Under the pieces are notes generated by a model, which worked only from the letters and a program-made list of their open reading frames with translations, searched no databases and was not told the DNA's origin. The translations under genes and the position numbers were made by a program. Positions 1 through 59,291 of a DNA stretch of 59,291 bases are shown here, one piece after another; position 1 is the first letter of the stretch; each line of letters starts with the position of its first letter. The stretch covers positions 1 to 59,291 of the IMG/VR virus record IMGVR_UViG_3300045996_001841. One strand, given 5' to 3'. This stretch comes from a virus.

Positions 1-127
1 GGCGGAATCAGCGCTTCGGCCGGCGCGCGGGGCGCGGTGAGCGCCTGTTTCAGGCTCTCGGACACCGGTGGCGGACCCGGGACCTGTTCGGTGCCCGCGG
101 CGACCTGTGCGACGAGCGCGGCCAGGG
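1..127. repeat. Left copy of 127-bp terminal direct repeat
   Basis: Bases 1-127 are identical to 59165-59291. This is the overlap expected when a circular or circularly permuted genome is written as a linear contig, and it falls inside the putative small terminase gene. The unique length is therefore 59,164 bp. A genuine packaged terminal repeat is possible, but a length equal to a common maximum assembly k-mer favours an assembly overlap. Confidence 0.95.
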
Positions 128-149
128 CGCTTTTCGCGCGTCCGCTCAT
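1..149 (-). CDS. Putative terminase small subunit, N-terminal part (gene crosses the contig junction)
   Basis: This is the 5' part of a gene that continues at the right end of the window, with its 3' end at 58798. Joined across the circle it gives 171 residues. The start ATG at 149 overlaps the stop of the upstream secreted-protein gene as ATGA and is preceded by an AAGGGGG-type ribosome site. The N-terminus begins MSGRAKSALAALVAQ and is followed by a Pro-rich stretch (PGPPPV). The small terminase proposal rests mainly on position, two micro-genes upstream of the large terminase. See the right-hand part for the cysteine motif. Only residues 1 to about 49 are encoded here. Confidence 0.7.
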   Translation of the reverse strand, partial: MSGRAKSALAALVAQVAAGTEQVPGPPPVSESLKQALTAPRAPAEALIP

Positions 150-544
150 TGATCGCCCCCTTCCGAGCACGACACGTCTCCCCCCGCGGTGCAGACGGGG
201 GTGGAGACGACGTAGGTCTTGTAGCCGGTCTTCGTGCCATCCTCCGAGCGCACCGCAAAGCGCACCGTGAACGACACCTGCCCGCGTCCGGGCTCAATTC
301 GGTCGAAATCCCGCGTCCAGATCCGCGCCTCGACGGCCCGGCAGCTCCCTTCCTTCTTCCCGGGCCCTTCCGGCAGGTAGTAGAGGCAGTAGTCGAGGGC
401 GTCGTCGAACCGATCCTTGTCGATGGAGGCGGTGACCCGGACCAACCGGAGCCCGATCCCGAGGGGGTTGTGGCAGCGCAGCGCAATCGGCGTCGCGCGA
501 GCCGCCAGCAACAGGACGATGAGGGTGGTGAGGGCCCGGCGCAT
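146..544 (-). CDS. Small secreted protein, function unknown
   Basis: A 132-residue protein that begins with a Sec-like signal: two Arg, then a hydrophobic run (TTLIVLLLAARA) and small residues near position 16-20. The mature part contains five cysteines (CHNP, DYCLYY, GSC, TPVC, VSC), compatible with disulfides outside the cytoplasm. No family is recognised. It is the second gene of the leftward late arm, and its stop overlaps the putative small terminase start (ATGA), so the two are probably translationally coupled. An exported product encoded directly before packaging genes is unusual. A lysis or host-surface role is possible but purely inferred. Confidence 0.75.
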   Translation of the reverse strand: MRRALTTLIVLLLAARATPIALRCHNPLGIGLRLVRVTASIDKDRFDDALDYCLYYLPEGPGKKEGSCRAVEARIWTRDFDRIEPGRGQVSFTVRFAVRSEDGTKTGYKTYVVSTPVCTAGGDVSCSEGGDQ

Positions 545-603
545 CGCTTCAGCGTGCGCCGGGTGGGGAGAAAACGCTAGTTGGAGGCTCGTTTACGGGC
601 GGT

Positions 604-1095
604 TTACCCTTGCATGTCCGTGGGGCAGTAGGGCACCGGCGGCACATACTCGGAGTGGTAAGGGTTCGACTGGTTCCAGGTCAGGCCCTCGTCCTTCATC
701 CGGATCAAGCGGTTCCGGTAGGCCGGGCTGACGAAGACCGAGGTGTCGACCGTGCCATCTTCCCGGCGGGGGAGGGATTCTACCTGCGGCGGATAAAGCG
801 CGTGCATCCACACCGCGGCGGTGTAACATTTCTCCCAACCGGCGAACTCGGGGGAGGTCGGGTCCTGGTCCGGGTCGACGCCTTCCCGCAGTGTCGGAAT
901 TTTGACATTGATGGGCTCGGGCTCAGGTTCTTGCAGGGCGGCGATGGCGTCCTTGAGCGACGAGGCCTGCTGAGCTACCCTTTCGTGCAGCGCATTCAGG
1001 TCAGAACGATACTTGTCGAGCCGGGTAAGGCGTGTTTCAACCAGGGATAGCTTGCGTTTCAACGCGCGGACCAGCTCCTTGTTACCGTAGCGCAT
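604..1095 (-). CDS. Hypothetical protein with N-terminal coiled coil, first gene of leftward arm
   Basis: A 163-residue protein. The start at 1095 is chosen because AAAGGAG lies 8 bases upstream. An upstream in-frame TTG at 1146 would sit inside the -35 box of the promoter and is rejected. Residues 1-55 are highly charged and helical with heptad-like Leu spacing (KRKLSLVETRLTRLDKY), so a coiled coil is likely. The C-terminal half is Tyr/Pro rich and shows no known fold. It is separated by 59 bp from the next leftward gene. As the first product of the leftward transcript it could act in regulation or head morphogenesis; the sequence does not decide. Confidence 0.75.
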   Translation of the reverse strand: MRYGNKELVRALKRKLSLVETRLTRLDKYRSDLNALHERVAQQASSLKDAIAALQEPEPEPINVKIPTLREGVDPDQDPTSPEFAGWEKCYTAAVWMHALYPPQVESLPRREDGTVDTSVFVSPAYRNRLIRMKDEGLTWNQSNPYHSEYVPPVPYCPTDMQG

Positions 1096-1117
1096 GTGTG
1101 TGGCTCCTTTGTGGGGT

Positions 1118-1146
1118 AGTATGGAGTCGGGAACCCGGGTTGTCAA
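1118..1146 (-). promoter_or_regulatory. Sigma-70-type promoter for the leftward arm
   Basis: On the minus strand, TTGACA (1146-1141) is followed by a 17-bp spacer and CATACT (1123-1118), a perfect -35 and a 4/6 -10. Transcription would start near 1111 and reach the ATG at 1095 after a short leader carrying AAAGGAG. It is the only strong leftward promoter seen in the control region and could serve much of the late operon. Confidence 0.7.
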
Positions 1147-1280
1147 GAGGATTCTAGGAGTCCCGCTCGTCGTCCCGTGGACCTAGCCAAGAATCGACGG
1201 GTCGGGGCCCCCCGCGAAAAGCGTTCCCGCGATTCCGGCGCCTAAGTCATTACAGGTCAGTAACATACGGGCTCGTGTTC

Positions 1281-1330
1281 CTCGAGCCTGCCACCCCTCG
1301 AGCCCTGGCCCTCGAGCCCTGGCCCTCGAG
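1281..1330. repeat. 14-bp tandem repeat centred on CTCGAG
   Basis: CTCGAG occurs at 1281, 1297, 1311 and 1325. The last three are spaced exactly 14 bp apart in the unit CCCTCGAGCCCTGG. The centre of each unit is a perfect palindrome, so the array offers regularly phased dimer-binding sites. A further CTCGAG lies at 1397. Confidence 0.85.
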
Positions 1331-1631
1331 GCGGGCCTATGTGCTGCGCTGTCAGTGGGTTAGAGGGAAAGGAGCGGACTACCTTGAGGTAAGGGCCTCG
1401 AGCAGGTTTTCGCCAAGGTGCCTATTTCCTTAGGCGAAACACGCGCGATTTCCTTAGGAAAAACCCCTTGTGTCTGATAATGGCTGTTATGTTAACTTGA
1501 TTTGGCCTTTAGAATCAATGACTTAGGCCCGGTGTCCTGTTATGGGGACAGGCGCGTGGATTGGTCGAGGATTCTGGCGGGGTCCACGCGCGGTCCAGTG
1601 AAGCCGGATATATGAGCAAGCGCTCAGATGT

Positions 1632-1715
1632 CGATCCACGCTAATATACGAGGTGTGGATCGGGTAATCGCCTAGATTCCAAAAGACTTAACCCGTTTGA
1701 TCCATATGATCCATA
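1632..1715. repeat. GATCCAC/GATCCATA iteron-like cluster
   Basis: An inverted repeat CGATCCAC (1632-1639) / GTGGATCG (1655-1662) flanks an A+T-rich centre. It is followed by a perfect tandem 9-bp repeat TGATCCATA (1698-1706 and 1707-1715). Related GATCCAC sequence recurs at about 1854 and inside the hairpin at 4108-4137. Clusters of short iterons beside an A+T-rich stretch are typical of operators or replication origins. The function is inferred. Confidence 0.6.
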
Positions 1716-1917
1716 CTTTTTCTATTAATAGGAGCTATGTGTATTCCAGAACCCCGGGCCCGGAGCCCTGGACCTCGCTGGCAGCAACGATTTCATTTTT
1801 CCCGTTTATGTGTCACACACGACTTAAGTCCTTATCCCTCAATCACCTATCCCGATCCACACCCCACTTTTCCGTTCATAAATCCGGTCAAAGTGGATAG
1901 AACACGTAAAAGAACGC

Positions 1918-1946
1918 TTGACACGTGCCGCGCGTCCGTTTATATT
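1918..1946 (+). promoter_or_regulatory. Consensus sigma-70 promoter for the rightward arm
   Basis: TTGACA (1918-1923), exactly 17 bp, then TATATT (1941-1946). The predicted start near 1953 lies about 35 bases before the first rightward gene. This is the strongest promoter of the control region and is the natural early promoter for host RNA polymerase. Confidence 0.88.
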
Positions 1947-1987
1947 GTCCTCACTACGGCAATTCCGCCATGTATACGGAGGCCCGA

Positions 1988-2137
1988 ATGCTTTTCACCC
2001 TCACGATCATCACGCCAAAAGGTCAGACCGTCACCTATGGTCTGACACAGACCGAGGTCAATCGCACCTTGCAGGGCTGGTTTGATTGGTTGGATCGTTG
2101 CCCGAACGTGTCGATCCGTTTCGAGGTGAGGCAATGA
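1988..2137 (+). CDS. Hypothetical protein, first rightward early gene
   Basis: A 49-residue protein starting MLFTLTIITPKGQ. The start at 1988 is chosen because GGAGG (1978-1982) sits 5 bases upstream and directly downstream of the consensus promoter. A longer in-frame start at 1925 would lie within the promoter. It is a small mixed-charge protein, with WFDWLDR in the middle, and no family is recognised. Its N-terminus resembles that of the 41-residue product at 2864 (both begin M-x-FTLT or MFTLT and carry a G...LT pattern), so the two may be distant duplicates. Its stop overlaps the next start as ATGA. Confidence 0.75.
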   Translation: MLFTLTIITPKGQTVTYGLTQTEVNRTLQGWFDWLDRCPNVSIRFEVRQ

Positions 2138-2199
2138 TCGCCTTTGTCCTCGGTTCGCTGCTCCTGTTGATCGTGGCTGTCTGCACCTGGGAGGCCTAA
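2134..2199 (+). CDS. Micro-protein with one membrane helix (21 residues)
   Basis: ATGA overlap with the preceding gene. The product is almost entirely a hydrophobic helix (IAFVLGSLLLLIVAV) ending in CTWEA. It is too short for standard gene finders, but the coupled start and the pattern of similar micro-genes elsewhere in this genome support it. A role at the inner membrane is inferred. The ribosome site for the next gene (GGAGG) lies within its last codons. Confidence 0.55.
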   Translation: MIAFVLGSLLLLIVAVCTWEA

Positions 2200-2202
2200 A
2201 TC

Positions 2203-2544
2203 ATGTTTGAAGTCATCGTCTCGAACATCGGGAACGTTTACAGCGGCACCAACAGCGATCATGCATGGGAAGTGTATCGATCCTATGTGCTCCTGAGCCA
2301 AAACCCGGATTCCGGACGCGCGTCCGGTGAAACAGTCGCACTGTTCAACGGAGAAAACCTCGAGGCAGAGCACATGACCAGCAAGCGCACTGAAGCCATC
2401 GACGAAGCCCTGACGCGAGTCCTAGACCGCATGGGCACTAAGGGTGAGACGCTTGACGAGGCCATTGAAGCCGTCTACGCCGATTACGGTGGTTTAGCAT
2501 TTGCGCGCTTGCTGAAGCGTGCGGCTCAAGGAGAACGCGCATGA
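2203..2544 (+). CDS. Hypothetical early protein
   Basis: A 113-residue acidic protein, MFEVIVSNIGNVYSGTN at the N-terminus. GGAGG lies 8 bases before the ATG. The C-terminal half is helical and rich in Ala, Glu and Arg. The short beta-rich start followed by DHAWEVYRSYV resembles small phage early proteins that fold on their own, but I recognise no family. It ends in an ATGA overlap with the zinc-finger gene that follows, so it belongs to the same early operon. Confidence 0.8.
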   Translation: MFEVIVSNIGNVYSGTNSDHAWEVYRSYVLLSQNPDSGRASGETVALFNGENLEAEHMTSKRTEAIDEALTRVLDRMGTKGETLDEAIEAVYADYGGLAFARLLKRAAQGERA

Positions 2545-2864
2545 CCAAGACAGAAGAACAAAGCTGGCAGGAAGCCCGACGACTTGAGCAGGAATACGCG
2601 CGGCAGGTCAGCGATGATCGCACGGATAAGGCGCTCGACATTTCACCGTCAGCGGTGATGGCATCGTGTGCGTTTTGCGGAGTTGATTACACTCACCAAA
2701 TCGCTACGTGCGGGACGTGCGGTCGCTCGACATGCCCAGATCATAGGGTCAACGACCACGCCTCACGCTGCAATGACTGCGCGGTAGCGTTTTACACCAT
2801 TACGCGAGAGCAGATAGCAGAGCTGCTTTCAAGTCCCGGCGCACCGTTTCAATTGGAGGAATAA
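2541..2864 (+). CDS. Small zinc-binding protein
   Basis: A 107-residue protein with an N-terminal charged helix (residues 1-35) and a Cys-rich module: CAFC at about 43-46, CGTC at about 57-60, CPDH at about 65-68, and CNDC at about 79-82. This gives two candidate zinc sites of treble-clef or B-box-like spacing. Such modules bind nucleic acid or host proteins; no specific partner can be named. The start follows AAGGAG at a slightly long spacing and overlaps the preceding stop (ATGA). Its stop overlaps the next start (TAATG). Confidence 0.8.
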   Translation: MTKTEEQSWQEARRLEQEYARQVSDDRTDKALDISPSAVMASCAFCGVDYTHQIATCGTCGRSTCPDHRVNDHASRCNDCAVAFYTITREQIAELLSSPGAPFQLEE

Positions 2865-2989
2865 TGTTCACCCTCACCTATCACCTACACGGCCGGCTGA
2901 CGATCGAAGTCCTCACCTATTCGCAGGCGCGCCTGCGAATGGCGACGCTCGACGCGCGAGGGATTCCCTCCACGTTAACCCTGAGGTAA
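2864..2989 (+). CDS. Hypothetical micro-protein (41 residues)
   Basis: Starts by TAATG overlap with the zinc-finger gene, with GGAGGAATA just upstream as a strong ribosome site. It begins MFTLTYHLHGRLTIEVLTY and is probably a small beta hairpin plus helix. It resembles the first early gene product at its N-terminus. Its stop overlaps the next start (TAATG). Function unknown. Confidence 0.65.
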   Translation: MFTLTYHLHGRLTIEVLTYSQARLRMATLDARGIPSTLTLR

Positions 2990-3228
2990 TGACAATGGCA
3001 GCAGGAATGATGCAAAAACCGGGAAGCAAGCTAGGACCGTGCAAGCAATGTAAACATAGAGACTGCCAGCAAACACGCGCGGATGCTGCGGCGTTGTGCA
3101 CGTTCTGTGACAAACCAATCGGTTATGGCGTTGGTTTCTACCGCTCGCGTGGAGCGCTTGCTCACGCACTGTGTTCTGAGGCGGCCGTCGATCGCAACGA
3201 TCCGAAGGTAACACTGTTTTTTGGTTGA
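2989..3228 (+). CDS. Small Cys-rich protein
   Basis: A 79-residue protein coupled to the preceding gene by TAATG; a second in-frame ATG at 2995 is equally usable. Cysteine pairs CKQC (about 18-21) and CTFC (about 37-40), with an additional DCQ and a late Cys, suggest one zinc-binding site. It is basic at the N-terminus. No family is recognised. It lies within a run of early proteins in which four carry Cys pairs. Confidence 0.7.
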   Translation: MTMAAGMMQKPGSKLGPCKQCKHRDCQQTRADAAALCTFCDKPIGYGVGFYRSRGALAHALCSEAAVDRNDPKVTLFFG

Positions 3229-3246
3229 TCTGAAAGGATAAGCGCC

Positions 3247-4095
3247 ATGTATACGCTGAATCGTTACCTCAAGGAAGCGCTAGACCACGGAACCCTGGAT
3301 TTTATGGGCCTGACGTTTGCCACCGACTACGCGGAACCTGGCTATACGGCCGGCGAAAAAGGCGTCGCGTTTGGCAACTGGAACGATCGAACGCGCTGGA
3401 ACCCTGAGACACAGCGATCGGAGCCTGTCAACGGGAAACTGGGCCCAAAAGGGTCCACAGTCCCCTCGAGGTTGGGCAAGGTCCTCGAGGCCGCGGGCTA
3501 TGAGATTGAATGGAGCGACGAATGGACCACGTGCGAGGACTGTAATCGCGCGATCCGCACGTCAGCGGATTCCTACGGATGGCGCGCGTCCTACGTGATG
3601 ATTGATGACTGCGCGATCGTGTGCGAGGACTGCGCAGTCAAAGATCCCGATACCCTGCTCGAGCAATACGTCAACGATCCGCATCGCGCGATGACCTTCG
3701 ATTTCGATTTCGAGGGGAACGGCTGGAAGAAATGGAACTCGGAGCGATTTGAAAACGGGTTTCACCCTGGACAGACGGACGATCCGCGCACGATTGCGAA
3801 AGAGGTTGAGGCGGACGGGTATCCGGAGTGGGTCTTCCATATTCCAGCCGTGGGGCAATTTGACATCCATTTCAACGTTTACGTGAAGGTCCGGCCAGCG
3901 CTCGAAGTGCTCGACCGCGCGATCGATCGCTTCGATCACACGGGTGAGGACCTGAACCTGGACCTGTATGGGGCGCGCGAAATCCTGGCAGCCTGCCGGG
4001 ATCATCTGGCCGGGTGCGATTACGTGAAGACCGATCGCCAACTACGCGCAGTGATCTCGGATCTGCTGTTGGACCTCGAGGCCGGCCGTCGCTGA
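3247..4095 (+). CDS. Hypothetical early protein with paired CxxC motifs
   Basis: A 282-residue protein, ribosome site AAAGGA before the ATG. Residues 1-80 are polar and mention no known motif. CEDC at about 96-99 and CEDC at about 126-129 form a likely zinc ribbon. The C-terminal third is helical and acidic (VLDRAIDRFDH). I recognise no family. Its final codons CGC TGA are already part of the conserved 65-nt hairpin element that follows, so its mRNA end and the element are linked. Confidence 0.8.
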   Translation: MYTLNRYLKEALDHGTLDFMGLTFATDYAEPGYTAGEKGVAFGNWNDRTRWNPETQRSEPVNGKLGPKGSTVPSRLGKVLEAAGYEIEWSDEWTTCEDCNRAIRTSADSYGWRASYVMIDDCAIVCEDCAVKDPDTLLEQYVNDPHRAMTFDFDFEGNGWKKWNSERFENGFHPGQTDDPRTIAKEVEADGYPEWVFHIPAVGQFDIHFNVYVKVRPALEVLDRAIDRFDHTGEDLNLDLYGAREILAACRDHLAGCDYVKTDRQLRAVISDLLLDLEAGRR

Positions 4096-4155
4096 AGTCC
4101 TTGCACACGATCCACAACCCCTCGGGGTTGTGGATCGAATGGAGGGATCAGCCCT
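4091..4155 (+). promoter_or_regulatory. Conserved hairpin element, copy 1
   Basis: A 65-nt element beginning inside the stop codon of the upstream gene. The flanks GCTGAAGTCCTTGCACA and ATGGAGGGATCAGCCCT are identical to copy 2 at 5058. Between them is a 30-nt inverted repeat (4108-4137) with a 14-bp stem and two central bases. The stem differs from copy 2 at several positions with both sides changed to keep pairing. There is no U-run, so this is not a standard terminator. It could be a processing, anti-termination or protein-binding RNA, or a DNA operator. Confidence 0.8.
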
Positions 4156-4178
4156 ACCACTGAAAGGAGCAATGCGCC

Positions 4179-4739
4179 ATGCGAACGCAACAAGATCACA
4201 AGGTCCGCGCGGTCAGCCTCGCCAACTTAGAGGCTATGTGCAATCGAGCCTCCGGCATGTGTCATCGGTTCTCCGTGTCCAAGGTGTCCCGATCGCGCGT
4301 GCACGTGGACTACTCGAACCCTGACGAATACGGGCACGAACGGCCGATTACCGCGGTCTTTCCCTGCATTCCAAACGATTTCGAGCCTGAGAACCCGATC
4401 GTCCTGATCGGCGCAATGCTGCGCACGATTGGCGGTGATGGTGATCCGGATTACGACTATCAGCAGTTCGATCCGATCGTCAGCGGGTCGGCGCTCTACC
4501 GCTCGAGGACAGACTGGCGGACCAGACAAGAGATCAGCGGCGATCGGTATCTCTGCCCCGATAACGTGGAGCGAACGGTCGATTGGAACCACTCTTACAC
4601 CGACGATCGGATGGCTGCCTTCAATGTGACGGCTGAAGTAAAGCCTCCGGATTATTGGGATCAGATTGGCGCGCGTCGCGTGTTTGTCTTCTTCCCCTGG
4701 TCGGATCTGACGCCCGTTCGCGCGGAGGTTCAATCATGA
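4179..4739 (+). CDS. Hypothetical early protein downstream of hairpin element 1
   Basis: A 186-residue protein. GAAAGGAGC precedes the ATG, directly after hairpin element 1. It is a mixed alpha/beta sequence with many aromatic residues (DPDYDYQQFDPIV, PPDYWDQ) and several Cys. No domain is recognised. It overlaps the next gene by ATGA. Because the element repeats before the second next gene, the proteins bracketed by the two copies (186 and 108 residues) may form a regulated unit. Confidence 0.78.
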   Translation: MRTQQDHKVRAVSLANLEAMCNRASGMCHRFSVSKVSRSRVHVDYSNPDEYGHERPITAVFPCIPNDFEPENPIVLIGAMLRTIGGDGDPDYDYQQFDPIVSGSALYRSRTDWRTRQEISGDRYLCPDNVERTVDWNHSYTDDRMAAFNVTAEVKPPDYWDQIGARRVFVFFPWSDLTPVRAEVQS

Positions 4740-5062
4740 CACCCCGCTTTTATCGCGCGGAGGGGCCTGTCCGATCGCTCCTGGTCCCGTGTCGGTTCGT
4801 CTGTTTTGCGAATCGTGAGATCACGACGGGGAAAGGCAAACGCACCAGGACGCGCGTGCAATGTGTCGCGTGGGAGGCCTGGAACCCCGATCCCACCCTC
4901 GAGGCCCACATGGCACGGCTGCCGGGATCGGGATCGTTCTACTGGTTGAATGCCATTCGCGTCCTGGTGGCGGCAAAGGCGGCAATGCGCGCCGATCCCA
5001 GCATTCACCAGATCAAGCTTGAAACGATTTCAGGACAGGAGATTGGCCGGTTGTATCGCTGA
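4736..5062 (+). CDS. Hypothetical early protein
   Basis: A 108-residue protein beginning MTPRFYRAEGPVRS. The start at 4736 is chosen over an upstream in-frame ATG because of the ATGA overlap and a GGAGG ribosome site 7 bases upstream. It is basic in its first half (GKGKRTRTRVQC). The second half is helical. No family is recognised. Its last codons (CGC TGA) again run into the conserved hairpin element, as for the 282-residue gene before copy 1. Confidence 0.75.
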   Translation: MTPRFYRAEGPVRSLLVPCRFVCFANREITTGKGKRTRTRVQCVAWEAWNPDPTLEAHMARLPGSGSFYWLNAIRVLVAAKAAMRADPSIHQIKLETISGQEIGRLYR

Positions 5063-5122
5063 AGTCCTTGCACACGACAGACGAGCCTCGAGGCTCGTCT
5101 GTCGAATGGAGGGATCAGCCCT
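5058..5122 (+). promoter_or_regulatory. Conserved hairpin element, copy 2
   Basis: Same length (65 nt), same flanks and same relation to an upstream CGC TGA stop as copy 1. The central 30 nt (5075-5104) are a perfect palindrome with CCTCGAGG at the centre. The stem differs from copy 1 at about six paired positions, all compensated. AAAGGAGC and an ATG follow at nearly the same distance as in copy 1. The stem also begins GACAG and ends CTGTC, the half-sites seen in the promoter 380 bp downstream. Confidence 0.8.
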
Positions 5123-5142
5123 TCGACACAAAGGAGCAGCAG

Positions 5143-5481
5143 ATGGCAAGCGAACACGAAAACCTGCACGAGTTCTACGCGGCCACGAAGGCACAGCAGC
5201 CGGCAGAGGCCTGCCGGATCGCCTACACGATCGAGCTGACTGCGGACGAATACCGCTCAGCCGAATACATGAGTGCTCGAGGGTATCTCGGCTGCGTCAC
5301 GGAGCACGCCACGGAAACCGAGGATCGGGACGATGGATCCGTGGTTCTCAAGTTCACGGAGTCCGATGCCTGGAACGTGCAGCAGGTGTGTGAAGACGAC
5401 GAGCACGCGGTGTGGAGCCTCACTACCCCGTCCACGTCCCTCGGACAGAAGTTCCAAGCGTTCCTCGATCAAATTGTCTGA
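5143..5481 (+). CDS. Hypothetical acidic early protein
   Basis: A 112-residue acidic protein beginning MASEHENLHEFYAATK. The start is chosen for its AAGGAG site 7 bases upstream. An upstream start at 5068 would lie inside the hairpin element. The sequence suggests a small alpha/beta fold (YTIELTADEYRSAEYM, then FTESDAWNV). No family is recognised. It is followed immediately by a consensus promoter, so it ends this transcription unit or is read through. Confidence 0.78.
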   Translation: MASEHENLHEFYAATKAQQPAEACRIAYTIELTADEYRSAEYMSARGYLGCVTEHATETEDRDDGSVVLKFTESDAWNVQQVCEDDEHAVWSLTTPSTSLGQKFQAFLDQIV

Positions 5482-5485
5482 GGGG

Positions 5486-5514
5486 TTGACAGAAAGCCTG
5501 TCGTTTGCTATATT
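5486..5514 (+). promoter_or_regulatory. Consensus sigma-70 promoter with overlapping inverted repeat
   Basis: TTGACA (5486-5491), a 17-bp spacer, TATATT (5509-5514), the same boxes and spacing as the promoter at 1918. An inverted repeat GACAG-AAAGC-CTGTC (5488-5502) begins in the -35 box, so a bound dimer would block the promoter. A start near 5521 leaves a leader of about 36 bases before the next ATG. Confidence 0.87.
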
Positions 5515-5556
5515 GCCTGTTAGAGACGACGGAGCAAGGCACAGCAGGAGGCCGGC

Positions 5557-5868
5557 ATGGTTGAAACACTCCCCGTGATCTTTCGCGCTGGCAAGGAACA
5601 CGGCCAGATCTGGATTACGGCCGTCTTCCCCACATTGCAGGGGACCGATGATCGGAACACGTTCACGATCTACCAGCACATAGGGCAGCATGGGGCCGGC
5701 CGCTACGAGTGGTATCGCCGGACCCGGCCGGCGCGCCCCTCGGAGTATGCGGATTTGCTCAAGGAACTGCGCGGGATCTACGAAACGCCGGGACCAGGAG
5801 ACACGCCAGCGATCCGCCTCGAGGTTCGACAGCGCATGCACGCGAGTTACCGCCGACAGCGAAGCTGA
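5557..5868 (+). CDS. Hypothetical protein under its own promoter
   Basis: A 103-residue protein, MVETLPVIFRAGKEHG at the N-terminus, with AGGAGG before the ATG. The first half predicts beta strands (QIWITAVFPTLQG), the second is a basic helix. It is the first gene after the strong promoter at 5486. No family is recognised. Being separately and strongly promoted suggests an early host-takeover or regulatory role, which is inference only. Confidence 0.78.
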   Translation: MVETLPVIFRAGKEHGQIWITAVFPTLQGTDDRNTFTIYQHIGQHGAGRYEWYRRTRPARPSEYADLLKELRGIYETPGPGDTPAIRLEVRQRMHASYRRQRS

Positions 5869-5880
5869 AAGGAGGCCGAA

Positions 5881-5903
5881 ACCCTCGAGCAGTCCTCGAG
5901 GGT
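5881..5903 (+). promoter_or_regulatory. Intergenic hairpin with two CTCGAG arms
   Basis: ACCCTCGAG (5881-5889), loop CAGTC, CTCGAGGGT (5895-5903): a perfect 9-bp stem just after the stop at 5868. Each arm carries a CTCGAG. There is no U-run, so it is more likely an RNA structure or binding site than a terminator. Confidence 0.65.
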
Positions 5904-5937
5904 CCGCACGTGAAGCGTGCGCTGATGAGGCTACACA

Positions 5938-6063
5938 ATGAAAACAGGTTACACGCGACTCAGGAAACGTGACTGGTATGTGCAGGGTGGGTTCAGCAAT
6001 CCGCGCCTCTTTCGCCGGATGCGCGGCGGCGTGTGGCACTACTACCGGCTGACCTACTACTAG
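5938..6063 (+). CDS. Small basic aromatic protein (41 residues)
   Basis: A very basic, Tyr/Trp/Arg-rich peptide (MKTGYTRLRKRDWYVQG; HYYRLTYY at the end). TGAGG precedes the ATG at suitable distance. Its composition suggests nucleic-acid or membrane binding. No family is recognised. The short stretch after it (6064-6120) holds two small hairpins (GCCGG-CAGT-CCGGC and GCCC-GAAT-GGGC) before the next ATG. Confidence 0.6.
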   Translation: MKTGYTRLRKRDWYVQGGFSNPRLFRRMRGGVWHYYRLTYY

Positions 6064-6120
6064 AGAGAGAGGGCGCAATCCCGCGCCGGCAGTCCGGCCC
6101 GAATGGGCTGAGGTGACGCC

Positions 6121-6876
6121 ATGAAGAAAACAGACAAAGACAAGCAGGACGCGATCGATCAACTGCGGGAATGGCTGAAGCCCGGGGATACGGTCTATAC
6201 GATCCTCGAGCACGTGTCCCGGTCCGGCATGAGTCGCACGATCCGCGTAGTCGTGCCTTACGTGAGGGACGACGGCAGGATCGATCACTTGCACCCCAAT
6301 TACAGCGTAGCGAAGGCGATCGGCGCGCGGCGCAAGGGCGACGGGATCGTCATGGGCGGCTGCGGGATGGATATGGGCTTCGCCCTGGTCTATGAGCTGT
6401 CCTCCGTGCTCTATGGGCATCTCCGTTGCGAGGCCTGCGGCAAGTATCCCAGCGGGGAATACCGGACGATCATCGATGCAATGATTACCTCGTCGCGTGG
6501 CGCGGATCTCGTGATCACGTGCGAACACTGTCAGGAGCGGCTGTCCGGCGGCTATCAATGCCTCGGCAAAGGCAAGTGCCCCTCGAACTATCACGTCAAC
6601 CATCGGGATACGATCCAGTGCCCCGGAACCGAGGTGTATAACCCGGACGGGCCCAACACCGGCCATCGCTGTTACTGGCAGCGGGGGATCGGGTGGGTCA
6701 TTCCGAGTGATGAAACGGATCCGGCGCGTTTGGTCAATCCCGATCCGAGTGATGAGGCTTGGATCCGGATCTGTCCGACGTGCAACGGCACGGGCCGGAT
6801 TCCCAACCCCGAAGGCCCGGAGCGGTTCGATTTGCTCCACACGGACGGATACGCGCTCCGTCATAGGTGGCTGTAA
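6121..6876 (+). CDS. Phage protein with HVSRSGMSR motif and zinc fingers
   Basis: A 251-residue protein. Residues 15-45 (LKPGDTVYTILEHVSRSGMS) match a motif I know from many phage proteins of unknown function, usually near replication or early genes. Later come CEAC (about 102), CEHC (about 138), other Cys, and CPTCNGTG near residue 218, which is a DnaJ-type zinc-finger repeat, giving several zinc sites. GCGMDMGFALVYELS also fits the known family. A nucleic-acid or protein-binding role is likely. It is coupled to the next gene by TAATG. Confidence 0.82.
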   Translation: MKKTDKDKQDAIDQLREWLKPGDTVYTILEHVSRSGMSRTIRVVVPYVRDDGRIDHLHPNYSVAKAIGARRKGDGIVMGGCGMDMGFALVYELSSVLYGHLRCEACGKYPSGEYRTIIDAMITSSRGADLVITCEHCQERLSGGYQCLGKGKCPSNYHVNHRDTIQCPGTEVYNPDGPNTGHRCYWQRGIGWVIPSDETDPARLVNPDPSDEAWIRICPTCNGTGRIPNPEGPERFDLLHTDGYALRHRWL

Positions 6877-7058
6877 TGTATCGCGTAAATTGGGACAACT
6901 GCGCGCATGCGTGCGGCACCTTTCCGGATCGGTTTGCTACGTATGAGGAGGCAGACGCCTACGGGCGCGCCTGGCAGGCTGAGATGGAAGCCGTCGATCC
7001 GGTTGATCCGGTTGAGGACGGCTACTCCTACGAAGTGATCGAGGAGCCGGAGCCATGA
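6876..7058 (+). CDS. Hypothetical acidic small protein
   Basis: A 60-residue acidic protein starting MYRVNWDNCAHACG. The start is chosen by TAATG overlap with the previous stop and AGGTGG upstream. It ends in an acidic tail (SYEVIEEPEP). Short proteins with alternating FATYEEADAYGRAW-type helices are common in phage early operons. Function unknown. Its stop overlaps the next start (ATGA). Confidence 0.7.
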   Translation: MYRVNWDNCAHACGTFPDRFATYEEADAYGRAWQAEMEAVDPVDPVEDGYSYEVIEEPEP

Positions 7059-7354
7059 TCAAAGCTACAGACGCCGCCGTGCAACTGTGGATTAACCGGT
7101 ATGGGCCGCCGTGGGCGGCCCGCCCGGTATCGATTCACGAGATCATCAACCAGAATGCCGACTGCCCGAAACGGCGCGGCAAAGAGCTGGAGCGGGCGAC
7201 CGCCCTGGCGTCGATGCGCGCGTGGGTCCGGTCGGACCTGCGGCGAGGGGATTCGGCAGCGGGATCGTTGCATCGTCTGCTCGTGGTGCTCGATCCGTGC
7301 AGCCGGCGCGCCAGCATCGCGCGACGCTGGCTCCGGAGACTCGAGGGAGCCTAG
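7055..7354 (+). CDS. Hypothetical basic protein
   Basis: A 99-residue protein beginning MIKATDAAVQLWINRYG, coupled to the previous gene by ATGA. It is strongly basic toward the C-terminus (RRASIARRWLRRLEG), predicted mostly helical, so nucleic-acid binding is conceivable. The antisense frame is also open but has no coding character. No family is recognised. Confidence 0.7.
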   Translation: MIKATDAAVQLWINRYGPPWAARPVSIHEIINQNADCPKRRGKELERATALASMRAWVRSDLRRGDSAAGSLHRLLVVLDPCSRRASIARRWLRRLEGA

Positions 7355-7357
7355 ACC

Positions 7358-7540
7358 ATGCTGAAAACAACGATCCGGAAAATCACGAACCTGCGGAATC
7401 CGGGGAAGCCCTGGTCGCTGCAATGGCAAACGGAGAACATGCCCGCGCCCGCGTTCTGGTATTTCGCCACGGAGGACGAAGCGCAGCAGGAAGAACGAAA
7501 CCTGCACACGCAGCGGCGTTCACAAAAGGATCTCCGATGA
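7358..7540 (+). CDS. Hypothetical small protein
   Basis: A 60-residue protein, MLKTTIRKITNLRNPGKPWS at the start. The KPWSLQW and WYFATEDEAQQEE segments resemble small phage proteins that form a beta hairpin plus helix. The stop overlaps the next start by ATGA. No function is assigned. Confidence 0.65.
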   Translation: MLKTTIRKITNLRNPGKPWSLQWQTENMPAPAFWYFATEDEAQQEERNLHTQRRSQKDLR

Positions 7541-7755
7541 GCGAGCCCACGATCCACTTTGCGCGGCGAAGCGATGCCGCAGAGCGCGTCGAAATGGGGC
7601 CGGCGTGGTGCAACGCCGGCCGCGCCTCGCGCACGGAGTTTGAACAATACGTGACCGCGATCTTCGATCACGTCACGTGCAAGAACTGTCTCCGGAGCGC
7701 GCGGGCCTACCTGGAGCGCGTCGATCCGAGCCCTGTGGGTTGGGAGGAAGGTTAA
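7537..7755 (+). CDS. Hypothetical small protein with CxxC
   Basis: A 72-residue protein, start by ATGA overlap at 7537. Contains WCNAGRASRTEF in the middle and HVTCKNCLRSARAYL toward the end. A WCN...CKNC arrangement suggests a single zinc site of the type seen in small phage early proteins. The stop overlaps the next start (TAATG). Confidence 0.68.
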   Translation: MSEPTIHFARRSDAAERVEMGPAWCNAGRASRTEFEQYVTAIFDHVTCKNCLRSARAYLERVDPSPVGWEEG

Positions 7756-7829
7756 TGGAGATCGCTCTACTCTGCGCGGCGGCCGCGCTCGTCGTTGGCG
7801 TGTTGGCGTTTGCATGGGGAGATAGATAA
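7755..7829 (+). CDS. Micro-protein with one membrane helix (24 residues)
   Basis: Starts by TAATG overlap and ends by TAATG overlap with the next gene. The product is one hydrophobic helix (IALLCAAAALVVGVLAFAWG) with DR at the end. Coupling on both sides supports translation. Membrane insertion is inferred from composition. Confidence 0.55.
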   Translation: MEIALLCAAAALVVGVLAFAWGDR

Positions 7830-8131
7830 TGCATCTCACCTGGTCCTACGTCGAAGCGGGCGGTTATGACTGCATGACGGACGCGCTCTATGTGGTCGAT
7901 CTCGAGCGGAAGAACCCGCAGATCCCGATCGCGGTGATGGATCTGGCGAACTACGGTCAGGAGAACAACGAACCCGCGCACCAGGACAGCGTGCGCGCGG
8001 CGGAGCGCTACGTGAAAATGTTCGTGCACGCGCCGGCCATGTGCCAGCTCTTGAAAGACCTTCAGCCGGACGCGACGCCGGAGCGCGCAGCGGAGATTCA
8101 ACGGTTAGTTGATGCAGTGAGGGTGCCATGA
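7829..8131 (+). CDS. Hypothetical protein
   Basis: A 100-residue protein starting MHLTWSYVEAGGYDCMTDAL. It has a beta-rich first half and a helical second half (VRAAERYVKMFVHAPAMCQL). The pattern YVKMFVHAPAMCQLLKDL recalls short phage proteins in which a helix ends in APxxLxxL; the next gene has a similar AAPALLKLLIKAAPF segment, so the two are probably related by duplication. Coupled on both sides. Function unknown. Confidence 0.72.
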   Translation: MHLTWSYVEAGGYDCMTDALYVVDLERKNPQIPIAVMDLANYGQENNEPAHQDSVRAAERYVKMFVHAPAMCQLLKDLQPDATPERAAEIQRLVDAVRVP

Positions 8132-8406
8132 AAATCCAGACACGTCTCGTGCGTCCGCACGGATCGAACGCGGGCGCGTTCTACGTCACCGACCTGACGG
8201 ACCGGACGCCGGGGGTGATTGCTGCGGGCTTGGCGGAACAGCACGCGCGGGAGCTGGCCGCCGCGCCGGCGCTGCTCAAGTTGCTGATCAAGGCCGCGCC
8301 GTTCTGCCCGGTCACGGTGCAGGACGAGATCGCCATGCTGCGCGCGTTAATGGGGTTGTGCGAGCGGTGCCACGGAAACGGCTGCTGCCATTGTCAAGGA
8401 GACTGA
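8128..8406 (+). CDS. Hypothetical protein with C-terminal Cys cluster
   Basis: A 92-residue protein coupled by ATGA. Residues 45-60 (RELAAAPALLKLLIKAAPF) share the AAPALLxLL pattern of the preceding product. The C-terminus carries CERCHGNGCCHCQG, which resembles one and a half repeats of the DnaJ-type CxxCxGxG zinc motif. It may bind zinc. No further function can be given. Confidence 0.72.
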   Translation: MKIQTRLVRPHGSNAGAFYVTDLTDRTPGVIAAGLAEQHARELAAAPALLKLLIKAAPFCPVTVQDEIAMLRALMGLCERCHGNGCCHCQGD

Positions 8407-8407
8407 T

Positions 8408-8602
8408 GTGCGACAAACCCTCGAGCAGTCGATCCTGCGTCGCGTCCGCCGCTACAGCCCGGACGAAGATCCCTGCACGTGCACGGACCAGGGCCCGCGG
8501 TGCCCCGCGTGTCAGCGCACGAAGGCTCACGTCAGCAAGCTCTATCCGTGCGAGCTGTCGGACAGCACCCTCGAGGAGCTGACGAAGCCGGGGGTGTCCT
8601 GA
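8408..8602 (+). CDS. Small Cys-rich protein
   Basis: A 64-residue protein starting at GTG 8408 with AGGAG six bases upstream. Cysteines CTCTDQGPRCPAC (about 23-35) form a compact zinc-binding candidate, flanked by basic helices. It overlaps the next start by TGATG. No family is recognised. Confidence 0.65.
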   Translation: MRQTLEQSILRRVRRYSPDEDPCTCTDQGPRCPACQRTKAHVSKLYPCELSDSTLEELTKPGVS

Positions 8603-8766
8603 TGGGCGGCACGTCACCAGTCTGCCCGTTCTGCCGCAAGCTCTGCGCGGCGGGCGGGGTCAAGGATCACGTCAAGGTGAAGCACCCGGAGCAGTATACG
8701 AAGTGGGTCAAGCTCGGCCAACTGCCGTATTGGCACTACGACGAGGACGGGGAGCTGAAGTTCTGA
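8602..8766 (+). CDS. C2H2-type zinc-finger micro-protein (copy A)
   Basis: A 54-residue protein, start by TGATG overlap. CPFC near residue 8 and DHVKVKH near residue 26 give a C-x2-C-x(n)-H-x4-H zinc finger. The DHVKxKHPE stretch recurs in the product encoded 350 bp downstream, so these are a paralogous pair. DNA binding is a reasonable inference for a single C2H2 finger with basic residues. C2H2 fingers are rare in bacteria but occur in some phage proteins. Confidence 0.75.
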   Translation: MGGTSPVCPFCRKLCAAGGVKDHVKVKHPEQYTKWVKLGQLPYWHYDEDGELKF

Positions 8767-8777
8767 TAGAGGGAACC

Positions 8778-8975
8778 ATGACGATCGTAATCACGCTGCA
8801 CACGCACGAGGACGAGGCTGCCCGACAAGAGGGGAGTCTGTTTGAGACGGCGCGTCTTCTTGAGTTGGTCACGGACCGACTGCTCGCCGGGAGTTGGCCG
8901 ATGAACGGGCCGGTCTATGACGCGGGTGGGAACCAGTGCGGCACGGTCACGGTGCATGTCACGCCAGCGTCCTAA
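8778..8975 (+). CDS. Hypothetical small protein
   Basis: A 65-residue protein beginning MTIVITLHTHEDEAARQEG. GAGGGAACC precedes the ATG. It predicts beta-alpha-alpha-beta; the end GGNQCGTVTVHV is a clear strand pair. It overlaps the next zinc-finger gene by 20 bases in another frame. Function unknown. Confidence 0.65.
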   Translation: MTIVITLHTHEDEAARQEGSLFETARLLELVTDRLLAGSWPMNGPVYDAGGNQCGTVTVHVTPAS

Positions 8976-9117
8976 TCGTCGCTGGCATTTCGTGCCGAAG
9001 CGCTGCCGATGGTGCCTGCGGTGGTTTGGCACCTTCCGCGGCATGGAGGACCACGTGAAGGCGAAACATCCGGAGAAGACGTGGCAGGGGTTCTGCAAAT
9101 CGTGGTGGACGTGGTGA
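8956..9117 (+). CDS. C2H2-type zinc-finger micro-protein (copy B)
   Basis: A 53-residue protein, start ATG 8956 inside the end of the preceding gene. CRWC near residue 17 and DHVKAKHPEK near residue 33 match copy A (8602). The N-terminus is basic (MSRQRPNRRWHF) and the C-terminus is Trp-rich (SWWTW). The start has no strong ribosome site, so translation may depend on the upstream gene. Confidence 0.68.
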   Translation: MSRQRPNRRWHFVPKRCRWCLRWFGTFRGMEDHVKAKHPEKTWQGFCKSWWTW

Positions 9118-9127
9118 AGGAGGACGT

Positions 9128-9499
9128 GTGTTGAAACGAATGGTGATAGGTGCCGTGGTGCTTGGCGCGTTAGCCGTGCCAGCGAGCGCGCAGTTCCCGA
9201 ACTGGCTGTGGAACGGGCACATGGATTACCCGCTGCCGGCGAGCCCGTGTCCGTTCAACGTGGACATCGTGCACACGCAGGGCATCGTGCACCAGGGGCA
9301 GTTCTGGACGCTCACCACCTGCGCGGACAATACCGTGTGGATGCGGCAGTTCACCGCCCCGCTGCCGGGTCCGCCGCCCGTGCCGGAGCAGTGGAACGCT
9401 GACGCCTCGAGCATCACCTGCCCCGGGCCGCACAGTGCGTGCGCCCTGCTCCCGGCCGGCACGTATGACCGCGTGTGGGCGAACGGGATCGGGCGATGA
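9128..9499 (+). CDS. Secreted protein, unknown function (start of secretion cassette)
   Basis: A 123-residue protein with a clear Sec signal peptide: basic start, hydrophobic core (MVIGAVVLGALAV) and a PASAQ cleavage site near residue 22. The mature part has six Cys, is Pro/Trp rich and predicts beta structure. GTG at 9128 or TTG at 9131 may be the start; AAGGAGG lies just upstream. It is the first of four secreted products encoded between 9.1 and 15.2 kb. No family is recognised. Its stop overlaps the next start (ATGA). Confidence 0.78.
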   Translation: MLKRMVIGAVVLGALAVPASAQFPNWLWNGHMDYPLPASPCPFNVDIVHTQGIVHQGQFWTLTTCADNTVWMRQFTAPLPGPPPVPEQWNADASSITCPGPHSACALLPAGTYDRVWANGIGR

Positions 9500-10038
9500 C
9501 GTTGGAAATCTGCGACGGCCACGACGTTGGCAATCGTCCGTTGTCGTGCATCAATTGCGCGCGTGCGCTCGGACGCAAGGAAGGCGAGGAACGGGCGCTC
9601 CTCTCCGCGCCCCCTCCCCCGCCGTCAGCCGAGGGGCTGCGGACGCTGGTGCAACACGTCAGGCATTTCCTAGGGCCTGATTGGGGCGAGCCTACAGAGC
9701 CACATCATCAGGAGTCGTTTCTGGTGATGGCGATCAACCATCTGGCCGGTTCACGCGACAGCTTTAGAGCTGCATGGGAGGCCGAGGAAGCGAAACGCAA
9801 GGAACTGGAATCCCTGCTCGGGCAGGCCGAGGCCGACATCCACGCTCAGGGTTGCGCTGGAGGACCGATGATGAATACCTATCGTCTCGTGGTGTTGGCG
9901 CTTCTCGCGTCCATCAAAGCGGATACGGCGGACATCGCTTGGATTCAAGCTGCATACTCAGTCGTGACGATCATCATCTGGATGGCTGTGATAGTGGAGT
10001 TCATAAGGACGACGTGGAAGCGAAAGGAACCGCGATGA
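9496..10038 (+). CDS. Hypothetical protein with C-terminal membrane segment
   Basis: A 180-residue protein, start by ATGA overlap. The N-terminus has CINC near residue 19 and a Pro-rich stretch; the middle is a charged helix. From residue 125 comes a hydrophobic part (LVVLALLASIK; SVVTIIIWMAVIVEF) ending in a basic tail. A perfect GGAGG followed by ACCGATGATG at about 9859-9873 precedes residue 125 in frame, so a 56-residue membrane protein could also be made from an internal start (9868-10038), a dual-start arrangement known from holin genes. This is inferred, not shown. Confidence 0.68.
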   Translation: MTLEICDGHDVGNRPLSCINCARALGRKEGEERALLSAPPPPPSAEGLRTLVQHVRHFLGPDWGEPTEPHHQESFLVMAINHLAGSRDSFRAAWEAEEAKRKELESLLGQAEADIHAQGCAGGPMMNTYRLVVLALLASIKADTADIAWIQAAYSVVTIIIWMAVIVEFIRTTWKRKEPR

Positions 10039-10391
10039 CGTCCGAGGACGCCGACGATTATGCGTGGGCGTTGGATCGCGTGACTCGCATGTGCGCGGCG
10101 AATGAAGTCAACGCCCAAGTCTACGGCGTGAAGTTGTTGAAGGGCCAAGGCTACCCGAATGAGACGTTTAGCTATGCCCAAGACTATCAGGCCCTGTCAA
10201 TCGTCCTGTCTGCGCTCCAGCAGGCCGACCAGGAGCGGGACCAGCTCCGCGCCGAACTGGCAGCGGCGAGGGAGGCGTGTCCGGTTTCGCGGATGGATCG
10301 TTTCGCGGATGCGTCACTGCTCGCCGTAGTCAATGAACAGGTGTTTCAGTTGTTCCGGAGGATGCAATCCCGGGCACCGGAGGACCGATGA
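10035..10391 (+). CDS. Hypothetical helical protein
   Basis: A 118-residue protein beginning MTSEDADDYAWALDRVTRMC, coupled by ATGA. Residues 65-90 form a Gln/Glu/Leu-rich helix (LQQADQERDQLRAELAAARE) that is probably a coiled coil. Function unknown. It lies between the membrane protein and a micro-membrane protein in the secretion cassette and couples to the latter by ATGA. Confidence 0.72.
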   Translation: MTSEDADDYAWALDRVTRMCAANEVNAQVYGVKLLKGQGYPNETFSYAQDYQALSIVLSALQQADQERDQLRAELAAAREACPVSRMDRFADASLLAVVNEQVFQLFRRMQSRAPEDR

Positions 10392-10498
10392 CTGTCGCGA
10401 CGTTACTTGTGGTGTGTCTGACAACCCACCTTGCCGCCGTTGCGGTTGGCATCACAATCGGCCGGCGGTTGTGGAGATGGTGGGAATCGAGAGCGTGA
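10388..10498 (+). CDS. Micro-protein with one membrane helix (36 residues)
   Basis: GGAGG lies 4 bases upstream and the start overlaps the preceding stop (ATGA). A hydrophobic helix (LLVVCLTTHLAAVAVGITIG) is followed by a basic Trp-rich tail (RRLWRWWESRA), the topology of a small inner-membrane protein with a cytoplasmic C-terminus. It sits just before the secreted protease. Confidence 0.6.
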   Translation: MTVATLLVVCLTTHLAAVAVGITIGRRLWRWWESRA

Positions 10499-10536
10499 AC
10501 GGCGGCATGTCGCCGTCGTAGTGTGAAGGAGTGTGT

Positions 10537-11529
10537 ATGCGACGAAAACTTCGAGCAACGCTGATCGTCTGTCTGCTCGGCCTGACGACAACCGTCTCAG
10601 CGTTCGTGTTGTCCGGTCACAGTTGGGGCACGACCGAGGTGCCCTACTACGTGAACGCCACGAACCAGGACGGGGTGTCACAGACCGCGGTCCTGGCGGC
10701 GGTGCAGGCCGCTGCCGCGGAATGGAACGCCACCTCGGACGTGCAGCTCGTCTACGCCGGGCTGACCACGACGACCGGGTTCACGCTCAACGGCAAGAAC
10801 GAGATCGTGTTCGTGCCGGGCTCGAGCCCGACGACGGCGCACGCCATTGCCAAGAAATACGTCGACAGTGAGGGCCGCATCTTCGAGGCGGACATCAACC
10901 TCTATGACGTCGGCGTGAACTGGTTCGGCGGCAGCACGGGCTGCTCGAGCGGCTACTACATTCAGGACGTGGTGACGCACGAGCTGGGACACCTGTTCGG
11001 GATCAGCCACTCGAATGTCAACGAGGCCACCATGTGGGGCAGCTCGGGCTTCTGCGCGACGTGGAAGCGCACGCTCCACGCCGACGACATTGCGGCAATG
11101 GCGGAAATGTATAGCGCGGCCCCGCCGCCGCAGGGCGACACCTACGTGACGGTGCCGGCCTCGGTGCCCGACACGAGCCTCATTTGCATCGAAGGCGCCA
11201 ACAGCCAGTCCGGGTGCATCAGCGCCGGCGCGCTGCGCGAACAGTTGTTTGGACCCAACGAGCCGCCACCCACGGGCCCGACGCTCGCGATCACGGCCTG
11301 GCTCCTTGGCACCGATGGGAAGTGGCGCGTGCAGTTCGATTGGGGGAACATCACTTCGACCAACGTCTACATCTACAAGAACGGCGTCCAGTGGAAGAAC
11401 GTCGCGGCGACGCAGGACGTGGGTGTGTATTACAGCACGGGGAGCACGAGCCCGGGGCCCTACACGTTCAAGGTCTGCGAAGCCGGCACGACGATCTGTT
11501 CGCCCGACGTCACGGGCAGCGGCAGCTAA
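10537..11529 (+). CDS. Secreted matrixin-type zinc metalloprotease
   Basis: A 330-residue protein. Start ATG 10537 has AAGGAG five bases upstream; a GTG at 10531 is inside that site. A signal peptide (LRATLIVCLLGLTTTVSA) is followed by a metzincin domain (about 25-185): HELGHLFGISHS supplies the three zinc His and the catalytic Glu, and NEATMWG downstream fits the Met-turn. VPYYVN at the start and WNATS also match M10 enzymes. After a Pro-rich linker comes a fibronectin-III/Ig-like C-terminal domain (about 245-330). No propeptide cysteine switch is obvious. It would cleave proteins outside the cytoplasm. Such an enzyme is rare in phages; host-envelope or matrix targets are inferred. Confidence 0.88.
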   Translation: MRRKLRATLIVCLLGLTTTVSAFVLSGHSWGTTEVPYYVNATNQDGVSQTAVLAAVQAAAAEWNATSDVQLVYAGLTTTTGFTLNGKNEIVFVPGSSPTTAHAIAKKYVDSEGRIFEADINLYDVGVNWFGGSTGCSSGYYIQDVVTHELGHLFGISHSNVNEATMWGSSGFCATWKRTLHADDIAAMAEMYSAAPPPQGDTYVTVPASVPDTSLICIEGANSQSGCISAGALREQLFGPNEPPPTGPTLAITAWLLGTDGKWRVQFDWGNITSTNVYIYKNGVQWKNVAATQDVGVYYSTGSTSPGPYTFKVCEAGTTICSPDVTGSGS

Positions 11530-11556
11530 CGTTCAACGCAAGTCTGGAGGATCACG

Positions 11557-12606
11557 ATGTTCACTAGAATGAGCCGCCTCACGAGGGTGGTCACGATCAT
11601 CGGCGTGGTTGTCGTCAGTCTCCTCGCGTATGAGCACGTCTCCGCGCAGTCCGGGTGTTCTGGCTGCACGGCCCAATCGGCGGACCACTCCAATGCGGGC
11701 ATGTTCCGGCTGACCGCCTCGACCACGCGCGGCGCGGGGTTCACGGATTGGCTGCGCGTGATCGCCTATATCGTGGACCTGCCGACGCACTGCCCGCAGG
11801 GGCAGGCGACGACGGGCGCGTGCCTAGACGACGCGATTACCGGGAATGCTGTTGTCACCGCGGCGTCGCCCGGGTGCGGCATGTGGGCCGGGATTTCCCA
11901 CCACGGCTACCGGATCGGGGGGACCGGCTACGCGATTCAGGAGAATCGCGAGACGGAACTTTACGCGGGCCCGTGCGAGACGCCGCCCGACGAGTGCGGA
12001 GAAGACGAGTATTGGGACGGGGAGCGGTGTATTCCGATCTACTGCCCGATCATCATCAACACGGATCAGGACCAGAAGTATAAGCTCACGTCGGCGGATA
12101 AGGGTGTGCTGTTCGACATCGACGGCGACGGCGACCTCGATCAGGTCGCCTGGACCGAACTGGGATCGTCCACAGCGTTCCTTGCGCGCGACGTGAACGG
12201 CGACGGACAAATCACCAGCGGCAAGGAGCTGTTCGGCAACTACACGGTCGAGGGGCAACAGAACGGCTTCGACGCGCTCCTCGCGGTGGCGACGCGCGTC
12301 GACGGTCGGGCGCGACCCCTGCTCAATTCCACCAGTGCGCTGTTCAATCAACTGCTGCTGTGGCGGGACGTGAACCACAATGGCATCAGTGAGGCGGACG
12401 AACTGACGCCAGCCGGCGAGGAGATTTACGGGATCGCGATGGCGTATCAGCAGCACTTCCGCAAGGACGGTTTCGGCAACGAGTATCGGTATCGCGGGTG
12501 GGTCTACACCGTTGGACCCGGCGGCAATCCGATGCACAACCCGGACGCCGCAAAGGCGCGGCGCCGGTTCGTCTTCGACGTCAACCTCGCGGGAGGCGGA
12601 CAGTAA
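11557..12606 (+). CDS. Secreted calcium-binding protein with RTX-associated EF-hand module
   Basis: A 349-residue protein with GGAGG before the ATG and a signal peptide (VVTIIGVVVVSLLAYEHVSAQ). The N-terminal part is Cys-rich. From about residue 185, FDIDGDGDLDQVAW, LARDVNGDGQITSGKELFG, NGFDAL and LLLWRDVNHNGISEADEL follow in order. That sequence of DxDxDG loops is the calcium-binding module known next to RTX repeats in secreted bacterial proteins. No RTX nonapeptides are present. It lies 27 bp after the metalloprotease, which belongs to a calcium-dependent family, so joint action outside the cell is plausible. No enzyme motif is seen. Confidence 0.82.
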   Translation: MFTRMSRLTRVVTIIGVVVVSLLAYEHVSAQSGCSGCTAQSADHSNAGMFRLTASTTRGAGFTDWLRVIAYIVDLPTHCPQGQATTGACLDDAITGNAVVTAASPGCGMWAGISHHGYRIGGTGYAIQENRETELYAGPCETPPDECGEDEYWDGERCIPIYCPIIINTDQDQKYKLTSADKGVLFDIDGDGDLDQVAWTELGSSTAFLARDVNGDGQITSGKELFGNYTVEGQQNGFDALLAVATRVDGRARPLLNSTSALFNQLLLWRDVNHNGISEADELTPAGEEIYGIAMAYQQHFRKDGFGNEYRYRGWVYTVGPGGNPMHNPDAAKARRRFVFDVNLAGGGQ

Positions 12607-12615
12607 CCCTTCAAC

Positions 12616-12646
12616 CCGTGGCCGGGGCCTCGAGCCTCGGCCACGG
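12616..12646 (+). promoter_or_regulatory. Long intergenic hairpin
   Basis: CCGTGGCCG (12616-12624) pairs with CGGCCACGG (12638-12646); the 13-base loop contains GGCCTCGAGCC, which can extend the structure. It ends the secreted calcium-binding gene. It overlaps the first copy of the GGCCACGGCACRGTC motif. There is no U-run. Confidence 0.65.
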
Positions 12647-12653
12647 CACAGTC
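12639..12653 (+). repeat. GGCCACGGCACRGTC motif, copy 1
   Basis: The 15-base sequence recurs at 13790-13804 and 18109-18123 with one variable base. In each case an ATG follows within 1-4 bases. Here the ATG at 12655 is in frame with the helix-turn-helix gene. It may be a regulatory or translation-initiation signal. Confidence 0.6.
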
Positions 12654-12672
12654 AATGCAGAGTAGGGTCCCC

Positions 12673-12846
12673 ATGAGTGATGAACTGGTCAACCTGAAAG
12701 AAGCCGCCGCGATCCTGCGGTCGACGCCGCGGACGGTCAACAAGCTGATTGCCGAGGGCAAGCTGCCGGCGTCGCGGATCTCGGACCGCGTGGTGCGGAT
12801 CCGGAAGGCGGACGTCGAAGCGCTGCTGCCGAAGAAGGCGTCATGA
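12673..12846 (+). CDS. Excisionase-like helix-turn-helix protein
   Basis: A 57-residue protein: LVNLKEAAAILRSTPRTVNK, then LIAEGKLPASRI and VVRIRKADVEALL. This is the classic MerR/Xis-type winged helix (HTH_17) that reads a short DNA site. Residues 8-25 form the helix-turn-helix. ATG 12673 matches the usual length; an in-frame ATG at 12655 would add six residues. No integrase is found in this genome, so a transcription or replication role is more likely than excision. It is coupled to the next gene by ATGA. Confidence 0.85.
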   Translation: MSDELVNLKEAAAILRSTPRTVNKLIAEGKLPASRISDRVVRIRKADVEALLPKKAS

Positions 12847-13061
12847 ACATGCTCGGCCAGATCCGCCAGCAACAAGCCTGTCGCGCGGCGGCCGATATGC
12901 CGAAGGGCACCATCGTCACGCTGCTCAAGCGGCCACGCTTCGGCGTGCGGCCGATTCGACGCAACAAGGAGCGTGTGCACGGGGTTACGACTCACGACGT
13001 GATCAAAGGCTCGATCGTGTGGGTCACGTTCTTCGGACCAGGCTCAGCGAGGATCGCATGA
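12843..13061 (+). CDS. Hypothetical basic protein
   Basis: A 72-residue basic protein, MNMLGQIRQQQACRAAADMP at the start, coupled by ATGA to the helix-turn-helix gene and by ATGA to the following gene. KGTIVTLLKRPRFGVRPIRR suggests a small beta barrel with basic face. Function unknown. Confidence 0.68.
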   Translation: MNMLGQIRQQQACRAAADMPKGTIVTLLKRPRFGVRPIRRNKERVHGVTTHDVIKGSIVWVTFFGPGSARIA

Positions 13062-13477
13062 CCGAACCCACTCTCCTCGAGGCCGTCGAAGCGCAGTTCG
13101 CGTTGCAGGATCTCCTGCGCACCGACGAGCGCGCGGCCAAGCGCCAGATCAGTGACGCCTTTCACGCGGCCACGGGCTACTACGCGCCGGGCTGGGAGCT
13201 GATTGACTACAGCCACCAGACGCGCCTGAAGCGCGACGCAGCCTTCGCGGCGTGGCTCGGTGAGCGCAAGGCGCAGAACCAGGCGGAGCTGCGGGCCCTG
13301 GTCGCGGCGCACCGGATGCTGGTCGAGCGGATGCAACCGCTGGTCGACGCGATCGAGGAAGCCTACAACTACCTGAACGGACCTTCATGCGGATCGCATT
13401 GCAACTGCCTCCTGCACCGCATGGAGAGCGTCCTCGGCAAACCCGATTCGCGCGGCACGGCGCCGGAGACTTACTGA
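13058..13477 (+). CDS. Hypothetical helical protein
   Basis: A 139-residue protein, mostly helical, starting MTEPTLLEAVEAQFALQDLL. A C-terminal CGSHCNCLLHRME segment could bind a metal. The stop overlaps the next start (TGATG). No family is recognised. Confidence 0.7.
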   Translation: MTEPTLLEAVEAQFALQDLLRTDERAAKRQISDAFHAATGYYAPGWELIDYSHQTRLKRDAAFAAWLGERKAQNQAELRALVAAHRMLVERMQPLVDAIEEAYNYLNGPSCGSHCNCLLHRMESVLGKPDSRGTAPETY

Positions 13478-13647
13478 TGATCGGCCTCCTCTGCCTGTTC
13501 GGCGGCTGGGTCCTGCTCCTCGCCACCATCCTTCTCATGTGGTGGGATGCGTGGCGGGATCGGGACTGGTCGCTCCTCGGCGCCGTCACCCTCCTGCTGC
13601 TGTCCGTTCTCGGTGGCACCCTCGGCTGGTTCCCGACCATCCGATGA
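13477..13647 (+). CDS. Small two-helix membrane protein
   Basis: A 56-residue protein with two hydrophobic helices (LLCLFGGWVLLLATILLMWW and LLGAVTLLLLSVLGGTLGWF) joined by a charged turn DAWRDRDWS. Size and topology resemble a class II holin, and it lies in a cassette of secreted proteins, but no lysin sits beside it, so holin is only a possibility. Coupled by TGATG upstream and ATGA downstream. Confidence 0.68.
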   Translation: MIGLLCLFGGWVLLLATILLMWWDAWRDRDWSLLGAVTLLLLSVLGGTLGWFPTIR

Positions 13648-13874
13648 CTCCGAAACTGTGGAAGGTCCACCTTGAGTCCGCGGATGGTTCCCGCCGAATC
13701 ATCTACACGCGCTACCTCGGACGCTTCCTTCAGGATTGGCAGACCGGGCGCTTGTATGAATACATCGCGATCGATCTCCATGCTGGCGAGGCCACGGCAC
13801 GGTCCTTGATGGGACCGAGCCATGCGAAAATTGCTCGTTCCCCTGCTCCTGTTGCGCCTCTCCGTCCCCGCTGA
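13644..13874 (+). CDS. Hypothetical small protein overlapping the next gene
   Basis: A 76-residue protein, MTPKLWKVHLESADGSRR at the start, coupled by ATGA. The sequence LWKVHLES and IYTRYLGRFLQDWQTGRLYE suggests a small beta-alpha fold. Its last 53 bases overlap the signal-peptide codons of the next gene in another frame, so its C-terminus (PAPVAPLRPR) may be non-essential. Confidence 0.6.
   Translation: MTPKLWKVHLESADGSRRIIYTRYLGRFLQDWQTGRLYEYIAIDLHAGEATARSLMGPSHAKIARSPAPVAPLRPR
13790..13804 (+). repeat. GGCCACGGCACRGTC motif, copy 2
   Basis: Identical to copy 3 and one base different from copy 1. It lies inside the end of the 76-residue gene, 17 bases before the start of the 452-residue secreted protein. 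Confidence 0.6.
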
Positions 13875-15180
13875 GGGGCTGACCCGACTCGACATCCCCA
13901 ACTGCGTCGGCGCCGACAACAACGTCGCCGGTGGTTACGTGGCCTCCGTCCGAGACAGCCATCTCGAGACGCACGCCGGGCGGATTGAGCTGCCGCCGGG
14001 CGGCAACTTCCTCTACCCCACCATCGCGCGGGACTCCACCCGCTTCGCTGGCCTCGGGAACCTGAACGATCGGGTCTACGAGTCCGCCGGCGGATGGCAG
14101 GATCACGGCCTCGGGTTCGGCGTCAACCCGGTCATCTACGACGTGCGCGACGTGCTCCGGATCGTGTGGGGCCCGGGCACGCCGACCGGGAGCCAGGGCT
14201 GGCGCTACCTGGCCGACAACGGGAACCTCGTCACCGGTGACGAGTCCTACGCCGACCCGGCGCGCCACCTGTGGGAATACACGGACCGCGGCGACATCTC
14301 CTGCGGCCAGGGCGGCGACGAGAACGGGCTCCCGTGCCTCGTGCGCGGCCGGCGCGTGCAGGTCGAGCCCGGTATCGTGCGGTGGGTGGACTTCGATCGC
14401 GAGGGCGACACGCTGGCGCTGGCGTGGGTGCGGTTCGACACGGCCTCGTGCGGGCTGCTGTGGCTGACGGTCGCCGAACTCGAGGCGCTGCCGACGTTCA
14501 CGGTGCCCGGCGGCACGACCCCGCCGCCCCCGCCACCTCCCCCGCCGCCGCCCCCGCCCCCGCCCCCGGTGCAGGAGCCGGCGAGCTTGCTTGACACGGT
14601 GCGCGCGGTGCGCGCCCGGGTGGACGGCCAGCCGACGAACCCGCAGCTCGCGGCCATGCTGAACGAGATCGCCTGGCTCCATCGGGCCGAGGGGTGGGGC
14701 TTGTCGAAGAAGCCGGGTGGGCACAATTGCCCGACGCCGCCGCCGGCCGCGGTCCTGATTGCCTGTGACATCCTCCACCACAAGCCGACGAACCTCCTCT
14801 ACGACGTCTTCGGGAGCGTGGAGGCCGGCGCGACGCCGCAGTGGGGAAGCGTCGGACCCCCGCTGACGCCGGACCGGGAGTGGCTGGCACCCATCGCCCC
14901 CTCGGGCACGGAGCCTGAGCCGCCGCCCCCAACCGATGACCTGAAGCTCGTGGTCGCGGTGCTCCAGGCCCGGGTCCTGGCCCTCGAGGAGACGGTGCGA
15001 AGGGTCGACGACACCTTGGTGTCGATGGGGCAGCGCGTAGGCGCCCTGGAGAACGGCGTGCCCGAGGACCGGGTGTCAGCCCTGATCGACCAGGCGATCG
15101 CCTCGCTCCGGGTCACGGGACGCACGGAGCGGGCCTTCTTCGGACATTCTCACCAGGTCGAACTGAAGGTCGTGCGGTGA
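13822..15180 (+). CDS. Large secreted protein with polyproline linker and coiled coil
   Basis: A 452-residue protein. Signal peptide MRKLLVPLLLLRLSVPAEG. Residues 20-230 are a beta-rich domain (DNNVAGGYVASVRDSHLE, YLADNGNLVTG, IVRWVDFDREGDTLALAW) of unknown type. A run of about 16 prolines at about residue 234-250 links to a mixed region with a CPTPPP segment, a second Pro-rich hinge, and a C-terminal coiled coil (LKLVVAVLQARVLALEETVR). A rigid linker plus coiled coil is typical of elongated surface or fibre proteins. It ends the secretion cassette. No enzyme motif is seen. Confidence 0.82.
   Translation: MRKLLVPLLLLRLSVPAEGLTRLDIPNCVGADNNVAGGYVASVRDSHLETHAGRIELPPGGNFLYPTIARDSTRFAGLGNLNDRVYESAGGWQDHGLGFGVNPVIYDVRDVLRIVWGPGTPTGSQGWRYLADNGNLVTGDESYADPARHLWEYTDRGDISCGQGGDENGLPCLVRGRRVQVEPGIVRWVDFDREGDTLALAWVRFDTASCGLLWLTVAELEALPTFTVPGGTTPPPPPPPPPPPPPPPPVQEPASLLDTVRAVRARVDGQPTNPQLAAMLNEIAWLHRAEGWGLSKKPGGHNCPTPPPAAVLIACDILHHKPTNLLYDVFGSVEAGATPQWGSVGPPLTPDREWLAPIAPSGTEPEPPPPTDDLKLVVAVLQARVLALEETVRRVDDTLVSMGQRVGALENGVPEDRVSALIDQAIASLRVTGRTERAFFGHSHQVELKVVR
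14520..14570 (+). repeat. CCN repeat encoding polyproline
   Basis: A low-complexity run of CCG/CCC/CCA codons in the 452-residue secreted protein. It encodes about 16 consecutive prolines, a stiff PPII linker. Confidence 0.85.
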
Positions 15181-15386
15181 ACAACACGTTCTGGCGGGAC
15201 CGACATCAGCGCTTCTTCCTCGAGACACCCCGCCGAATGCGTCGGACGGTCCGGGTCGCCGAGTCTCCACTCGGCGGCCCGAACTTAATCATGCGCGCGA
15301 TATACGAGGCGACGTCCCGGCGCCCGCTCCAGAGGTGGTGGGCGTGGGTGTCACCGCGCTGCAAGGCTTGGTTCGCCCGCTTTTGA
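15177..15386 (+). CDS. Hypothetical basic protein
   Basis: A 69-residue very basic protein with many Arg and Trp (RFFLETPRRMRRTVRV; RWWAWVSPRCKAWFARF). It starts at GTG 15177 by overlap with the previous stop (GTGA). Its 3' end overlaps the end of the leftward winged-helix gene by 36 bases, so the two transcripts converge here. Coding status is moderate. Confidence 0.5.
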   Translation: MNNTFWRDRHQRFFLETPRRMRRTVRVAESPLGGPNLIMRAIYEATSRRPLQRWWAWVSPRCKAWFARF

Positions 15387-15944
15387 GAGTGCTCGCAGAT
15401 ACGGCGGGCCAGTTTCCAACAGCTTTCGCTCCTTTTCAGATACATGCACGGTCCTCACGAAGTGGCGCTGCCGGAGGACTTGCACAGCCCACCGAAGGGT
15501 ATTGCGATCCATCTGCGGGAGCCGCGTATACAGCTCCGGGGTTGTCGCCGGCGCCACGGCCAGTGCCGTGTAGACCTGCTGCAAGGACGGTCCGAGTCGT
15601 GCAGGACGGACCTTCGTCACCGTGTAACGCACGCGAGGCGAGGGCTCCGGCACCGGGTCGGTGCGACGGACGTAGGGCGCGATCTGATCGACCAGGCCGG
15701 ACAGCACGAGCGTCGTGGTGTCGAGGCGAGGTTGACGTCGCTGCTCACGCGCCAGGTAGCCAAGCGCCAGCATCTTGCGAGGCTGTCGCACGGCGGAGTG
15801 GAGGAGGGAGTCGCGAAGTTGCTCGCGAACGGTGGGATTGCGGACTGCCGCAGCAAGTCCGTCAGGCGTGACGTAAAAGTTCAGCATGCCTGAAAAGGGA
15901 AGCAAACACCGCTCCAAATTGTCCACACCCGAAACACTAAACAT
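15351..15944 (-). CDS. Leftward winged-helix DNA-binding regulator
   Basis: A 197-residue protein from ATG 15944; ATG 15887 (MLNFYVTPDGL) gives 178 residues and is also possible. It is the only supportable leftward gene within the rightward arm and fills the only large rightward gap. The C-terminal part reads VYTALAVAPATTPELYTRLP, then MDRNTLRWAVQVLRQRHFVR, a winged-helix DNA-binding domain with recognition helix and wing. A -35/-10 pair (15985-15958) lies just upstream on its strand. Lying antisense between the early cassette and the DNA polymerase gene, it could be a repressor or timing switch. Confidence 0.75.
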   Translation of the reverse strand: MFSVSGVDNLERCLLPFSGMLNFYVTPDGLAAAVRNPTVREQLRDSLLHSAVRQPRKMLALGYLAREQRRQPRLDTTTLVLSGLVDQIAPYVRRTDPVPEPSPRVRYTVTKVRPARLGPSLQQVYTALAVAPATTPELYTRLPQMDRNTLRWAVQVLRQRHFVRTVHVSEKERKLLETGPPYLRALSKAGEPSLAAR

Positions 15945-15957
15945 TTTCGTGGTCGCG

Positions 15958-15985
15958 ATTACAGACCTGTATGAAAAGTTCACAA
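15958..15985 (-). promoter_or_regulatory. Possible promoter for the leftward regulator
   Basis: Minus strand TTGTGA (15985-15980), 16-bp spacer, TGTAAT (15963-15958). The predicted start falls about 7 bases before ATG 15944, so that start would be nearly leaderless. It overlaps the first codons of the DNA polymerase gene, so the two genes may exclude each other. Moderate match only. Confidence 0.4.
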
Positions 15986-17869
15986 ATGGCCCTGCCAATT
16001 CGACACAGTGTGAAACCCGGATGGTCGCCTGATACTCCCCCCGACCTCGCCAACCATAGCACAATCTACTTGGATGCGGAAACCAACGGGGTGAAGTGGG
16101 CCGAAGGGGCGCGGCCGGTCGGGTGGGCGGTGCGCGCCGGCGGCGTGTCCCACTACCTCCCCTTCGGACACCGCGGCGGCGGGAACCTGTCCGAGGAGAC
16201 GGTGAAGGAGTGGGCGCGACGCGAGCTGCGCGGCAAACAGATCATCAACCACTCGACGAAGTTCGACATGCTCATGGCGCGGGCGTGGGGCGTCGACCTC
16301 GAGGCGCAGGGCTGCACGTTCCGTGACGTCGCACACTCCGCGGCGCTGCTCGACGATCATCGGAAGGACTTTGGGCTCGACGCACTCGGGCGTGACTACC
16401 TCGGACTCGGGAAGTTGGACGCCGGGCCGAAGAAGGACCTGGCGGAGCTGCCGGCGTGGGACGTGTCGGAGTATGCGAAGCGGGACGTCGATCTGGTCGA
16501 TCAGCTCTACGCCACGCTGGCCCCGGAACTGTCTGCGCAGCAGCTCGATGTCGTGCAGCAGCTCGAGGACGACGTGCTACCGGCCGTCGTCGAAATGGAA
16601 TGGAACGGAATGCCGCTCGACGTCTATCTCTGCGACGCATGGGAACGAGAGAGCAAAAGGCTCCTCGAGAAGATGCGGTGGGAGGTGGCGAAGCGCCTCG
16701 GGTTCAGTCCAAATCCGGACTCGCCCAAGGACATGGTAAAGGTGTTCCACCACTTCCGCATTGGGGTCCTGTTCACGGCCAACGGCACACCGTCCTTCAC
16801 CAAGGACATCATGAAGGCCGCCGCGGCGCAGGACGACAGCGGCACCATTCAGCTCCTCTACGAGATCGGCAAGCTCGTGGATCTACGCTCGAAATACCTC
16901 GAGAAGTATCTCCGCGAGCACGTCAACGGGATCATCCACGGGAACCTCTGGCAGCTCATGACGGACGACGGCGGCACGGTGTCCGGCCGCTTCAGCATGT
17001 CGAACCCGAACCTCCAGCAGGTGATGGGGATCGACAAGCACCTCCGCGAATACGGGTTCATTCCCGCGCGCCTCGTCCAGTTCCTCGGCTACACGTGGGA
17101 CCAGTTCAAGTTCAAGGTGATCAAAGGCGAGAAGGTCCCCTACGCCTGGTATGTGAAGGAGCTGTTCCGGAACCCGGACGGCGCCCTCTGGCTGGCCGCC
17201 GACGCGAAGCAGATCGAGTATCGGATCTTCGGCCACTACTCCGAGTCCGAGAACATCATTGGCCGCTACCGCGCCGACCCGGAGACGGACTTCCACAACA
17301 TCGTCCAGGCCATGATCCTCCCGGTTCGCCCGGACATCAACCGAACCGAGACGAAGACAGCGAACTTCCTGAAGATTTTCGGCGGCGGGAACGGCGCACT
17401 TGCGCGCAACCTGAACATCGACGACGCTCTCGCGGCGGAGATCAACGCCGCCTACGACGAGGCCTTTCCCGAGGCCAAGGCGTTGCTTCAGCGTGTAATG
17501 GGCGTCGCCGAATCGCGCGGGTGGGTGAAGACCATCCTCGGGCGCCGGTGCCGGTTCCCGCTGGTGAAGGTGCAGGGCCGCGGCGGCAATACGTGGCGGG
17601 AGCGGGAGCGCACGCACAAGGGCCTGAACGGCGTCGTCCAAGGCAGTGCGGCCGACGTCAACAAGCGCATCATTGTCGAGGTCCATCGCGCCCGCAAGCA
17701 CCTCGAGGTGACACCGCGCGTGACGGTGCACGACGAGTGGAGCGGTGGGCTCCACAACCCCGCGAAGGAATCCACGGTCCGAGATTTGCTGAACACCCAA
17801 TACATCCCCTTCAAGATCCCGATCCTGTGGGACGTGAAGACCGGTCGCACGTGGGGCGACTGCAAATAA
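15971..17869 (+). CDS. Family A DNA polymerase with 3'-5' exonuclease domain
   Basis: A 632-residue replicative polymerase. Exonuclease domain (about 25-185): DAETNG (DxE motif), NHSTKFDML, and YAKRDVDLV (ExoIII, DEDDy type). Polymerase domain (about 290-632): SGRFSMSNPNLQQ, motif A DAKQIEYRIF, motif B/O-helix with TETKTANFLKIFGGG, and motif C VHDEWS. All catalytic carboxylates are present. The length is usual for phage Pol A without a 5' nuclease. No good ribosome site precedes ATG 15971; ATG 15986 is an alternative. It opens the replication block after the leftward regulator. Confidence 0.97.
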   Translation: MKSSQMALPIRHSVKPGWSPDTPPDLANHSTIYLDAETNGVKWAEGARPVGWAVRAGGVSHYLPFGHRGGGNLSEETVKEWARRELRGKQIINHSTKFDMLMARAWGVDLEAQGCTFRDVAHSAALLDDHRKDFGLDALGRDYLGLGKLDAGPKKDLAELPAWDVSEYAKRDVDLVDQLYATLAPELSAQQLDVVQQLEDDVLPAVVEMEWNGMPLDVYLCDAWERESKRLLEKMRWEVAKRLGFSPNPDSPKDMVKVFHHFRIGVLFTANGTPSFTKDIMKAAAAQDDSGTIQLLYEIGKLVDLRSKYLEKYLREHVNGIIHGNLWQLMTDDGGTVSGRFSMSNPNLQQVMGIDKHLREYGFIPARLVQFLGYTWDQFKFKVIKGEKVPYAWYVKELFRNPDGALWLAADAKQIEYRIFGHYSESENIIGRYRADPETDFHNIVQAMILPVRPDINRTETKTANFLKIFGGGNGALARNLNIDDALAAEINAAYDEAFPEAKALLQRVMGVAESRGWVKTILGRRCRFPLVKVQGRGGNTWRERERTHKGLNGVVQGSAADVNKRIIVEVHRARKHLEVTPRVTVHDEWSGGLHNPAKESTVRDLLNTQYIPFKIPILWDVKTGRTWGDCK

Positions 17870-17872
17870 TTA

Positions 17873-17901
17873 TTGACGGGCTCGTAGCCCGTCTGTAGAC
17901 T
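17873..17901 (+). promoter_or_regulatory. Sigma-70-type promoter with hairpin-forming spacer
   Basis: TTGACG (17873-17878), 17 bp, TAGACT (17896-17901), directly after the polymerase stop. GACGGGCT-CGT-AGCCCGTC (17875-17893) is a perfect 8-bp inverted repeat spanning the -35 and spacer. It could be an operator or, as RNA, a weak terminator of the polymerase transcript. Confidence 0.65.
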
Positions 17902-17913
17902 CTGGAGCATTCC

Positions 17914-18108
17914 GTGAAGAAACCGAGAAAGCCGGTGATGGTGCGTGACCCGGAGGCGATCCTCTACGGGCAGGTAGTGCGGGCGATCAATGGGTATGAT
18001 CGGCGCACCTGCTACAGCCGCGATGGGGTTACCCGCGTGATGGCCGCAGTCGCGGATCGCTTTGGAGTGAAGCTCGCCAAGATCGTGCGAGTCGTCGGCG
18101 AGTTCTAA
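17914..18108 (+). CDS. Hypothetical basic protein
   Basis: A 64-residue protein starting at GTG 17914 with GGAG seven bases upstream, directly behind the promoter at 17873. It begins MKKPRKPVMVRDPEAILYGQ and continues VTRVMAAVADRFGVKLAKIV, a short helical domain that could be helix-turn-helix-like. No family is recognised. The next motif copy (18109) starts immediately after its stop. Confidence 0.68.
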   Translation: MKKPRKPVMVRDPEAILYGQVVRAINGYDRRTCYSRDGVTRVMAAVADRFGVKLAKIVRVVGEF

Positions 18109-18123
18109 GGCCACGGCACGGTC
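18109..18123 (+). repeat. GGCCACGGCACRGTC motif, copy 3
   Basis: Begins one base after the TAA of the 64-residue gene and ends two bases before ATG 18125, the start of a short zinc-knuckle-like reading frame. Confidence 0.6.
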
Positions 18124-18124
18124 C

Positions 18125-18343
18125 ATGCTTCCGTTCGGGGAACCAGAACCATCATCAACCATCGTGCGAGAGGGCCTGTGTGCGCATCCCGCGTGCCCGG
18201 CTCTCGCGCCGTGCCCTGTTCATGAGAGGCCCCGTGGCAACCGAAAGCGAACTGACTGGCAAAGTCCTCCGCGCTATCAAGCAGCGTTTCCCTGGCAGCT
18301 TTGCGATCAAGATCAACGACCGGACGACGGCCGGGATTCCTGA
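18125..18343 (+). CDS. Possible zinc-knuckle micro-gene overlapping the nuclease gene
   Basis: A 72-codon frame starting at ATG 18125 encodes CAHPACPALAPCPVH, very like the N-terminal zinc knuckle of phage HNH endonucleases (C-x4-C-x5-C-x2-H). The rest (RTDWQSPPRYQAAFPW) does not contain an HNH core. It overlaps the VRR-NUC gene in another frame for about 110 bases. It may be a remnant of an HNH gene, a real small protein, or chance; the motif match is better than expected for a shadow frame. Confidence 0.35.
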   Translation: MLPFGEPEPSSTIVREGLCAHPACPALAPCPVHERPRGNRKRTDWQSPPRYQAAFPWQLCDQDQRPDDGRDS

Positions 18344-18614
18344 CGCCATCCTCGTCGTGCAGGGCTTCGTGTTCTTCGTCGAGTTCAAGAAGATGGAACG
18401 CGGCGAGTCGGCTGGCGACCTGTGGGCCAAGGTGTCGGCCATTCAGCGTGCGATGATGGCGCAACTCGTGCGCGCCGGGGCGCGCGTGTTGCTCGTTGGC
18501 CTGCGCAACGTGAAGGAGCACGTGGTGTGGGACATTGACGACGCCGGCGGGGCGACACCGCTGCTGCTTGGTTTCGATAACCTCCTCGAGCTGCTGGACG
18601 AGGCCACCCGCTAG
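18234..18614 (+). CDS. VRR-NUC family nuclease
   Basis: About 126 residues from GTG 18234. Earlier in-frame starts (ATG 18222, GTG 18180 with GAGAGGG) would add Arg-rich codons that overlap the zinc-knuckle frame. ESELTGKVLRAIKQRFPG, KINDRTTAGIPDAIL, FFVEFKKM and LRAGARVLLVG-type segments are the hallmarks of the VRR-NUC fold: the PD-(D/E)xK core is GIPD...EFKK. Such nucleases act on Holliday junctions or flaps and are common in phage replication modules. It sits between DNA polymerase and DnaQ-like exonuclease genes. It is coupled to the next gene by TAGTG. Confidence 0.88.
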   Translation: MATESELTGKVLRAIKQRFPGSFAIKINDRTTAGIPDAILVVQGFVFFVEFKKMERGESAGDLWAKVSAIQRAMMAQLVRAGARVLLVGLRNVKEHVVWDIDDAGGATPLLLGFDNLLELLDEATR

Positions 18615-18997
18615 TGGCCTGCTACGCCGTCTCCCTCAACCGCCGCACCGTCTCCGGCGCCATGAACCCGCGGTGGAAGGGGCACACCCGCCTCCATCGT
18701 GACGACGTGAAGGACATTCGCCAGTGGGTCCGGAGCGAAGGCTTCGGGATGGCGCTGGTCGACCAGGTGGCCGCGCTGCAAGAGGCGTATCCGCTGAATG
18801 CACGCACCCTCGAGGACGTGATCCGGAATCAGTCGTGGTTCGACGCCACGTATGACCGCACGGTCCCCCTTTTGCTAGAAGAACCATCGTCCCCCATCGT
18901 CCACTCCGGACCGATGTTGTATCTGATTCTGTTGGCGCTGCTAATACGCGGCGCACTCGGAGGCACCCCTCGTGGAACTGCTCGAAGCCGTCCTTGA
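18614..18997 (+). CDS. Hypothetical protein with C-terminal hydrophobic segment
   Basis: A 127-residue protein starting at GTG 18614 by TAGTG overlap. The first 90 residues are soluble and basic (AMNPRWKGHTRLHRDDVKDI). Residues 100-115 (MLYLILLALLIRGALGG) form a possible membrane helix and overlap the start of the exonuclease gene by 26 bases in another frame. No family is recognised. Confidence 0.62.
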   Translation: MACYAVSLNRRTVSGAMNPRWKGHTRLHRDDVKDIRQWVRSEGFGMALVDQVAALQEAYPLNARTLEDVIRNQSWFDATYDRTVPLLLEEPSSPIVHSGPMLYLILLALLIRGALGGTPRGTARSRP

Positions 18998-19799
18998 TCT
19001 CGACCGTCGCCTCGTGGCGATCGATCTGGAAACCACCTCCGCGGCGCCCTCGCAGGCGCGTATCGTGGAGATCGCCGTCATCGCCATCGACCCGGCGCGG
19101 TATGAACGAGCCCCTGGCGACGCTGCGGAATTGCTCGTGCCCGCCAAGCGCACCGAATGGTGGACGCTGGTCAACCCCGGCGTGAGCATCCCCGCCGAGG
19201 CGACCGAGAAGCACGGGATCAAAGATGAGCATGTGCTCGACAAGCCCCGCTTCGAGGCGCTGGCGCCGCGGCTGGCCGCCGCGCTCACCGGTGTCGACTT
19301 CCTCGGCTACAACGTGCGCTACGACCTCGAGGTTCTGGCGTGCGAGTTCGAGCGGGTCAAGCAGCCGTGGGCCCCGGGCGATGGGCGCGCGATCGATCCG
19401 CTCCGGTTGTGGCAGGTGCAGTCGCCACGCACGCTGTCCGACGCGCACCAGGAGTTCGTCGGCACGCCCCTCGAGGACGCGCACTCCGGACAGAACGACA
19501 TTGCCGGCACGCTGCGCGTGCTGGTCGGGCAGCTCGCGCGGTGGCCGCAGCTCCCGCACACGGTCGCCGGGCTCGACGCGCTGCTCAATCCGAAGAACCC
19601 GAACCACGTGGACCCGGGTGGCCGGATCGTGTGGCGCGATGGCGTGGCCGTCATGAACATCGGCAAGCACAACGGCCTGCCGCTCAGCAAGGTGCCTCGG
19701 TCCTATCTCGAGTGGGCGCTCGGCGCCGACTTCCCGCTGGCCGTGAAGGCCATCTTCCGTGACGCCCTGGCCGGCAAGTATCCGCAGAGGACCGCATGA
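18972..19799 (+). CDS. DnaQ-like 3'-5' exonuclease with DUF3820-type C-terminus
   Basis: A 275-residue protein starting at GTG 18972. Exonuclease motifs of the DEDDh group: AIDLETTS (motif I), LGYNVRYDLEVL (motif II), DAHSGQNDIAGT (motif III, His and Asp). The C-terminal part (IGKHNGLPLSKVPRSYLEWA) is the short domain often found in putative quorum-sensing-regulated or DUF3820 proteins and fused to phage exonucleases. It could proofread or trim ends for recombination, in addition to the exonuclease domain of the polymerase. ATGA overlap with the next gene. Confidence 0.88.
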   Translation: MELLEAVLDLDRRLVAIDLETTSAAPSQARIVEIAVIAIDPARYERAPGDAAELLVPAKRTEWWTLVNPGVSIPAEATEKHGIKDEHVLDKPRFEALAPRLAAALTGVDFLGYNVRYDLEVLACEFERVKQPWAPGDGRAIDPLRLWQVQSPRTLSDAHQEFVGTPLEDAHSGQNDIAGTLRVLVGQLARWPQLPHTVAGLDALLNPKNPNHVDPGGRIVWRDGVAVMNIGKHNGLPLSKVPRSYLEWALGADFPLAVKAIFRDALAGKYPQRTA

Positions 19800-19975
19800 C
19801 ACACCGCGAAGCTCGCGCCTCCCTCGGCTCCCGCACCGTGCGGCGGGCCGGCACGAAGACGAAGGTCATCCCCGGCGGCTCGCAGAAGAAGCCGCCGAAG
19901 TATCGCTTCGCGCGTGTCGGCCGCAACCGCACGCGGCCCGCGATCCTGGTCGCGCGGAAGGTGCGCAATGGCTGA
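19796..19975 (+). CDS. Very basic small protein
   Basis: A 59-residue Arg/Lys-rich protein (MTHREARASLGSRTVRRAGT; KKPPKYRFARVGRNRTRPA), coupled by ATGA. The calculated charge is strongly positive, so it probably binds nucleic acid. No family is recognised. It overlaps the next micro-gene by 8 bases. Confidence 0.62.
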   Translation: MTHREARASLGSRTVRRAGTKTKVIPGGSQKKPPKYRFARVGRNRTRPAILVARKVRNG

Positions 19976-20045
19976 AGCCTTCGTCGCCCTGTGGGTCTTC
20001 GGCATCGTGTTCTCCTGGCTCCTCGTGCGGGGAGGGCAGCGATGA
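19968..20045 (+). CDS. Micro-protein with one membrane helix (25 residues)
   Basis: Starts within the end of the basic gene and ends by ATGA overlap with the next. The product AFVALWVFGIVFSWLLV is a single hydrophobic helix with a GGQR tail. It fits the series of coupled membrane micro-proteins in this genome. Confidence 0.5.
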   Translation: MAEAFVALWVFGIVFSWLLVRGGQR

Positions 20046-20311
20046 AGAAGCCGGTCAAGACGCTCGACTGCAACACGAAGTTGCGCGACGAGATGGTCGA
20101 GGCGCTGCTCACGGTGATTAGCCACTACGAGGACCACCGTAAGGTGTCCAACTCGGACATCACGAGCGCCTGTCTCCTGATGACGCGCCGCGTGTTCGCG
20201 GTGGCGGTCAAAAACTCGAAGACCAAAGAAGGGCGCGTCCACAACAAACGCATCCTCGCGCAGTCCCTCGCCAAGGCGGCGATGGAGCTATGTCCGGAGG
20301 CGGTGCACTGA
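20042..20311 (+). CDS. Hypothetical helical protein
   Basis: An 89-residue basic helical protein, MKKPVKTLDCNTKLRDEMVE at the start, coupled by ATGA. HYEDHRKVSNSDITSACLLM and VHNKRILAQSLAKAAMEL are amphipathic. Function unknown. The stop overlaps the methyltransferase start (TGATG). Confidence 0.7.
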   Translation: MKKPVKTLDCNTKLRDEMVEALLTVISHYEDHRKVSNSDITSACLLMTRRVFAVAVKNSKTKEGRVHNKRILAQSLAKAAMELCPEAVH

Positions 20312-20970
20312 TGATCTACCACACGATCGTCGCCGACCCGCCGTGGCAGTATCGCAACAAGCTCGACATGAGCGATGGCGTCGAGCGGTCCGCGATGTCG
20401 CAATACAGCACCATGACGCTGCCGGATATTCAGAATTTTCTGACGTTTTCGCTCGTGACAACCATTCTCCGAGAAGGGTATCCAGTGTCGCCGTATTACG
20501 AGGACCGCTGGACGGATGCTCGAATTGCGGACGTCATTGCTCCGGACGCGCACCTCTGGCTGTGGGTCACGAACCCCTTCCTGATCGACGGCTCCGGCGC
20601 CGCGGTCGCGAAGGCGTGGGGCTTCGAGCCCAAGGCCCTCTGCACGTGGGTGAAGGGGCGGCTGACCATCGTGGAGCTGGAGGACGGGACGTTCAAACCG
20701 TCCTTCAAGCACCACCTCGGGATGGGCCGCTACGTCCGCGGCTGCACGGAGCACATGCTGTTCTGCGTCCGAGGGAAGGGACAGACCCTCGTGCAGGACA
20801 AGGGCGTGCCGAACTACTTCTTCGCCAAACGGACCGAGCACTCGGCCAAGCCGGACGAAGCGTTCGCGCTCGTCCGCCGCGTGAGCCCGGGTCCGTATCT
20901 ATCGATCTTCGAGCGCACCTGGCGCGAGGGGTTCGACGCGATTGGGAATGAATTGCCGGAGGCCGTATGA
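20311..20970 (+). CDS. MT-A70 family adenine methyltransferase
   Basis: A 219-residue protein. Start ATG 20311 chosen by TGATG coupling; an in-frame ATG at 20290 is possible. ADPPWQYRNK is the catalytic DPPW motif. LWLWVTNPFLIDG, AKAWGFEPKALCTWVKGR, and CTEHMLFCVRGKG follow in the order typical of the family. It transfers methyl from SAM to N6 of adenine, usually in DNA when phage-encoded, protecting it from restriction. CTCGAG, which contains adenine and is very frequent here, is a candidate target; this is inference. ATGA overlap with the next gene. Confidence 0.92.
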   Translation: MIYHTIVADPPWQYRNKLDMSDGVERSAMSQYSTMTLPDIQNFLTFSLVTTILREGYPVSPYYEDRWTDARIADVIAPDAHLWLWVTNPFLIDGSGAAVAKAWGFEPKALCTWVKGRLTIVELEDGTFKPSFKHHLGMGRYVRGCTEHMLFCVRGKGQTLVQDKGVPNYFFAKRTEHSAKPDEAFALVRRVSPGPYLSIFERTWREGFDAIGNELPEAV

Positions 20971-21116
20971 AGGAATACCGCGTCGTCGTGTCGCGCACGG
21001 AAGTGCGCCAGGTGCAGGCTGAGTCCGAGGATGACGCCGCCGAGCGTGCGAGGAACGAGGACGGCGAACGTCTCTCGGAGCAGGACCTCGAGGTCCTGAG
21101 TGTCGAGGAGCTGTGA
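20967..21116 (+). CDS. Small acidic protein
   Basis: A 49-residue acidic protein (MKEYRVVVSRTEVRQVQAES; DGERLSEQDLEVLSVEEL). ATGA coupling upstream and GTGA overlap with the helicase gene. It resembles short beta-alpha phage proteins that precede helicases. No family is recognised. Confidence 0.65.
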   Translation: MKEYRVVVSRTEVRQVQAESEDDAAERARNEDGERLSEQDLEVLSVEEL

Positions 21117-22738
21117 GCTACACGATCCGCTGGCCGCAGGCGCGGCTTCAGCCCTACGACCATCAGCGCGAAGGGGTGCGGAAGCTCCTCCAGAACCCCG
21201 CCTACGCGCTGTTTGATGAGATGGGCGTGGGTAAAAGCAAGCAGGTCGTCGACACCGCGTGCGTGCTCTACGAGCACGGCGAGATCGACACGCTGATCAT
21301 CGTCTGCCCGGCGTTCGCTCGCTCCGTCTGGTCGAGCCCGGACCCCGTGCTCGGGGAGTTCGCCAAACACGTCTGGAAGTCCATCCCCTACCGGATCGAC
21401 GAATACTCATCGAAGAACCCGAAGCTTCCGCCACCGGTCGAGATCCTGAAGGTCATCGTCACCAACCCCGAGTTCCTGCGGGTGCTGACGCGCGACCCGC
21501 TGCTCAAACAGAAGCGGATCCCGTTCCTCGACAAGACCGTGCACCTCAAGCCGATCGTGGCCTACGCCGCCGCGCGCAAGACGTGGCTCGTGGTCGACGA
21601 GTCGTGGATGGTGCAGGCGCCGGACGCCGACCAGACCAAGGCCGTCGAGCGCCTGGCCCGGAAGTGCCTACGGGTGACGCTCCTGAACGGGACGCCCGGG
21701 AATCCGTATCAGCTCTACTCGCAGTTCCGGATCCTGAACCCCGACATCTTCGACGACGCGCCCAACGCCTTCACCTTCAAGCGCCGTTACTGTCTGATGG
21801 GCGGCTACATGGCGAAGCAGATCGTCGGCTACCAACGTGAGGAGGAGTTTCGACGACGGACCGCGCCGTATGCGGTCCGGAGACTCGCTGCCGAGTGTCT
21901 GGATCTCCCGCCCGTGCTCGAGCCGATCACGATCGAGGCCCGACTGACGCCGGCGACCTGGAAAATCTATAAGACCATGCGCGACGAGCTGGTCGTGTGG
22001 TTGTCGAAAAGCGAGGCTTCCATCTCGGCACAGGCCGGGGTCCGGACCCTCCGGCTCCGGCAGATCCTCGCTGGGTTCCTCGGCGGCGTGCAGTCGTTCG
22101 GGGAGGACCTGTTCCCGTCCGAGCATGAGTGGGCCGGCCATTTCACAGACTGCGCCGCGGCGAAGTGTGTCGACTGCGAGCCTCCGTGTGACTGCACGTG
22201 CGAGTCGGTCCGTCGACAGCAAGCGACGCGCGAGATCGGCCGGGAGAAGCTGGACGCCGTGCTCGCGTTCGTTGAGGCACAGGATGTGCAGAAGGGCGTG
22301 ATCTGGTGCGGGTTTCGGCCGGAGATGGCGCGGATGGCCGAGGCGCTGCGGAAGACCGACCGCACGGTCCACCTCTTGCAGGGACAACAGGACACCGATG
22401 AGCGTGAGCAAGCGAAGATGGCGTTCGCGCCTGGCGGCGATCCTGCGCCGGCGTGGCTGGTGGGGCATCCGCAGGCCGGCGGCGCCGGTATCAACCTGGC
22501 CGCTGCCAGCCTAGCGATATACGTGACCAACACCTCGAGCCTGCTGCTCCGGCAGCAGTCCGAGAAACGGATCGACCGGCCCGGGCAGACGCAGCGCTGC
22601 CGGTTCGTGGACGTGGTAGCCGTGGGCCCGGACGGGCAGAAGACGGTCGACCACGCCATCGCCAAGGCGCTTCGAGCGCGCGAGGAGATCGCGAACTACA
22701 CCGCGGCCACGTGGCGGCAGATCCTCGAGGAGGAGTAG
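21113..22738 (+). CDS. SNF2/DEAD-like superfamily 2 helicase
   Basis: A 541-residue helicase starting at GTG 21113 (GTGA overlap). YDHQREGVRKLL (Q-like motif), DEMGVGKSKQVVDTA (Walker A), LVVDESWMVQ (motif II), LLNGTPGNPYQLYSQF (motif III), VIWCGFRPEMARM and RQQSEKRIDRPGQTQRCRFV (motifs V and VI). A Cys-rich insertion (CAAAKCVDCEPPCDCTCE) lies between the two RecA lobes, unusual for the family and probably a zinc-binding module. It would translocate on DNA during replication or recombination. Confidence 0.93.
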   Translation: MSYTIRWPQARLQPYDHQREGVRKLLQNPAYALFDEMGVGKSKQVVDTACVLYEHGEIDTLIIVCPAFARSVWSSPDPVLGEFAKHVWKSIPYRIDEYSSKNPKLPPPVEILKVIVTNPEFLRVLTRDPLLKQKRIPFLDKTVHLKPIVAYAAARKTWLVVDESWMVQAPDADQTKAVERLARKCLRVTLLNGTPGNPYQLYSQFRILNPDIFDDAPNAFTFKRRYCLMGGYMAKQIVGYQREEEFRRRTAPYAVRRLAAECLDLPPVLEPITIEARLTPATWKIYKTMRDELVVWLSKSEASISAQAGVRTLRLRQILAGFLGGVQSFGEDLFPSEHEWAGHFTDCAAAKCVDCEPPCDCTCESVRRQQATREIGREKLDAVLAFVEAQDVQKGVIWCGFRPEMARMAEALRKTDRTVHLLQGQQDTDEREQAKMAFAPGGDPAPAWLVGHPQAGGAGINLAAASLAIYVTNTSSLLLRQQSEKRIDRPGQTQRCRFVDVVAVGPDGQKTVDHAIAKALRAREEIANYTAATWRQILEEE

Positions 22739-23080
22739 GTGATTCAGTCGACGCTGGCCGAGTGCATTGTGAACCCGGAGTTCCGGGTGCTTCAGGTGTT
22801 CCCGAAGCTCGGGCGCTTGAAGTTGGTCGAGCAACAACTGCTGAACCTTCTCCAGAAGGAGGGGGTGCAGTTCTGGCTCACACGCGCGAGGCACGAGTTT
22901 CGGTTCGCGAACGGCTCGACATTCCGCTTGGTGGTGCTGCGTGACCATCTTGATATGCGGCGCCTGCAAGGACTCGAGTATCACATGGTGCAGGGGAGAG
23001 CCCCGACCGCTGCCCTTCGCGCAGAGTTGAGAGCACGTCTTCGTCCATATCGAGGAGGCCCACGTGGGACGGGAAGCTAG
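22739..23080 (+). CDS. Hypothetical protein resembling an ATPase fragment
   Basis: A 113-residue protein starting at GTG 22739, directly after the helicase stop. The segment FRFANGSTFRLVVLRDHLDM then LQGLEYHMV resembles the stretch before Walker B in terminase-like or replicative ATPases, but the acidic Walker B residues are missing. Compare YANGSRLRFGHVDN in this phage's large terminase. It may be a degenerate domain or a partner of the helicase. The C-terminus is Arg-rich. It overlaps the next gene by 17 bases. Confidence 0.6.
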   Translation: MIQSTLAECIVNPEFRVLQVFPKLGRLKLVEQQLLNLLQKEGVQFWLTRARHEFRFANGSTFRLVVLRDHLDMRRLQGLEYHMVQGRAPTAALRAELRARLRPYRGGPRGTGS

Positions 23081-23231
23081 AGTCAAGAAGGATCGCAGAC
23101 AAATCCGCAAGGCCCTCGGGCCTGAAGTCGTCGACGGCATCCGCGTCCTCGGCAAGCGGACCGATCTCGCCACGCACGTGCTGACCCGAGGGTTCTTCGG
23201 GCGGCTGCGGTGGCTGCTGAGGGGGCGCTGA
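23064..23231 (+). CDS. Basic small protein
   Basis: A 55-residue basic protein starting at GTG 23064 with GGAGG five bases upstream. It begins MGREARVKKDRRQIRKALG, and residues 35-55 (THVLTRGFFGRLRWLLRGR) are an amphipathic helix. Its stop overlaps the next start (TGATG). It is probably a nucleic-acid-binding helper; no family is recognised. Confidence 0.65.
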   Translation: MGREARVKKDRRQIRKALGPEVVDGIRVLGKRTDLATHVLTRGFFGRLRWLLRGR

Positions 23232-23725
23232 TGGCACGGAATTGGGCGTTCATGCAGGACCGGTTCCCGGTGCTGCCCGAGGAGCCGACCTACGAGGACG
23301 TGCTCCAGGCGGTGCGGGATTCGGTCGCCGGCTACGAGCTGCCGGCGCTTGGCGAAGTGCTGACCGGCATCCTCGAGCGCAAGGCGAAGGCCGAGGAGCT
23401 GATGGCGGGGATCGAGGCCGAGGAGAAGGGGATCCAGTCCGTCATCATCCGCATGCTCGAGGACCGGGGGCTCACGAGCCTAACCACGAAGAACGGGATG
23501 AAGTTCGCCCTCGACCCGCAGGTCGACGCCAAGGTGCCGCAGGATCAGCGCGAGGCGCTGGTGAAGTGGATCGAGGCCAACAGCATGAAGTCGTTACTCT
23601 CCGTCCACGGGCAGACGCTCTCGGCCATGTGCCGCCGGCGCCTCGAGGCGGGGGAGGAGCTGCCGGACGGGGTGGAGATGGTGCCCCGGAATCAGCTCAA
23701 GGTATCCGGGCGCGCCCGGAAATAG
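23231..23725 (+). CDS. Phage replication-associated protein of known but unnamed family
   Basis: A 164-residue protein, start ATG 23231 by TGATG overlap. The N-terminal half is a long helix (VLTGILERKAKAEELMAGIE). The second half follows a pattern common next to phage SSB or recombination genes: a short strand pair from GLTSLTTKNGMKFALD, then WIEANSMKSLLSVHGQTLSA, ending RLEAGEELPDGVEM. I know the pattern from phage genomes but not its biochemical role. The gene precedes the SSB-like gene by 122 bp. Confidence 0.78.
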   Translation: MARNWAFMQDRFPVLPEEPTYEDVLQAVRDSVAGYELPALGEVLTGILERKAKAEELMAGIEAEEKGIQSVIIRMLEDRGLTSLTTKNGMKFALDPQVDAKVPQDQREALVKWIEANSMKSLLSVHGQTLSAMCRRRLEAGEELPDGVEMVPRNQLKVSGRARK

Positions 23726-23847
23726 CTACGTCCGGAGACAGGGACGGTCCACTGCGCCGGGCGTGATCGTTGGCAGTGGACGCAGGCGCCTAAGAGCCTG
23801 TTGCAACGGGCCCTGTTTTTTGAAACACGAACAAGGAGACTGGAATC
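23726..23847 (+). other. Intergenic region with inverted repeat before SSB-like gene
   Basis: Contains GTCCACTGC (23747-23755) and GCAGTGGAC (23773-23781), a 9-bp inverted repeat with a 17-base loop, and downstream a weak stem GCCTG/CGGGC with a T-run (about 23796-23821). It may combine a terminator for the upstream unit with the leader of the SSB-like gene. GGAG precedes its ATG. Confidence 0.5.
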
Positions 23848-24633
23848 ATGGCACGAAGCAAAGCAGTAGACGTCGAGACGGTCGAGGGTCCCGCGACCCA
23901 GGCCCTCGCGACACAGACGCAAGTGAAGCAGACCGAGCTGGCGGTCTACGAGGGCGCCGACGCGACCGACGCCCGCGGCAAGACGAATATTTCGCGTGAG
24001 GACATCCGCCTCCCGCGCCTGGCGATCTGTCAGCAGATGTCGCCGCAGCGTGACGAGAGCAAGCCGCAGTTCATCGAAGGGCTCAAGGAGAAGGAGCTGT
24101 TCAACACGCTGACCGAGCAGGTCTACGGGAAGGGCCCCCTCGAGTTCATCGTGCTGCGTCTAGACAAGCGGGCGAACATCACCGACAAGGACGGCAACAT
24201 CATCGAACGCAGCATCCCGTGGGACGATCCGCGCAACGAGTTCACGCAGGACCCGGAGAACCCCGGCCAGCGGATCCCGCCCGAGGGGACGCGGTTCTAT
24301 GACTTCATCATCATGCTGGTCGAGACGCGCGAGATCATCGTGCTCAGCATGAAGAAGACGCAGGTCCCGGTCGCCAAGTCCCTCGTCACCTTCATGTCGC
24401 TCCGTCCCGGCGCGACATGGGCCGGCAAATACAAGGTGTCGACCGTCACAGACTCCCGCAACAACAAGAACTTCGGCAACTATAAGGTCCTCCCCGGCGG
24501 CCCGGTGGACAAGGATCTCTACGAGTATGCCGAGAAGGTCTACGACCTGCTCGCGGCCTCGAACATCAGCGTCGACGACACCGACACCGGTGAGCAGGCG
24601 GCCGAGCGCGTCGACGACAACGTGCCCTTCTAA
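23848..24633 (+). CDS. Putative single-stranded DNA-binding protein
   Basis: A 261-residue protein with AAGGAG upstream of the ATG. After a Thr/Ala-rich leader come ISREDIRLPRLAICQQMSP and GPLEFIVLRLDKRANITDKD, a pattern known from phage ssDNA-binding or recombination-mediator proteins. FMSLRPGATWAGKYKV and KNFGNYKVLPGG are beta-rich, OB-like. The C-terminus is acidic and ends DDNVPF, the tail typical of SSB proteins that recruit partners. Its place between recombination and primase genes supports the call. Confidence 0.75.
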   Translation: MARSKAVDVETVEGPATQALATQTQVKQTELAVYEGADATDARGKTNISREDIRLPRLAICQQMSPQRDESKPQFIEGLKEKELFNTLTEQVYGKGPLEFIVLRLDKRANITDKDGNIIERSIPWDDPRNEFTQDPENPGQRIPPEGTRFYDFIIMLVETREIIVLSMKKTQVPVAKSLVTFMSLRPGATWAGKYKVSTVTDSRNNKNFGNYKVLPGGPVDKDLYEYAEKVYDLLAASNISVDDTDTGEQAAERVDDNVPF

Positions 24634-24692
24634 CGCAACGGTCGGACGCCGTGCCCGGAATAGGCCGGGCGTTGGCGGTGCCCCCCGACCCA

Positions 24693-24720
24693 GGAGCCGA
24701 GGACCCCCATCCTCGGCTCC
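24693..24720 (+). terminator. Hairpin between SSB-like and primase genes
   Basis: GGAGCCGAGGA (24693-24703), loop CCCCCA, TCCTCGGCTCC (24710-24720): a perfect 11-bp GC-rich stem. No T-run follows, so it would attenuate or protect rather than terminate on its own. It lies 13 bases before the GTG of the primase gene and may hide its ribosome site. Confidence 0.6.
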
Positions 24721-24733
24721 GCCTCCCCCATAG

Positions 24734-26881
24734 GTGCGGACATTGCCGTTGCGACGGGAAGACATCGAAGCGTTGATTGCGGCCGGCTGGTCGCCGGTCC
24801 CCATCCTCAAGGGTCGAAAGAACCCCATCGATCCGGACTGGCAGAACAAGACCTACGCCCCTGAGCACTTCCCCGAGGACGCCAACGTCGGCGTCCACTG
24901 TGGCGAGAAGTCCGGCTGGCGCGTCGACGTGGACCTGGACGGGAAGGAAGCCATCGCCGTCGCGCGTGAGCTGCTGCCCGATACCGGCCTCGTGCATGGG
25001 CGCCCGGGCAAGCCGCTCTCGCACCGGTGGTATCGTGCCGAGAAGGCCGAGACGAAACAGTTCACCGATTTGAACGGCGTCATGCTGGTCGAGCTGCGCT
25101 CGAACGGCGGGCAGACCGTTGTGCCCCCGAGCACGCACCAGTCGGGCGAGGCCATCACGTGGGTCGAGCAGCGCTCCCCGCTCACGATTGACGCCCCCGT
25201 GCTCCTGCACCACGTGCGCGCGGTCGCCATTGCGGCGCTCCTGGCGCAGAACTGGCCGACTGGCGGACGCCACGCCGCGTCCGGCCCGCTGGCCGGGTTC
25301 CTGCTCCGCGTCGGCTTCGAGGAAGCCCTCGTGGTCCGCATCATCGAGCAGGCGGCCCGGGCCGCCGGCGACGACGAGGTGAAGGACCGGGTGCGGGTCG
25401 CCGAGGACACGTGCCGGAACCACGCCGCCGGGAAGAAGACGACCGGCGCCCCACGCCTGGCAGAACTGATGCCCCGCGGCGCGGAGATCGTCAAGAAGGT
25501 CTATCAGTGGATGGAGCGCGAGGGCGACGACGCCCTCGAGCAGTTGAACGAGATCCACTTCGTCGCGCAGCTCGGCTCGGACACCGTGGTCGGCACGGAG
25601 CGGGACAACGGCCGGCCGCCGACCTTCTCCAGCTTTGAGCAGTTCCGCCTCCGGTATTACAACCGGTTCATCGGCAAGAAGAAGCTCGGGGAGTTCTGGC
25701 TCGAGCATCGGCACCGGCGCACGTATCGCGAGGTCGTGTTCGCCCCGCCGCCGCTCACCTGCCAGGAGGACGACTACAACCTCTGGACCGGGTTCACGGT
25801 GGAGCCGGACCCGAACCCCGTCCCCGAGGATCGGTGCCCCCGGTTCCTCGACCATCTGTGGCGCGTGATCTGTAACGGCGACGCTGACATCTTCAACTAC
25901 CTCCTCGACCACCTCGCGCTGATCGTGCAGCGGCCGGGCGACATCAAAGCCACCGGCATCGCCGTCGTCATGCGGGGCGACGCCGGCGCCGGCAAGGGCA
26001 CGTTCGTCGAGCTGTTCGGGTCGTTGTTCGGGGTCGGCCGGCACTACATTCAGGTCGACAAGCAGAAGCACCTGACCGGCGCCTTCAACGACCATCTCTC
26101 GGGCAAGGTCGTGGTCTTCGCCGACGAGGCCGTGTGGGCCGGCGACAAGCGGGACATCGGCGCGCTGCGCCGCCTGGTCACCGAGCGTTACGTCACCGTC
26201 GAGCGGAAGTTCAAGGATGCGGTGACCGAGCAGAACTGCATTCACCTGTTCATGGCGACGAACGAGGATTGGGTGTGGCCGGCCTCCGTCAAGGAGCGTC
26301 GCGGGTTCATCCTCGACATCCACAAGCAGGTGCACACGAATCAGGCCTACTTCAACGCCATCTACGACGAGTGGGACGCCGGCGGCGCGCAGGCGTTCCT
26401 GGCCTTCTGTCAGCAACGCTACGTGCCCAACAACCGGCTCGGTCCGATCCCGTCAACCGCCGCCCTCGAGCATCAGCAGAACCTCTCGTTCGACCCGGTG
26501 CTCATGTGGTGGAAGGAGAAGCTGTATAAGGGCGAGCTGGGCCTGGACGGGTGGCCGGAGTTCGTGTCCTCCGACTGGCTCCACACCAACTACATCGAAG
26601 CGATGCAGTTCCTCGGGATCACCCGCCGCGTCGGCGAGATCGAGCTGCTGATGCGGATGAAGACGCTGCTGCCGAAGGGGACAAAGCAGGAGCGCCGGCG
26701 CGTGATGGTCAACACCGCGAAGTTCGGGCCCCCGAACCCGGTCAACCTGATGCGCCGCGGGATTGCGCTGCCCCCGCTCCAGGCCTGCCGCGAGTCATTT
26801 GATAAACACGTCGGCCACCCGGCGCAGTGGCCGGAGGACGAGCCCGGAATCCAGCCCCGTTTGACCGAGGAGTTGTCATGA
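24734..26881 (+). CDS. Primase-polymerase fused to superfamily 3-like helicase
   Basis: A 715-residue protein starting at GTG 24734. Residues 10-170: AAGWSPVPILKGRKNP, DANVGVHCGEKSGWRVDVDL (catalytic DxD), SHRWYRAE, and ELRSNGGQTVVPPS are the prim-pol (AEP) domain. A helical linker follows. Residues 400-560: AVVMRGDAGAGKGTFVELFG (Walker A), KVVVFADEAVWAGDKRD (Walker B), VERKFKDAVTEQNCIHLFMA (motif C) are a D5/DUF5906-like helicase. It would prime and unwind at the phage fork. No clear ribosome site is visible; the upstream hairpin is close. Coupled to the next gene by ATGA. Confidence 0.93.
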   Translation: MRTLPLRREDIEALIAAGWSPVPILKGRKNPIDPDWQNKTYAPEHFPEDANVGVHCGEKSGWRVDVDLDGKEAIAVARELLPDTGLVHGRPGKPLSHRWYRAEKAETKQFTDLNGVMLVELRSNGGQTVVPPSTHQSGEAITWVEQRSPLTIDAPVLLHHVRAVAIAALLAQNWPTGGRHAASGPLAGFLLRVGFEEALVVRIIEQAARAAGDDEVKDRVRVAEDTCRNHAAGKKTTGAPRLAELMPRGAEIVKKVYQWMEREGDDALEQLNEIHFVAQLGSDTVVGTERDNGRPPTFSSFEQFRLRYYNRFIGKKKLGEFWLEHRHRRTYREVVFAPPPLTCQEDDYNLWTGFTVEPDPNPVPEDRCPRFLDHLWRVICNGDADIFNYLLDHLALIVQRPGDIKATGIAVVMRGDAGAGKGTFVELFGSLFGVGRHYIQVDKQKHLTGAFNDHLSGKVVVFADEAVWAGDKRDIGALRRLVTERYVTVERKFKDAVTEQNCIHLFMATNEDWVWPASVKERRGFILDIHKQVHTNQAYFNAIYDEWDAGGAQAFLAFCQQRYVPNNRLGPIPSTAALEHQQNLSFDPVLMWWKEKLYKGELGLDGWPEFVSSDWLHTNYIEAMQFLGITRRVGEIELLMRMKTLLPKGTKQERRRVMVNTAKFGPPNPVNLMRRGIALPPLQACRESFDKHVGHPAQWPEDEPGIQPRLTEELS

Positions 26882-27123
26882 GCACCCCCTATGAACGGGT
26901 GTCGACCCGGATTGCCCAATTAGTAAGTGAACTGATGGAAGACGACATGCGGACTGCGGCAGACTTGATCCGCGCCGGCATCCCACACGAAACCCTCCGG
27001 CGTGTCCTCATTGGCACGCACGACATGCAGCTCTCGACCATCGTCCGGGTCGCGGAGCAGTTCGACTGTGACGTCGTGCTCAACTTCCGCAAGCGCACGG
27101 CACCATCTGTGCAGAAGGATTGA
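26878..27123 (+). CDS. Cro/CI-like helix-turn-helix regulator
   Basis: An 81-residue protein with GAGGAG five bases before the ATG. AADLIRAGIPHETLRRVLIG followed by MQLSTIVRVAEQFDCDVVL is an XRE-type five-helix domain. Such a small regulator right after the primase could control early or late expression. A bound palindrome is not identified, but the promoter-overlapping inverted repeats at 5488 and 17875 are candidates. Coupled to the primase by ATGA. Confidence 0.82.
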   Translation: MSTPYERVSTRIAQLVSELMEDDMRTAADLIRAGIPHETLRRVLIGTHDMQLSTIVRVAEQFDCDVVLNFRKRTAPSVQKD

Positions 27124-27125
27124 CA

Positions 27126-28460
27126 ATGCCCGCTGGTATCTGTCGCACGTGTAAAACCGCTCCGATCACGCGCTACTCGAAGACCGGCGAGTGTGCCGCC
27201 TGTTCGCAACAGACACAGAGCTTTGAGCGCCGCAAAGCTCCCACCGCAATTCCATCGGCCCGTGAGGGGATTTCGGTGAAGGGCGATGCCGCGGAGGTGT
27301 CGAAGGTCGTCTACAAACCCATTCACACGCTTGCGGAACTGATTCGCGTCTGCGAGGTGGACACGACGGAGTGGGAGGTCGAGCGCTACACGTGCATGGG
27401 GCAGCAGCAGGTATCGGTGCCGCGATCGACCGGGAGCAAGCAGGAGGGCTGGCGGCGTGAGAGCGCGGAGCCTGTGCTCCGGCAGATGTTCCACGTCAAG
27501 GCTTGGTTGAAGCGCAAGACCCCACTGGTCAAGAGCCTCGAGCGCGCCCGAGTCGAGTTGGTCAAGGATCTGCGCGCGGCGGCGCCCAAACCCAAAGCCG
27601 TGAAGCACCGCTTTCCGCAGGGCGGATGGCTGTTCGAGTTCTGCCCCTTCGACCTGCACCTCGGGAAGCTGGCCTGGTCGGACGAGACGGTCACCAACTA
27701 CGACACCGCCATTGCCGAGGACCTGTTCAAAGCCTCCCTCGAGTTCCTGTTGGATCGTGCGCTGAAGCTCTCCGATGGAAAGCTCGAGCGGATCCTCTGT
27801 GTGTTCGGCAACGACGCCGCGCACATTGACAGCAAGAAGGCCGAGACGACGGCCGGCACCCGCATGGATGCGGACTCCCGCTACCTGCGCGTGTTCCGCC
27901 GCTTGGTCGCGATTCACCGAGAGGCTGTCGACCGACTGGTGGAGGTCGCGCCGGTCGACATCGTGATCGTGCCGGGGAACCACGACGAGCAGACCGCGTT
28001 CCTCATGGGCGCCGTCCTCGAGGCGCTGTATGAGAAGCACCCGCACGTCACGATCGACAATAACCCGAAGCTCCGGAAGTATTACCGGTTCGGCACCAAC
28101 CTGTTCGGATTCACGCACGGGGACTCGGAGAAGGTGAGCGAGCTGCCGCTGACGATGGCACGCGAGGTGCCGGAGCTGTGGTCGCAGGCCGCGTCACGCG
28201 AGTGGCATATCGGCCACAAGCACATTTCCGAGAAGTTCGAGACGCGCGGTGGGCGCATGGAGCAGGACTTCTTCAGCGACAAGGGCGTGCGCGTGCGCAG
28301 GCTGACTTCGCTCTCGGCCCACGACTTTTGGCACACCCGTCACGCCTATATGGATCGACGAGCCTGTGAAGGGTTCGTGTTCCACAAAACAGCAGGTTTT
28401 ACAGACCATTTAAGTTTCAACGTGGACCATTTTACGGGACAGGCTTTAACGATCAAATGA
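27126..28460 (+). CDS. Calcineurin-like metallophosphoesterase with N-terminal zinc ribbon
   Basis: A 444-residue protein; ATG 27126 follows AAGGA. CRTCKTAP...CAAC (about 6-26) is a zinc ribbon. The phosphoesterase motifs are complete and in order: FDLHLGK (DxH), FGNDAAH (GD-like), PGNHDEQ (GNHD), FTHGDSEK and WHIGHKHISE (GHxH). The fold is shared with SbcD/Mre11 nucleases; comparable phage proteins are annotated as exonuclease-like. It probably acts on DNA ends during replication or recombination. ATGA overlap with the HNH gene. Confidence 0.9.
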   Translation: MPAGICRTCKTAPITRYSKTGECAACSQQTQSFERRKAPTAIPSAREGISVKGDAAEVSKVVYKPIHTLAELIRVCEVDTTEWEVERYTCMGQQQVSVPRSTGSKQEGWRRESAEPVLRQMFHVKAWLKRKTPLVKSLERARVELVKDLRAAAPKPKAVKHRFPQGGWLFEFCPFDLHLGKLAWSDETVTNYDTAIAEDLFKASLEFLLDRALKLSDGKLERILCVFGNDAAHIDSKKAETTAGTRMDADSRYLRVFRRLVAIHREAVDRLVEVAPVDIVIVPGNHDEQTAFLMGAVLEALYEKHPHVTIDNNPKLRKYYRFGTNLFGFTHGDSEKVSELPLTMAREVPELWSQAASREWHIGHKHISEKFETRGGRMEQDFFSDKGVRVRRLTSLSAHDFWHTRHAYMDRRACEGFVFHKTAGFTDHLSFNVDHFTGQALTIK

Positions 28461-28825
28461 GTTCTTCTGCTGCCTACTCCCGGCGTTGGCGCGAACGGCA
28501 TCCGGAGCGCCATCACGAGCGCCAGCGCAAGCAGTTGGCGCGCCCCGAGCGCCCGTCCGCCATGCGCAAAGCACACTTGCGTCGGGCCTACGGGCTGTCG
28601 CTCGAGGACTACGAGCAACTGGTGGCCTCTCACGAGGGTCGGTGCGCGATCTGTAAGCATAGTGAGGTAGGGAATTTGCCTGTCGATCATGATCACAAGA
28701 CAGGCCGCATTCGTGGACTCTTGTGTCAACGCTGCAACCGAGCCATCGGCATGTTCAAGGACTCTCCTGAGCTGTGCGACGCAGCGGCGCACTACCTCCG
28801 TAAGCACAGAAAGGCAAACGAATGA
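28457..28825 (+). CDS. Recombination endonuclease VII-like HNH nuclease
   Basis: A 122-residue protein. The basic N-terminus (YSRRWRERHPERHHERQR) is followed by YGLSLEDYEQL, CAICKH, VDHDHKTGRIRGLLCQRCN and a terminal AAHYL helix. This is the endonuclease VII/HNH fold with CxxC zinc pairs and catalytic DHDH. It would resolve branched DNA before packaging, or be a free-standing homing nuclease. Position next to the phosphoesterase and coupled by ATGA favours a replication role. Confidence 0.93.
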   Translation: MSSSAAYSRRWRERHPERHHERQRKQLARPERPSAMRKAHLRRAYGLSLEDYEQLVASHEGRCAICKHSEVGNLPVDHDHKTGRIRGLLCQRCNRAIGMFKDSPELCDAAAHYLRKHRKANE

Positions 28826-29106
28826 CCTGGATCCTATGGGCCGCGCTCCTACTACTGCAAAACGCCAGCTTCACGCTGGTCAGCCGGGCGCGCAACTCGA
28901 AGTCGCTCTCCTACCACGCCTTCGCCTCCGTGTGCAGCAACGGTGTCTGGTTCATCTCCCTCGGGTTCTCCGTCGACAAGCTGAACGACGCCTGGAAGGC
29001 TGAGGGATGGGTGCTCCTGGTCGTGACCGCGCTGTTCTACACCGCGTGCACCGTCGCCGGCTCGGTCGGGATGCACCATTTTCTGATGACGAAGGTGGAG
29101 AAGTGA
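28822..29106 (+). CDS. Small membrane protein
   Basis: A 94-residue protein with three hydrophobic segments (WILWAALLLLQNASFTLV, NGVWFISLGF, WVLLVVTALFYTACTVAGSV) and a basic C-terminal end. Size and topology are compatible with a holin, but no lysin is adjacent; it follows nuclease genes. ATGA coupling upstream, GTGA downstream. Confidence 0.75.
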   Translation: MTWILWAALLLLQNASFTLVSRARNSKSLSYHAFASVCSNGVWFISLGFSVDKLNDAWKAEGWVLLVVTALFYTACTVAGSVGMHHFLMTKVEK

Positions 29107-29507
29107 AATACCCCGCCCCGCCCGTCGTGCAGCTCGTGCCGAAATACGGTCTGCGCGACTGCGTAGTGTCGGCTCTGGCCGCCTACCTGAACCGCCCCTA
29201 CGAGGAGGTGGTCGCCGCGGCGGCGCACGTCTACCCGAACTTCTGGAAGATCGGGCTCGAGAACCCGCACACGGTGCGCATCGCCCGGCGGTTGAAGTGC
29301 CCGGTGAAGTGGGTGATGGACTACGACATCGACGAAGACTCAGGTGTCCTCGGGATCTCCTACAACGTCGGCACCAATGAGCACGCGGTGCTGCTCCTCG
29401 AGGGGCGGATCGTGGAGCTAGAAGATAAGCAGCTCACGACATGGGAACCGGCCGCGTATCTCACGGCCCATAACGCGCGGCCCGGGCGACTGCTCGTGCG
29501 GCGCTGA
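29103..29507 (+). CDS. Papain-fold (C39-like) cysteine peptidase-like protein
   Basis: A 134-residue protein starting at GTG 29103. LRDCVVSALAAYLNRPYEEV has the Cys and following helix of peptidase C39-like proteins, and TNEHAVLLLEGRIVELEDK supplies the His, with an Asp-like partner after it. These short cytoplasmic members are frequent in phages; substrates are unknown and some may be inactive. It lies between the membrane protein and a nucleotidase gene. Confidence 0.72.
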   Translation: MKYPAPPVVQLVPKYGLRDCVVSALAAYLNRPYEEVVAAAAHVYPNFWKIGLENPHTVRIARRLKCPVKWVMDYDIDEDSGVLGISYNVGTNEHAVLLLEGRIVELEDKQLTTWEPAAYLTAHNARPGRLLVRR

Positions 29508-29514
29508 GGAACGC

Positions 29515-30138
29515 ATGAAGAAGATCATCGGCGTCGATATCGACGGCGTGTTGGCGGACTTCAATAAGGGCTTCCGCGAAGTCCTGAAGACTGTCTCCGG
29601 CCGCGACTTGTTCAACGGCGAGGTGTGGCCGCCATGCTGGGACTGGCCGACGCACTACGGCTACACGCCGGAGGAGATCGCGGCGGCGTGGCAGGCCGTC
29701 GCCACGAACCCGACCTTCTGGTCCTCCCTCGACCACTACGAGGACGCGCGGCCGATGCTCAAGGCGCTGGTCGCGCAGGTCCGCGAGGAGGACGCCGAGG
29801 TCTACTTCATCACCTCGCGTTACGAGAGCAAGGGCCTGCACGGACAGTCGCTCATGTGGCTGCTCCGCAAGTCCCTCGGGTTCCTCCGTCCCGGCGAAGC
29901 GGTGCTGCCGACCGTGGTGATTGCGCGGGGGAACAAGGGCCTGCTGGCGCAGGGCCTCGGGCTCACGCACTTCATCGACGACAAGCCGGAGAACTGCGTC
30001 AGCGTCGCGCTGGCGAACCCGCGGTGTGTCGTCGTCCTGCTCCGGCGCTCCTACAACCAGGGCCAGGCGTTACAGCTCTGGCAGGACTACAAGATCGTCA
30101 ACGTCGCCAGCCTGTCGGAGTTCGTCGAGGAGTTGTAA
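29515..30138 (+). CDS. 5'(3')-deoxyribonucleotidase-like HAD phosphatase
   Basis: A 207-residue protein. GVDIDGVLADFN is HAD motif I (DxD); YFITSRYES supplies the motif II Ser/Thr region; HFIDDKPENC is the motif IV acidic pair. The family dephosphorylates deoxynucleoside monophosphates and is common in phage nucleotide modules. Together with the downstream pyrophosphohydrolase it may tune dNTP pools. Confidence 0.85.
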   Translation: MKKIIGVDIDGVLADFNKGFREVLKTVSGRDLFNGEVWPPCWDWPTHYGYTPEEIAAAWQAVATNPTFWSSLDHYEDARPMLKALVAQVREEDAEVYFITSRYESKGLHGQSLMWLLRKSLGFLRPGEAVLPTVVIARGNKGLLAQGLGLTHFIDDKPENCVSVALANPRCVVVLLRRSYNQGQALQLWQDYKIVNVASLSEFVEEL

Positions 30139-30141
30139 CCG

Positions 30142-30351
30142 GTGCCTCTCCCTACGGATCAAGAACAGTTCGACCGCGCGTTTCAGCGATGGCTGAGGAC
30201 CGGCGGCGTTGACCCCGAGGGCTCCCGGGTGATGTGGGAGCGGTTCTACCGCGGCTTGGACCGACACGTGCCGACGAAGTGCAAACACGGGCTCACGGTT
30301 CTCACGTGCGCCGAATGCAACCTCGAATACTACAAGGGCGGGAACAAATGA
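30142..30351 (+). CDS. Hypothetical protein with CxxC
   Basis: A 69-residue protein starting at GTG 30142, 3 bases after the preceding stop, with GAGGAG upstream. Helical first half (FDRAFQRWLRTGGVD), then KCKHGLTVLTCAECNLEYY, a small zinc-binding hairpin. ATGA overlap with the next gene. Confidence 0.68.
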   Translation: MPLPTDQEQFDRAFQRWLRTGGVDPEGSRVMWERFYRGLDRHVPTKCKHGLTVLTCAECNLEYYKGGNK

Positions 30352-30917
30352 GCGATCCGAAGATTGGGCCCGGCGGCGCGCCGACCCGGGCCACGACCAT
30401 CCCCGAGGACGCAGCCGGGCGGAAGGCGCACCCGGTCGCCAGCGGCGTTCTCGACTACTTCCCTGACGCGCTGGTCGCCGTGGCCGCCGTCTCGTATGCC
30501 GGCAACGAGCAGCACAACCCCGGGCAACCGCTCCATTGGGCGCGCGGGAAGTCGGCCGATGAGTCCGACGCGCTGATGCGCCACTTCCTCCAGCGCGGCA
30601 CGTTGGACACGGACGGGTTCCGCCACTCGGCGAAGATGGCCTGGCGGGCGCTGGCGCTGTTGCAGAAGGAGATCGAGGCGGAGCAGGCTGGCGTGCCGGC
30701 TGAGGGCGTGCTCAACAAGCAGCCGAAGTTCGTGCCACTGCCCGTGGGCGTGCCATTCAGCTCCATCTACCACTGCCCCTGCGGCTCGATCTGCTACAAG
30801 GACGGTGATCTCTCCTACAACGCTCGCACGCAGCTCCTCCACACCTGTTTCGAGGAAACGCGCTCTCTTGAGGGTGTGCGCGACGTCGGTGGCTTCGTGC
30901 CGGGGCGACAGGACTAA
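30348..30917 (+). CDS. MazG-like dATP/dGTP pyrophosphohydrolase-type protein
   Basis: A 189-residue protein. DYFPDALVAVAAVSYAGNEQ and HWARGKSADESDALMRHF, then KMAWRALALLQKEIEAEQ match the DUF5664/all-alpha NTP pyrophosphohydrolase pattern found in phages, which converts dATP or dGTP to the monophosphate. The C-terminal 55 residues add a Cys-rich piece (YHCPCGSICYKDG) not usual for the family. It adjoins the HAD nucleotidase, consistent with a nucleotide-pool role. TAATG overlap with the next gene. Confidence 0.78.
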   Translation: MSDPKIGPGGAPTRATTIPEDAAGRKAHPVASGVLDYFPDALVAVAAVSYAGNEQHNPGQPLHWARGKSADESDALMRHFLQRGTLDTDGFRHSAKMAWRALALLQKEIEAEQAGVPAEGVLNKQPKFVPLPVGVPFSSIYHCPCGSICYKDGDLSYNARTQLLHTCFEETRSLEGVRDVGGFVPGRQD

Positions 30918-31249
30918 TGGGCCGCCACTTCCGCACGGCGGCGCAGCTCGCGCCGGCCGACCACGAGGAGTTCCCCCGCAGTCTCGTCCTGTTCCGCCTC
31001 GAGGCGCAGCGGGAGGCCCGGGCGCTGGTGCGCCTGGCCGCCCGCACAGAGTGCGACCTCGAGGAGCTGCTTGGCGTGCCCCCTCGGATTCGCGAGCACG
31101 TGAAGGCGTTCTGCCGCGCGCATCCCGAGGAGCATCGGCGGTTCGTGCTGGCCTTCCGCTACCGGGCCCTTGTGCTACGATATGTCAGAAAGTTGCTGAA
31201 AGGGGAGGACAATGGCGGAGGAGAAGGACAGACTGTTCCCGAAGTATGA
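30917..31249 (+). CDS. Hypothetical helical protein
   Basis: A 110-residue basic helical protein (MGRHFRTAAQLAPADHEEFP; VLFRLEAQREARALVRLAAR). No family is recognised. It overlaps the following gene by 38 bases in another frame. Confidence 0.68.
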   Translation: MGRHFRTAAQLAPADHEEFPRSLVLFRLEAQREARALVRLAARTECDLEELLGVPPRIREHVKAFCRAHPEEHRRFVLAFRYRALVLRYVRKLLKGEDNGGGEGQTVPEV

Positions 31250-31475
31250 GCAAGTGGACGTCAAGCGCCTCGAGGTCTACTTCCTCGGGGATAAGGCGCA
31301 AACGTTCCCCATCGGGCCTGACGATCGCCTCGTGGACAACCCTCTGCCCGACATCCTCGCACAGATCACACGTGCGGACGGCACCATCGAAACGATCCAC
31401 CACCGCAACGTCTGTTACACCGTGCTCCGCACGGTCAGCGTCAAGCGCAAGGTGACCCCGGAGGAGGGAGCTTAG
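31212..31475 (+). CDS. Last rightward gene, hypothetical
   Basis: An 87-residue protein with GGGGAGGA before the ATG. It predicts beta strands (KRLEVYFLGDKAQTFPIG; ICYTVLRTVSVK-like end). Its TAG stop lies inside the 23-bp palindrome that ends both arms, and shares two bases with the TAA of the opposite gene. Function unknown. Confidence 0.75.
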   Translation: MAEEKDRLFPKYEQVDVKRLEVYFLGDKAQTFPIGPDDRLVDNPLPDILAQITRADGTIETIHHRNVCYTVLRTVSVKRKVTPEEGA

Positions 31476-31484
31476 CTCCCTCCT
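31462..31484. terminator. Bidirectional terminator-like palindrome containing both stop codons
   Basis: AGGAGGGAGCT, one base, AGCTCCCTCCT: a perfect 11-bp inverted repeat. The rightward TAG (31473-31475) and the leftward TAA (31474-31472) overlap in its centre. Convergent transcription units end here, so a structure usable on both strands is fitting. There is no T-run, so termination may need Rho or collision. Confidence 0.75.
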
Positions 31485-34400
31485 ACCGGCTTCGTCGCCA
31501 GGATCGTCGAAAGGTCCCCGGACGGCACGTCCTCGAGGACCACCAGGTTCCGGATATACGACACCCAATTGCGGAAGTCCGGTCGCACAACACTGTCTAC
31601 TGACGTGTTGTATTCGGCCCACCACGCTCGAATCGAGTTTTGGTTCGCGTCGCTGATAACAGTGCGCGTGTCGAGCGACGTTTGCAGCCCTGAGAAGATC
31701 GTCACCGTCCCCTGCACTTCATCGTTGACATACATCGAAATCAGGTCGTAGTCATTGACCTTGACCTCGATCTTCACGAAGATGCGGGTCCAGCGGTTCG
31801 GGAAGACGACGAACGTATTGTGCGCACCGGCGCCGCTCGGGCACCCGCCACCGGACCGCGGGCGCAGCGGATCCCGGTGCGCGTTCGGACCCAGCCGGTA
31901 GCCGTCCGAGTCCGCGTAGCTCGCGGGTCCGCACGTGAAGTTGTAGTGCCGCATGTTGATGGTGCCCACATGCAGGGCCGGGTTGAACGCAGCCGTCTGA
32001 CAGCACGCCGAGCCGCTGTTGTAGGCAATGCGCGGCTCAGCCCAAATCGTCCCTCGGGAAGCGTTACCGCTCGAAATCTGGAACGTCTTGTGCGTATCGA
32101 ACCCGCTGAACGCCGCAGCTCCGAGGAAGCTGCTTGTCATGTAGACGTCCCACGTAATGAGGTAGGTGTGCTCCTCGTTGGAAGGCGTCTCAATCGGGAC
32201 CGTCAACTGCGTCGGCAGGCTGTTCGTCCCGAGCTGCACGTCCTCACCGCTGCTATGCGAGGCCGCCGTCGTGCCGAAACGCCCGCGCGACACGTAGACG
32301 CTGTTGCCGCTCCGCACGGACCCATCCGGGCCCTGCACAACCGTCATGATCTCGTTGTCGATCTTGAGAGCGCGGTCCTTCCGATACGGGTTGATCGTGT
32401 CCGAGGACGTGGCGATGGGGATTAGCGTGTCGTCCGCATCGATCGCCCCGGTCAGCGAGGCGATGTTCGCCACCCACGGCGGAATAAGAACTTTCGCGGC
32501 GTCCTGCTTGTTCGGATCTGTATCGCCAGCAGGATTATAGGTTACGTGAGCACTAATTCCCGGCGGGCTCTGCTGATACGTGATCAACTGGTTCTGCCAC
32601 CGCGGAGACGACTGCGAGGTCTGCCCGGCGAGCGGACGCAGACTGACGCAGAGCGGAATCCCATCGGTCGTGTTCTGGTAGACATCGCCCCGCGCGCACA
32701 GTTGCTCGAAGAAGGTGTGCGGCCCCGCCGATCCCGCCGCGTTGATCGTGATCGAGAACGCCTGCGTGTCCGAGTCCGCCGCGGAGTCCGTGGCGAGCGC
32801 CGTCCACGAGCAGGTGCCGGCGTTGGTCGGCGTGCCGCTGATCGTGCCCGAGCTGCTGAGCGTGAGGCCGGCGCACTGCGCGTCCCCATCGTTGAGCGTC
32901 GTGCCGGCGCCGTTGTTCGACCAGGTAATCGGCGCCACGCCGCCGGTCGATACCAACTGGTGCCCGTAGGTGGAGTCCTCGACGGCGGAAGGTAGCGTCG
33001 CCGGCGACGTGATCACGAGGTCGGGCACGCTGTAGGTGACCGTAATGCTGTCGGAGGCGTCGTTCCCCGCCTCGTCCTCGGCCGTGCAGGTGATGATGTT
33101 CGTGCCCACCTGTAGCGCGATGCTACGGGACCAGCTCGTCGTGCCCGTCGCGTTGCCCGTGCCGCCGGCGGAGTTGACGCAGAACACGCGCGTCACGGCG
33201 ACGTTATCGCTGGCCGTGCCGGCGATGGTCGTGGGTGTCGTGCTGGTCGGGAAGTTGCTCCCACCGTTCGTCGTGATCGTAATCGTCGGGTCTGTCGAGT
33301 CCGTAGGCGTGAACGTGACCGTCAGCACGTCGACGTCATCGTTCGCCGCCGCGTCGGCCGCGGTCACCGTGATCGTGTTCGCCCCGCTCCCGAGGGTCGT
33401 GATGTTGAAGGACCACGCAGTCGTGCCCGTCGCCGTGCCGCTGGCCGGCGTGCACGTCGGGCAGGTCCAGGTCACCTCGTCGACTCCGGTGTTGTCCGCC
33501 GCCGTGCCGGCGACCGTCAGGGCCGCCGTCGACGTCGCAAACGTGGTCGCCGTGGTCGGAGAGGTGATCGACACCGTGGGGTCCTCGGTGTCGCCGCCGG
33601 CGCGCGTGATGATAAGAGTGTCCGAGCGGCACACTGCGGAGATGTTGCAGGCCGTCACGACGATCGTGTTCGTGCCGACCCCGAGGGTCAGGCCGCCGGC
33701 CGAGACGTCCTGGTCGACCACCGTGAAGTCGTCGACCGTGTTCGAGGGGGTGATTTGGTCCGCCGCCGCGGTCAGTGCGCCCCATCCGAGGCCGACGTCC
33801 ACCGCGTTGTCGCAAAAGCTGTCCGTCGCCGTCGTCCGCGACACGCCGTTCTGCGTCACCGTGAGCGAGGTGCCGTTGATCTCGGCCACGATCACGTCGC
33901 CGATGTTCACGTCCCCGGTATAGGGGGTGCCGAGCGTCGTCGGTGTGCCGGCCACCCGCTTGAACAGCTCGAGGGTGTTGGTCGCCGCGTTCGGACGCCA
34001 CACGACGCCGCAGTAGTTGGAGGCGTCCTGATACCCGAAAATGAGCGCCGTGCTGCGTGCCCCGTTCGACGCCAAGCCGGTGATGCGGGCGGACACCGTG
34101 TAGTGCGTGCCGGTGATCTCAACGGCCGGCGTTGCCATGTAGAGGAGAATCGACGTGCCGCTCGAGTCGGGGGACGCGGGGCGCACGTAGTCGTCCGCGT
34201 GGTTCGACACGGAGTTCGTGCCGGCGGTGTCGACGGCCTCCGCCCAACTGGTGCCGGTCGGCGTGGGCGTGTGCGAGGCCAGGTCCACGGTGCTCGCGGT
34301 GTTGAAGTTGTCCTCGAGCACGACGGTCGGCGTCGTGCCGCCGCTGATCGTCCACGCCTCGGTGCCGCTCGCGTCGCCGCTGGTGGGCGTGCACTCGGCA

Positions 34401-34639
34401 CACGTCCACTCAACCGTCGCGATGCCGGAGGTGTCGATCGCCGTGCCGGCGATCGTGACCGTCGCCTCGGCTGTGGAGAAGGACGGATCAATGGTCGGCG
34501 TGGAGATGGTGACGGACGGGACCGCGTGCAGTCGATCGTAACGGCCCTTGAACCGGGAGCGCAGGCTGGATTCCTGCGCAGTGGCGCCGCTGAGCGCAAG
34601 TGTCAGCAGCGTCACCAGAACAGCAGCTTTACTCCGCAT
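31472..34639 (-). CDS. Large multidomain Ig-like/lectin-like surface protein with signal peptide
   Basis: A 1055-residue protein at the end of the leftward arm. Signal peptide MRSKAAVLVTLLTLALSGATA. Then an Ig-like repeat (from about 40), a concanavalin/LamG-like domain (about 105-330), three Ig-like repeats of the type VSITSPTTATTFATS plus AGTAADNTGV, a putative-Ig domain (ITWSNNGAG; LTLSSSGTISGTPT), and a C-terminal jelly-roll-like domain (about 800-1040; FPNRWTRIFVKIEVKV). No catalytic residues are evident. The modular array resembles bacterial adhesins. It probably recognises host or matrix glycans as part of, or alongside, the tail. Confidence 0.82.
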   Translation of the reverse strand: MRSKAAVLVTLLTLALSGATAQESSLRSRFKGRYDRLHAVPSVTISTPTIDPSFSTAEATVTIAGTAIDTSGIATVEWTCAECTPTSGDASGTEAWTISGGTTPTVVLEDNFNTASTVDLASHTPTPTGTSWAEAVDTAGTNSVSNHADDYVRPASPDSSGTSILLYMATPAVEITGTHYTVSARITGLASNGARSTALIFGYQDASNYCGVVWRPNAATNTLELFKRVAGTPTTLGTPYTGDVNIGDVIVAEINGTSLTVTQNGVSRTTATDSFCDNAVDVGLGWGALTAAADQITPSNTVDDFTVVDQDVSAGGLTLGVGTNTIVVTACNISAVCRSDTLIITRAGGDTEDPTVSITSPTTATTFATSTAALTVAGTAADNTGVDEVTWTCPTCTPASGTATGTTAWSFNITTLGSGANTITVTAADAAANDDVDVLTVTFTPTDSTDPTITITTNGGSNFPTSTTPTTIAGTASDNVAVTRVFCVNSAGGTGNATGTTSWSRSIALQVGTNIITCTAEDEAGNDASDSITVTYSVPDLVITSPATLPSAVEDSTYGHQLVSTGGVAPITWSNNGAGTTLNDGDAQCAGLTLSSSGTISGTPTNAGTCSWTALATDSAADSDTQAFSITINAAGSAGPHTFFEQLCARGDVYQNTTDGIPLCVSLRPLAGQTSQSSPRWQNQLITYQQSPPGISAHVTYNPAGDTDPNKQDAAKVLIPPWVANIASLTGAIDADDTLIPIATSSDTINPYRKDRALKIDNEIMTVVQGPDGSVRSGNSVYVSRGRFGTTAASHSSGEDVQLGTNSLPTQLTVPIETPSNEEHTYLITWDVYMTSSFLGAAAFSGFDTHKTFQISSGNASRGTIWAEPRIAYNSGSACCQTAAFNPALHVGTINMRHYNFTCGPASYADSDGYRLGPNAHRDPLRPRSGGGCPSGAGAHNTFVVFPNRWTRIFVKIEVKVNDYDLISMYVNDEVQGTVTIFSGLQTSLDTRTVISDANQNSIRAWWAEYNTSVDSVVRPDFRNWVSYIRNLVVLEDVPSGDLSTILATKPVGGS

Positions 34640-35415
34640 TACCGGGGTTCTCCAATGCCAAGGACGGTCAGTTTTTTCGTGCCGCCGGCCGCAGCCGAGG
34701 CCATTTTGTAAGCCGCCATGCCCGTCGTCACGAATCGATTTGAGGTTGTCACGCCGTTTGCCGTGTAGGTGCCCGTCGCGGACACGATCTTATATTGCGT
34801 GCCGCACTCGACTCCGCCGGATCCGCCGGCGATCAGTGTATAGGTGACCCCTGCGGTGTAAGTGGAGGTCGCGTTCGCGCACATTTGCACAACAATCAAG
34901 TCGTCAGCAAAGGTGGTCGTCGGCGCGACCGAGACGTCGTGCACCGTGCCAGAGGGATCCGTCGATCCGCTGGCGGTCACGTCGAGCGCACTCGACGTCG
35001 CCATTCCGCTGACTTCCATCGCCGTGATGTTCAGGAACGACGTGCCCGTGTTGATCGTGACCGTGACGGTCGTCTGCCCGCCCGCTGTGATCTGGCACGA
35101 CCAGATATACGCGCGCACGTCGACGGAGCCGTTGGAGTGCTCATTCTGCACGTCCGGACTCGCGCCGCTGCACACGTTCGTGCCGTCCGTGCTCGGCGTC
35201 AGGGTGCGGGTGGCGTGCAACAGACCGCCGCTCACCACGAGGAGGTTCCCCGCCGTGAGGCCGCTGACCGTGACGGAGCACGTCGACGCGCCAGAGCAGC
35301 GGTTGGTCTGCGACTGGACGACCGTGATGGCCGCCTCGGTCGGCGCGGCCCACAGCCACGCCGCCAGGAGCGTCAGGACGATCCGCTTACTTGTAGTTGA
35401 CCATGCCATAGACAC
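34639..35415 (-). CDS. Secreted or virion protein, beta-rich
   Basis: A 258-residue protein with a signal-like N-terminus (RIVLTLLAAWLWAAPTEAA). The mature part is a beta sandwich with several Cys (NRCSGASTCSVTVSGLTAGN; IWSCQ). Similar sequences occur in bacterial secreted proteins and in phage tail regions. Start choice is uncertain between ATG 35415 and 35409; both overlap the end of the upstream gene. It is adjacent to two other signal-bearing genes. Confidence 0.72.
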   Translation of the reverse strand: MSMAWSTTSKRIVLTLLAAWLWAAPTEAAITVVQSQTNRCSGASTCSVTVSGLTAGNLLVVSGGLLHATRTLTPSTDGTNVCSGASPDVQNEHSNGSVDVRAYIWSCQITAGGQTTVTVTINTGTSFLNITAMEVSGMATSSALDVTASGSTDPSGTVHDVSVAPTTTFADDLIVVQMCANATSTYTAGVTYTLIAGGSGGVECGTQYKIVSATGTYTANGVTTSNRFVTTGMAAYKMASAAAGGTKKLTVLGIGEPR

Positions 35416-36985
35416 CTACCGCTGCGTTCGTGTTGTCCGTGCTGGTGGGGCCGCCGGTGAGGCAATACGAGATCCCCGTGCTGAAGCTGATGCCGACCGG
35501 CAAGGACACCGTGACGCCGGCGCCCGAGGTCGACGCGGGGACCGGAATCGTGGTGACGTAGCCGGTCGCCGAGCTGCACGTCGGCGCAGACGCGGTGTTA
35601 TACAGCCGCAGGTAGTAGAGCGTCGCGGTCGTGTTGATCAGCGTGATCCCGTAGACGTTGCCGGCCGAGGCCTTGACGTTGGTCGAGTTCGTGCTGGCCG
35701 CCGAGGCGACGTTGAAGGTGTCCGCGCCGTTCGCCGTCTGCGCGTCAAGCTGGACGCGGCCGGCGAGCGCCGACCCGGCGCCGAGTTCCACCGACAGCTC
35801 GTTGGCCGCCGTGACGTTGGCCCCGCGCTCGTTCGACGGATCGCGGATCTGGATGTAGCCGACGCCGTTCGCCGAGCCGCGCCAGCTCACCGAGTTCCCC
35901 TCGGTCACGGTGCCGACCGAGGCGTCGTCGAACCGGAGCATGGTCTGTGGACCGGTGGTTAGCGCTACGTTATCGTAAATGGCGTCGGCCGAGAGGTTCG
36001 TTTCGATGTTCGCCAGGGAGTTCTGCGCAGCCTCGGTCGCCACCTCGATCGAGGTGAGGGTCGTCTCTACGCCGTCGAGGTGCCCGATGATCGTGGTCTG
36101 GTTCGCGGCCGAGGACGCGCCAGTCGGGAGCGTGATCGTGCCCGAGACGTTGTTGATGTTCCAGGTGCCCGACTGCGTGACCCCGCCGATGACGTTCGCA
36201 CCGGTCGGCAGCGCCGAGTCGACGACCGCGCTGACCCACAGCCGGCCGGCCGACATCTGCAACGACTCGTAATCGCCGTCCGCACCCGAGGTGTTGGCGG
36301 GGGTCGCGGTGCGCCGCGCGAAGGCGGGCGTGCCGAGGTCCGCGTTGGCCGAGGCGACGTCCTCTGCCACCGACGTGCCGCCCGAGCCGCCGAAGCTGCT
36401 GATCTGGTTGCCGCTCGAGTCGACGATGGCGACCGCGGGAGCGCGGTGCGAGCCGGCCGAGACGCCGGTGACGCCGATCAGGTTGCCGCCCACGTTGATG
36501 CCCGTGTAGCTGGCGTCCGCCGGGACCGTCGAACCCGTCGCGCTGGCCGCCGCGTTGGCCCCGCCGCCAGCGGCGCCCGAGGAGGCCCCGCCTCCGGTCG
36601 TCGTGCCGAGCAGGACCACGGTGGCGGTGCCGCTCGTCCACGCCGTCGAACGTGCCCGAATGCGCCGGCAGCCGGCCACCGCGCCCGTCCAGACGCCCGT
36701 CGACGTCAAGCTGGTCGCCGCCGTCGTGCTGTTCGTCGGGGTGATGCGGATGGCCTGGTAGTTGGAGTTGTCGATCGAGCACTCGACCACGATCGTGCCG
36801 GTGAAGGTGCCGGTGACCTGAAGCCCCAGCGTGCCAGCGCCCTGCGCGTTCGAGATCAGCACCGACTCGTCGTTGGCGTCGATGTCTCCCGAATCGTGGA
36901 ACGACCAGAGCTTGACCGTTGACTGCGCCGACGCGGGCGCGGCGAGCGCCAGGACCAGACCGATCAGCAGAATGAGTTTCTTCAT
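35387..36985 (-). CDS. Tail-region protein with signal peptide
   Basis: A 532-residue protein. Start ATG 36985 has GGAGG six bases upstream and overlaps the previous stop by ATGA. Signal peptide MKKLILLIGLVLALAAPASAQ. The N-terminal domain (VKLWSFHDSGDIDANDESVL) and C-terminal domain (FNVASAASTNSTNVKASAGN; SFSTGISYCLTGG) are patterns I know from phage virion and tail-fibre genes. The middle is Gly/Ala/Ser rich and repetitive. A Sec signal in front of such domains is odd; see findings. Confidence 0.78.
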   Translation of the reverse strand: MKKLILLIGLVLALAAPASAQSTVKLWSFHDSGDIDANDESVLISNAQGAGTLGLQVTGTFTGTIVVECSIDNSNYQAIRITPTNSTTAATSLTSTGVWTGAVAGCRRIRARSTAWTSGTATVVLLGTTTGGGASSGAAGGGANAAASATGSTVPADASYTGINVGGNLIGVTGVSAGSHRAPAVAIVDSSGNQISSFGGSGGTSVAEDVASANADLGTPAFARRTATPANTSGADGDYESLQMSAGRLWVSAVVDSALPTGANVIGGVTQSGTWNINNVSGTITLPTGASSAANQTTIIGHLDGVETTLTSIEVATEAAQNSLANIETNLSADAIYDNVALTTGPQTMLRFDDASVGTVTEGNSVSWRGSANGVGYIQIRDPSNERGANVTAANELSVELGAGSALAGRVQLDAQTANGADTFNVASAASTNSTNVKASAGNVYGITLINTTATLYYLRLYNTASAPTCSSATGYVTTIPVPASTSGAGVTVSLPVGISFSTGISYCLTGGPTSTDNTNAAVGVYGMVNYK

Positions 36986-37209
36986 GACTGTCCTCCGGGC
37001 CGCCAGCGTGCCATAGCCGCCACGCCCCATCCTTTCAGCTTTTGCCATTGCGCCGACGCTGCGACGGAGAAGCCCTTGCCGAGGGACTTACTACCCTCGA
37101 TCTTGACCGCCACGTCCTGCCCTTCCGCCTTCTCAACCTTCACCTCGACGCCCTCCTCGAGGGCGCTGAGATCCTTGAACGCTTTGTCGGTGAAGATGGG
37201 CTCAGTCAC
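36982..37209 (-). CDS. Hypothetical small protein
   Basis: A 75-residue protein, MTEPIFTDKAFKDLSALEEG at the start. Mixed charge, probably beta-rich (VEVKVEKAEGQDVAVKIEG). Overlaps the DUF1353 gene by 8 bases and the next gene by ATGA. Function unknown. Confidence 0.7.
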   Translation of the reverse strand: MTEPIFTDKAFKDLSALEEGVEVKVEKAEGQDVAVKIEGSKSLGKGFSVAASAQWQKLKGWGVAAMARWRPGGQS

Positions 37210-37567
37210 GGTAGGCCGCCCACCCGAACATCCGGAGCGCCGACCAGCGGAGGCCTGCGCGGAAGTCGGTCATCCCGAGGAGTTTGAGCGCTTCGCGATA
37301 CACCGCGTCCGCGTCGCCACGGGTCAGATTCATGGAATCGCCGTAGCGGTAGAGGAAATCGTGAACCACTCCAGCCTCGGGGTAGTCCGTCTTCGGCGCG
37401 ACGATCCACGCCAGGCGGGGCATCGAGTTGAGGTCGCACTCGAACCCGGCTGGGACCGTCACCAGCTTGCCGAGGTGGGCTGAGTAGTAGCGGAACCTCC
37501 GCTCCAACCGCCATCGGCGGCCCCTATCCAGCGGCTCCAGGTAAAGACGGTCGAGGAACTTGGACAT
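37202..37567 (-). CDS. DUF1353 family protein
   Basis: A 121-residue protein. VPAGFECDLNSMPRLAWIV and AGVVHDFLYRYGDSMNLTRG, then ADAVYREALKLLGM match DUF1353, a small phage family with a conserved HDxLY motif often found near lysis or tail genes. Biochemical role unknown. It lies between a small membrane protein and tail-region genes, 5 bp after the former. Confidence 0.85.
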   Translation of the reverse strand: MSKFLDRLYLEPLDRGRRWRLERRFRYYSAHLGKLVTVPAGFECDLNSMPRLAWIVAPKTDYPEAGVVHDFLYRYGDSMNLTRGDADAVYREALKLLGMTDFRAGLRWSALRMFGWAAYRD

Positions 37568-37572
37568 GATGG

Positions 37573-37752
37573 TTACTCAGGGCTGATGACACGATCGAGT
37601 TTGCCCTCGACGCGGACCAACCAGTCCTTCATATCCTGCCGACTCTGTTCCAAGTTTGCAATGCGCGGCTCCAAACGAGCGAGGTAAACGACAACCCCGA
37701 GCGCGGGGCCCCCGATGGTAACGGCCAGGCCGATGGCAGTGGTAATCTCCAT
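37573..37752 (-). CDS. Small membrane protein with coiled coil, holin-like or spanin-like topology
   Basis: A 59-residue protein with AAAGGA before ATG 37752. N-terminal membrane helix (AIGLAVTIGGPALGVVVYLA), then a soluble heptad helix (IANLEQSRQDMKDWLVRVEG). Topology resembles XhlA-type or i-spanin-like proteins. With DUF1353 next to it, this is the best candidate lysis-module position, but no endolysin follows. Confidence 0.7.
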   Translation of the reverse strand: MEITTAIGLAVTIGGPALGVVVYLARLEPRIANLEQSRQDMKDWLVRVEGKLDRVISPE

Positions 37753-37763
37753 GATCGGTTCCT

Positions 37764-40724
37764 TTACTGCTTCTTCGGCACGAACGGCCGGTTGACGATC
37801 GCCACTTTTCCGTGGCGTTTGAGCATGTCCTCGAGTTGCCGTTTCCGGTCCCGTTCTTCCGAAGCGGCCACGGATTCCAGGTCGACCTGCTGCGGCTTCA
37901 TGCCCGTCAGGAGCTTGAGCCACTTCGCGGCGCCCTGGTAGTCCCCACCGAACATCTGATCCAGCGTGTTGAATCCGCGAGCCGTGAACAGGCTGCGCGC
38001 AAGCAGCAGTCGCTCGGGGTCGGCGACATACTGGATTCGCTTCTGCCCCGGCACCGGCTTCGCCTTGCCATCCGGTCCGGTCATGAACACCGGCTTCTCG
38101 ACCTCCTTGATTTTCAGGAAGTCCTTCACCGGCTGCGGTGCCGTCTTGTATTCGCGAGCGTCGTAGACGTCCTTCAGATCCTTCTGGCGGAACGAGTCCT
38201 TGCCGAACGCCAGCTCCAGCGTCAGCTTCATCGGCGGCGTGAGCTGCGAGATCGCCCGCAGCGCCGGCGTGCGCGAGACGTCGAACTGGTCGGCGAACTG
38301 CTCGACCGGGGTGCCGAAGTTGGCGAGATACTGCTTGACGCCCGTCTCCGGGTCGCCGCCCATCTTGATCGCGAACGAGCTGCGGAGGTAGGCCGGCAGA
38401 CCCTCGCGCTCCTCGCCCGAGGCGTGCTCGCCCATGTTGTCGAACGCCTTCATGACGTTCGAGATCCGCTCCGGGTGCTCGCCAAGCGTCCGCAGTTGCA
38501 GCTCCGCGTTCTTCCGCGTGAACGAGTAGAACGGCACCAGCCGGCGCATGACCTTACTCTCGAACTTCGTCAGCGCGCGGTAGTCGAAGCCGGCCTTGGT
38601 CGCGATCTCGAGCGCCTGCTCCACAGTCTTTCCCTGGCGCAGCGCCGTGATATACGCGGTCGCTTTCTGCTGCGATTCGATGAACGCGCCCATCGCCTGC
38701 GCGGCCCGGAAGTGCGGCGCCTTGCTGCTCAGCGGGTTCTTCGAGGTGGTTTTGGTGAACGCCTCGTCCGCGGTCGCGTTCGCGATGTCGGCGACGTAGC
38801 TGTCCGAGGTGCCGAAGCGCTTGACGAACGGCGCCGTGACCGTCTCCATTGGGACTTCACGACCGCGCATCGCAATGGTCGCACCCTTGGCTCCCTCCGG
38901 TTTGGCAATGGACTTGGCGATCCGCATCCCGTCCGCCACGTTGTCGGGGCGGAGCGCCGCAGCGCCGAGCACTTCGTAGTTCTGCACCAGGCCGGACAGG
39001 TAGTTGCGTGCGTGGAAGGCGGGGAACAGACCGGTGACAGACCGCTTGAACAACGACTGCACGGCGTCGAAGCCCGTCGCCTTCGCGAGCTTGTCCACCG
39101 TCGTCATTTCGTTGTTCACCAGGTTGTCGAGGAAGCGCTTGTCGTTCTCGAGGAAGTAGCCCACCGGCTTGCCGAAGCCGCCCTTCTCCTTCATCAGGAA
39201 GTAGCCGGCCTTGCGCGCGGCGTCCTCGTTGGCAAACTCAGTGAGCGGCTTGCCCACCTCGTCGACCAGCTCCTTGAGGGTCTGTCGCGTGGTGGCATCC
39301 TTGGCGATCTCAAACTCGCGGCGCGCGAAGGCCTCGGCCGGGTTGCGGACCAGTTCGTCGTCCTTCAGCAGCGCCTTGAACTGTTTCTTGTAGCCCTCGG
39401 ATCCGACGCGCACGCCGGCCGTGCCCTCGAAGAACTTCTTCACGCGGTCCTTCGCGAGGGAGGGGAAGTAGGTTTCGTAGGGGTCGGCGATCTCGCCCAT
39501 CTGCGCAAACTCTTTGTTGCGCGTGATCTGCTCGTCGATCGTCTTCTGCACCACCGGGTCCGGCGACTTCGCGACCTCGGTCGCGCGGCGCTTGCCCTCG
39601 AGGCGGAACGCCGCGTTGGTTTGCGCCGCCTCGATCTGCTCGGCGCCAACCTTGTTCGCCATTTCGTGCGCGGTGCCGAGGCGCGCGTCTGCCTGTGCGG
39701 TCGGCCGCAGACCGGGCGTCTTGTCGTCCAGTCCTCGGGCCGCAGCGGCAAGCTCCAGACCAATGCCCCGTTCGCCGACTGCCTGGTCGGCCTTCTTCAG
39801 CGCCGTGCCCTCGAGGAGCTTCTGCGCCGACTCGCCGGCTTCGCGCATTTCCAACTCGGCGTGCTTGCCCGAGAGCAGCTTCTCGACGAACTCCTCGCGC
39901 TGCTCCGGGTTCAGGCCCTTGATCAGCCGTTCGACGTTCTCGCGAACGATCTTGTCTTTGATCTGCGCGAGCGCACTCTGAAGCTCGAGGGCCTTGTTGC
40001 CGACGCCCTTCGAGGTGCCGTAGGCGTAGACGAACGCATTCCCCGCGGCGTCCTTCGCCTTGGTCAACCCATCGGTCACGTAGTCCACCATCTTCGCGGT
40101 CACCTGCGGGGCGACCTTCGATCCGGCCTTCACAGCGCCGCGCGTGGCCGCGCCTCCCACTGCACTTGCCGCATCGACGCCGCTCTTGACCAAGCGCCCG
40201 CCGACATAGGTGGTTGGATCCAGGGCAATGTCAGCCGCAGTGCCGGTAATGAAGTTCGCCACGCCGGACAGCGGGACCTTCGTGCCGCCGAAGCCGCCGA
40301 GGTTTTGAGGCACCGTGATGTCGAGGCCCGACACCTGTGGGAGGATGTCGCCGAAGGTGCGACGGTTGGGGTTCTGGTCGATCCCTGTCGCGGCCGACTT
40401 CAAGTCATTGTAGATGGTGGAGAGATAGGCCTTTCCGCCCTGGAGCACAGACCCGGTGTCCATCCCCGTCGCCACAGCTTCCGCCGGGTTGAACGAGCCG
40501 AGCGCCTTGCCGAGGCGGTGCAGCAGCGAAAGCGTCTTCGGCTGGTTGGTGATCTCTTGCGCTTCGTTCCCGAGGCCTTCCTGGTGGGCGAGCGTCGACA
40601 GCCCTTCGATGGTGTTCAAGTCCGCCTTCTCGGCAGGCGCACCTCCGCGCGTCAGCCCGGCGAAGCTCGGGCCACCGGATCCGCCACTGGTCAGCCCGGC
40701 GAAGTTGAACTGCTGCTCCGGCAT
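37764..40724 (-). CDS. Large internal virion (ejection) protein
   Basis: A 986-residue protein, the largest cytoplasmic product. N-terminus MPEQQFNFAGLTSGGSGG, a Gly-rich hydrophobic part around 100-190 (SGVANFITGTAADIALDPTT), long charged helices in the middle, and LSGLVQNYEVLG and MRRLVPFYSFTRKNAELQL near 600-760. The last pattern is familiar from large podophage internal or ejection proteins. Such proteins are stored in the capsid and extend the short tail across the envelope on infection. It is preceded by three helical proteins of similar type. Confidence 0.8.
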   Translation of the reverse strand: MPEQQFNFAGLTSGGSGGPSFAGLTRGGAPAEKADLNTIEGLSTLAHQEGLGNEAQEITNQPKTLSLLHRLGKALGSFNPAEAVATGMDTGSVLQGGKAYLSTIYNDLKSAATGIDQNPNRRTFGDILPQVSGLDITVPQNLGGFGGTKVPLSGVANFITGTAADIALDPTTYVGGRLVKSGVDAASAVGGAATRGAVKAGSKVAPQVTAKMVDYVTDGLTKAKDAAGNAFVYAYGTSKGVGNKALELQSALAQIKDKIVRENVERLIKGLNPEQREEFVEKLLSGKHAELEMREAGESAQKLLEGTALKKADQAVGERGIGLELAAAARGLDDKTPGLRPTAQADARLGTAHEMANKVGAEQIEAAQTNAAFRLEGKRRATEVAKSPDPVVQKTIDEQITRNKEFAQMGEIADPYETYFPSLAKDRVKKFFEGTAGVRVGSEGYKKQFKALLKDDELVRNPAEAFARREFEIAKDATTRQTLKELVDEVGKPLTEFANEDAARKAGYFLMKEKGGFGKPVGYFLENDKRFLDNLVNNEMTTVDKLAKATGFDAVQSLFKRSVTGLFPAFHARNYLSGLVQNYEVLGAAALRPDNVADGMRIAKSIAKPEGAKGATIAMRGREVPMETVTAPFVKRFGTSDSYVADIANATADEAFTKTTSKNPLSSKAPHFRAAQAMGAFIESQQKATAYITALRQGKTVEQALEIATKAGFDYRALTKFESKVMRRLVPFYSFTRKNAELQLRTLGEHPERISNVMKAFDNMGEHASGEEREGLPAYLRSSFAIKMGGDPETGVKQYLANFGTPVEQFADQFDVSRTPALRAISQLTPPMKLTLELAFGKDSFRQKDLKDVYDAREYKTAPQPVKDFLKIKEVEKPVFMTGPDGKAKPVPGQKRIQYVADPERLLLARSLFTARGFNTLDQMFGGDYQGAAKWLKLLTGMKPQQVDLESVAASEERDRKRQLEDMLKRHGKVAIVNRPFVPKKQ

Positions 40725-40727
40725 GGT

Positions 40728-41588
40728 TTATCGGAAGTTCGGGTTGTTCTTCAGGAACCGATCGACGTTTTCCTTCGTGACATCGAAGCCGCCCTGCTTG
40801 AGGACGTCCGCGACCTTCGCCTCGAGTGGGGTGCCCGGTTTGAACGGCGCCACCATGATGCGATCCTCGTTCGGCTTCGTGAACGCCTGATCGAGAGCTT
40901 GGAACACGCGCTGCGCAGAGAGGGCCGGGTTCCCCGTCGCCATCCGCGCCAGGTTCCGCTGCAATTCCGCCTTCGCGCGCTCGTAGGTGTAGGCCTGGCC
41001 CGTCTCCGGGTCAACCTTCTGCGGCAGGCTGGCGATATACTGCGCGGCCTCCGGCGGCAACGCGAGCTGCTTGGTCTGCTCCGCCTGTGCGCGATTGTCG
41101 TCGTTCAACTTGTCGCGCTGAAGCATTAGAGCAACGGCATTCGAGAGGTTCGCCTGTGCGCGAGCATTGTTCTCGGAGACGCGATCCCGTCCCGTCTGCA
41201 CGTCGCTGACCGGGTTGATCCCGTGCAGCTTGTAGAGCGCCGCCAGGCGCACGTGCTCGGGCTGCGTCGCGTCCTTCGACAGTTGCTCGAGGCCGGCGCG
41301 CTGCGCGTTCTCCCGCTCCATCTGTGCGGTCTTCTCCGCAGCCGCCGCGGCGGAGGCCTTCGCCTGTGCCGTGCGCTGCTCGTCGAGCGTCTTCTGTGCG
41401 AGCTTCTTCGCCTCGAGGGTTTCCTCAAGCTGTTGCTTCTTGAACGCTTCATCAGCCTGAGTCGCACGTCGCCGCTCCTGCTCCTGTGAGAGACGGAACA
41501 GCATGGATTGTTCGACTTCCCGCTGTGCCAGCATGTCCTCGAGGGACTGCTGCTGACTGCCGAGGGCTGTAGCGAAACTGAAGGCCAT
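40728..41588 (-). CDS. Helical internal virion protein
   Basis: A 286-residue, almost wholly helical protein with strong coiled-coil character (QEQERRRATQADEAFKKQQL; AAAEKTAQMERENAQRAGLE). The C-terminus carries VADVLKQGGFDVTKENVDRF. It lies 3 bp upstream of the large ejection protein and probably belongs to the same internal complex. The assignment is from context. Confidence 0.72.
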   Translation of the reverse strand: MAFSFATALGSQQQSLEDMLAQREVEQSMLFRLSQEQERRRATQADEAFKKQQLEETLEAKKLAQKTLDEQRTAQAKASAAAAAEKTAQMERENAQRAGLEQLSKDATQPEHVRLAALYKLHGINPVSDVQTGRDRVSENNARAQANLSNAVALMLQRDKLNDDNRAQAEQTKQLALPPEAAQYIASLPQKVDPETGQAYTYERAKAELQRNLARMATGNPALSAQRVFQALDQAFTKPNEDRIMVAPFKPGTPLEAKVADVLKQGGFDVTKENVDRFLKNNPNFR

Positions 41589-41594
41589 GTGCGT

Positions 41595-42260
41595 TTACCG
41601 GGTGTCGTCGGAACCCGCGAGTCCGGCGCCTGCATCTGCCTGCGCCTGCTCGAGGAGCCGTTTGATGATGGACTCGGTTTCGTTCTGCTTCGCGGTCGCC
41701 TGCGCGCCCTTCAGCGCCCCGCCGATCATGCCGGCCGCGCCGGTGATCTTCTCGAGCAGCCCCGCCTTCGGAAGGGCCGAGGGCGAGAACTTCTCGAGGG
41801 CCGGCAGCGCGTCGAACTTCGAGCCACCCATGAGCGACTGAAGCGCCTGGTTGTTGAGGACCGACGCGGCCTCCTTCCCCTGCGCGCCGAGCGCGGACGG
41901 ACGCGCGCCGCCGGAGAAGCTGATGTTGGGGATCCCCTCGGGCCGGCTGAACGACGCATCCCGCATGTTCATCACGAGCGCCGACTTCAGCGCCTTGAGG
42001 TAGGCGTCGCTCTGTGCGGTGCGCCCCTCGTTGCGCTGCCGCAGGTCAAGCTCCTGTCGGCCCATGAGTGCATTCTCGTGATCCGCCATCGCGCGGCGGC
42101 GGATCTCGTCCTGCAACATGATGTTGTTCGTCTCGTCCTTGCGACCCGCCTCGGCACCCTTGGCGATGCCGCCGGCCGCGTCGAGGCCCGCAGAGATGAG
42201 AGGGCCAACGCCGGGGATGAACCCGGTCGCACCCTTGAGGAGTCCACTCCAGAAGCCCAT
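41595..42260 (-). CDS. Internal virion protein with hydrophobic N-terminus
   Basis: A 221-residue protein. The first 40 residues are Gly-rich and membrane-active in character (WSGLLKGATGFIPGVGPLIS), followed by charged helices (QDEIRRRAMADHENALMGRQ). This pattern is common among podophage ejection-type proteins. The function is inferred from position and composition. Confidence 0.72.
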   Translation of the reverse strand: MGFWSGLLKGATGFIPGVGPLISAGLDAAGGIAKGAEAGRKDETNNIMLQDEIRRRAMADHENALMGRQELDLRQRNEGRTAQSDAYLKALKSALVMNMRDASFSRPEGIPNISFSGGARPSALGAQGKEAASVLNNQALQSLMGGSKFDALPALEKFSPSALPKAGLLEKITGAAGMIGGALKGAQATAKQNETESIIKRLLEQAQADAGAGLAGSDDTR

Positions 42261-42272
42261 CGTCCTACTCCT

Positions 42273-43106
42273 TTAGAAAAGCGACTGGAGCGCGGCGTTG
42301 TTCCAATACGCCTCGCGGTCCGCAATGTTGAAGCCGAGGCTCTGCCCGAACTGTTGGTTCTGAAGCATGGTCCGCAGCGCGTCGAGGTTGAGGCCGCCCG
42401 TGCCGAGCTTGTCCTTCAGGTTCAGTTCGGCCTGGCCGAGGCTCCCCGACTGCGCCAGGCCCTCCCGCTTGATCGCCGCTTCAATGTCGGCGAGGTCACG
42501 CTGGAGGTCCATCGTCTGATCGGCCGTGAGCATCCCCTTGAGGCTCCCGAGGGCTTCCTGAATCTCCCGGCGCCGGTTCTCCAGCTCGCGCGAGACGAGC
42601 TGCGCTTCCATGCCACCGATGTCCTGCCCTTGGCGCGCAAACTCCCGCGCCCGGCGCGCTTCCATCTCGCCGCTCGAGTCCATACCCTGCGCGCTGGCGC
42701 GCTCCGCGGCGTCGGACAGGTAGCTCTGCGTCGCGCGCTGGCGATTGGCGGCGTAGGCGTCGGCCTGCTGGCGGAAGTTCGGGTCGTTCCGGTCGATCGT
42801 CGTCCCCTGCGTCGCCCGCTGGAGATACGAGTTGCGCACCACGTCCTGCGTGCCCTGGTTGGTCGTGTTCGGCAGCGGCGCGGCCCCCGGCGTCGCCGAG
42901 TAGGTCTGCGCATTCTGCGCCTGCTGGTTGATGTTCGAGGCAGCCGGCCCGGCAGGGGTCGACCCAGGCGGCGCAGACCCAGGCGGCGCAGCGCCCTGCG
43001 ACTGCTTCCACGACTGATACTGCTGCCATTGAGGGTGAGACTCCCCTAGCCCCTCAATGTTTCGCTGGAAGATGGGATTTGCAAACTCTTGTTCGATCGT
43101 CGCCAT
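42273..43106 (-). CDS. Internal virion-type protein, Gln/Ala-rich
   Basis: A 277-residue protein. N-terminal PIFQRNIEGLGESHPQWQQY is followed by a Pro/Gly-rich linker and long Arg/Glu/Ala helices (RRAREFARQGQDIGGMEAQL; LQRDLADIEAAIKREGLAQ). It belongs to the run of four to five internal or ejection proteins. The exact role is unknown. Confidence 0.72.
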   Translation of the reverse strand: MATIEQEFANPIFQRNIEGLGESHPQWQQYQSWKQSQGAAPPGSAPPGSTPAGPAASNINQQAQNAQTYSATPGAAPLPNTTNQGTQDVVRNSYLQRATQGTTIDRNDPNFRQQADAYAANRQRATQSYLSDAAERASAQGMDSSGEMEARRAREFARQGQDIGGMEAQLVSRELENRRREIQEALGSLKGMLTADQTMDLQRDLADIEAAIKREGLAQSGSLGQAELNLKDKLGTGGLNLDALRTMLQNQQFGQSLGFNIADREAYWNNAALQSLF

Positions 43107-43120
43107 TGTGGGCCTCGTCG

Positions 43121-43810
43121 TTACCGATTGTTACCCATCAAACCCAAAAGTGCATCCCGGTCCAGCCTGTTTCCGGGCTGAAGCAAGCTCTGAATGTATT
43201 GCTGCGCCTGCGCGTAGAACCCGTCGTCGGTCGGAATGAGCGCGTTCGTCATGTCGAGGGCGCCTCCGCCCATTGACATATCCATCGCGCTCGCCAGGCC
43301 GGACTTCGGCGCGCCGCCGCCCGTCTGGAACGCCGCCCCGTATTCCCCGCGGCTGGCGCCAGTGAAGATGTCAACCTCGCCCACCCCCGGGATGTTCACC
43401 TTGTCCTTGCCGTTGAACGTCGTGCCCGGATAGGCCTTCTGGATCGCCGCGATGGCCGCGTCCCGCTCCTCCTGCGACTGGAGCCGACCATCGCCGCCCG
43501 AGGCCTCCTGAAGGATGCGACCGGTGACATACTTCGGCGTCTGGTGGTTGGCGTCCGCCCACTTCGTCTGGTCGAAGCCGGCCAGCACGTTCCCGAAGTT
43601 CTGTGCGGTCGACTCCGGTTTCGCGTAACCGTCCGTGTTCCACGCAGAAGTGTCCGGACCCTTCGGCGCCTCTGGCGCCGGGGCGGGCGCGCTCGGCTCG
43701 AGGCCGGGCACGGTGGTCGGCTGGCGCCGGCGGATCGGTGAGCCGTCTTCGACGCCAAGCTCCTCGAGCAATGCCTGACGATCGTAGTTGTCGCTATCCT
43801 TGAACAGCAT
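43121..43810 (-). CDS. Hypothetical virion-associated protein
   Basis: A 229-residue protein, MLFKDSDNYDRQALLEELGV at the start. A Pro-rich segment is followed by a pattern seen in podophage genomes: YVTGRILQEASGGDGRLQS, then DKVNIPGVGEVDIFTGAS. The C-terminal QYIQSLLQPGNRLDRDALLG is helical. Usually encoded beside ejection proteins; role unknown. Confidence 0.72.
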   Translation of the reverse strand: MLFKDSDNYDRQALLEELGVEDGSPIRRRQPTTVPGLEPSAPAPAPEAPKGPDTSAWNTDGYAKPESTAQNFGNVLAGFDQTKWADANHQTPKYVTGRILQEASGGDGRLQSQEERDAAIAAIQKAYPGTTFNGKDKVNIPGVGEVDIFTGASRGEYGAAFQTGGGAPKSGLASAMDMSMGGGALDMTNALIPTDDGFYAQAQQYIQSLLQPGNRLDRDALLGLMGNNR

Positions 43811-43820
43811 GTCCGGCTCC

Positions 43821-44072
43821 TTACGTCACGATCCCGAGCTGCGCCAGAATGGCGGCTTGCTGCTCGGGCGTGAGCTTTGTGAAGTTCTCCGCCATTTGGT
43901 TCTTGACCCGCTCCTCGTAACCGCGCACCAGCGCCTCGAGGTAGTCGCGTGTTTTCGTCTGGACATACTCGGCGATGGTCAACGTCGTGCCGTTGTCGGC
44001 GTTGTGGCGCGCGACCGCGGCGATCAGCGCTCGCTCGTGTCGTGCATCCGTCGTAATCGTGTAGTCCGGCAT
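43821..44072 (-). CDS. Small hypothetical virion-region protein
   Basis: An 83-residue helical protein: MPDYTITTDARHERALIAAV, then YVQTKTRDYLEALVRGYEER and LTPEQQAAILAQLG. The pattern is common in small phage proteins encoded next to tail fibres and may aid assembly. Starts by overlap with the upstream tail gene. Confidence 0.75.
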   Translation of the reverse strand: MPDYTITTDARHERALIAAVARHNADNGTTLTIAEYVQTKTRDYLEALVRGYEERVKNQMAENFTKLTPEQQAAILAQLGIVT

Positions 44073-45019
44073 TACTGCACCTCAAACTGCGCGATCCCGG
44101 TGACCGCGGTGTTGTTCGCGCTCGCGGTCCAGGCCGTCAGGTCGCGCTTTCGGATGATCATTGTCGTGCCGCCGGCGACCACAACCCACGTGCCAGAATC
44201 ACGAACGCCGTTGTCCGAGATGTCGAGGGCTGCGGCACCCATCTGACGCGCCGCAACAAACCCTCCAGGGATCGCCAACAACAGGTCGGTGCCGAGCACG
44301 CCGCCGACCGACGTCGCCGCCAAGGAGAACGCCACCTTGAGCGTCTTCCCGAGCAACGTATACGCGAACGTCACCTGGTCGCCCGAGGCAACCGTCCACG
44401 TCATGCCGCCGGACCCGGTGAAGTTGCCGGCCGCGTGCGTGACCGCGGTCCAATACCCAGCCGCCGCCGCGCGCCCACGCTCGAACATCCCGTTCTGCAC
44501 GTAGAGGCTGTCGATACGATCCGAACTCACCCCGAGGTTGCCGTCGCCGAGGACCAGTCCCTTGCCGCTGTGTGGCAGCAGGAGATACTTCCCGAGGACC
44601 GAGCTGTAAGCGACGCGCACCACCGGGAACGAGTTACGCACCGAGTCCGTGGCGATCTTGTCGGTGATCTGAAACGCCACCTCCGCGGCAGACACGAACC
44701 CGGGCGGGCTGCCGACGTGCACCGCCCACCCACGATCCTCCGCACTCTTGAACGCGACGCCAACATTGTCCGCGCCGACGACATCGTTCAGGTTGTCGGA
44801 GATTTCCACCTGTCCGAACTGTCCGGACCCCGCAGCCTCGAGGTCCCCTTCGGCTACAATGTCCCCCGTCACCGTTACGCTATCTGCCGTAACGGCTGCG
44901 TGACTTCCGTCGTCATGGTGCTCGAGACTCGCCCACCCCTGAATCAGGGCGACCAGTGACTCCAGCTCCGCCCGCGTCGTGGCATCCAGGCGCTCGGCGA
45001 AGCGCAGCGCGATCAGCAT
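44072..45019 (-). CDS. Putative tail fibre or appendage protein
   Basis: A 315-residue protein. A coiled-coil-like start (AERLDATTRAELESLVALIQ) is followed by Val/Gly-rich strands (VTGDIVAEGDLEAAGSGQFG) and GDGNLGVSSDRIDSLYVQNG, which is typical of trimeric tail fibres. The C-terminal half is a beta sandwich (TFAYTLLGKTLKVAFSLAAT). It is encoded beside the nozzle-like protein, with no signal peptide, in contrast to other receptor-binding candidates. Confidence 0.75.
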   Translation of the reverse strand: MLIALRFAERLDATTRAELESLVALIQGWASLEHHDDGSHAAVTADSVTVTGDIVAEGDLEAAGSGQFGQVEISDNLNDVVGADNVGVAFKSAEDRGWAVHVGSPPGFVSAAEVAFQITDKIATDSVRNSFPVVRVAYSSVLGKYLLLPHSGKGLVLGDGNLGVSSDRIDSLYVQNGMFERGRAAAAGYWTAVTHAAGNFTGSGGMTWTVASGDQVTFAYTLLGKTLKVAFSLAATSVGGVLGTDLLLAIPGGFVAARQMGAAALDISDNGVRDSGTWVVVAGGTTMIIRKRDLTAWTASANNTAVTGIAQFEVQ

Positions 45020-46885
45020 TTAGACACCCAAGTTGCCGCGCTGCAATTCCCACCGCAGCCCGAGCGAATTGACGACCCACGGAGACACCGCACGCGCCGA
45101 CTCGTCGCCGAACTCGATCTGCACGGCGGTGCAACTGCCCATGCGCAGGTCGTCGACCGGCGTGACCACATAGTCCTCCGTCGCCGCGGGCGCCAGGGAC
45201 ACACTGCGGAAGTCGCCGCTCTCGGCGCCGTAGTCGCGCACGATCCGCGCGCTGATCGACACGCCGGCCAGCGCCTCGGAATCGAACACCCCACCCTTGA
45301 TCTCAGAACGTCCGATCAGACTGCCCGGGCGATACGCGCGGGTGAGAACATACGCGCGGAACGTCACGCCCGCGTCGTCGGTCGCCCCATCCTCGTCGGC
45401 GCGCACGATCGCGTGCGTCGCGAACGCGGCCTTCTGCACTCCGAGGTGCGGTTGCTCGTTCCACTCCACGCACGCCGTCACGCTGTCGCCCGGCACGGTG
45501 TGCAGCACGAAGCCGCCCGACTGCGCGTCATACACAATGCGCGTGTCCGGTTCGGTCGCCGCGTCGAGGGCCACGTGCCACCACACCTGGCGCTTCTGTG
45601 CGTGATACACGGCACGCATCGTGACGCTGTTCGATTGGTTCACGCGGCGCCACAACTGTTGGATGTTTTGCCCCAGCTCGAGCACGCCCTGCGGACCGAA
45701 CACGCACGGACCGACCTTCGGATCGGTGAAATAGATGACCGGGCGGCCCTGCGAATCCGTGCCGGCCACCACGGAATCTTTCATGGCGCCGTGTGTGCGA
45801 GAGTAGATCGAGGGCAGATACGCGGCCTGTGCCGCACCGGTGCGCGACAGCCCGTAGATGGTGCTGCGCTTGAACACAATGATCTTGCTCTCGAACCGCT
45901 CCGCTCCAGTGATGCCGCCGTCCGTGCCCGCGTCCAGGTCGATGAAGTTGTCGATCGGGATCCGCTCGTCGTTCCCGATCCCGGGTGCCGCGCCGACCGG
46001 CGACCACACGACACGAGAGTCGAGGTCGTCGTTCTCGTAGTCGCCCATCGCAATGAGTCGGTCCTCGTCCGGCACGAGGATCCGCGCGCTCCGCGGCGGC
46101 ACGTATTCGCCCTCGTCCGGCGACAGCTCGAAATCTGAGGTCGTCACCTGTGCGCTGGTCAAGGAGTCGTCGTAAGTCGCCGTGGCGACCGTGACGCTGG
46201 CGATCTGGTAGAAGTTCGCGTTGTCGACGCTCTCCTCGACAATCCAGTGCGTTTCCGATTCGTTGATCAACGCCGGCCGCGAAATGCGGGCTGACGCGCC
46301 GCTGCCGCTCGGCACGAACGTCTGCGTGCTCGAGGGCTCCGACTGGAGATTGTTCACGGAATCGAACCACCGCGTGCGGTAGTAGCGCGTGTCGCTGAAT
46401 ACGCCGGCGCCCTGGTCCGCCACGGTCGGCGCAGCGGACGTCGCGGCCAGGCCCACACGACGGATCTGCGTGCCGTCGTAGACATGGAGGCGGTTCAGCG
46501 CCGTGCCTCCGGAGGTCGTCGACTGCACCGCGAAGAAGAACTTCCCGTGCAGGCTGACCGCGGAGACGTCCACCCCGAGGAACAGGTCCGCCGGCGTGAC
46601 GCTCGGCGTCGTGTCCGCGTAGGCGTCGTCATAGAACATGAACACGTGGTCCGCGTCGAACGCCCACAACCGGTCGTCATCCGGGTCCGACGTCGGCGTG
46701 TGCACGCCGAACCAGTTCTGCTGCGGCAGGCCCGTCACCGCCGAGGCACACCCGTTCCGCCGGCCCGCAAGCGTCGCGGTCCAATACTCGATGTTCCACG
46801 CCTCCGCGACCTGGTTGTCGCGGATGGTGGCGGGGTGGTTGTCGTTGATTCCACCCCTAAGATCGGTCAGCAGCAGCTCGGGCAT
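45020..46885 (-). CDS. Tail nozzle/stabilisation protein, beta-propeller-like
   Basis: A 621-residue protein starting MPELLLTDLRGGINDNHPAT. The opening LRGGINDNHP and the long series of short strands (RLWAFDADHVFMFYDDAY; RLIAMGDYENDDLDSRVVWS; KIIVFKRSTIYGLSRTG) match podophage proteins that close the head-tail interface and form the tail nozzle, like P22 gp10. It directly follows the adaptor and lysozyme-like genes. The stop is next to the tail-fibre start. Confidence 0.82.
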   Translation of the reverse strand: MPELLLTDLRGGINDNHPATIRDNQVAEAWNIEYWTATLAGRRNGCASAVTGLPQQNWFGVHTPTSDPDDDRLWAFDADHVFMFYDDAYADTTPSVTPADLFLGVDVSAVSLHGKFFFAVQSTTSGGTALNRLHVYDGTQIRRVGLAATSAAPTVADQGAGVFSDTRYYRTRWFDSVNNLQSEPSSTQTFVPSGSGASARISRPALINESETHWIVEESVDNANFYQIASVTVATATYDDSLTSAQVTTSDFELSPDEGEYVPPRSARILVPDEDRLIAMGDYENDDLDSRVVWSPVGAAPGIGNDERIPIDNFIDLDAGTDGGITGAERFESKIIVFKRSTIYGLSRTGAAQAAYLPSIYSRTHGAMKDSVVAGTDSQGRPVIYFTDPKVGPCVFGPQGVLELGQNIQQLWRRVNQSNSVTMRAVYHAQKRQVWWHVALDAATEPDTRIVYDAQSGGFVLHTVPGDSVTACVEWNEQPHLGVQKAAFATHAIVRADEDGATDDAGVTFRAYVLTRAYRPGSLIGRSEIKGGVFDSEALAGVSISARIVRDYGAESGDFRSVSLAPAATEDYVVTPVDDLRMGSCTAVQIEFGDESARAVSPWVVNSLGLRWELQRGNLGV

Positions 46886-47351
46886 CGACTAGGTTCCACG
46901 CCGCACGGAAGTTGGCATCCCACGTTTCAGGGTGTGGCTTGCCCGGCCGCCACCCGTCGATGTATGTATTCCACCCGAGGTTCGACTCGTCGCGCGTTGG
47001 GAGTGGCATCGGCACCGTCCACAGCAACAGCCGCGCAAACCCGCACGCTACGGTGTCGTTGTGCTCGATCGCATCGTGAACCGAGAACGACGTCGCCTCG
47101 GGATAGCCCAATGTCTCGAGGAGGTTCCTCGCGTGCGCGCGAGTCGCCGGGTGCGTCATCACGCCGACAATGCCCCCAAGCTCGAACTGAAAGAACCCGC
47201 GCGCCGGTCCGCGAATCTGCCGACGATGCTTGAACTTCGACTCCTGCAACCCGATCGCCAGCAGCATCGCCGTCGCGCGCTCTGAGCGCATCTTCTCCGG
47301 CAGTAACGAGTAGGCCACGGGGATCGTGTGCGTGAGCGTGTGGATCAACAT
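46857..47351 (-). CDS. Lysozyme-like/transglycosylase-like virion protein
   Basis: A 164-residue protein. ATG 47351 lies just after the adaptor stop. AMLLAIGLQESKFKHRRQIR then PARGFFQFELGG is the start of a soluble lytic transglycosylase-type lysozyme fold, with the catalytic Glu in QES. WNTYIDGWRPGKPHPETW and FRAAWNLV near the end are familiar from phage proteins at this location. It probably opens peptidoglycan for DNA entry. It is also the only peptidoglycan hydrolase candidate in the genome. Confidence 0.82.
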   Translation of the reverse strand: MLIHTLTHTIPVAYSLLPEKMRSERATAMLLAIGLQESKFKHRRQIRGPARGFFQFELGGIVGVMTHPATRAHARNLLETLGYPEATSFSVHDAIEHNDTVACGFARLLLWTVPMPLPTRDESNLGWNTYIDGWRPGKPHPETWDANFRAAWNLVDARAAADRS

Positions 47352-47353
47352 GA

Positions 47354-48019
47354 TTACGTCACGAAGGGTCGACCATAGAAGTTCCACCACCAGGAGCCCT
47401 GCCACAAGTTGTCACCTTGCACGCGATGCAGGTAATTCGACTTGGCGATGAAATACCGCAGCTCACCGGTGCGACGGTTCATCTTCGCTTCGGCCTTGGC
47501 AGCCTCGTCCGGACGCCCGAGGTGATCCATCTCGTCGGCCAGCGCACCGAAGACCAGGATGTCGTGGAAGTCCTCGGGGAACGCGGGCACGTCAACACCC
47601 GACAGATCCGTGCCGGCGACCAGCCCATCGATCTTGATCGCGTAGGCATCGTCGGGCACCGGCAGCAGTTGGATCGTGCAGCCCGTCGCCGTGTAGGCGA
47701 TGACCGCATACGAGTCTGGTGCGCCGCTTAAGGTGTTCGAGGCGTCGATGTTGCGGATTTGATCGAGCGTCAGCTCAGTCAGGATGCGGTTGAGGGATTC
47801 GATGCGGAGCGTCCGTGGCTTGATCACCGCGGGCGTGATCGTCGCCGTGGCGGCGACGGTGTTGACAGAGACGGATCCACCACGGACCCGTCCCATGTTG
47901 ATGGAGGTGACGAGCGCCCGATAGCGCTCGTTGATGAACTCGCCGACGCGCGTTTGCGCGGTGGCCGACGACTGATTCGTGCGGCTCAGAACCCGGCTAC
48001 GAATCTGCGTAAACGTCAC
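47354..48019 (-). CDS. Head-tail adaptor protein
   Basis: A 221-residue protein. MTFTQIRSRVLSRTNQSSA and VGEFINERYRALVTSINMGR followed by TPAVIKPRTLRIESLNRIL match the phage adaptor (gp6/P22 gp4-like, DUF6682) pattern. PAFPEDFHDILVFGALADEM is the conserved C-terminal helix. It binds beneath the portal and gives the first tail ring. Confidence 0.85.
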   Translation of the reverse strand: MTFTQIRSRVLSRTNQSSATAQTRVGEFINERYRALVTSINMGRVRGGSVSVNTVAATATITPAVIKPRTLRIESLNRILTELTLDQIRNIDASNTLSGAPDSYAVIAYTATGCTIQLLPVPDDAYAIKIDGLVAGTDLSGVDVPAFPEDFHDILVFGALADEMDHLGRPDEAAKAEAKMNRRTGELRYFIAKSNYLHRVQGDNLWQGSWWWNFYGRPFVT

Positions 48020-48031
48020 GGCCAGCCTCCG

Positions 48032-48472
48032 CTATTCGTCCTCGAAGTCCCCGTTCTTCCGGCGCTTCTTGATCTCCTCCGCCTCTGCGAGGATCTTGGT
48101 GATCAGAATCTCGAACGTCGGGGCGTCACCCATGAGCCGCATCCGCTCCATCATGTCCTTGTTCTTGACACGGACGTAGAGGTTGCGGTCCTTTTTGATG
48201 ACTTCCACCCGGCGGTCCAAGTAACGGCCCGGGGTGACTTTGTTCAGGCCCTCGATCTCGGCGTTGGTCAGCCGCTTATCGGAGCACTTGAAGTCGTTGT
48301 AGTAAATCGCTTCCCACTTCAGCTTCGGCCGCGGGCCGCCCGTGGGATTGAACGGCGTGCGGCGTTCGATCTCGAGGACGGTCTTCTGTCGCCGGCCTCG
48401 AACTTCCTTCGTCAGCTCGGTCAGCGTATCGCTGACTTGCTCGAGCGTGCTCTCAAGCGTTGGTCCTGCCAT
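48032..48472 (-). CDS. Hypothetical head-region protein
   Basis: A 146-residue protein, CAGGAG before the ATG. It begins with a helix (LEQVSDTLTELTKEVRGRRQ), then a mixed region (KLKWEAIYYNDFKCSDKRLT) and a basic C-terminus (EAEEIKKRRKNGDFEDE). No named family is recognised; position between capsid and adaptor genes suggests a structural role. Confidence 0.72.
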   Translation of the reverse strand: MAGPTLESTLEQVSDTLTELTKEVRGRRQKTVLEIERRTPFNPTGGPRPKLKWEAIYYNDFKCSDKRLTNAEIEGLNKVTPGRYLDRRVEVIKKDRNLYVRVKNKDMMERMRLMGDAPTFEILITKILAEAEEIKKRRKNGDFEDE

Positions 48473-48533
48473 GTTGTCGCTCCTGACTGGAGGTGCGCGT
48501 CGGGACTGTGGGCTCCGACAAGCGCTGTGGGGT

Positions 48534-48560
48534 GCCCCCGGTATTTCTGGCCCCGGGGGC
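48534..48560 (-). terminator. Hairpin after capsid decoration gene
   Basis: GCCCCCGG (48534-48541) pairs with CCGGGGGC (48553-48560) around an 11-base loop in the 130-bp gap between two leftward genes. It is GC-rich without a T-run and may partly terminate or protect the abundant capsid transcript. Confidence 0.55.
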
Positions 48561-48602
48561 GTTGGCCGTCTCGCTGTTTAAGGTCGCGAGGTTCCTATGT
48601 CA

Positions 48603-49070
48603 CTACGAGCCGAGGTTGTCGGTCGCGAACGGATAGTTCAGTTCGACGGTCGCCACACCACCGCTGATCGCGGAGCGGCCGATCGCGCCGACCACCAGGT
48701 CGCCCGCCACCGCGGCGTCGTCGACCGAGCCGGCCGTCGCGGTCGAGAAGATTTTGCCGTTGTCGGCAAAACCCGCCAGGACCTTCGCGGCAGTGTTCTT
48801 CCCGTAAATCTGGAACCAGCCGTAGCTCGACGCCACAACCGCAGCCTTCGCCACCGCGACGCGGCCAACCGCGTTCGCGACGAGCAGCGTGGTCACGTGC
48901 GCTTCGTCGAAGCTGACCCACGAGCCTGCCTCGCAGGACGCCACGCCCTGGAGGTAGATGAACTCGTTGCCGTCTTCGTCGAACTGGCGCATCCCGAGGG
49001 GGTTCTTCTGCGTCGAGTGGACTTCATCCACCTCACCGACGCTCGCTGACGGATAACCAATCAGAGGCAT
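48603..49070 (-). CDS. Putative capsid decoration protein
   Basis: A 155-residue protein. GNEFIYLQGVASCEAGSWVS, then LVANAVGRVAVAKAAVVASS, GWFQIYGKNTAAKVLA and ATVELNYPFATDN match a pattern commonly encoded directly downstream of podophage and siphophage major capsid proteins. It is beta-rich with alternating hydrophobics, like head decoration or stabilisation proteins. The role is inferred from family and position. Confidence 0.78.
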   Translation of the reverse strand: MPLIGYPSASVGEVDEVHSTQKNPLGMRQFDEDGNEFIYLQGVASCEAGSWVSFDEAHVTTLLVANAVGRVAVAKAAVVASSYGWFQIYGKNTAAKVLAGFADNGKIFSTATAGSVDDAAVAGDLVVGAIGRSAISGGVATVELNYPFATDNLGS

Positions 49071-49122
49071 GATGCTGTTCTCCCTGTTCTTACGACAATC
49101 GTTGAATGTGAAAGCGTGTCAC

Positions 49123-49150
49123 CCGGGGAGAGGCGTGTGCCCCTCCCCGG
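49123..49150 (-). terminator. Hairpin after the major capsid gene
   Basis: CCGGGGAG (49123-49130) and CTCCCCGG (49143-49150), 12-base loop, 8 bases beyond the capsid stop codon at 49158. An RNA stem here would stabilise the 3' end of the capsid mRNA or reduce read-through. Confidence 0.65.
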
Positions 49151-49157
49151 TCAGCGA

Positions 49158-50093
49158 CTACGTGCGGGTCAGCACCGCCAGGCGCGACTTGTTGTTCGTC
49201 TTGCTCTGGAGCACCGAGAACAGCTTCACGACGTAACCCTCGGCGTTCGGCAGCTCGATCGTCTCGCCCTTCTTGCGGAACGCGCTCTTGAACACGGTCA
49301 GCTTGAAGGCCTTGCTGAGGAAGTAGATCCGGGTGCCGCCGTGCTGCGAGAACACGTAACGGGCCGTCTTGAACGCGAGGATTTTGAAGCCCGCGTCCGC
49401 TTGCTGTGAGTCGACGTAGCGCCGGAGATCCTGCTGCGTCGCTTCGTAGATCGCCTGCGTCTCGGCGTCCGAGGCAAGCAGGCTGGGGGACATGCTCGAG
49501 CCCGAGCCCTTCGTGCACTCGTTCCACGCCTCGGTCATCTTCGCTTCGATGTCCGAACCGTTCGAGGCGTAGGTGTCCGAGTGGTTACGCCAGAACAGCT
49601 CGGTCGCGGCGTTGATGCCGCCGACCGTGCCCTGACCGGAGTCGGGGACGATGGTCTGGAGGCCGAGGAACCCATCGGTCGAGGACTGGAACAGCGCTTC
49701 CTCGATCAGGTCATCATGCGAATTGATGCCGTTCTCGAGCAGCGCCTTGACCAGGCTGACCTTCTGGTTCGTCTCGGGGTTCTTCGCCTCGTCGGCCTTC
49801 GACCAGGTGATCGGAATGGAGAGCTGCGCCGGGTCATACTCGGCCGCCGTCAGGACTTCGGTCTTGCTGGTCGAGGTCGGCTGAAGGTCGGTCGCGAGGA
49901 AGCCCGCGTTCTGGTTCCGCTGGTAGTCGAGGGTCGCCTCGATCTTCGGGCCACCGGGGATGCGCTCGATGAGCTTCTGTCGCTCCATCTCACGCATGAG
50001 GGCGGATTCGTGCCACTGGTTCGCGGCCTTCCGCATTTCATTCACGACGTCGCTGTAGGACGCCGCGAGAATCTGGCTGACTGAGAGAGCCAT
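49158..50093 (-). CDS. Major capsid protein
   Basis: A 311-residue protein with GAGGTG before the ATG. MALSVSQILAASYSDVVNEM and KLIERIPGGPKIEATLDYQR, ITWSKADEAKNPETNQKVSL, DLIEEALFQSSTDGFLGLQT, and the C-terminal FLSKAFKLTVFKSAFRKKG are the pattern of an HK97-fold phage coat protein. It directly follows the scaffold gene and is bounded by hairpins on both sides, consistent with high expression. Confidence 0.92.
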   Translation of the reverse strand: MALSVSQILAASYSDVVNEMRKAANQWHESALMREMERQKLIERIPGGPKIEATLDYQRNQNAGFLATDLQPTSTSKTEVLTAAEYDPAQLSIPITWSKADEAKNPETNQKVSLVKALLENGINSHDDLIEEALFQSSTDGFLGLQTIVPDSGQGTVGGINAATELFWRNHSDTYASNGSDIEAKMTEAWNECTKGSGSSMSPSLLASDAETQAIYEATQQDLRRYVDSQQADAGFKILAFKTARYVFSQHGGTRIYFLSKAFKLTVFKSAFRKKGETIELPNAEGYVVKLFSVLQSKTNNKSRLAVLTRT

Positions 50094-50137
50094 GATGGTT
50101 CACCTCGTGAAACACACGTAAACGAGATCACGTCCGT

Positions 50138-50220
50138 GCAGGACGCACGTCCTGCGTGACTCGCCTGTGTCGCGCGGCGAACGCGGGGATACCGTGGGGT
50201 CGGCGCCGTATCGTGGCGCC
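50138..50220 (-). promoter_or_regulatory. Two hairpins between scaffold and capsid genes
   Basis: GCAGGAC-GCAC-GTCCTGC (50138-50155) and GGCGCC-GTATCGT-GGCGCC (50202-50220). On the minus strand the second follows the scaffold stop, the first lies in the capsid leader. They could attenuate scaffold read-through and stabilise the capsid message. No clear promoter is seen. Confidence 0.55.
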
Positions 50221-50225
50221 AGTCG

Positions 50226-51245
50226 TTACCGTTCGAGCTTCGCCGCGTTGCGCGCGATGATCGCTTCGAGCGGGTCTACACCTTCCGGCACCGCGTTCGG
50301 CGCGGCGGCCGGGCCCGGGCGCGGCACTGCCGCGGCTTCCGGACGTTTGTTCAACTCGGCCAGCAACTCGGCGCGCATCGTGTCGCGGTCCGCCTGCAAC
50401 GCGGGGATGACCACCGCGCGGTAGGCGTCGTCGAGCTGCGCTGACGGGTTCTGCGCCAGGTATTGCTTCATCGCATCTTCGTGCTTGGCGAAGTGCGGCC
50501 AGTTCTTCCGAGCTGTCTCGAGGACGCCGCGTTGTCGCGTGCGGGCCTCGTTGAGCTTCTGCTCGGACCGGAAGCGCTGCTCCATCGGACCGAAGCGCTC
50601 CTCGAACTTCTTCGAGATCCGCTCCTCAGCCTCGGCGGCGGCTTGCGACCGGTTCCATTCGAGCAACTTCTCGATACCTTCCTCGGTATACCCGAGGGTG
50701 CCATCGGCGTTCAGCTTGTCAGGCGCCGGTCGACCGTCGCCAGAGGCTTTCGGGGCCGCGGCGGGAGCGGCGGCCGGCTGTGCCGGAGCCTCGGCTCCCA
50801 CGAGCTGCCGGATGATCGCGCCGATCCGCTCGTCGCCGAGCAGCACCTTCGCGAAGACCTCGGGCCGTTCCTCCGCGATGCGGAACGCCTCGAGGGATTC
50901 TCGGACGTTCGGCTCGCGGGCCCACGCCAGTTCGGCGAGCTGCGCGTTGACCGCAGCCACCGCATCGTCGTGGTCTTTCCGCGCCTTCGCGAGGATGGCC
51001 TCGTGTCGGTCGAGCGGAATCGGTCCCCTGCGGACCGGTTTTGCCACGGGCTCGGTCGGCGCTGTTGCACCAGCGGCGGCCGGGTCGGTGACTGCGGAGG
51101 CCTCAGACGGATCCGACGCTACGGCCGGTTCGGTTGAGGATGAGCCCTCCGCACTAGCTTCAGTTCCAGGGTCAGCAGCGGGTGCAGCTTCTTCGCTTCC
51201 GATGCTGGAGATCGACGCAGAAATCACACTTTCGAGATCGGCCAC
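50226..51245 (-). CDS. Scaffold protein
   Basis: A 339-residue protein. The first 75 residues are Ala/Ser/Glu/Pro rich and disordered. The centre is helical (RHEAILAKARKDHDDAVAAV), followed by an Ala/Pro linker and a charged coiled coil (EERISKKFEERFGPMEQRFR). The C-terminus has LAELNKRPE and a short basic end. Composition, length and position just upstream of the capsid gene fit a podophage scaffolding protein. Confidence 0.85.
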   Translation of the reverse strand: MADLESVISASISSIGSEEAAPAADPGTEASAEGSSSTEPAVASDPSEASAVTDPAAAGATAPTEPVAKPVRRGPIPLDRHEAILAKARKDHDDAVAAVNAQLAELAWAREPNVRESLEAFRIAEERPEVFAKVLLGDERIGAIIRQLVGAEAPAQPAAAPAAAPKASGDGRPAPDKLNADGTLGYTEEGIEKLLEWNRSQAAAEAEERISKKFEERFGPMEQRFRSEQKLNEARTRQRGVLETARKNWPHFAKHEDAMKQYLAQNPSAQLDDAYRAVVIPALQADRDTMRAELLAELNKRPEAAAVPRPGPAAAPNAVPEGVDPLEAIIARNAAKLER

Positions 51246-51288
51246 AAGGCCTCCGTTGGTGTCGCGGTGTCGGCCGCGGTGTTACGAA

Positions 51289-51573
51289 CTACCGAATCTT
51301 GCCGCGCGTCACGCGACGGCCGGCGATCATCTGGCCCCGGCGCCGCTGTGCGGCGGTCAGGCCCTCGAGGGGATCTGCTTCGACCTCTACCTCGGCGACC
51401 GGCTCGGGCTCAGCGACCGGCTCGGGAGCCGGTGGGGCGAGGTCAGGTTGACCACGCTTGCCATCTTCCTGGTCCCGCTGCGCCATTGGACGCGGGTCAA
51501 CCGGGCGCTTGAAAACCGGATGAAGCTCAGGCTCAACCGGTTCGCTGGCCTCAGAAATCTCTGATTCACTCAT
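51289..51573 (-). CDS. Acidic Pro-rich small protein
   Basis: A 94-residue protein, MSESEISEASEPVEPELHPV at the start, coupled by ATGA to the zinc-ribbon gene. A Glu/Pro/Ala/Val repeat (PEPVAEPEPVAEVEVEADP) is followed by a basic end (QMIAGRRVTRGKIR). Mostly disordered. Probably an assembly accessory; no family is recognised. Confidence 0.7.
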   Translation of the reverse strand: MSESEISEASEPVEPELHPVFKRPVDPRPMAQRDQEDGKRGQPDLAPPAPEPVAEPEPVAEVEVEADPLEGLTAAQRRRGQMIAGRRVTRGKIR

Positions 51574-51902
51574 CGTCGATACCCGTCACAATTTGGTGGC
51601 TTCGGGGTTTCCCCCATGATCGTCCAGCCGTTCTCGCGCGCCGTGCGTCGAATCTCCGACTTGGAGTAGAACTTCCGCGGGGTCCCGTCTGCGTTGCAGA
51701 TGGCGTTCGTGACTTCGTAGCCACCCGGGATGTCGTCACCGATCACCCCGGGCGCCTGGTTCACGGCGTTCGCCGTCTCGTGCATTGCTTTACCGCATTG
51801 ACATACAGGCTCCGGGTCGTAGTCCCACCGCAGGTCAGTCTTGCGCTCTCCGCATTCGCATGCGAAGTGGCGCAACTTAAAGATTGAACGCTCTGCGCTC
51901 AT
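51570..51902 (-). CDS. Zinc-ribbon protein of phage head region
   Basis: A 110-residue protein. FACECGERKTDLRW then PVCQCGKAM gives a four-Cys zinc ribbon (about 14-38). IPGGYEVTNAICNADGTPRK and YSKSEIRRTARENGW are patterns seen in many phage proteins near portal or scaffold genes. Biochemical role unknown. Confidence 0.78.
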   Translation of the reverse strand: MSAERSIFKLRHFACECGERKTDLRWDYDPEPVCQCGKAMHETANAVNQAPGVIGDDIPGGYEVTNAICNADGTPRKFYSKSEIRRTARENGWTIMGETPKPPNCDGYRR

Positions 51903-51963
51903 GCAGGCACCATCATCTCAACGGCTCTCCGGTATCGCTACAGTGGCACTCGTTTACGGGTGG

Positions 51964-54855
51964 TTACCGGATGATCCGCATCCGGAACGGACCGTTCGCC
52001 AACGCGACTTGGAAGAAGTCGAAGTTCCCCACCGCACCGGTGACGCCGCCGTTGGTGTCCATCACGAGGCGCCACGTCTGCTCTCCGGGCTGGAGCACCA
52101 CCCCGGACTTAACCAACAGTTGCCAGCTTTGCCACCCGCCCGTGTTCGGCACCGTCATCGGCCCGGTCACGTCCTCACCGTCGACCTCGAGGTGGAAGGT
52201 TCCTCCTGCGCCATCGGAGGCGATCATGAACGAGAAGTTGTAGCGCCCGCCCGATCCCACGTCGACCGTATACTGGAGCCATTCGCCGGCGCCGACGAAC
52301 GACAGGGTGTAACCGCCGCCAGGTCCTTCGGAGACAGAAATGTCCACCTCCGTGTCGCGGTATTCCCCACCCTCATTCTCCGCAGAATTGTCGGCGTAAG
52401 CCGAGCCTGAACCGCCTTCGTCGAAGTCCTCGCACTGCACGGTCCCGGGGATGTCCTCCGGCGTGCCACCGAAGGGTGACGTGCCCGAGTTGTCGCCGGA
52501 GAGGGCGATGTCGGTCCACTCCTCGATCGCGTCGATGTCGGCGCCGATGTCGGCGCCATCCGTGCCGGCTTGGAACAACGGGCTGCCGCTCGTCACGCGG
52601 AAGTTCTCGCTCGCGTAGTCGACGAAGTAAGCCTCGAACGTCGTCTGGTCGGGCGTGAGACAGTTCGTGCAGTCGGTATAGAACGAGGAGTTGGCCCCTT
52701 GGATGACGTTATGGGCCCACTCCTTACTCGCGCCACTGGAGATCACCGCCCACGTGTCGTTCCCGTTCGGGCTCGAGAACCCGCTCAGTCCCTCGTAGTT
52801 GAACCCGAACCCAGTGCCCGGCGGATCCCCGTCGACCCCGTGCATGAAGATGTTGTTCTTGATCTTCAGGTTCTCGTGCGTCCACATTTCATCGCACGAA
52901 ATGTTGGCCGAGGAGGTCACGACGAAGTAACCGCGGTTCGAGGAGCTGCTGATGAACGTGTTGTGATCGAACGTGATGTTCGTGCCGGCGAAGATGTTCC
53001 GTCCGCACTCGGAGGGCTTCATGTTCCCGCCCGGCATGTAGACCGTCCAGATGTAGTGCCCCTGGTCGGACCCGAGCTGATAGAACAGGTTGTTCTGAAC
53101 CGTGATGTTCTCGGCCACGCCCGCGGGCCGGGTGCCCGTCTCGGACTGCGCAACCGAGATCGCGCCGGGGCCCATGCGGATCATGTTGTTGCGGAACGTC
53201 AGGTTGCGCGTGACCGCCGATACCATCTGATCGTCGTTCTTCAGGTGCAGCGTGATCGCCGCACTCTGCTGCCCGACCACGTTCCACCACGTCTGCTCGA
53301 ACAGGTTCCCCTCGATCAGGCACGACGACCCCAAGGTCGCACCGCACTCCTTCGTCTCGAACAGGTTCTTGATCGACCACTCGTTCCCGTCCGTCGTCGG
53401 CACGTCTTCGCTGGTGCCCGCGTCGCCGACGTCGGTGAACGTGCACGTGCCCGTGCCGGCGGAGCACCCGGCATCCGCCGCGCTGATCGAGAACCGGATG
53501 TTCTGCCCACCCGAGGTCCGTCCGTAGATGTAATACTCGCCGTCGTAGGTGGGGGTCACGTTCGCGGAGGCGTTCCACGTCAGCTCGCAGGCGTTGTTCA
53601 CGCCGGACACCACGCAGCTCCCCTCCGCGCTCGCCGTCGAGCGGAAGACCTGCGCCTGATCGACGTTGTGCCGCGCGACGATCTTGTAGTGGTAGGTCGC
53701 GTCCGCCAGCGATCCACCTGTGGTGCCGGCGCCGGACGGCGTTCCCGGCGTGGGCACCACCGGGCCGCGCCAGGCCAACGGTTTGAGAAGGTGGTTCTTC
53801 TGGAACGTCAACGATCCGACGTGCAGACTCCACCGCACCATCGCGCCCACCGAAGGCGTGCCGGTCAGCGCGGGTGTCACCGTGATCGTCGTGCCGACGA
53901 TCGACGTCACCTTCGCGGACTGCTCCACCCCGAGGGTGGGGCCTCCAACACCGATCCACTGCCCGACCTCAAGTTCGTCGACGTGCCCGACCGTGAACTC
54001 GCTGGCCGAGGCCGCCGAACTCACCGTCGTCGACTCGCGCGCAATGACGTCGAAGCCGCCGATAAGGACGTTCTCGCTCGAGCCTTCGAGGTAGTTGTTG
54101 ATGATCGTCACCGGCCCCGGGGTGTTGGAGACGGTGATCGCCTGGCCGTCGTTCTGGTGTGTCTTACAATCCTTGAAGTAGTTGTTGGTGACCAGGATGT
54201 CTTTCGCGGCAATGTTCATGCAGCGAAGCTGCCCGCTCACCGGGTCGCCGTAGACGACGTTCTGATCGAAGATGATGTTCGAGGGGACCTTTGCTTTGGT
54301 GTCCTGGTGGATCGCGGATCCCGCGAATGAGATGTCCCAATACCCGAACAGGATCAGCGTGCCGCCACCATAGAGGTTGGAGGTGACGCCAATGTGCTGC
54401 ACCTTCCACCACTTCGCGACGCACGGCGGCGAGCCGCACTCCCCGGGCAGCTCCGTGCGCAGCGCGGGCGTGTTGTTGACGACGACCTTCAGCTTGGCGA
54501 GCGTTGGCAGGTAGGCCGGCGTGATCCGGACGTTCGCCGCAGGGAACTCGGAGTCGTCCAACAGGAAACCGGACGCATCGACGCCCGTGCGCAGCGTGAT
54601 GTAACACGTCGCGTCGTTCGCCGGGCACGACTTGGACGGCAGCACGAACTGCCCTTCGTAGGTGATGTTCTCCTCGAGCAGCACGAAGTCGCCCGGGACC
54701 GCATCGTCGAGGGCGGACTGGAGCTGCGCGTTCGTGTAGGTCGCATCGCCACCAGCCGACGTGCCGCTGTTGTAGACTTTCCGCACCGTCTGCGCGGTGG
54801 CCGGGGCCGCGCAGACGATCGTCAGGAGCAGAACAACCAGTGTGCGATGCAGCAT
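51964..54855 (-). CDS. Tailspike-like beta-helix protein with signal peptide and CBM6
   Basis: A 963-residue protein. Signal peptide MLHRTLVVLLLTIVCAAPA. Residues 40-800 form a right-handed beta-helix: repeated short turns such as NIIFDQNVVYGD, ILVTNNYFKD, ITIINNYLEG-type, LTFRNNMIRM, ITFDHNTFIS, LKIKNNIFMH. The helix is interrupted by a fibronectin-like insert (about 370-470). The C-terminal 140 residues (CEDFDEGGSGSAYADN; AGEWLQYTVDVGSGG; PNTGGWQSW) are a CBM6 carbohydrate-binding module. No lyase catalytic set is evident. It is likely to bind or degrade polysaccharide. The Sec signal is unexpected for a virion protein. Confidence 0.85.
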   Translation of the reverse strand: MLHRTLVVLLLTIVCAAPATAQTVRKVYNSGTSAGGDATYTNAQLQSALDDAVPGDFVLLEENITYEGQFVLPSKSCPANDATCYITLRTGVDASGFLLDDSEFPAANVRITPAYLPTLAKLKVVVNNTPALRTELPGECGSPPCVAKWWKVQHIGVTSNLYGGGTLILFGYWDISFAGSAIHQDTKAKVPSNIIFDQNVVYGDPVSGQLRCMNIAAKDILVTNNYFKDCKTHQNDGQAITVSNTPGPVTIINNYLEGSSENVLIGGFDVIARESTTVSSAASASEFTVGHVDELEVGQWIGVGGPTLGVEQSAKVTSIVGTTITVTPALTGTPSVGAMVRWSLHVGSLTFQKNHLLKPLAWRGPVVPTPGTPSGAGTTGGSLADATYHYKIVARHNVDQAQVFRSTASAEGSCVVSGVNNACELTWNASANVTPTYDGEYYIYGRTSGGQNIRFSISAADAGCSAGTGTCTFTDVGDAGTSEDVPTTDGNEWSIKNLFETKECGATLGSSCLIEGNLFEQTWWNVVGQQSAAITLHLKNDDQMVSAVTRNLTFRNNMIRMGPGAISVAQSETGTRPAGVAENITVQNNLFYQLGSDQGHYIWTVYMPGGNMKPSECGRNIFAGTNITFDHNTFISSSSNRGYFVVTSSANISCDEMWTHENLKIKNNIFMHGVDGDPPGTGFGFNYEGLSGFSSPNGNDTWAVISSGASKEWAHNVIQGANSSFYTDCTNCLTPDQTTFEAYFVDYASENFRVTSGSPLFQAGTDGADIGADIDAIEEWTDIALSGDNSGTSPFGGTPEDIPGTVQCEDFDEGGSGSAYADNSAENEGGEYRDTEVDISVSEGPGGGYTLSFVGAGEWLQYTVDVGSGGRYNFSFMIASDGAGGTFHLEVDGEDVTGPMTVPNTGGWQSWQLLVKSGVVLQPGEQTWRLVMDTNGGVTGAVGNFDFFQVALANGPFRMRIIR

Positions 54856-54864
54856 TCCCGCCCC

Positions 54865-56892
54865 CTAGTTCGATGGATTGCCGGACTGCGCGCCGCGCTC
54901 GTAGCGCTGGCCGAGCGGATCGACCTTCTCCGGCATCCCGCCGTGTTCGGTGACCTGCTTCTCGACGGCTTCGTTCGCCGGCATCGGCGCCACCGGGTCC
55001 GACTTCGACGGCTGCACCGAGTCGGCCAGCATCAGCTTCGCCGCTTCGATCTGCGCCTCGTCCGGCGGCTTGCCCCCGTTCATGAAGATCGCCAAGCAGA
55101 TCGGGCTCGTCGACAGGTCCTCACCCTTCATCGTGATGGACATTTTCGGCAGCGGCGGCTCCGGCGGCTTTGGCTTCGCCAAGTGCTTCGCCGGGTCGAG
55201 CCCGTGCGCCATCAGCACTTCAGCCACCAGCGATGTCGGCTCGATCATCGGGTCGCGGCGCAGCAGCTTATAGAGGTTCAGCACCTCGTTCCGCTTGCCG
55301 TTGATGTCGATCTTGAGCGCGGCATCCGGCTTCACGCGGAACGCATAGTCGTAACGCGCCTGCTGCTGGCCCCACTGCGCGAGCACCGTCTCGCCCTGTG
55401 CGCCGACGACCTCGACATACTCGGCGCCCAACTGGAACAACTGCATCAGCCCGAGGATGTTTTCGGCGATCTCCACGATGAAGCGCAGCACGCGCGCCTG
55501 CTCGTAGGACTGCCGCACGCTCGAGGCGCTGGCGATGATCTTGGCCTCGGTCGCTGAGTCGACGGTCGGGTCGCCCGCCGAGCTTTGGTTCTGCGACATC
55601 GACCAGGCTTCGTTCAGGTCACTCTTGATCGTGTCCATGAACGCATAGGACTCACGCGGGAACGCGGCGCGGGCGACTTCGCCGATGGCCCGGTCGCCCG
55701 GCCCGTTCATCGGGATCATGTCCTGGTAGACGCCCTTCCGCAGCAGCTCCACGATGTCGTCGTCGACCAGGCTGACGTCGACCCACCGCACCGGCATCGA
55801 TCGATCCCGCTGCTTGAGCATCTGCGAGCGCGAGCGCATCGCCTCCTTGACCTGCGGCCGACCGGCCTGTGAGTCCGAGGGCGGGATCGCTTCATCGCTG
55901 ATCGAGGTCAGAGTCAGGACGACGAGCGGGTAGCGCTTCAGGCCGAACAGCTTCTCGCCCTGGAACGACTGCCACTTGAACGGCTCCTCGACGACCGGCT
56001 CCGCCTTCCCCTTGATCAGCACCGCGCGCCACAGCCGGCGCGGGTCGGGTTCGCTCGGGTCGATGGCCGAGCGCCGGTAGAACAGTTGCTCGAACTCGAT
56101 GAACTCGCCCGGCGCCTTCCGGTTCTCGTTCGCGGCCTCCTCGTTCACCGTATCCTCGGGCCCGACCGTGCCGTCCGCTTCGCAGCGATACGTCTCGTCG
56201 ATCCACTGGAGGCGCAGCGCGTCGGCCTTCGGCATCCGGCCGCGGAACCCGAGCCAGTCCGCCTTCTGCCAGTCGGAGCCGTTGAACTCCACCGGCCACA
56301 GGAAGTTCGCCGGCGACACCCGGTCCACGCCGTAGCCGCGGAACGCCGGCACCTTGGTCTTGACCGGCGCCAGCTCGCCCGCCGCCTCCATGATCGCCAG
56401 GTCCTCGGGCGCGCGCATCGACACGTCGACCGGCACGGCCTCGACCTCGCGATACGTTTCGATGAAGTAGGTGAAGGCGACCGCGATACCGGCGGCGTTG
56501 ATGACGTCGCCCAAGCACTCGTCGACGGTGTAGGCCAGGCGCACGCGCTCGGTCAGCTCGAAGTTCAGCGCGGCTGTCATCACCGGGGCGGCGCTTGCGG
56601 CCTCGGGCTGGCGCGGGAACAGCATGATCTCCGGCACCTGATGGAACAGCATCGCCTGCTTGTTCTTCGTGTAGGACCAGTCGACCGGCAGCGAGATCAT
56701 GTCCTGCTCGGGCATCAGCTCGAAGGGCTGGAGCTTCCGGTAGGCGACGTTTTCCTTCCAGGCGTCGAGCAGCGACTCCCGCTTGAAGCGTTCACACGCT
56801 TCGATCTTCGCGCGCCACTTCCCGTTGACCTTCGGCGCGGCCGGTGCCGCCGCGGGCTCGGGCTGTTCCACCGGTGCGATCTCAGCGTCCAT
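54865..56892 (-). CDS. Portal protein
   Basis: A 675-residue protein directly after the large terminase (TAAATG). The helical start (KWRAKIEACERFKRESLLDA) is followed by MLFHQVPEIMLFPRQPEA, VSPANFLWPVEFNGSDWQKA (the portal PxxFxWxP region), the wing and stem, and LQLFQLGAEYVEV near the C-terminal crown. A Pro/Lys-rich tail follows. Size is usual for podophage portals. It forms the dodecameric DNA channel and receives the terminase. Confidence 0.9.
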   Translation of the reverse strand: MDAEIAPVEQPEPAAAPAAPKVNGKWRAKIEACERFKRESLLDAWKENVAYRKLQPFELMPEQDMISLPVDWSYTKNKQAMLFHQVPEIMLFPRQPEAASAAPVMTAALNFELTERVRLAYTVDECLGDVINAAGIAVAFTYFIETYREVEAVPVDVSMRAPEDLAIMEAAGELAPVKTKVPAFRGYGVDRVSPANFLWPVEFNGSDWQKADWLGFRGRMPKADALRLQWIDETYRCEADGTVGPEDTVNEEAANENRKAPGEFIEFEQLFYRRSAIDPSEPDPRRLWRAVLIKGKAEPVVEEPFKWQSFQGEKLFGLKRYPLVVLTLTSISDEAIPPSDSQAGRPQVKEAMRSRSQMLKQRDRSMPVRWVDVSLVDDDIVELLRKGVYQDMIPMNGPGDRAIGEVARAAFPRESYAFMDTIKSDLNEAWSMSQNQSSAGDPTVDSATEAKIIASASSVRQSYEQARVLRFIVEIAENILGLMQLFQLGAEYVEVVGAQGETVLAQWGQQQARYDYAFRVKPDAALKIDINGKRNEVLNLYKLLRRDPMIEPTSLVAEVLMAHGLDPAKHLAKPKPPEPPLPKMSITMKGEDLSTSPICLAIFMNGGKPPDEAQIEAAKLMLADSVQPSKSDPVAPMPANEAVEKQVTEHGGMPEKVDPLGQRYERGAQSGNPSN

Positions 56893-58605
56893 TTACCGTC
56901 TCCTTCGCACCGATTCGGTGCCCAACACGGCTCGGCCCTGGCGACCGTAGATCGCCTGGCGCGCCTCCTTCGAGAGCGTCGACGTTTTCTTCTCGCGCGA
57001 CCCCGAGGGGCGCGTCATCAGCGCGTAGCGGACCGTATCGATCCAGTGGTCCTGCGCCTGTTTGATGTCCCCGAGCTTGGTCGGATGGCACTGCGCCATC
57101 GGGAAGGTTTGCACCAATAGTGGACACCCGGTCTTGTAGATTTGCAACTTGGGACGCGGGCCAAACCCCTCGTTTATTTCGTCTTTCAGATACTCGTGGA
57201 CCTTCACCCACCCGTTCACCCGGTCGGTGTTGGCCTGATACATGGAGATCCCGTGCTTGGCGAAGGTGTCCGCAATGGACTCGCCGAGCTGGTTGTCCGA
57301 CATCCACATATCCGGGCCGCCGCAGGTCATGCGGATCCGCATCCCCTGGCTGCGGCGCTTGATCTCCTTGGCCGCGTCCTTGGGCAGCGTCTTCTTGAAC
57401 GTGTATTCCATCACCGCGATCATCCGCCCGCTCGGCAGATGCGCGAACCAGGTGCACACGCCTTCGTCGGGGTCATAGCCCCAATCGATCGCCCGCGTCC
57501 AGTCGATCCACTCGCACTCGGCAATCGACCGGCCGTTGACCCGCGGCAGCTCCTCGACGACGTGCCACGGCACGATCCGCACTCGCACGTCGCCCGTGGC
57601 CTCGTCGGTCACGAGCAGCTTGCGATCCGAGATGAACTCCGAGAAGAACTGCCCCTCAACCGCGGTCCAGTCACCATCCCGATACATCTTCCGCAACGCC
57701 TCGGAGGGGAGGGCGTTGAGGCGCATTTCGTATTCTTCGCGGTTCTGGTGCGGGTTGTCCTCGATCGTGGCCGGAATGAACGAGAAGTGGTCCGGGTTAT
57801 AGCCCGGCCAGTCGTCGATCTCCGCGTCGACGTTCTTGTTGATGAAGACCTTGTAGAGCCACATGGCCCCCGGGTTGCTGCCGACCTTGATCAGCGGCAC
57901 GACCCCGGGCTTGACCGTGCGGAGACGCGAGCCGAGGAACCGGAACTGATACTGCGTGAACGTCGAGCCTTCGTCGAACCCGATCCACTCGAACTCGGAC
58001 GACAGATACAGCTTCAGCGCGTCGTCGTTGTCGACGTGGCCGAAGCGCAGCCGCGAGCCGTTGGCGTAGACGATGGTGTTCTCGGTCGCGCGCCACACGG
58101 CGCCGAGCATCTGCGCCTCCGAGGGACACTTGTCGAGGTGCGTGTCACGCAGTTCGGTGAAGTTCCGGCGGACGATCAGCGCGCGGTAGCCCGGAATCGA
58201 CAGGCACCGCATGTGCGCTTCGTTGCGCAGGGCCCACGACTTGCCCGTGCCGGCGCGCCCGCCGTAGAGCGTGTTGCGCGCCGTCGACAGGTGGAACTCG
58301 ACCTGCTTTGGCGTCGGCACGTAGAACGGTTTGCCGAGGACGTCGAGCCGCGGAATGCCGAGGTGCGCGTTGTCCGTCGTCCCGCACGCCGGGCACCGGT
58401 AGTCATACGGGACGTCCGGCTCGGGCCGGGCGTAGAAGTGCTCGAGGTGGGCCTGATGCGAGCAGGCCCCGCACTGCCACGGCAGCGTGTGCACCGCCGG
58501 CGCCGCGTCCTCCGTCGCCAGTTCGGCGATCGTCGGGCCGGGTTCGGCAATGATGGTCCCGGCCGCCAGGATCAGGCCGGCAAGGACCGAAATCAGGAGG
58601 CTCAT
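56893..58605 (-). CDS. terL: Terminase large subunit
   Basis: A 570-residue protein. Start ATG 58605 overlaps the stop of the preceding micro-gene (ATGA). LYGGRAGTGKSWALRNEA is Walker A, FEWIGFDEGSTF is Walker B, and RAIDWGYDP with later MWMSDNQLGESIADTF and KQAQDHWIDTVRYAL is the nuclease domain. The N-terminus is odd: MSLLISVLAGLILAAGTIIA is a hydrophobic helix, followed by a zinc ribbon (WQCGACSHQA...CPACGT, about 49-82). If the first helix is real the motor would be membrane-tethered. A GTG before HTLPWQ could be the true start, but its ribosome site is poorly spaced. Confidence 0.93.
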   Translation of the reverse strand: MSLLISVLAGLILAAGTIIAEPGPTIAELATEDAAPAVHTLPWQCGACSHQAHLEHFYARPEPDVPYDYRCPACGTTDNAHLGIPRLDVLGKPFYVPTPKQVEFHLSTARNTLYGGRAGTGKSWALRNEAHMRCLSIPGYRALIVRRNFTELRDTHLDKCPSEAQMLGAVWRATENTIVYANGSRLRFGHVDNDDALKLYLSSEFEWIGFDEGSTFTQYQFRFLGSRLRTVKPGVVPLIKVGSNPGAMWLYKVFINKNVDAEIDDWPGYNPDHFSFIPATIEDNPHQNREEYEMRLNALPSEALRKMYRDGDWTAVEGQFFSEFISDRKLLVTDEATGDVRVRIVPWHVVEELPRVNGRSIAECEWIDWTRAIDWGYDPDEGVCTWFAHLPSGRMIAVMEYTFKKTLPKDAAKEIKRRSQGMRIRMTCGGPDMWMSDNQLGESIADTFAKHGISMYQANTDRVNGWVKVHEYLKDEINEGFGPRPKLQIYKTGCPLLVQTFPMAQCHPTKLGDIKQAQDHWIDTVRYALMTRPSGSREKKTSTLSKEARQAIYGRQGRAVLGTESVRRRR

Positions 58606-58697
58606 GGGAGGCAGGCAGCCAGGATCCCAACCACCACGAGGACGATCAGGAGCGCGATCACGTCGCCGTCGTGCGGTTCCGACTGGTAGCTGTTCAT
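58602..58697 (-). CDS. Micro-protein with one membrane helix (31 residues)
   Basis: Starts by ATGA overlap with the preceding micro-gene and ends by ATGA overlap with the terminase gene. MNSYQSEPHDGDVI is followed by a helix (ALLIVLVVVGILAAC). Coupling on both sides supports it. Confidence 0.55.
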   Translation of the reverse strand: MNSYQSEPHDGDVIALLIVLVVVGILAACLP

Positions 58698-58798
58698 GGG
58701 TGTCGATCGCCCCTGTCGACGTAGAGCACCGCGGCCACCGGAAGCACGTAGACGAAGACCGCAATCACAACGAGCACGAAAATGGCGCCCGGATCCAT
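58694..58798 (-). CDS. Micro-protein with one membrane helix (34 residues)
   Basis: Starts by TGATG overlap with the putative small terminase and ends by ATGA overlap with the next micro-gene. Product: a hydrophobic helix (AIFVLVVIAVFVYVLPVAAV) and a short charged tail (DRGDRHP). Insertion between small and large terminase genes is unusual. Confidence 0.55.
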   Translation of the reverse strand: MDPGAIFVLVVIAVFVYVLPVAAVLYVDRGDRHP

Positions 58799-59291
58799 CA
58801 CTCAGCCTCCACCGTTTCGACCTTGATCTGCGGCGTGCCCATTCCGGGTAGCATCACACCCACATTGACCTGCACGCCGGCGGGTCCGGCCTCCTTGACG
58901 ACCGGTTTCACGGCGCCACCGTGAATGAGCGCCCACTCCGCGGGCTTCGTATCACCCTCGGCCGCCGCCACTTTGGCGCCAATCAGGTGAATCTGCGCGT
59001 ATTCGTCCAGGTTCCGCTCGAGGCGGACCTTCGCGGCGCGCTTGATCTCAGCCAGCGTGCGGAGCGCCTGCACGTGATCGGCGCAGTAGACCGCCGATTC
59101 GGGGATCAGCACCATGCAGACCTGTTTCGACTCCGGATCGACGTGCCCGCAGCGCGCGGATCCAGGCGGAATCAGCGCTTCGGCCGGCGCGCGGGGCGCG
59201 GTGAGCGCCTGTTTCAGGCTCTCGGACACCGGTGGCGGACCCGGGACCTGTTCGGTGCCCGCGGCGACCTGTGCGACGAGCGCGGCCAGGG
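58798..59291 (-). CDS. Putative terminase small subunit, main part (5' end beyond window)
   Basis: The window ends inside this gene; the first codons are found at 1-149 through the terminal repeat (171 residues in total). CGHVDPESKQVC and YCADH (about 55-79) are a small zinc site. A basic helix (TLAEIKRAAKVRLERNLDEY) and a beta-rich end (GVQVNVGVMLPGMGTPQIKV) follow. Position before the large terminase and the helical DNA-binding-like middle suggest the small subunit, which recognises phage DNA. Sequence similarity alone does not prove it, and the zinc motif is not a usual feature of that family. Confidence 0.6.
   Translation of the reverse strand, partial: LAALVAQVAAGTEQVPGPPPVSESLKQALTAPRAPAEALIPPGSARCGHVDPESKQVCMVLIPESAVYCADHVQALRTLAEIKRAAKVRLERNLDEYAQIHLIGAKVAAAEGDTKPAEWALIHGGAVKPVVKEAGPAGVQVNVGVMLPGMGTPQIKVETVEAE
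59165..59291. repeat. Right copy of 127-bp terminal direct repeat
   Basis: Identical to 1-127. Joining the copies restores one uninterrupted gene (149 back through 1, then 59164 to 58798), which supports circular closure. Confidence 0.95.

What the first reader, a model, noticed from the sequence alone, without database searches (positions are those of the whole stretch)
4091..5122. Two 65-nt elements with identical flanks and a hairpin that has changed by compensation
Elements at 4091-4155 and 5058-5122 have the same length, identical left and right flanks, and both begin in a CGC TGA stop codon and end shortly before AAAGGAG and an ATG. The central 30-nt hairpins differ in sequence, yet both strands of the stem changed together at about six positions, leaving 14-15 bp stems. 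Selection therefore acts on the structure, not the stem sequence. I know no named phage RNA family with these flanks. It may be a riboregulator, a processing site, or an operator.
Basis: seen in the sequence. Interest (0 to 1): 0.85.

Follow-up and report, generated by a model that had tools for sequence, protein, structure and literature searches.

The report
Phage gene-junction hairpins, probable processing sites
Between some early genes this virus of bacteria carries a 65-letter RNA hairpin whose tip has been rewritten while still pairing perfectly; it looks like the virus's own version of the cut-and-trim signals that phage T7 uses to divide its messenger RNA, and unrelated phages carry their own versions.

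Summary
Two 65-nt elements (4091-4155, 5058-5122) have identical flanks and different 13-bp apical stems. Five of 13 pairs changed on both sides and none is broken. The whole element is one irregular hairpin: basal helix, 2-nt bulge, second helix, 1x1 and 2x2 internal loops, free apical stem. The upstream gene's stop codon lies in the basal helix, and the Shine-Dalgarno sequence starts 26 nt after the apical stem in both copies.

No close homologue was found in IMG/VR, INPHARED phages or GTDB genomes. Two other phage contigs (L026, L101) share the core RCACA[stem]RAUGG. Unrelated phages carry their own families (G002 7 copies, G006 4, G023 about 6), also with exchanged stems, each lying between a stop and a start codon. 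Covariation in G002 and G006 exceeds every control.

Phage T7's early RNase III sites, used as a yardstick, show the same traits: partly constant flanks, changed stems, similar stop and start spacing, and in R0.5 a stop codon in the basal helix. Best explanation: a phage-specific intercistronic mRNA-processing hairpin, cut by RNase III or a similar enzyme. Cleavage is untested. A probable hammerhead ribozyme lies at another junction 0.75 kb downstream.

The parts
4091..4155 (+). Element E1: 65-nt irregular hairpin between the 282-aa gene (3247-4095) and the 186-aa gene (4179-4739)
5058..5122 (+). Element E2: second copy, between the 108-aa gene (4736-5062) and the 112-aa gene (5143-5481)
4093..4095 (+). 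TGA stop codon of the 282-aa gene, in the 5' strand of the basal helix of E1
5060..5062 (+). TGA stop codon of the 108-aa gene, in the 5' strand of the basal helix of E2
4108..4137 (+). Variable apical stem-loop of E1 (13 bp + CTCG loop)
5075..5104 (+). Variable apical stem-loop of E2 (13 bp + TCGA loop)
4138..4152 (+). 3' strand of the lower helix of E1 (AATGGAGGGATCAGC); pairs with GCTGAAGTCCTTGCACA
5105..5119 (+). 3' strand of the lower helix of E2
4163..4169 (+). Shine-Dalgarno AAAGGAG of the 186-aa gene, first base 26 nt after the apical stem of E1
5130..5136 (+). Shine-Dalgarno AAAGGAG of the 112-aa gene, first base 26 nt after the apical stem of E2
3247..4095 (+). Upstream gene of E1 (phrog_35561, unknown function)
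4179..4739 (+). Downstream gene of E1, unknown function; overlaps the next gene by 4 nt (ATGA at 4736)
4736..5062 (+). Upstream gene of E2, unknown function
5143..5481 (+). Downstream gene of E2, unknown function
5874..5939 (+). Probable type II hammerhead ribozyme at another gene junction of the same early region (Rfam RF02276, 33.1 bits, below the gathering score of 37)

Best explanation
E1 and E2 are intercistronic mRNA-processing hairpins that work like the phage T7 RNase III sites, with a consensus private to this phage. In the early polycistronic transcript each forms a long irregular hairpin between the stop codon of one gene and the Shine-Dalgarno sequence of the next (shown by folding and covariation). 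A double-strand-specific endonuclease, most likely host RNase III, is inferred to cut in or beside the conserved internal-loop region. That would leave the upstream mRNA with a protective 3' hairpin and the downstream gene with a short leader and a free Shine-Dalgarno sequence. A shape-reading enzyme needs only a helix in the apical stem, so its sequence may drift or be rewritten, while the basal helix and internal loops, which would position the cut, stay fixed. Because the stop codon lies inside the basal helix, a ribosome finishing the upstream gene would open that helix, so processing may also be gated by translation (inferred). Shown: structure, strand preference in related families, position between stop and start, own families in unrelated phages, and the match to T7 sites in anatomy and spacing. 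Inferred: cleavage, the enzyme, the benefit.
For: Hairpin and flanks. Compensated stems. Other phages with their own families and exchanged stems. Covariation in G002 (16 of 19 pairs changed on both sides, 92.6% paired against 36-46% with partners slid) and G006 (12 of 20; 97.5% against 25-47%). RNA on the sense strand: 132 Watson-Crick, 12 G.U and 0 A.C pairs in the apical stems. Position: the real stop codon lies 10-17 nt before the apical stem in 11 of 11 irregular junction hairpins (9 distinct) against 55 of 128 other junction hairpins. T7 yardstick: the same detector picks out the early T7 hairpins at the known RNase III sites, with flanks AACTC[..]TATGAT shared by three and changed stems; R0.5 has the gene 0.4 stop codon in its basal helix; stop-to-stem 10 and 16 nt and stem-to-start 27-37 nt in T7, against 9-17 and 27-41 here. 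[quoted passage not shown] R1.1 is a 60-nt intercistronic RNA with an internal loop (PMC6121014). A probable hammerhead, itself an RNA-cutting element, sits at another junction of the same region.
Against: No cleavage data. T7 sites have an asymmetric internal loop and a partly conserved apical stem with a variable base; here the loops beside the apical stem are symmetric and the base is conserved. A perfect stem of 13 bp plus lower helices could equally serve as an insulator or a binding site. Only two copies in the window, and no close relative to test them against. The T7 site positions were assigned partly from memory, because the record carries no RNase III annotation.
Confidence: 0.5

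Rival explanations
1. Translational junction element: the hairpin acts on ribosomes, not nucleases. It either insulates the downstream gene from the terminating ribosome or links the two, because a ribosome at the buried stop codon opens the basal helix.
For: The stop codon lies in the basal helix in the window, G006, L026 and most G002 copies, and the start codon follows at nearly fixed distance. One G002 hairpin (29727) has its Shine-Dalgarno sequence inside the basal helix. Structure right after a stop codon lowers coupling, and coupling fades beyond about 20-38 nt (PMC12548453, PMC10666635), so the gaps of 56-83 nt here would uncouple genes.
Against: The Shine-Dalgarno sequence of E1/E2 is outside the hairpin. 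It does not explain why internal-loop sequences are kept exactly. T7 sites with the same spacing are known as cleavage sites.
Confidence: 0.23
2. RNA operator: a phage-specific RNA-binding protein recognises the conserved lower helix and internal loops of its own family and controls a set of early genes.
For: The lower helix is kept exactly within the window's pair but differs between phages, as expected for a co-evolving binder.
Against: No protein shared among the carrier phages suggests a regulator. It does not explain the long perfect apical stem with free sequence.
Confidence: 0.13
3. DNA-level element: a recombination or shuffling site (as with PeSL cassettes of T4-type phages or integron attC sites) or a protein-binding palindrome; the stems are rewritten by template switching at palindromes.
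For: Repeated hairpins at the 3' ends of small genes, constant outer part, variable tip; whole-stem rewriting fits template switching (inference).
Against: G.U pairs in the sense strand and no A.C in related families; no attC core (R'' RYYYAAC / R' GTTRRRY) in the element; no consensus promoter match at E1 or E2; fixed spacing to the start codon.
Confidence: 0.08
4. Self-cleaving ribozyme of a new class, doing at E1/E2 what the hammerhead does at 5874-5939.
For: A probable hammerhead lies at another junction of the same early region; fixed internal-loop sequences with free stems are typical of small ribozymes (general knowledge).
Against: The core is a plain hairpin with few unpaired bases; no Rfam match; internal loops differ between phages.
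Confidence: 0.06

Closest known systems
Phage T7 early RNase III processing sites (R0.3, R0.5, R1, R1.1, R1.3)
   Same: Repeated hairpins between early genes; flanks shared by some copies with changed stems; internal loop between basal and apical helix; stop codon 10-16 nt before and start codon 27-37 nt after the stem in several; stop codon inside the basal helix in R0.5.
   Different: T7 keeps the apical AAGGUC/GGCCUU and an asymmetric loop and varies the base; here the base and symmetric loops are kept and the apical stem varies. Cleavage shown for T7, not here. No sequence similarity found.
SAS/ESAS repeats of cluster K mycobacteriophages (TM4)
   Same: Short repeats in intergenic gaps just upstream of start codons; ESAS has inverted arms around a variable centre (PMC3203893).
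   Different: ESAS arms are constant and do not covary, and the authors argue against RNA hairpins; TM4 folds agree. The window has no SAS beyond chance.
PeSL cassettes of T4-type phages
   Same: Intergenic stem-loops repeated among small early genes.
   Different: PeSLs combine an early promoter with a terminator (titles cited in PMC4503421); E1/E2 have no consensus promoter match and no T-run.
Integron attC sites (from memory)
   Same: Hairpin with conserved outer part and variable tip at gene 3' ends.
   Different: No R/L core boxes; pairing evidence favours RNA on the sense strand.
Hammerhead ribozyme type II (RF02276)
   Same: Occupies the same kind of gene junction 0.75 kb downstream.
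   Different: E1/E2 lack its core and do not match any Rfam family.

Membership tests
T7-type intercistronic RNase III site | Hairpin with a long stem and internal loop(s) lying between genes of an early transcript | tested here: met
   it lies between co-oriented small genes. That the transcript is early is inferred, not measured
T7-type intercistronic RNase III site | Repeated in the genome with shared flanks and changed stems (T7 yardstick) | tested here: met
T7-type intercistronic RNase III site | Stop and start codon spacing in or near the T7 range | tested here: met
   (window 15 and 38-41 nt; T7 10-16 and 27-37 nt, with R1.3 at 27 nt from its stop)
T7-type intercistronic RNase III site | Asymmetric internal loop next to the apical stem | tested here: not met
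   2x2 and 1x1 symmetric loops; the asymmetry is a 2-nt bulge lower down. The element is therefore not filed as a member, only as working like one
T7-type intercistronic RNase III site | Cleaved by RNase III | not testable with these tools
   needs RNA ends or enzyme assay
SAS/ESAS | 13-bp GGGATAGGAGCCC at the start codon | tested here: not met
SAS/ESAS | Constant inverted arms without covariation | tested here: not met
   here the apical arms covary
PeSL | Promoter plus terminator-like stem-loop | tested here: not met
   no promoter match or T-run at E1/E2
Known Rfam RNA families | Covariance-model match | tested here: not met
Intrinsic terminator | GC hairpin followed by a run of T | tested here: not met
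   no T-run after E1/E2

The most novel reading that the evidence does not exclude
Probability: 0.25. Interest if true: 0.75.

Novelty: new variant of a known kind. Interest (0 to 1): 0.5.

Why it matters
It suggests that T7-style intercistronic hairpins are a recurring solution in phages far from T7, each phage keeping its own version. The stop codon in the basal helix, present even in T7 R0.5, is a feature I have not seen described and makes a link between translation termination and mRNA processing directly testable. The families also give a simple way to find such sites in uncultured phages: constant flanks with exchanged stems between a stop and a start codon.

Tried and rejected
Exact flank patterns in viral contigs and genomes: nothing, apart from a tRNA 3' end and chance matches. 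blastn of the element in phages: chance matches only. Terminase as a bait for relatives: none. Covariance model R1 from two copies: only the elements themselves, their near-palindromic reverse strand, and a weak L009 hit (23 bits, E 0.008) that looks like a GATC palindrome before a start codon; none in 22 related records, and as the tool notes such an empty answer shows little. Marine-like contigs L127/L154/L156/L159 matched the core pattern, but in L127 and L159 the neighbouring ORF runs on the other strand, so I dropped the group as homologues. A bistable switch was considered (UCCUU pairing with the Shine-Dalgarno sequence; GGG-loop-CCC alternative hairpin): E2 can adopt the first fold, and GGG..CCC is present in window, L026, L101 and the first six G002 copies, but it is absent from G006 and the seventh G002 copy, so I do not build on it. 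Shared regulator among carrier phages: none found.

Full report
WHAT IS THERE. The window is a complete-looking virus record (59,291 bases, 127-base terminal repeat) encoding a terminase, a major head protein, a DNA polymerase, a helicase and a primase. The two elements lie in a + strand run of small genes of unknown function. E1 (4091-4155) separates a 282-aa gene from a 186-aa gene; E2 (5058-5122) separates a 108-aa gene from a 112-aa gene. The alignment shows three invariant blocks: GCTGAAGTCCTTGCACACGA, TCGAATGGAGGGATCAGCCCT, and AAAGGAGCA after a 7-base linker that differs between the copies. The apical arms differ at five positions, each changed on both sides. For two aligned 13-bp arms, the chance that the changed sites coincide and are complementary is about 1/1287 x 1/243.

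STRUCTURE. Both copies fold identically: GCUGA/UCAGC, a 2-nt AG bulge, UCCUU/AGGGA, a G.G mismatch, CA/UG, a CA x AA internal loop, then the 13-bp variable stem with a 4-nt loop (z about -7 to -8, no shuffle as stable). The upstream stop codon UGA is paired with UCA in the basal helix.

RELATIVES. Exact flanks are absent from 2.9 million viral contigs, from the phage collection and from 85,000 bacterial and archaeal genomes. Phages carrying homologues of two neighbouring proteins were scanned for pairs of hairpins with alike flanks but unlike stems. G002 (the phage of L005) has seven: six and a seventh (28602) whose basal helix is wholly different yet again contains the real stop codon, GC-UAG-UU. 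G006 (the phage of L009) has four. L026 has two copies with the same stem. A pattern scan found L101, whose phage G023 also holds about six junction hairpins of yet another type. Window, L026 and L101 share the core RCACA[stem]RAUGG (1x1 R.G, CA/UG, 2x2 CA x RA). This descriptor with a basal helix gives 11 hits (5 distinct elements) in 2.1 Mb and none in shuffled sequence; note that L101 was found by a pattern containing that core, whereas L026 was not. G002 and G006 have different internal loops, all small and mostly symmetric. The carrier phages share almost no proteins and no candidate regulator.

EVIDENCE THAT RNA STRUCTURE IS SELECTED. In G002, 16 of 19 pairs show changes on both sides and 92.6% of cells pair, against 36-46% when partners are slid; in G006 12 of 20 and 97.5% against 25-47%. 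With only five and four sequences, and a structure derived from them, these are strong but not independent tests. Across all apical stems there are 132 Watson-Crick, 12 G.U and no A.C pairs on the mRNA-sense strand. The stems were defined by a detector that accepts G.U, but it was run on both strands, and the G002 and G006 families appeared in the sense of the genes. E1 and E2 themselves are all Watson-Crick and do not discriminate strand. At gene junctions in 2.5 Mb, irregular-helix hairpins have the true stop codon 10-17 nt before the apical stem in 11 of 11 cases (9 distinct), against 55 of 128 for other junction hairpins. The start codon follows 27-33 nt after the stem in G002 and 38-41 nt in the window and L026.

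YARDSTICK. The same hairpin detector, run on the T7 early region, picks out hairpins at the positions I recall for the RNase III sites R0.3, R0.5, R1, R1.1 and R1.3. R0.3, R0.5 and R1.1 share flanks AACTC and TATGAT or close variants, with stems changed. R0.5 folds with the gene 0.4 stop codon inside its basal helix. Stop-to-stem (10 and 16 nt) and stem-to-start (27-37 nt) distances match those of the new families. [quoted passage not shown] The record in the collection does not annotate the sites, so their identity rests on position and memory.

MECHANISM. I commit to a processing hairpin that works like the T7 sites (0.5). It explains three things together: an apical stem that must pair but may have any sequence (a double-strand-specific enzyme reads shape), fixed internal-loop sequences (placement of the cut), and the position just after a stop and just before a Shine-Dalgarno sequence. 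The probable hammerhead at another junction of the same region (5874-5939; core CUGAUGA, GAAAC and the expected stems; 33.1 bits against a gathering score of 37) suggests that cutting the transcript at junctions is useful to this phage. It is not filed as a member of the T7 kind: the internal loops beside the apical stem are symmetric rather than asymmetric, the conserved and variable halves are exchanged, and cleavage is untested. A purely translational role is the main rival (0.23). Published coupling experiments show that gaps beyond about 20-38 nt nearly abolish termination-reinitiation, and that structure right after a stop codon lowers coupling (PMC10666635, PMC12548453), so at 80-83 nt these elements would separate rather than couple their genes unless the fold brings them together.

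WHY THE STEMS DIFFER. Not settled. Either repeated compensation, or one-step rewriting by template switching at a palindrome, followed by selection. Reduced homology between copies would lower deletion of the genes between them; this is inference only.

LIMITS. Conclusions about the class rest on other phages with different consensus sequences.

Noticed in passing
window 5874-5939 +: Probable type II hammerhead ribozyme between the gene ending at 5868 and an ORF starting at 5938; Rfam RF02276 33.1 bits, E 0.0069 over the whole window, just under the curated cut-off.
   Followed up: partly
window 5486-5514 +: Strong sigma-70-like promoter TTGACA-17-TATATT with TG before the -10 (11 of 12), directly after the gene that E2 precedes.
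   Followed up: no
window 1627-1900: Non-coding-looking stretch with GATCCAC/GTGGATC inverted copies (about 1635, 1655, 1851); the same letters recur in the arm of E1's stem (CGATCCACAACCCC), possibly chance because GATC is common here.
   Followed up: no
window 1-127 and 59165-59291: 127-base direct terminal repeat: the record is probably a complete genome.
   Followed up: no
G023 (L195/L196) 28034, 28400, 28972, 30078, 31526: Family of junction elements UGA-N5-[exchanged 9-10 bp hairpin]-TATTWGGCA-loop-TGCCA-SD-ATG in one 38.7-kb phage contig; a second constant hairpin follows the variable one.
   Followed up: partly
G002 28602 and 29727 (reverse-strand coordinates): 28602: seventh member, with a wholly changed basal helix that again carries the stop codon. 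29727: hairpin whose basal helix contains the Shine-Dalgarno sequence GGAGG.
   Followed up: partly
L127, L154, L156, L159: Conserved hairpin AATCACACAAGGCAAACACCAG..CTGGTG..TGCACAATGGGATT in four contigs, not in Rfam; in L127 and L159 it follows a gene on the opposite strand.
   Followed up: partly
G009 42623 and 43471 (reverse-strand coordinates): Pair of junction-like hairpins GGCCGAA/GACCGAA[hairpin]..GTGACTGCC with exchanged stems and a second covarying hairpin behind.
   Followed up: no
L194 (phage T7) record positions 1425-1481: In T7 RNase III site R0.5 the gene 0.4 stop codon is inside the basal helix; I know no comment on this.
   Followed up: partly
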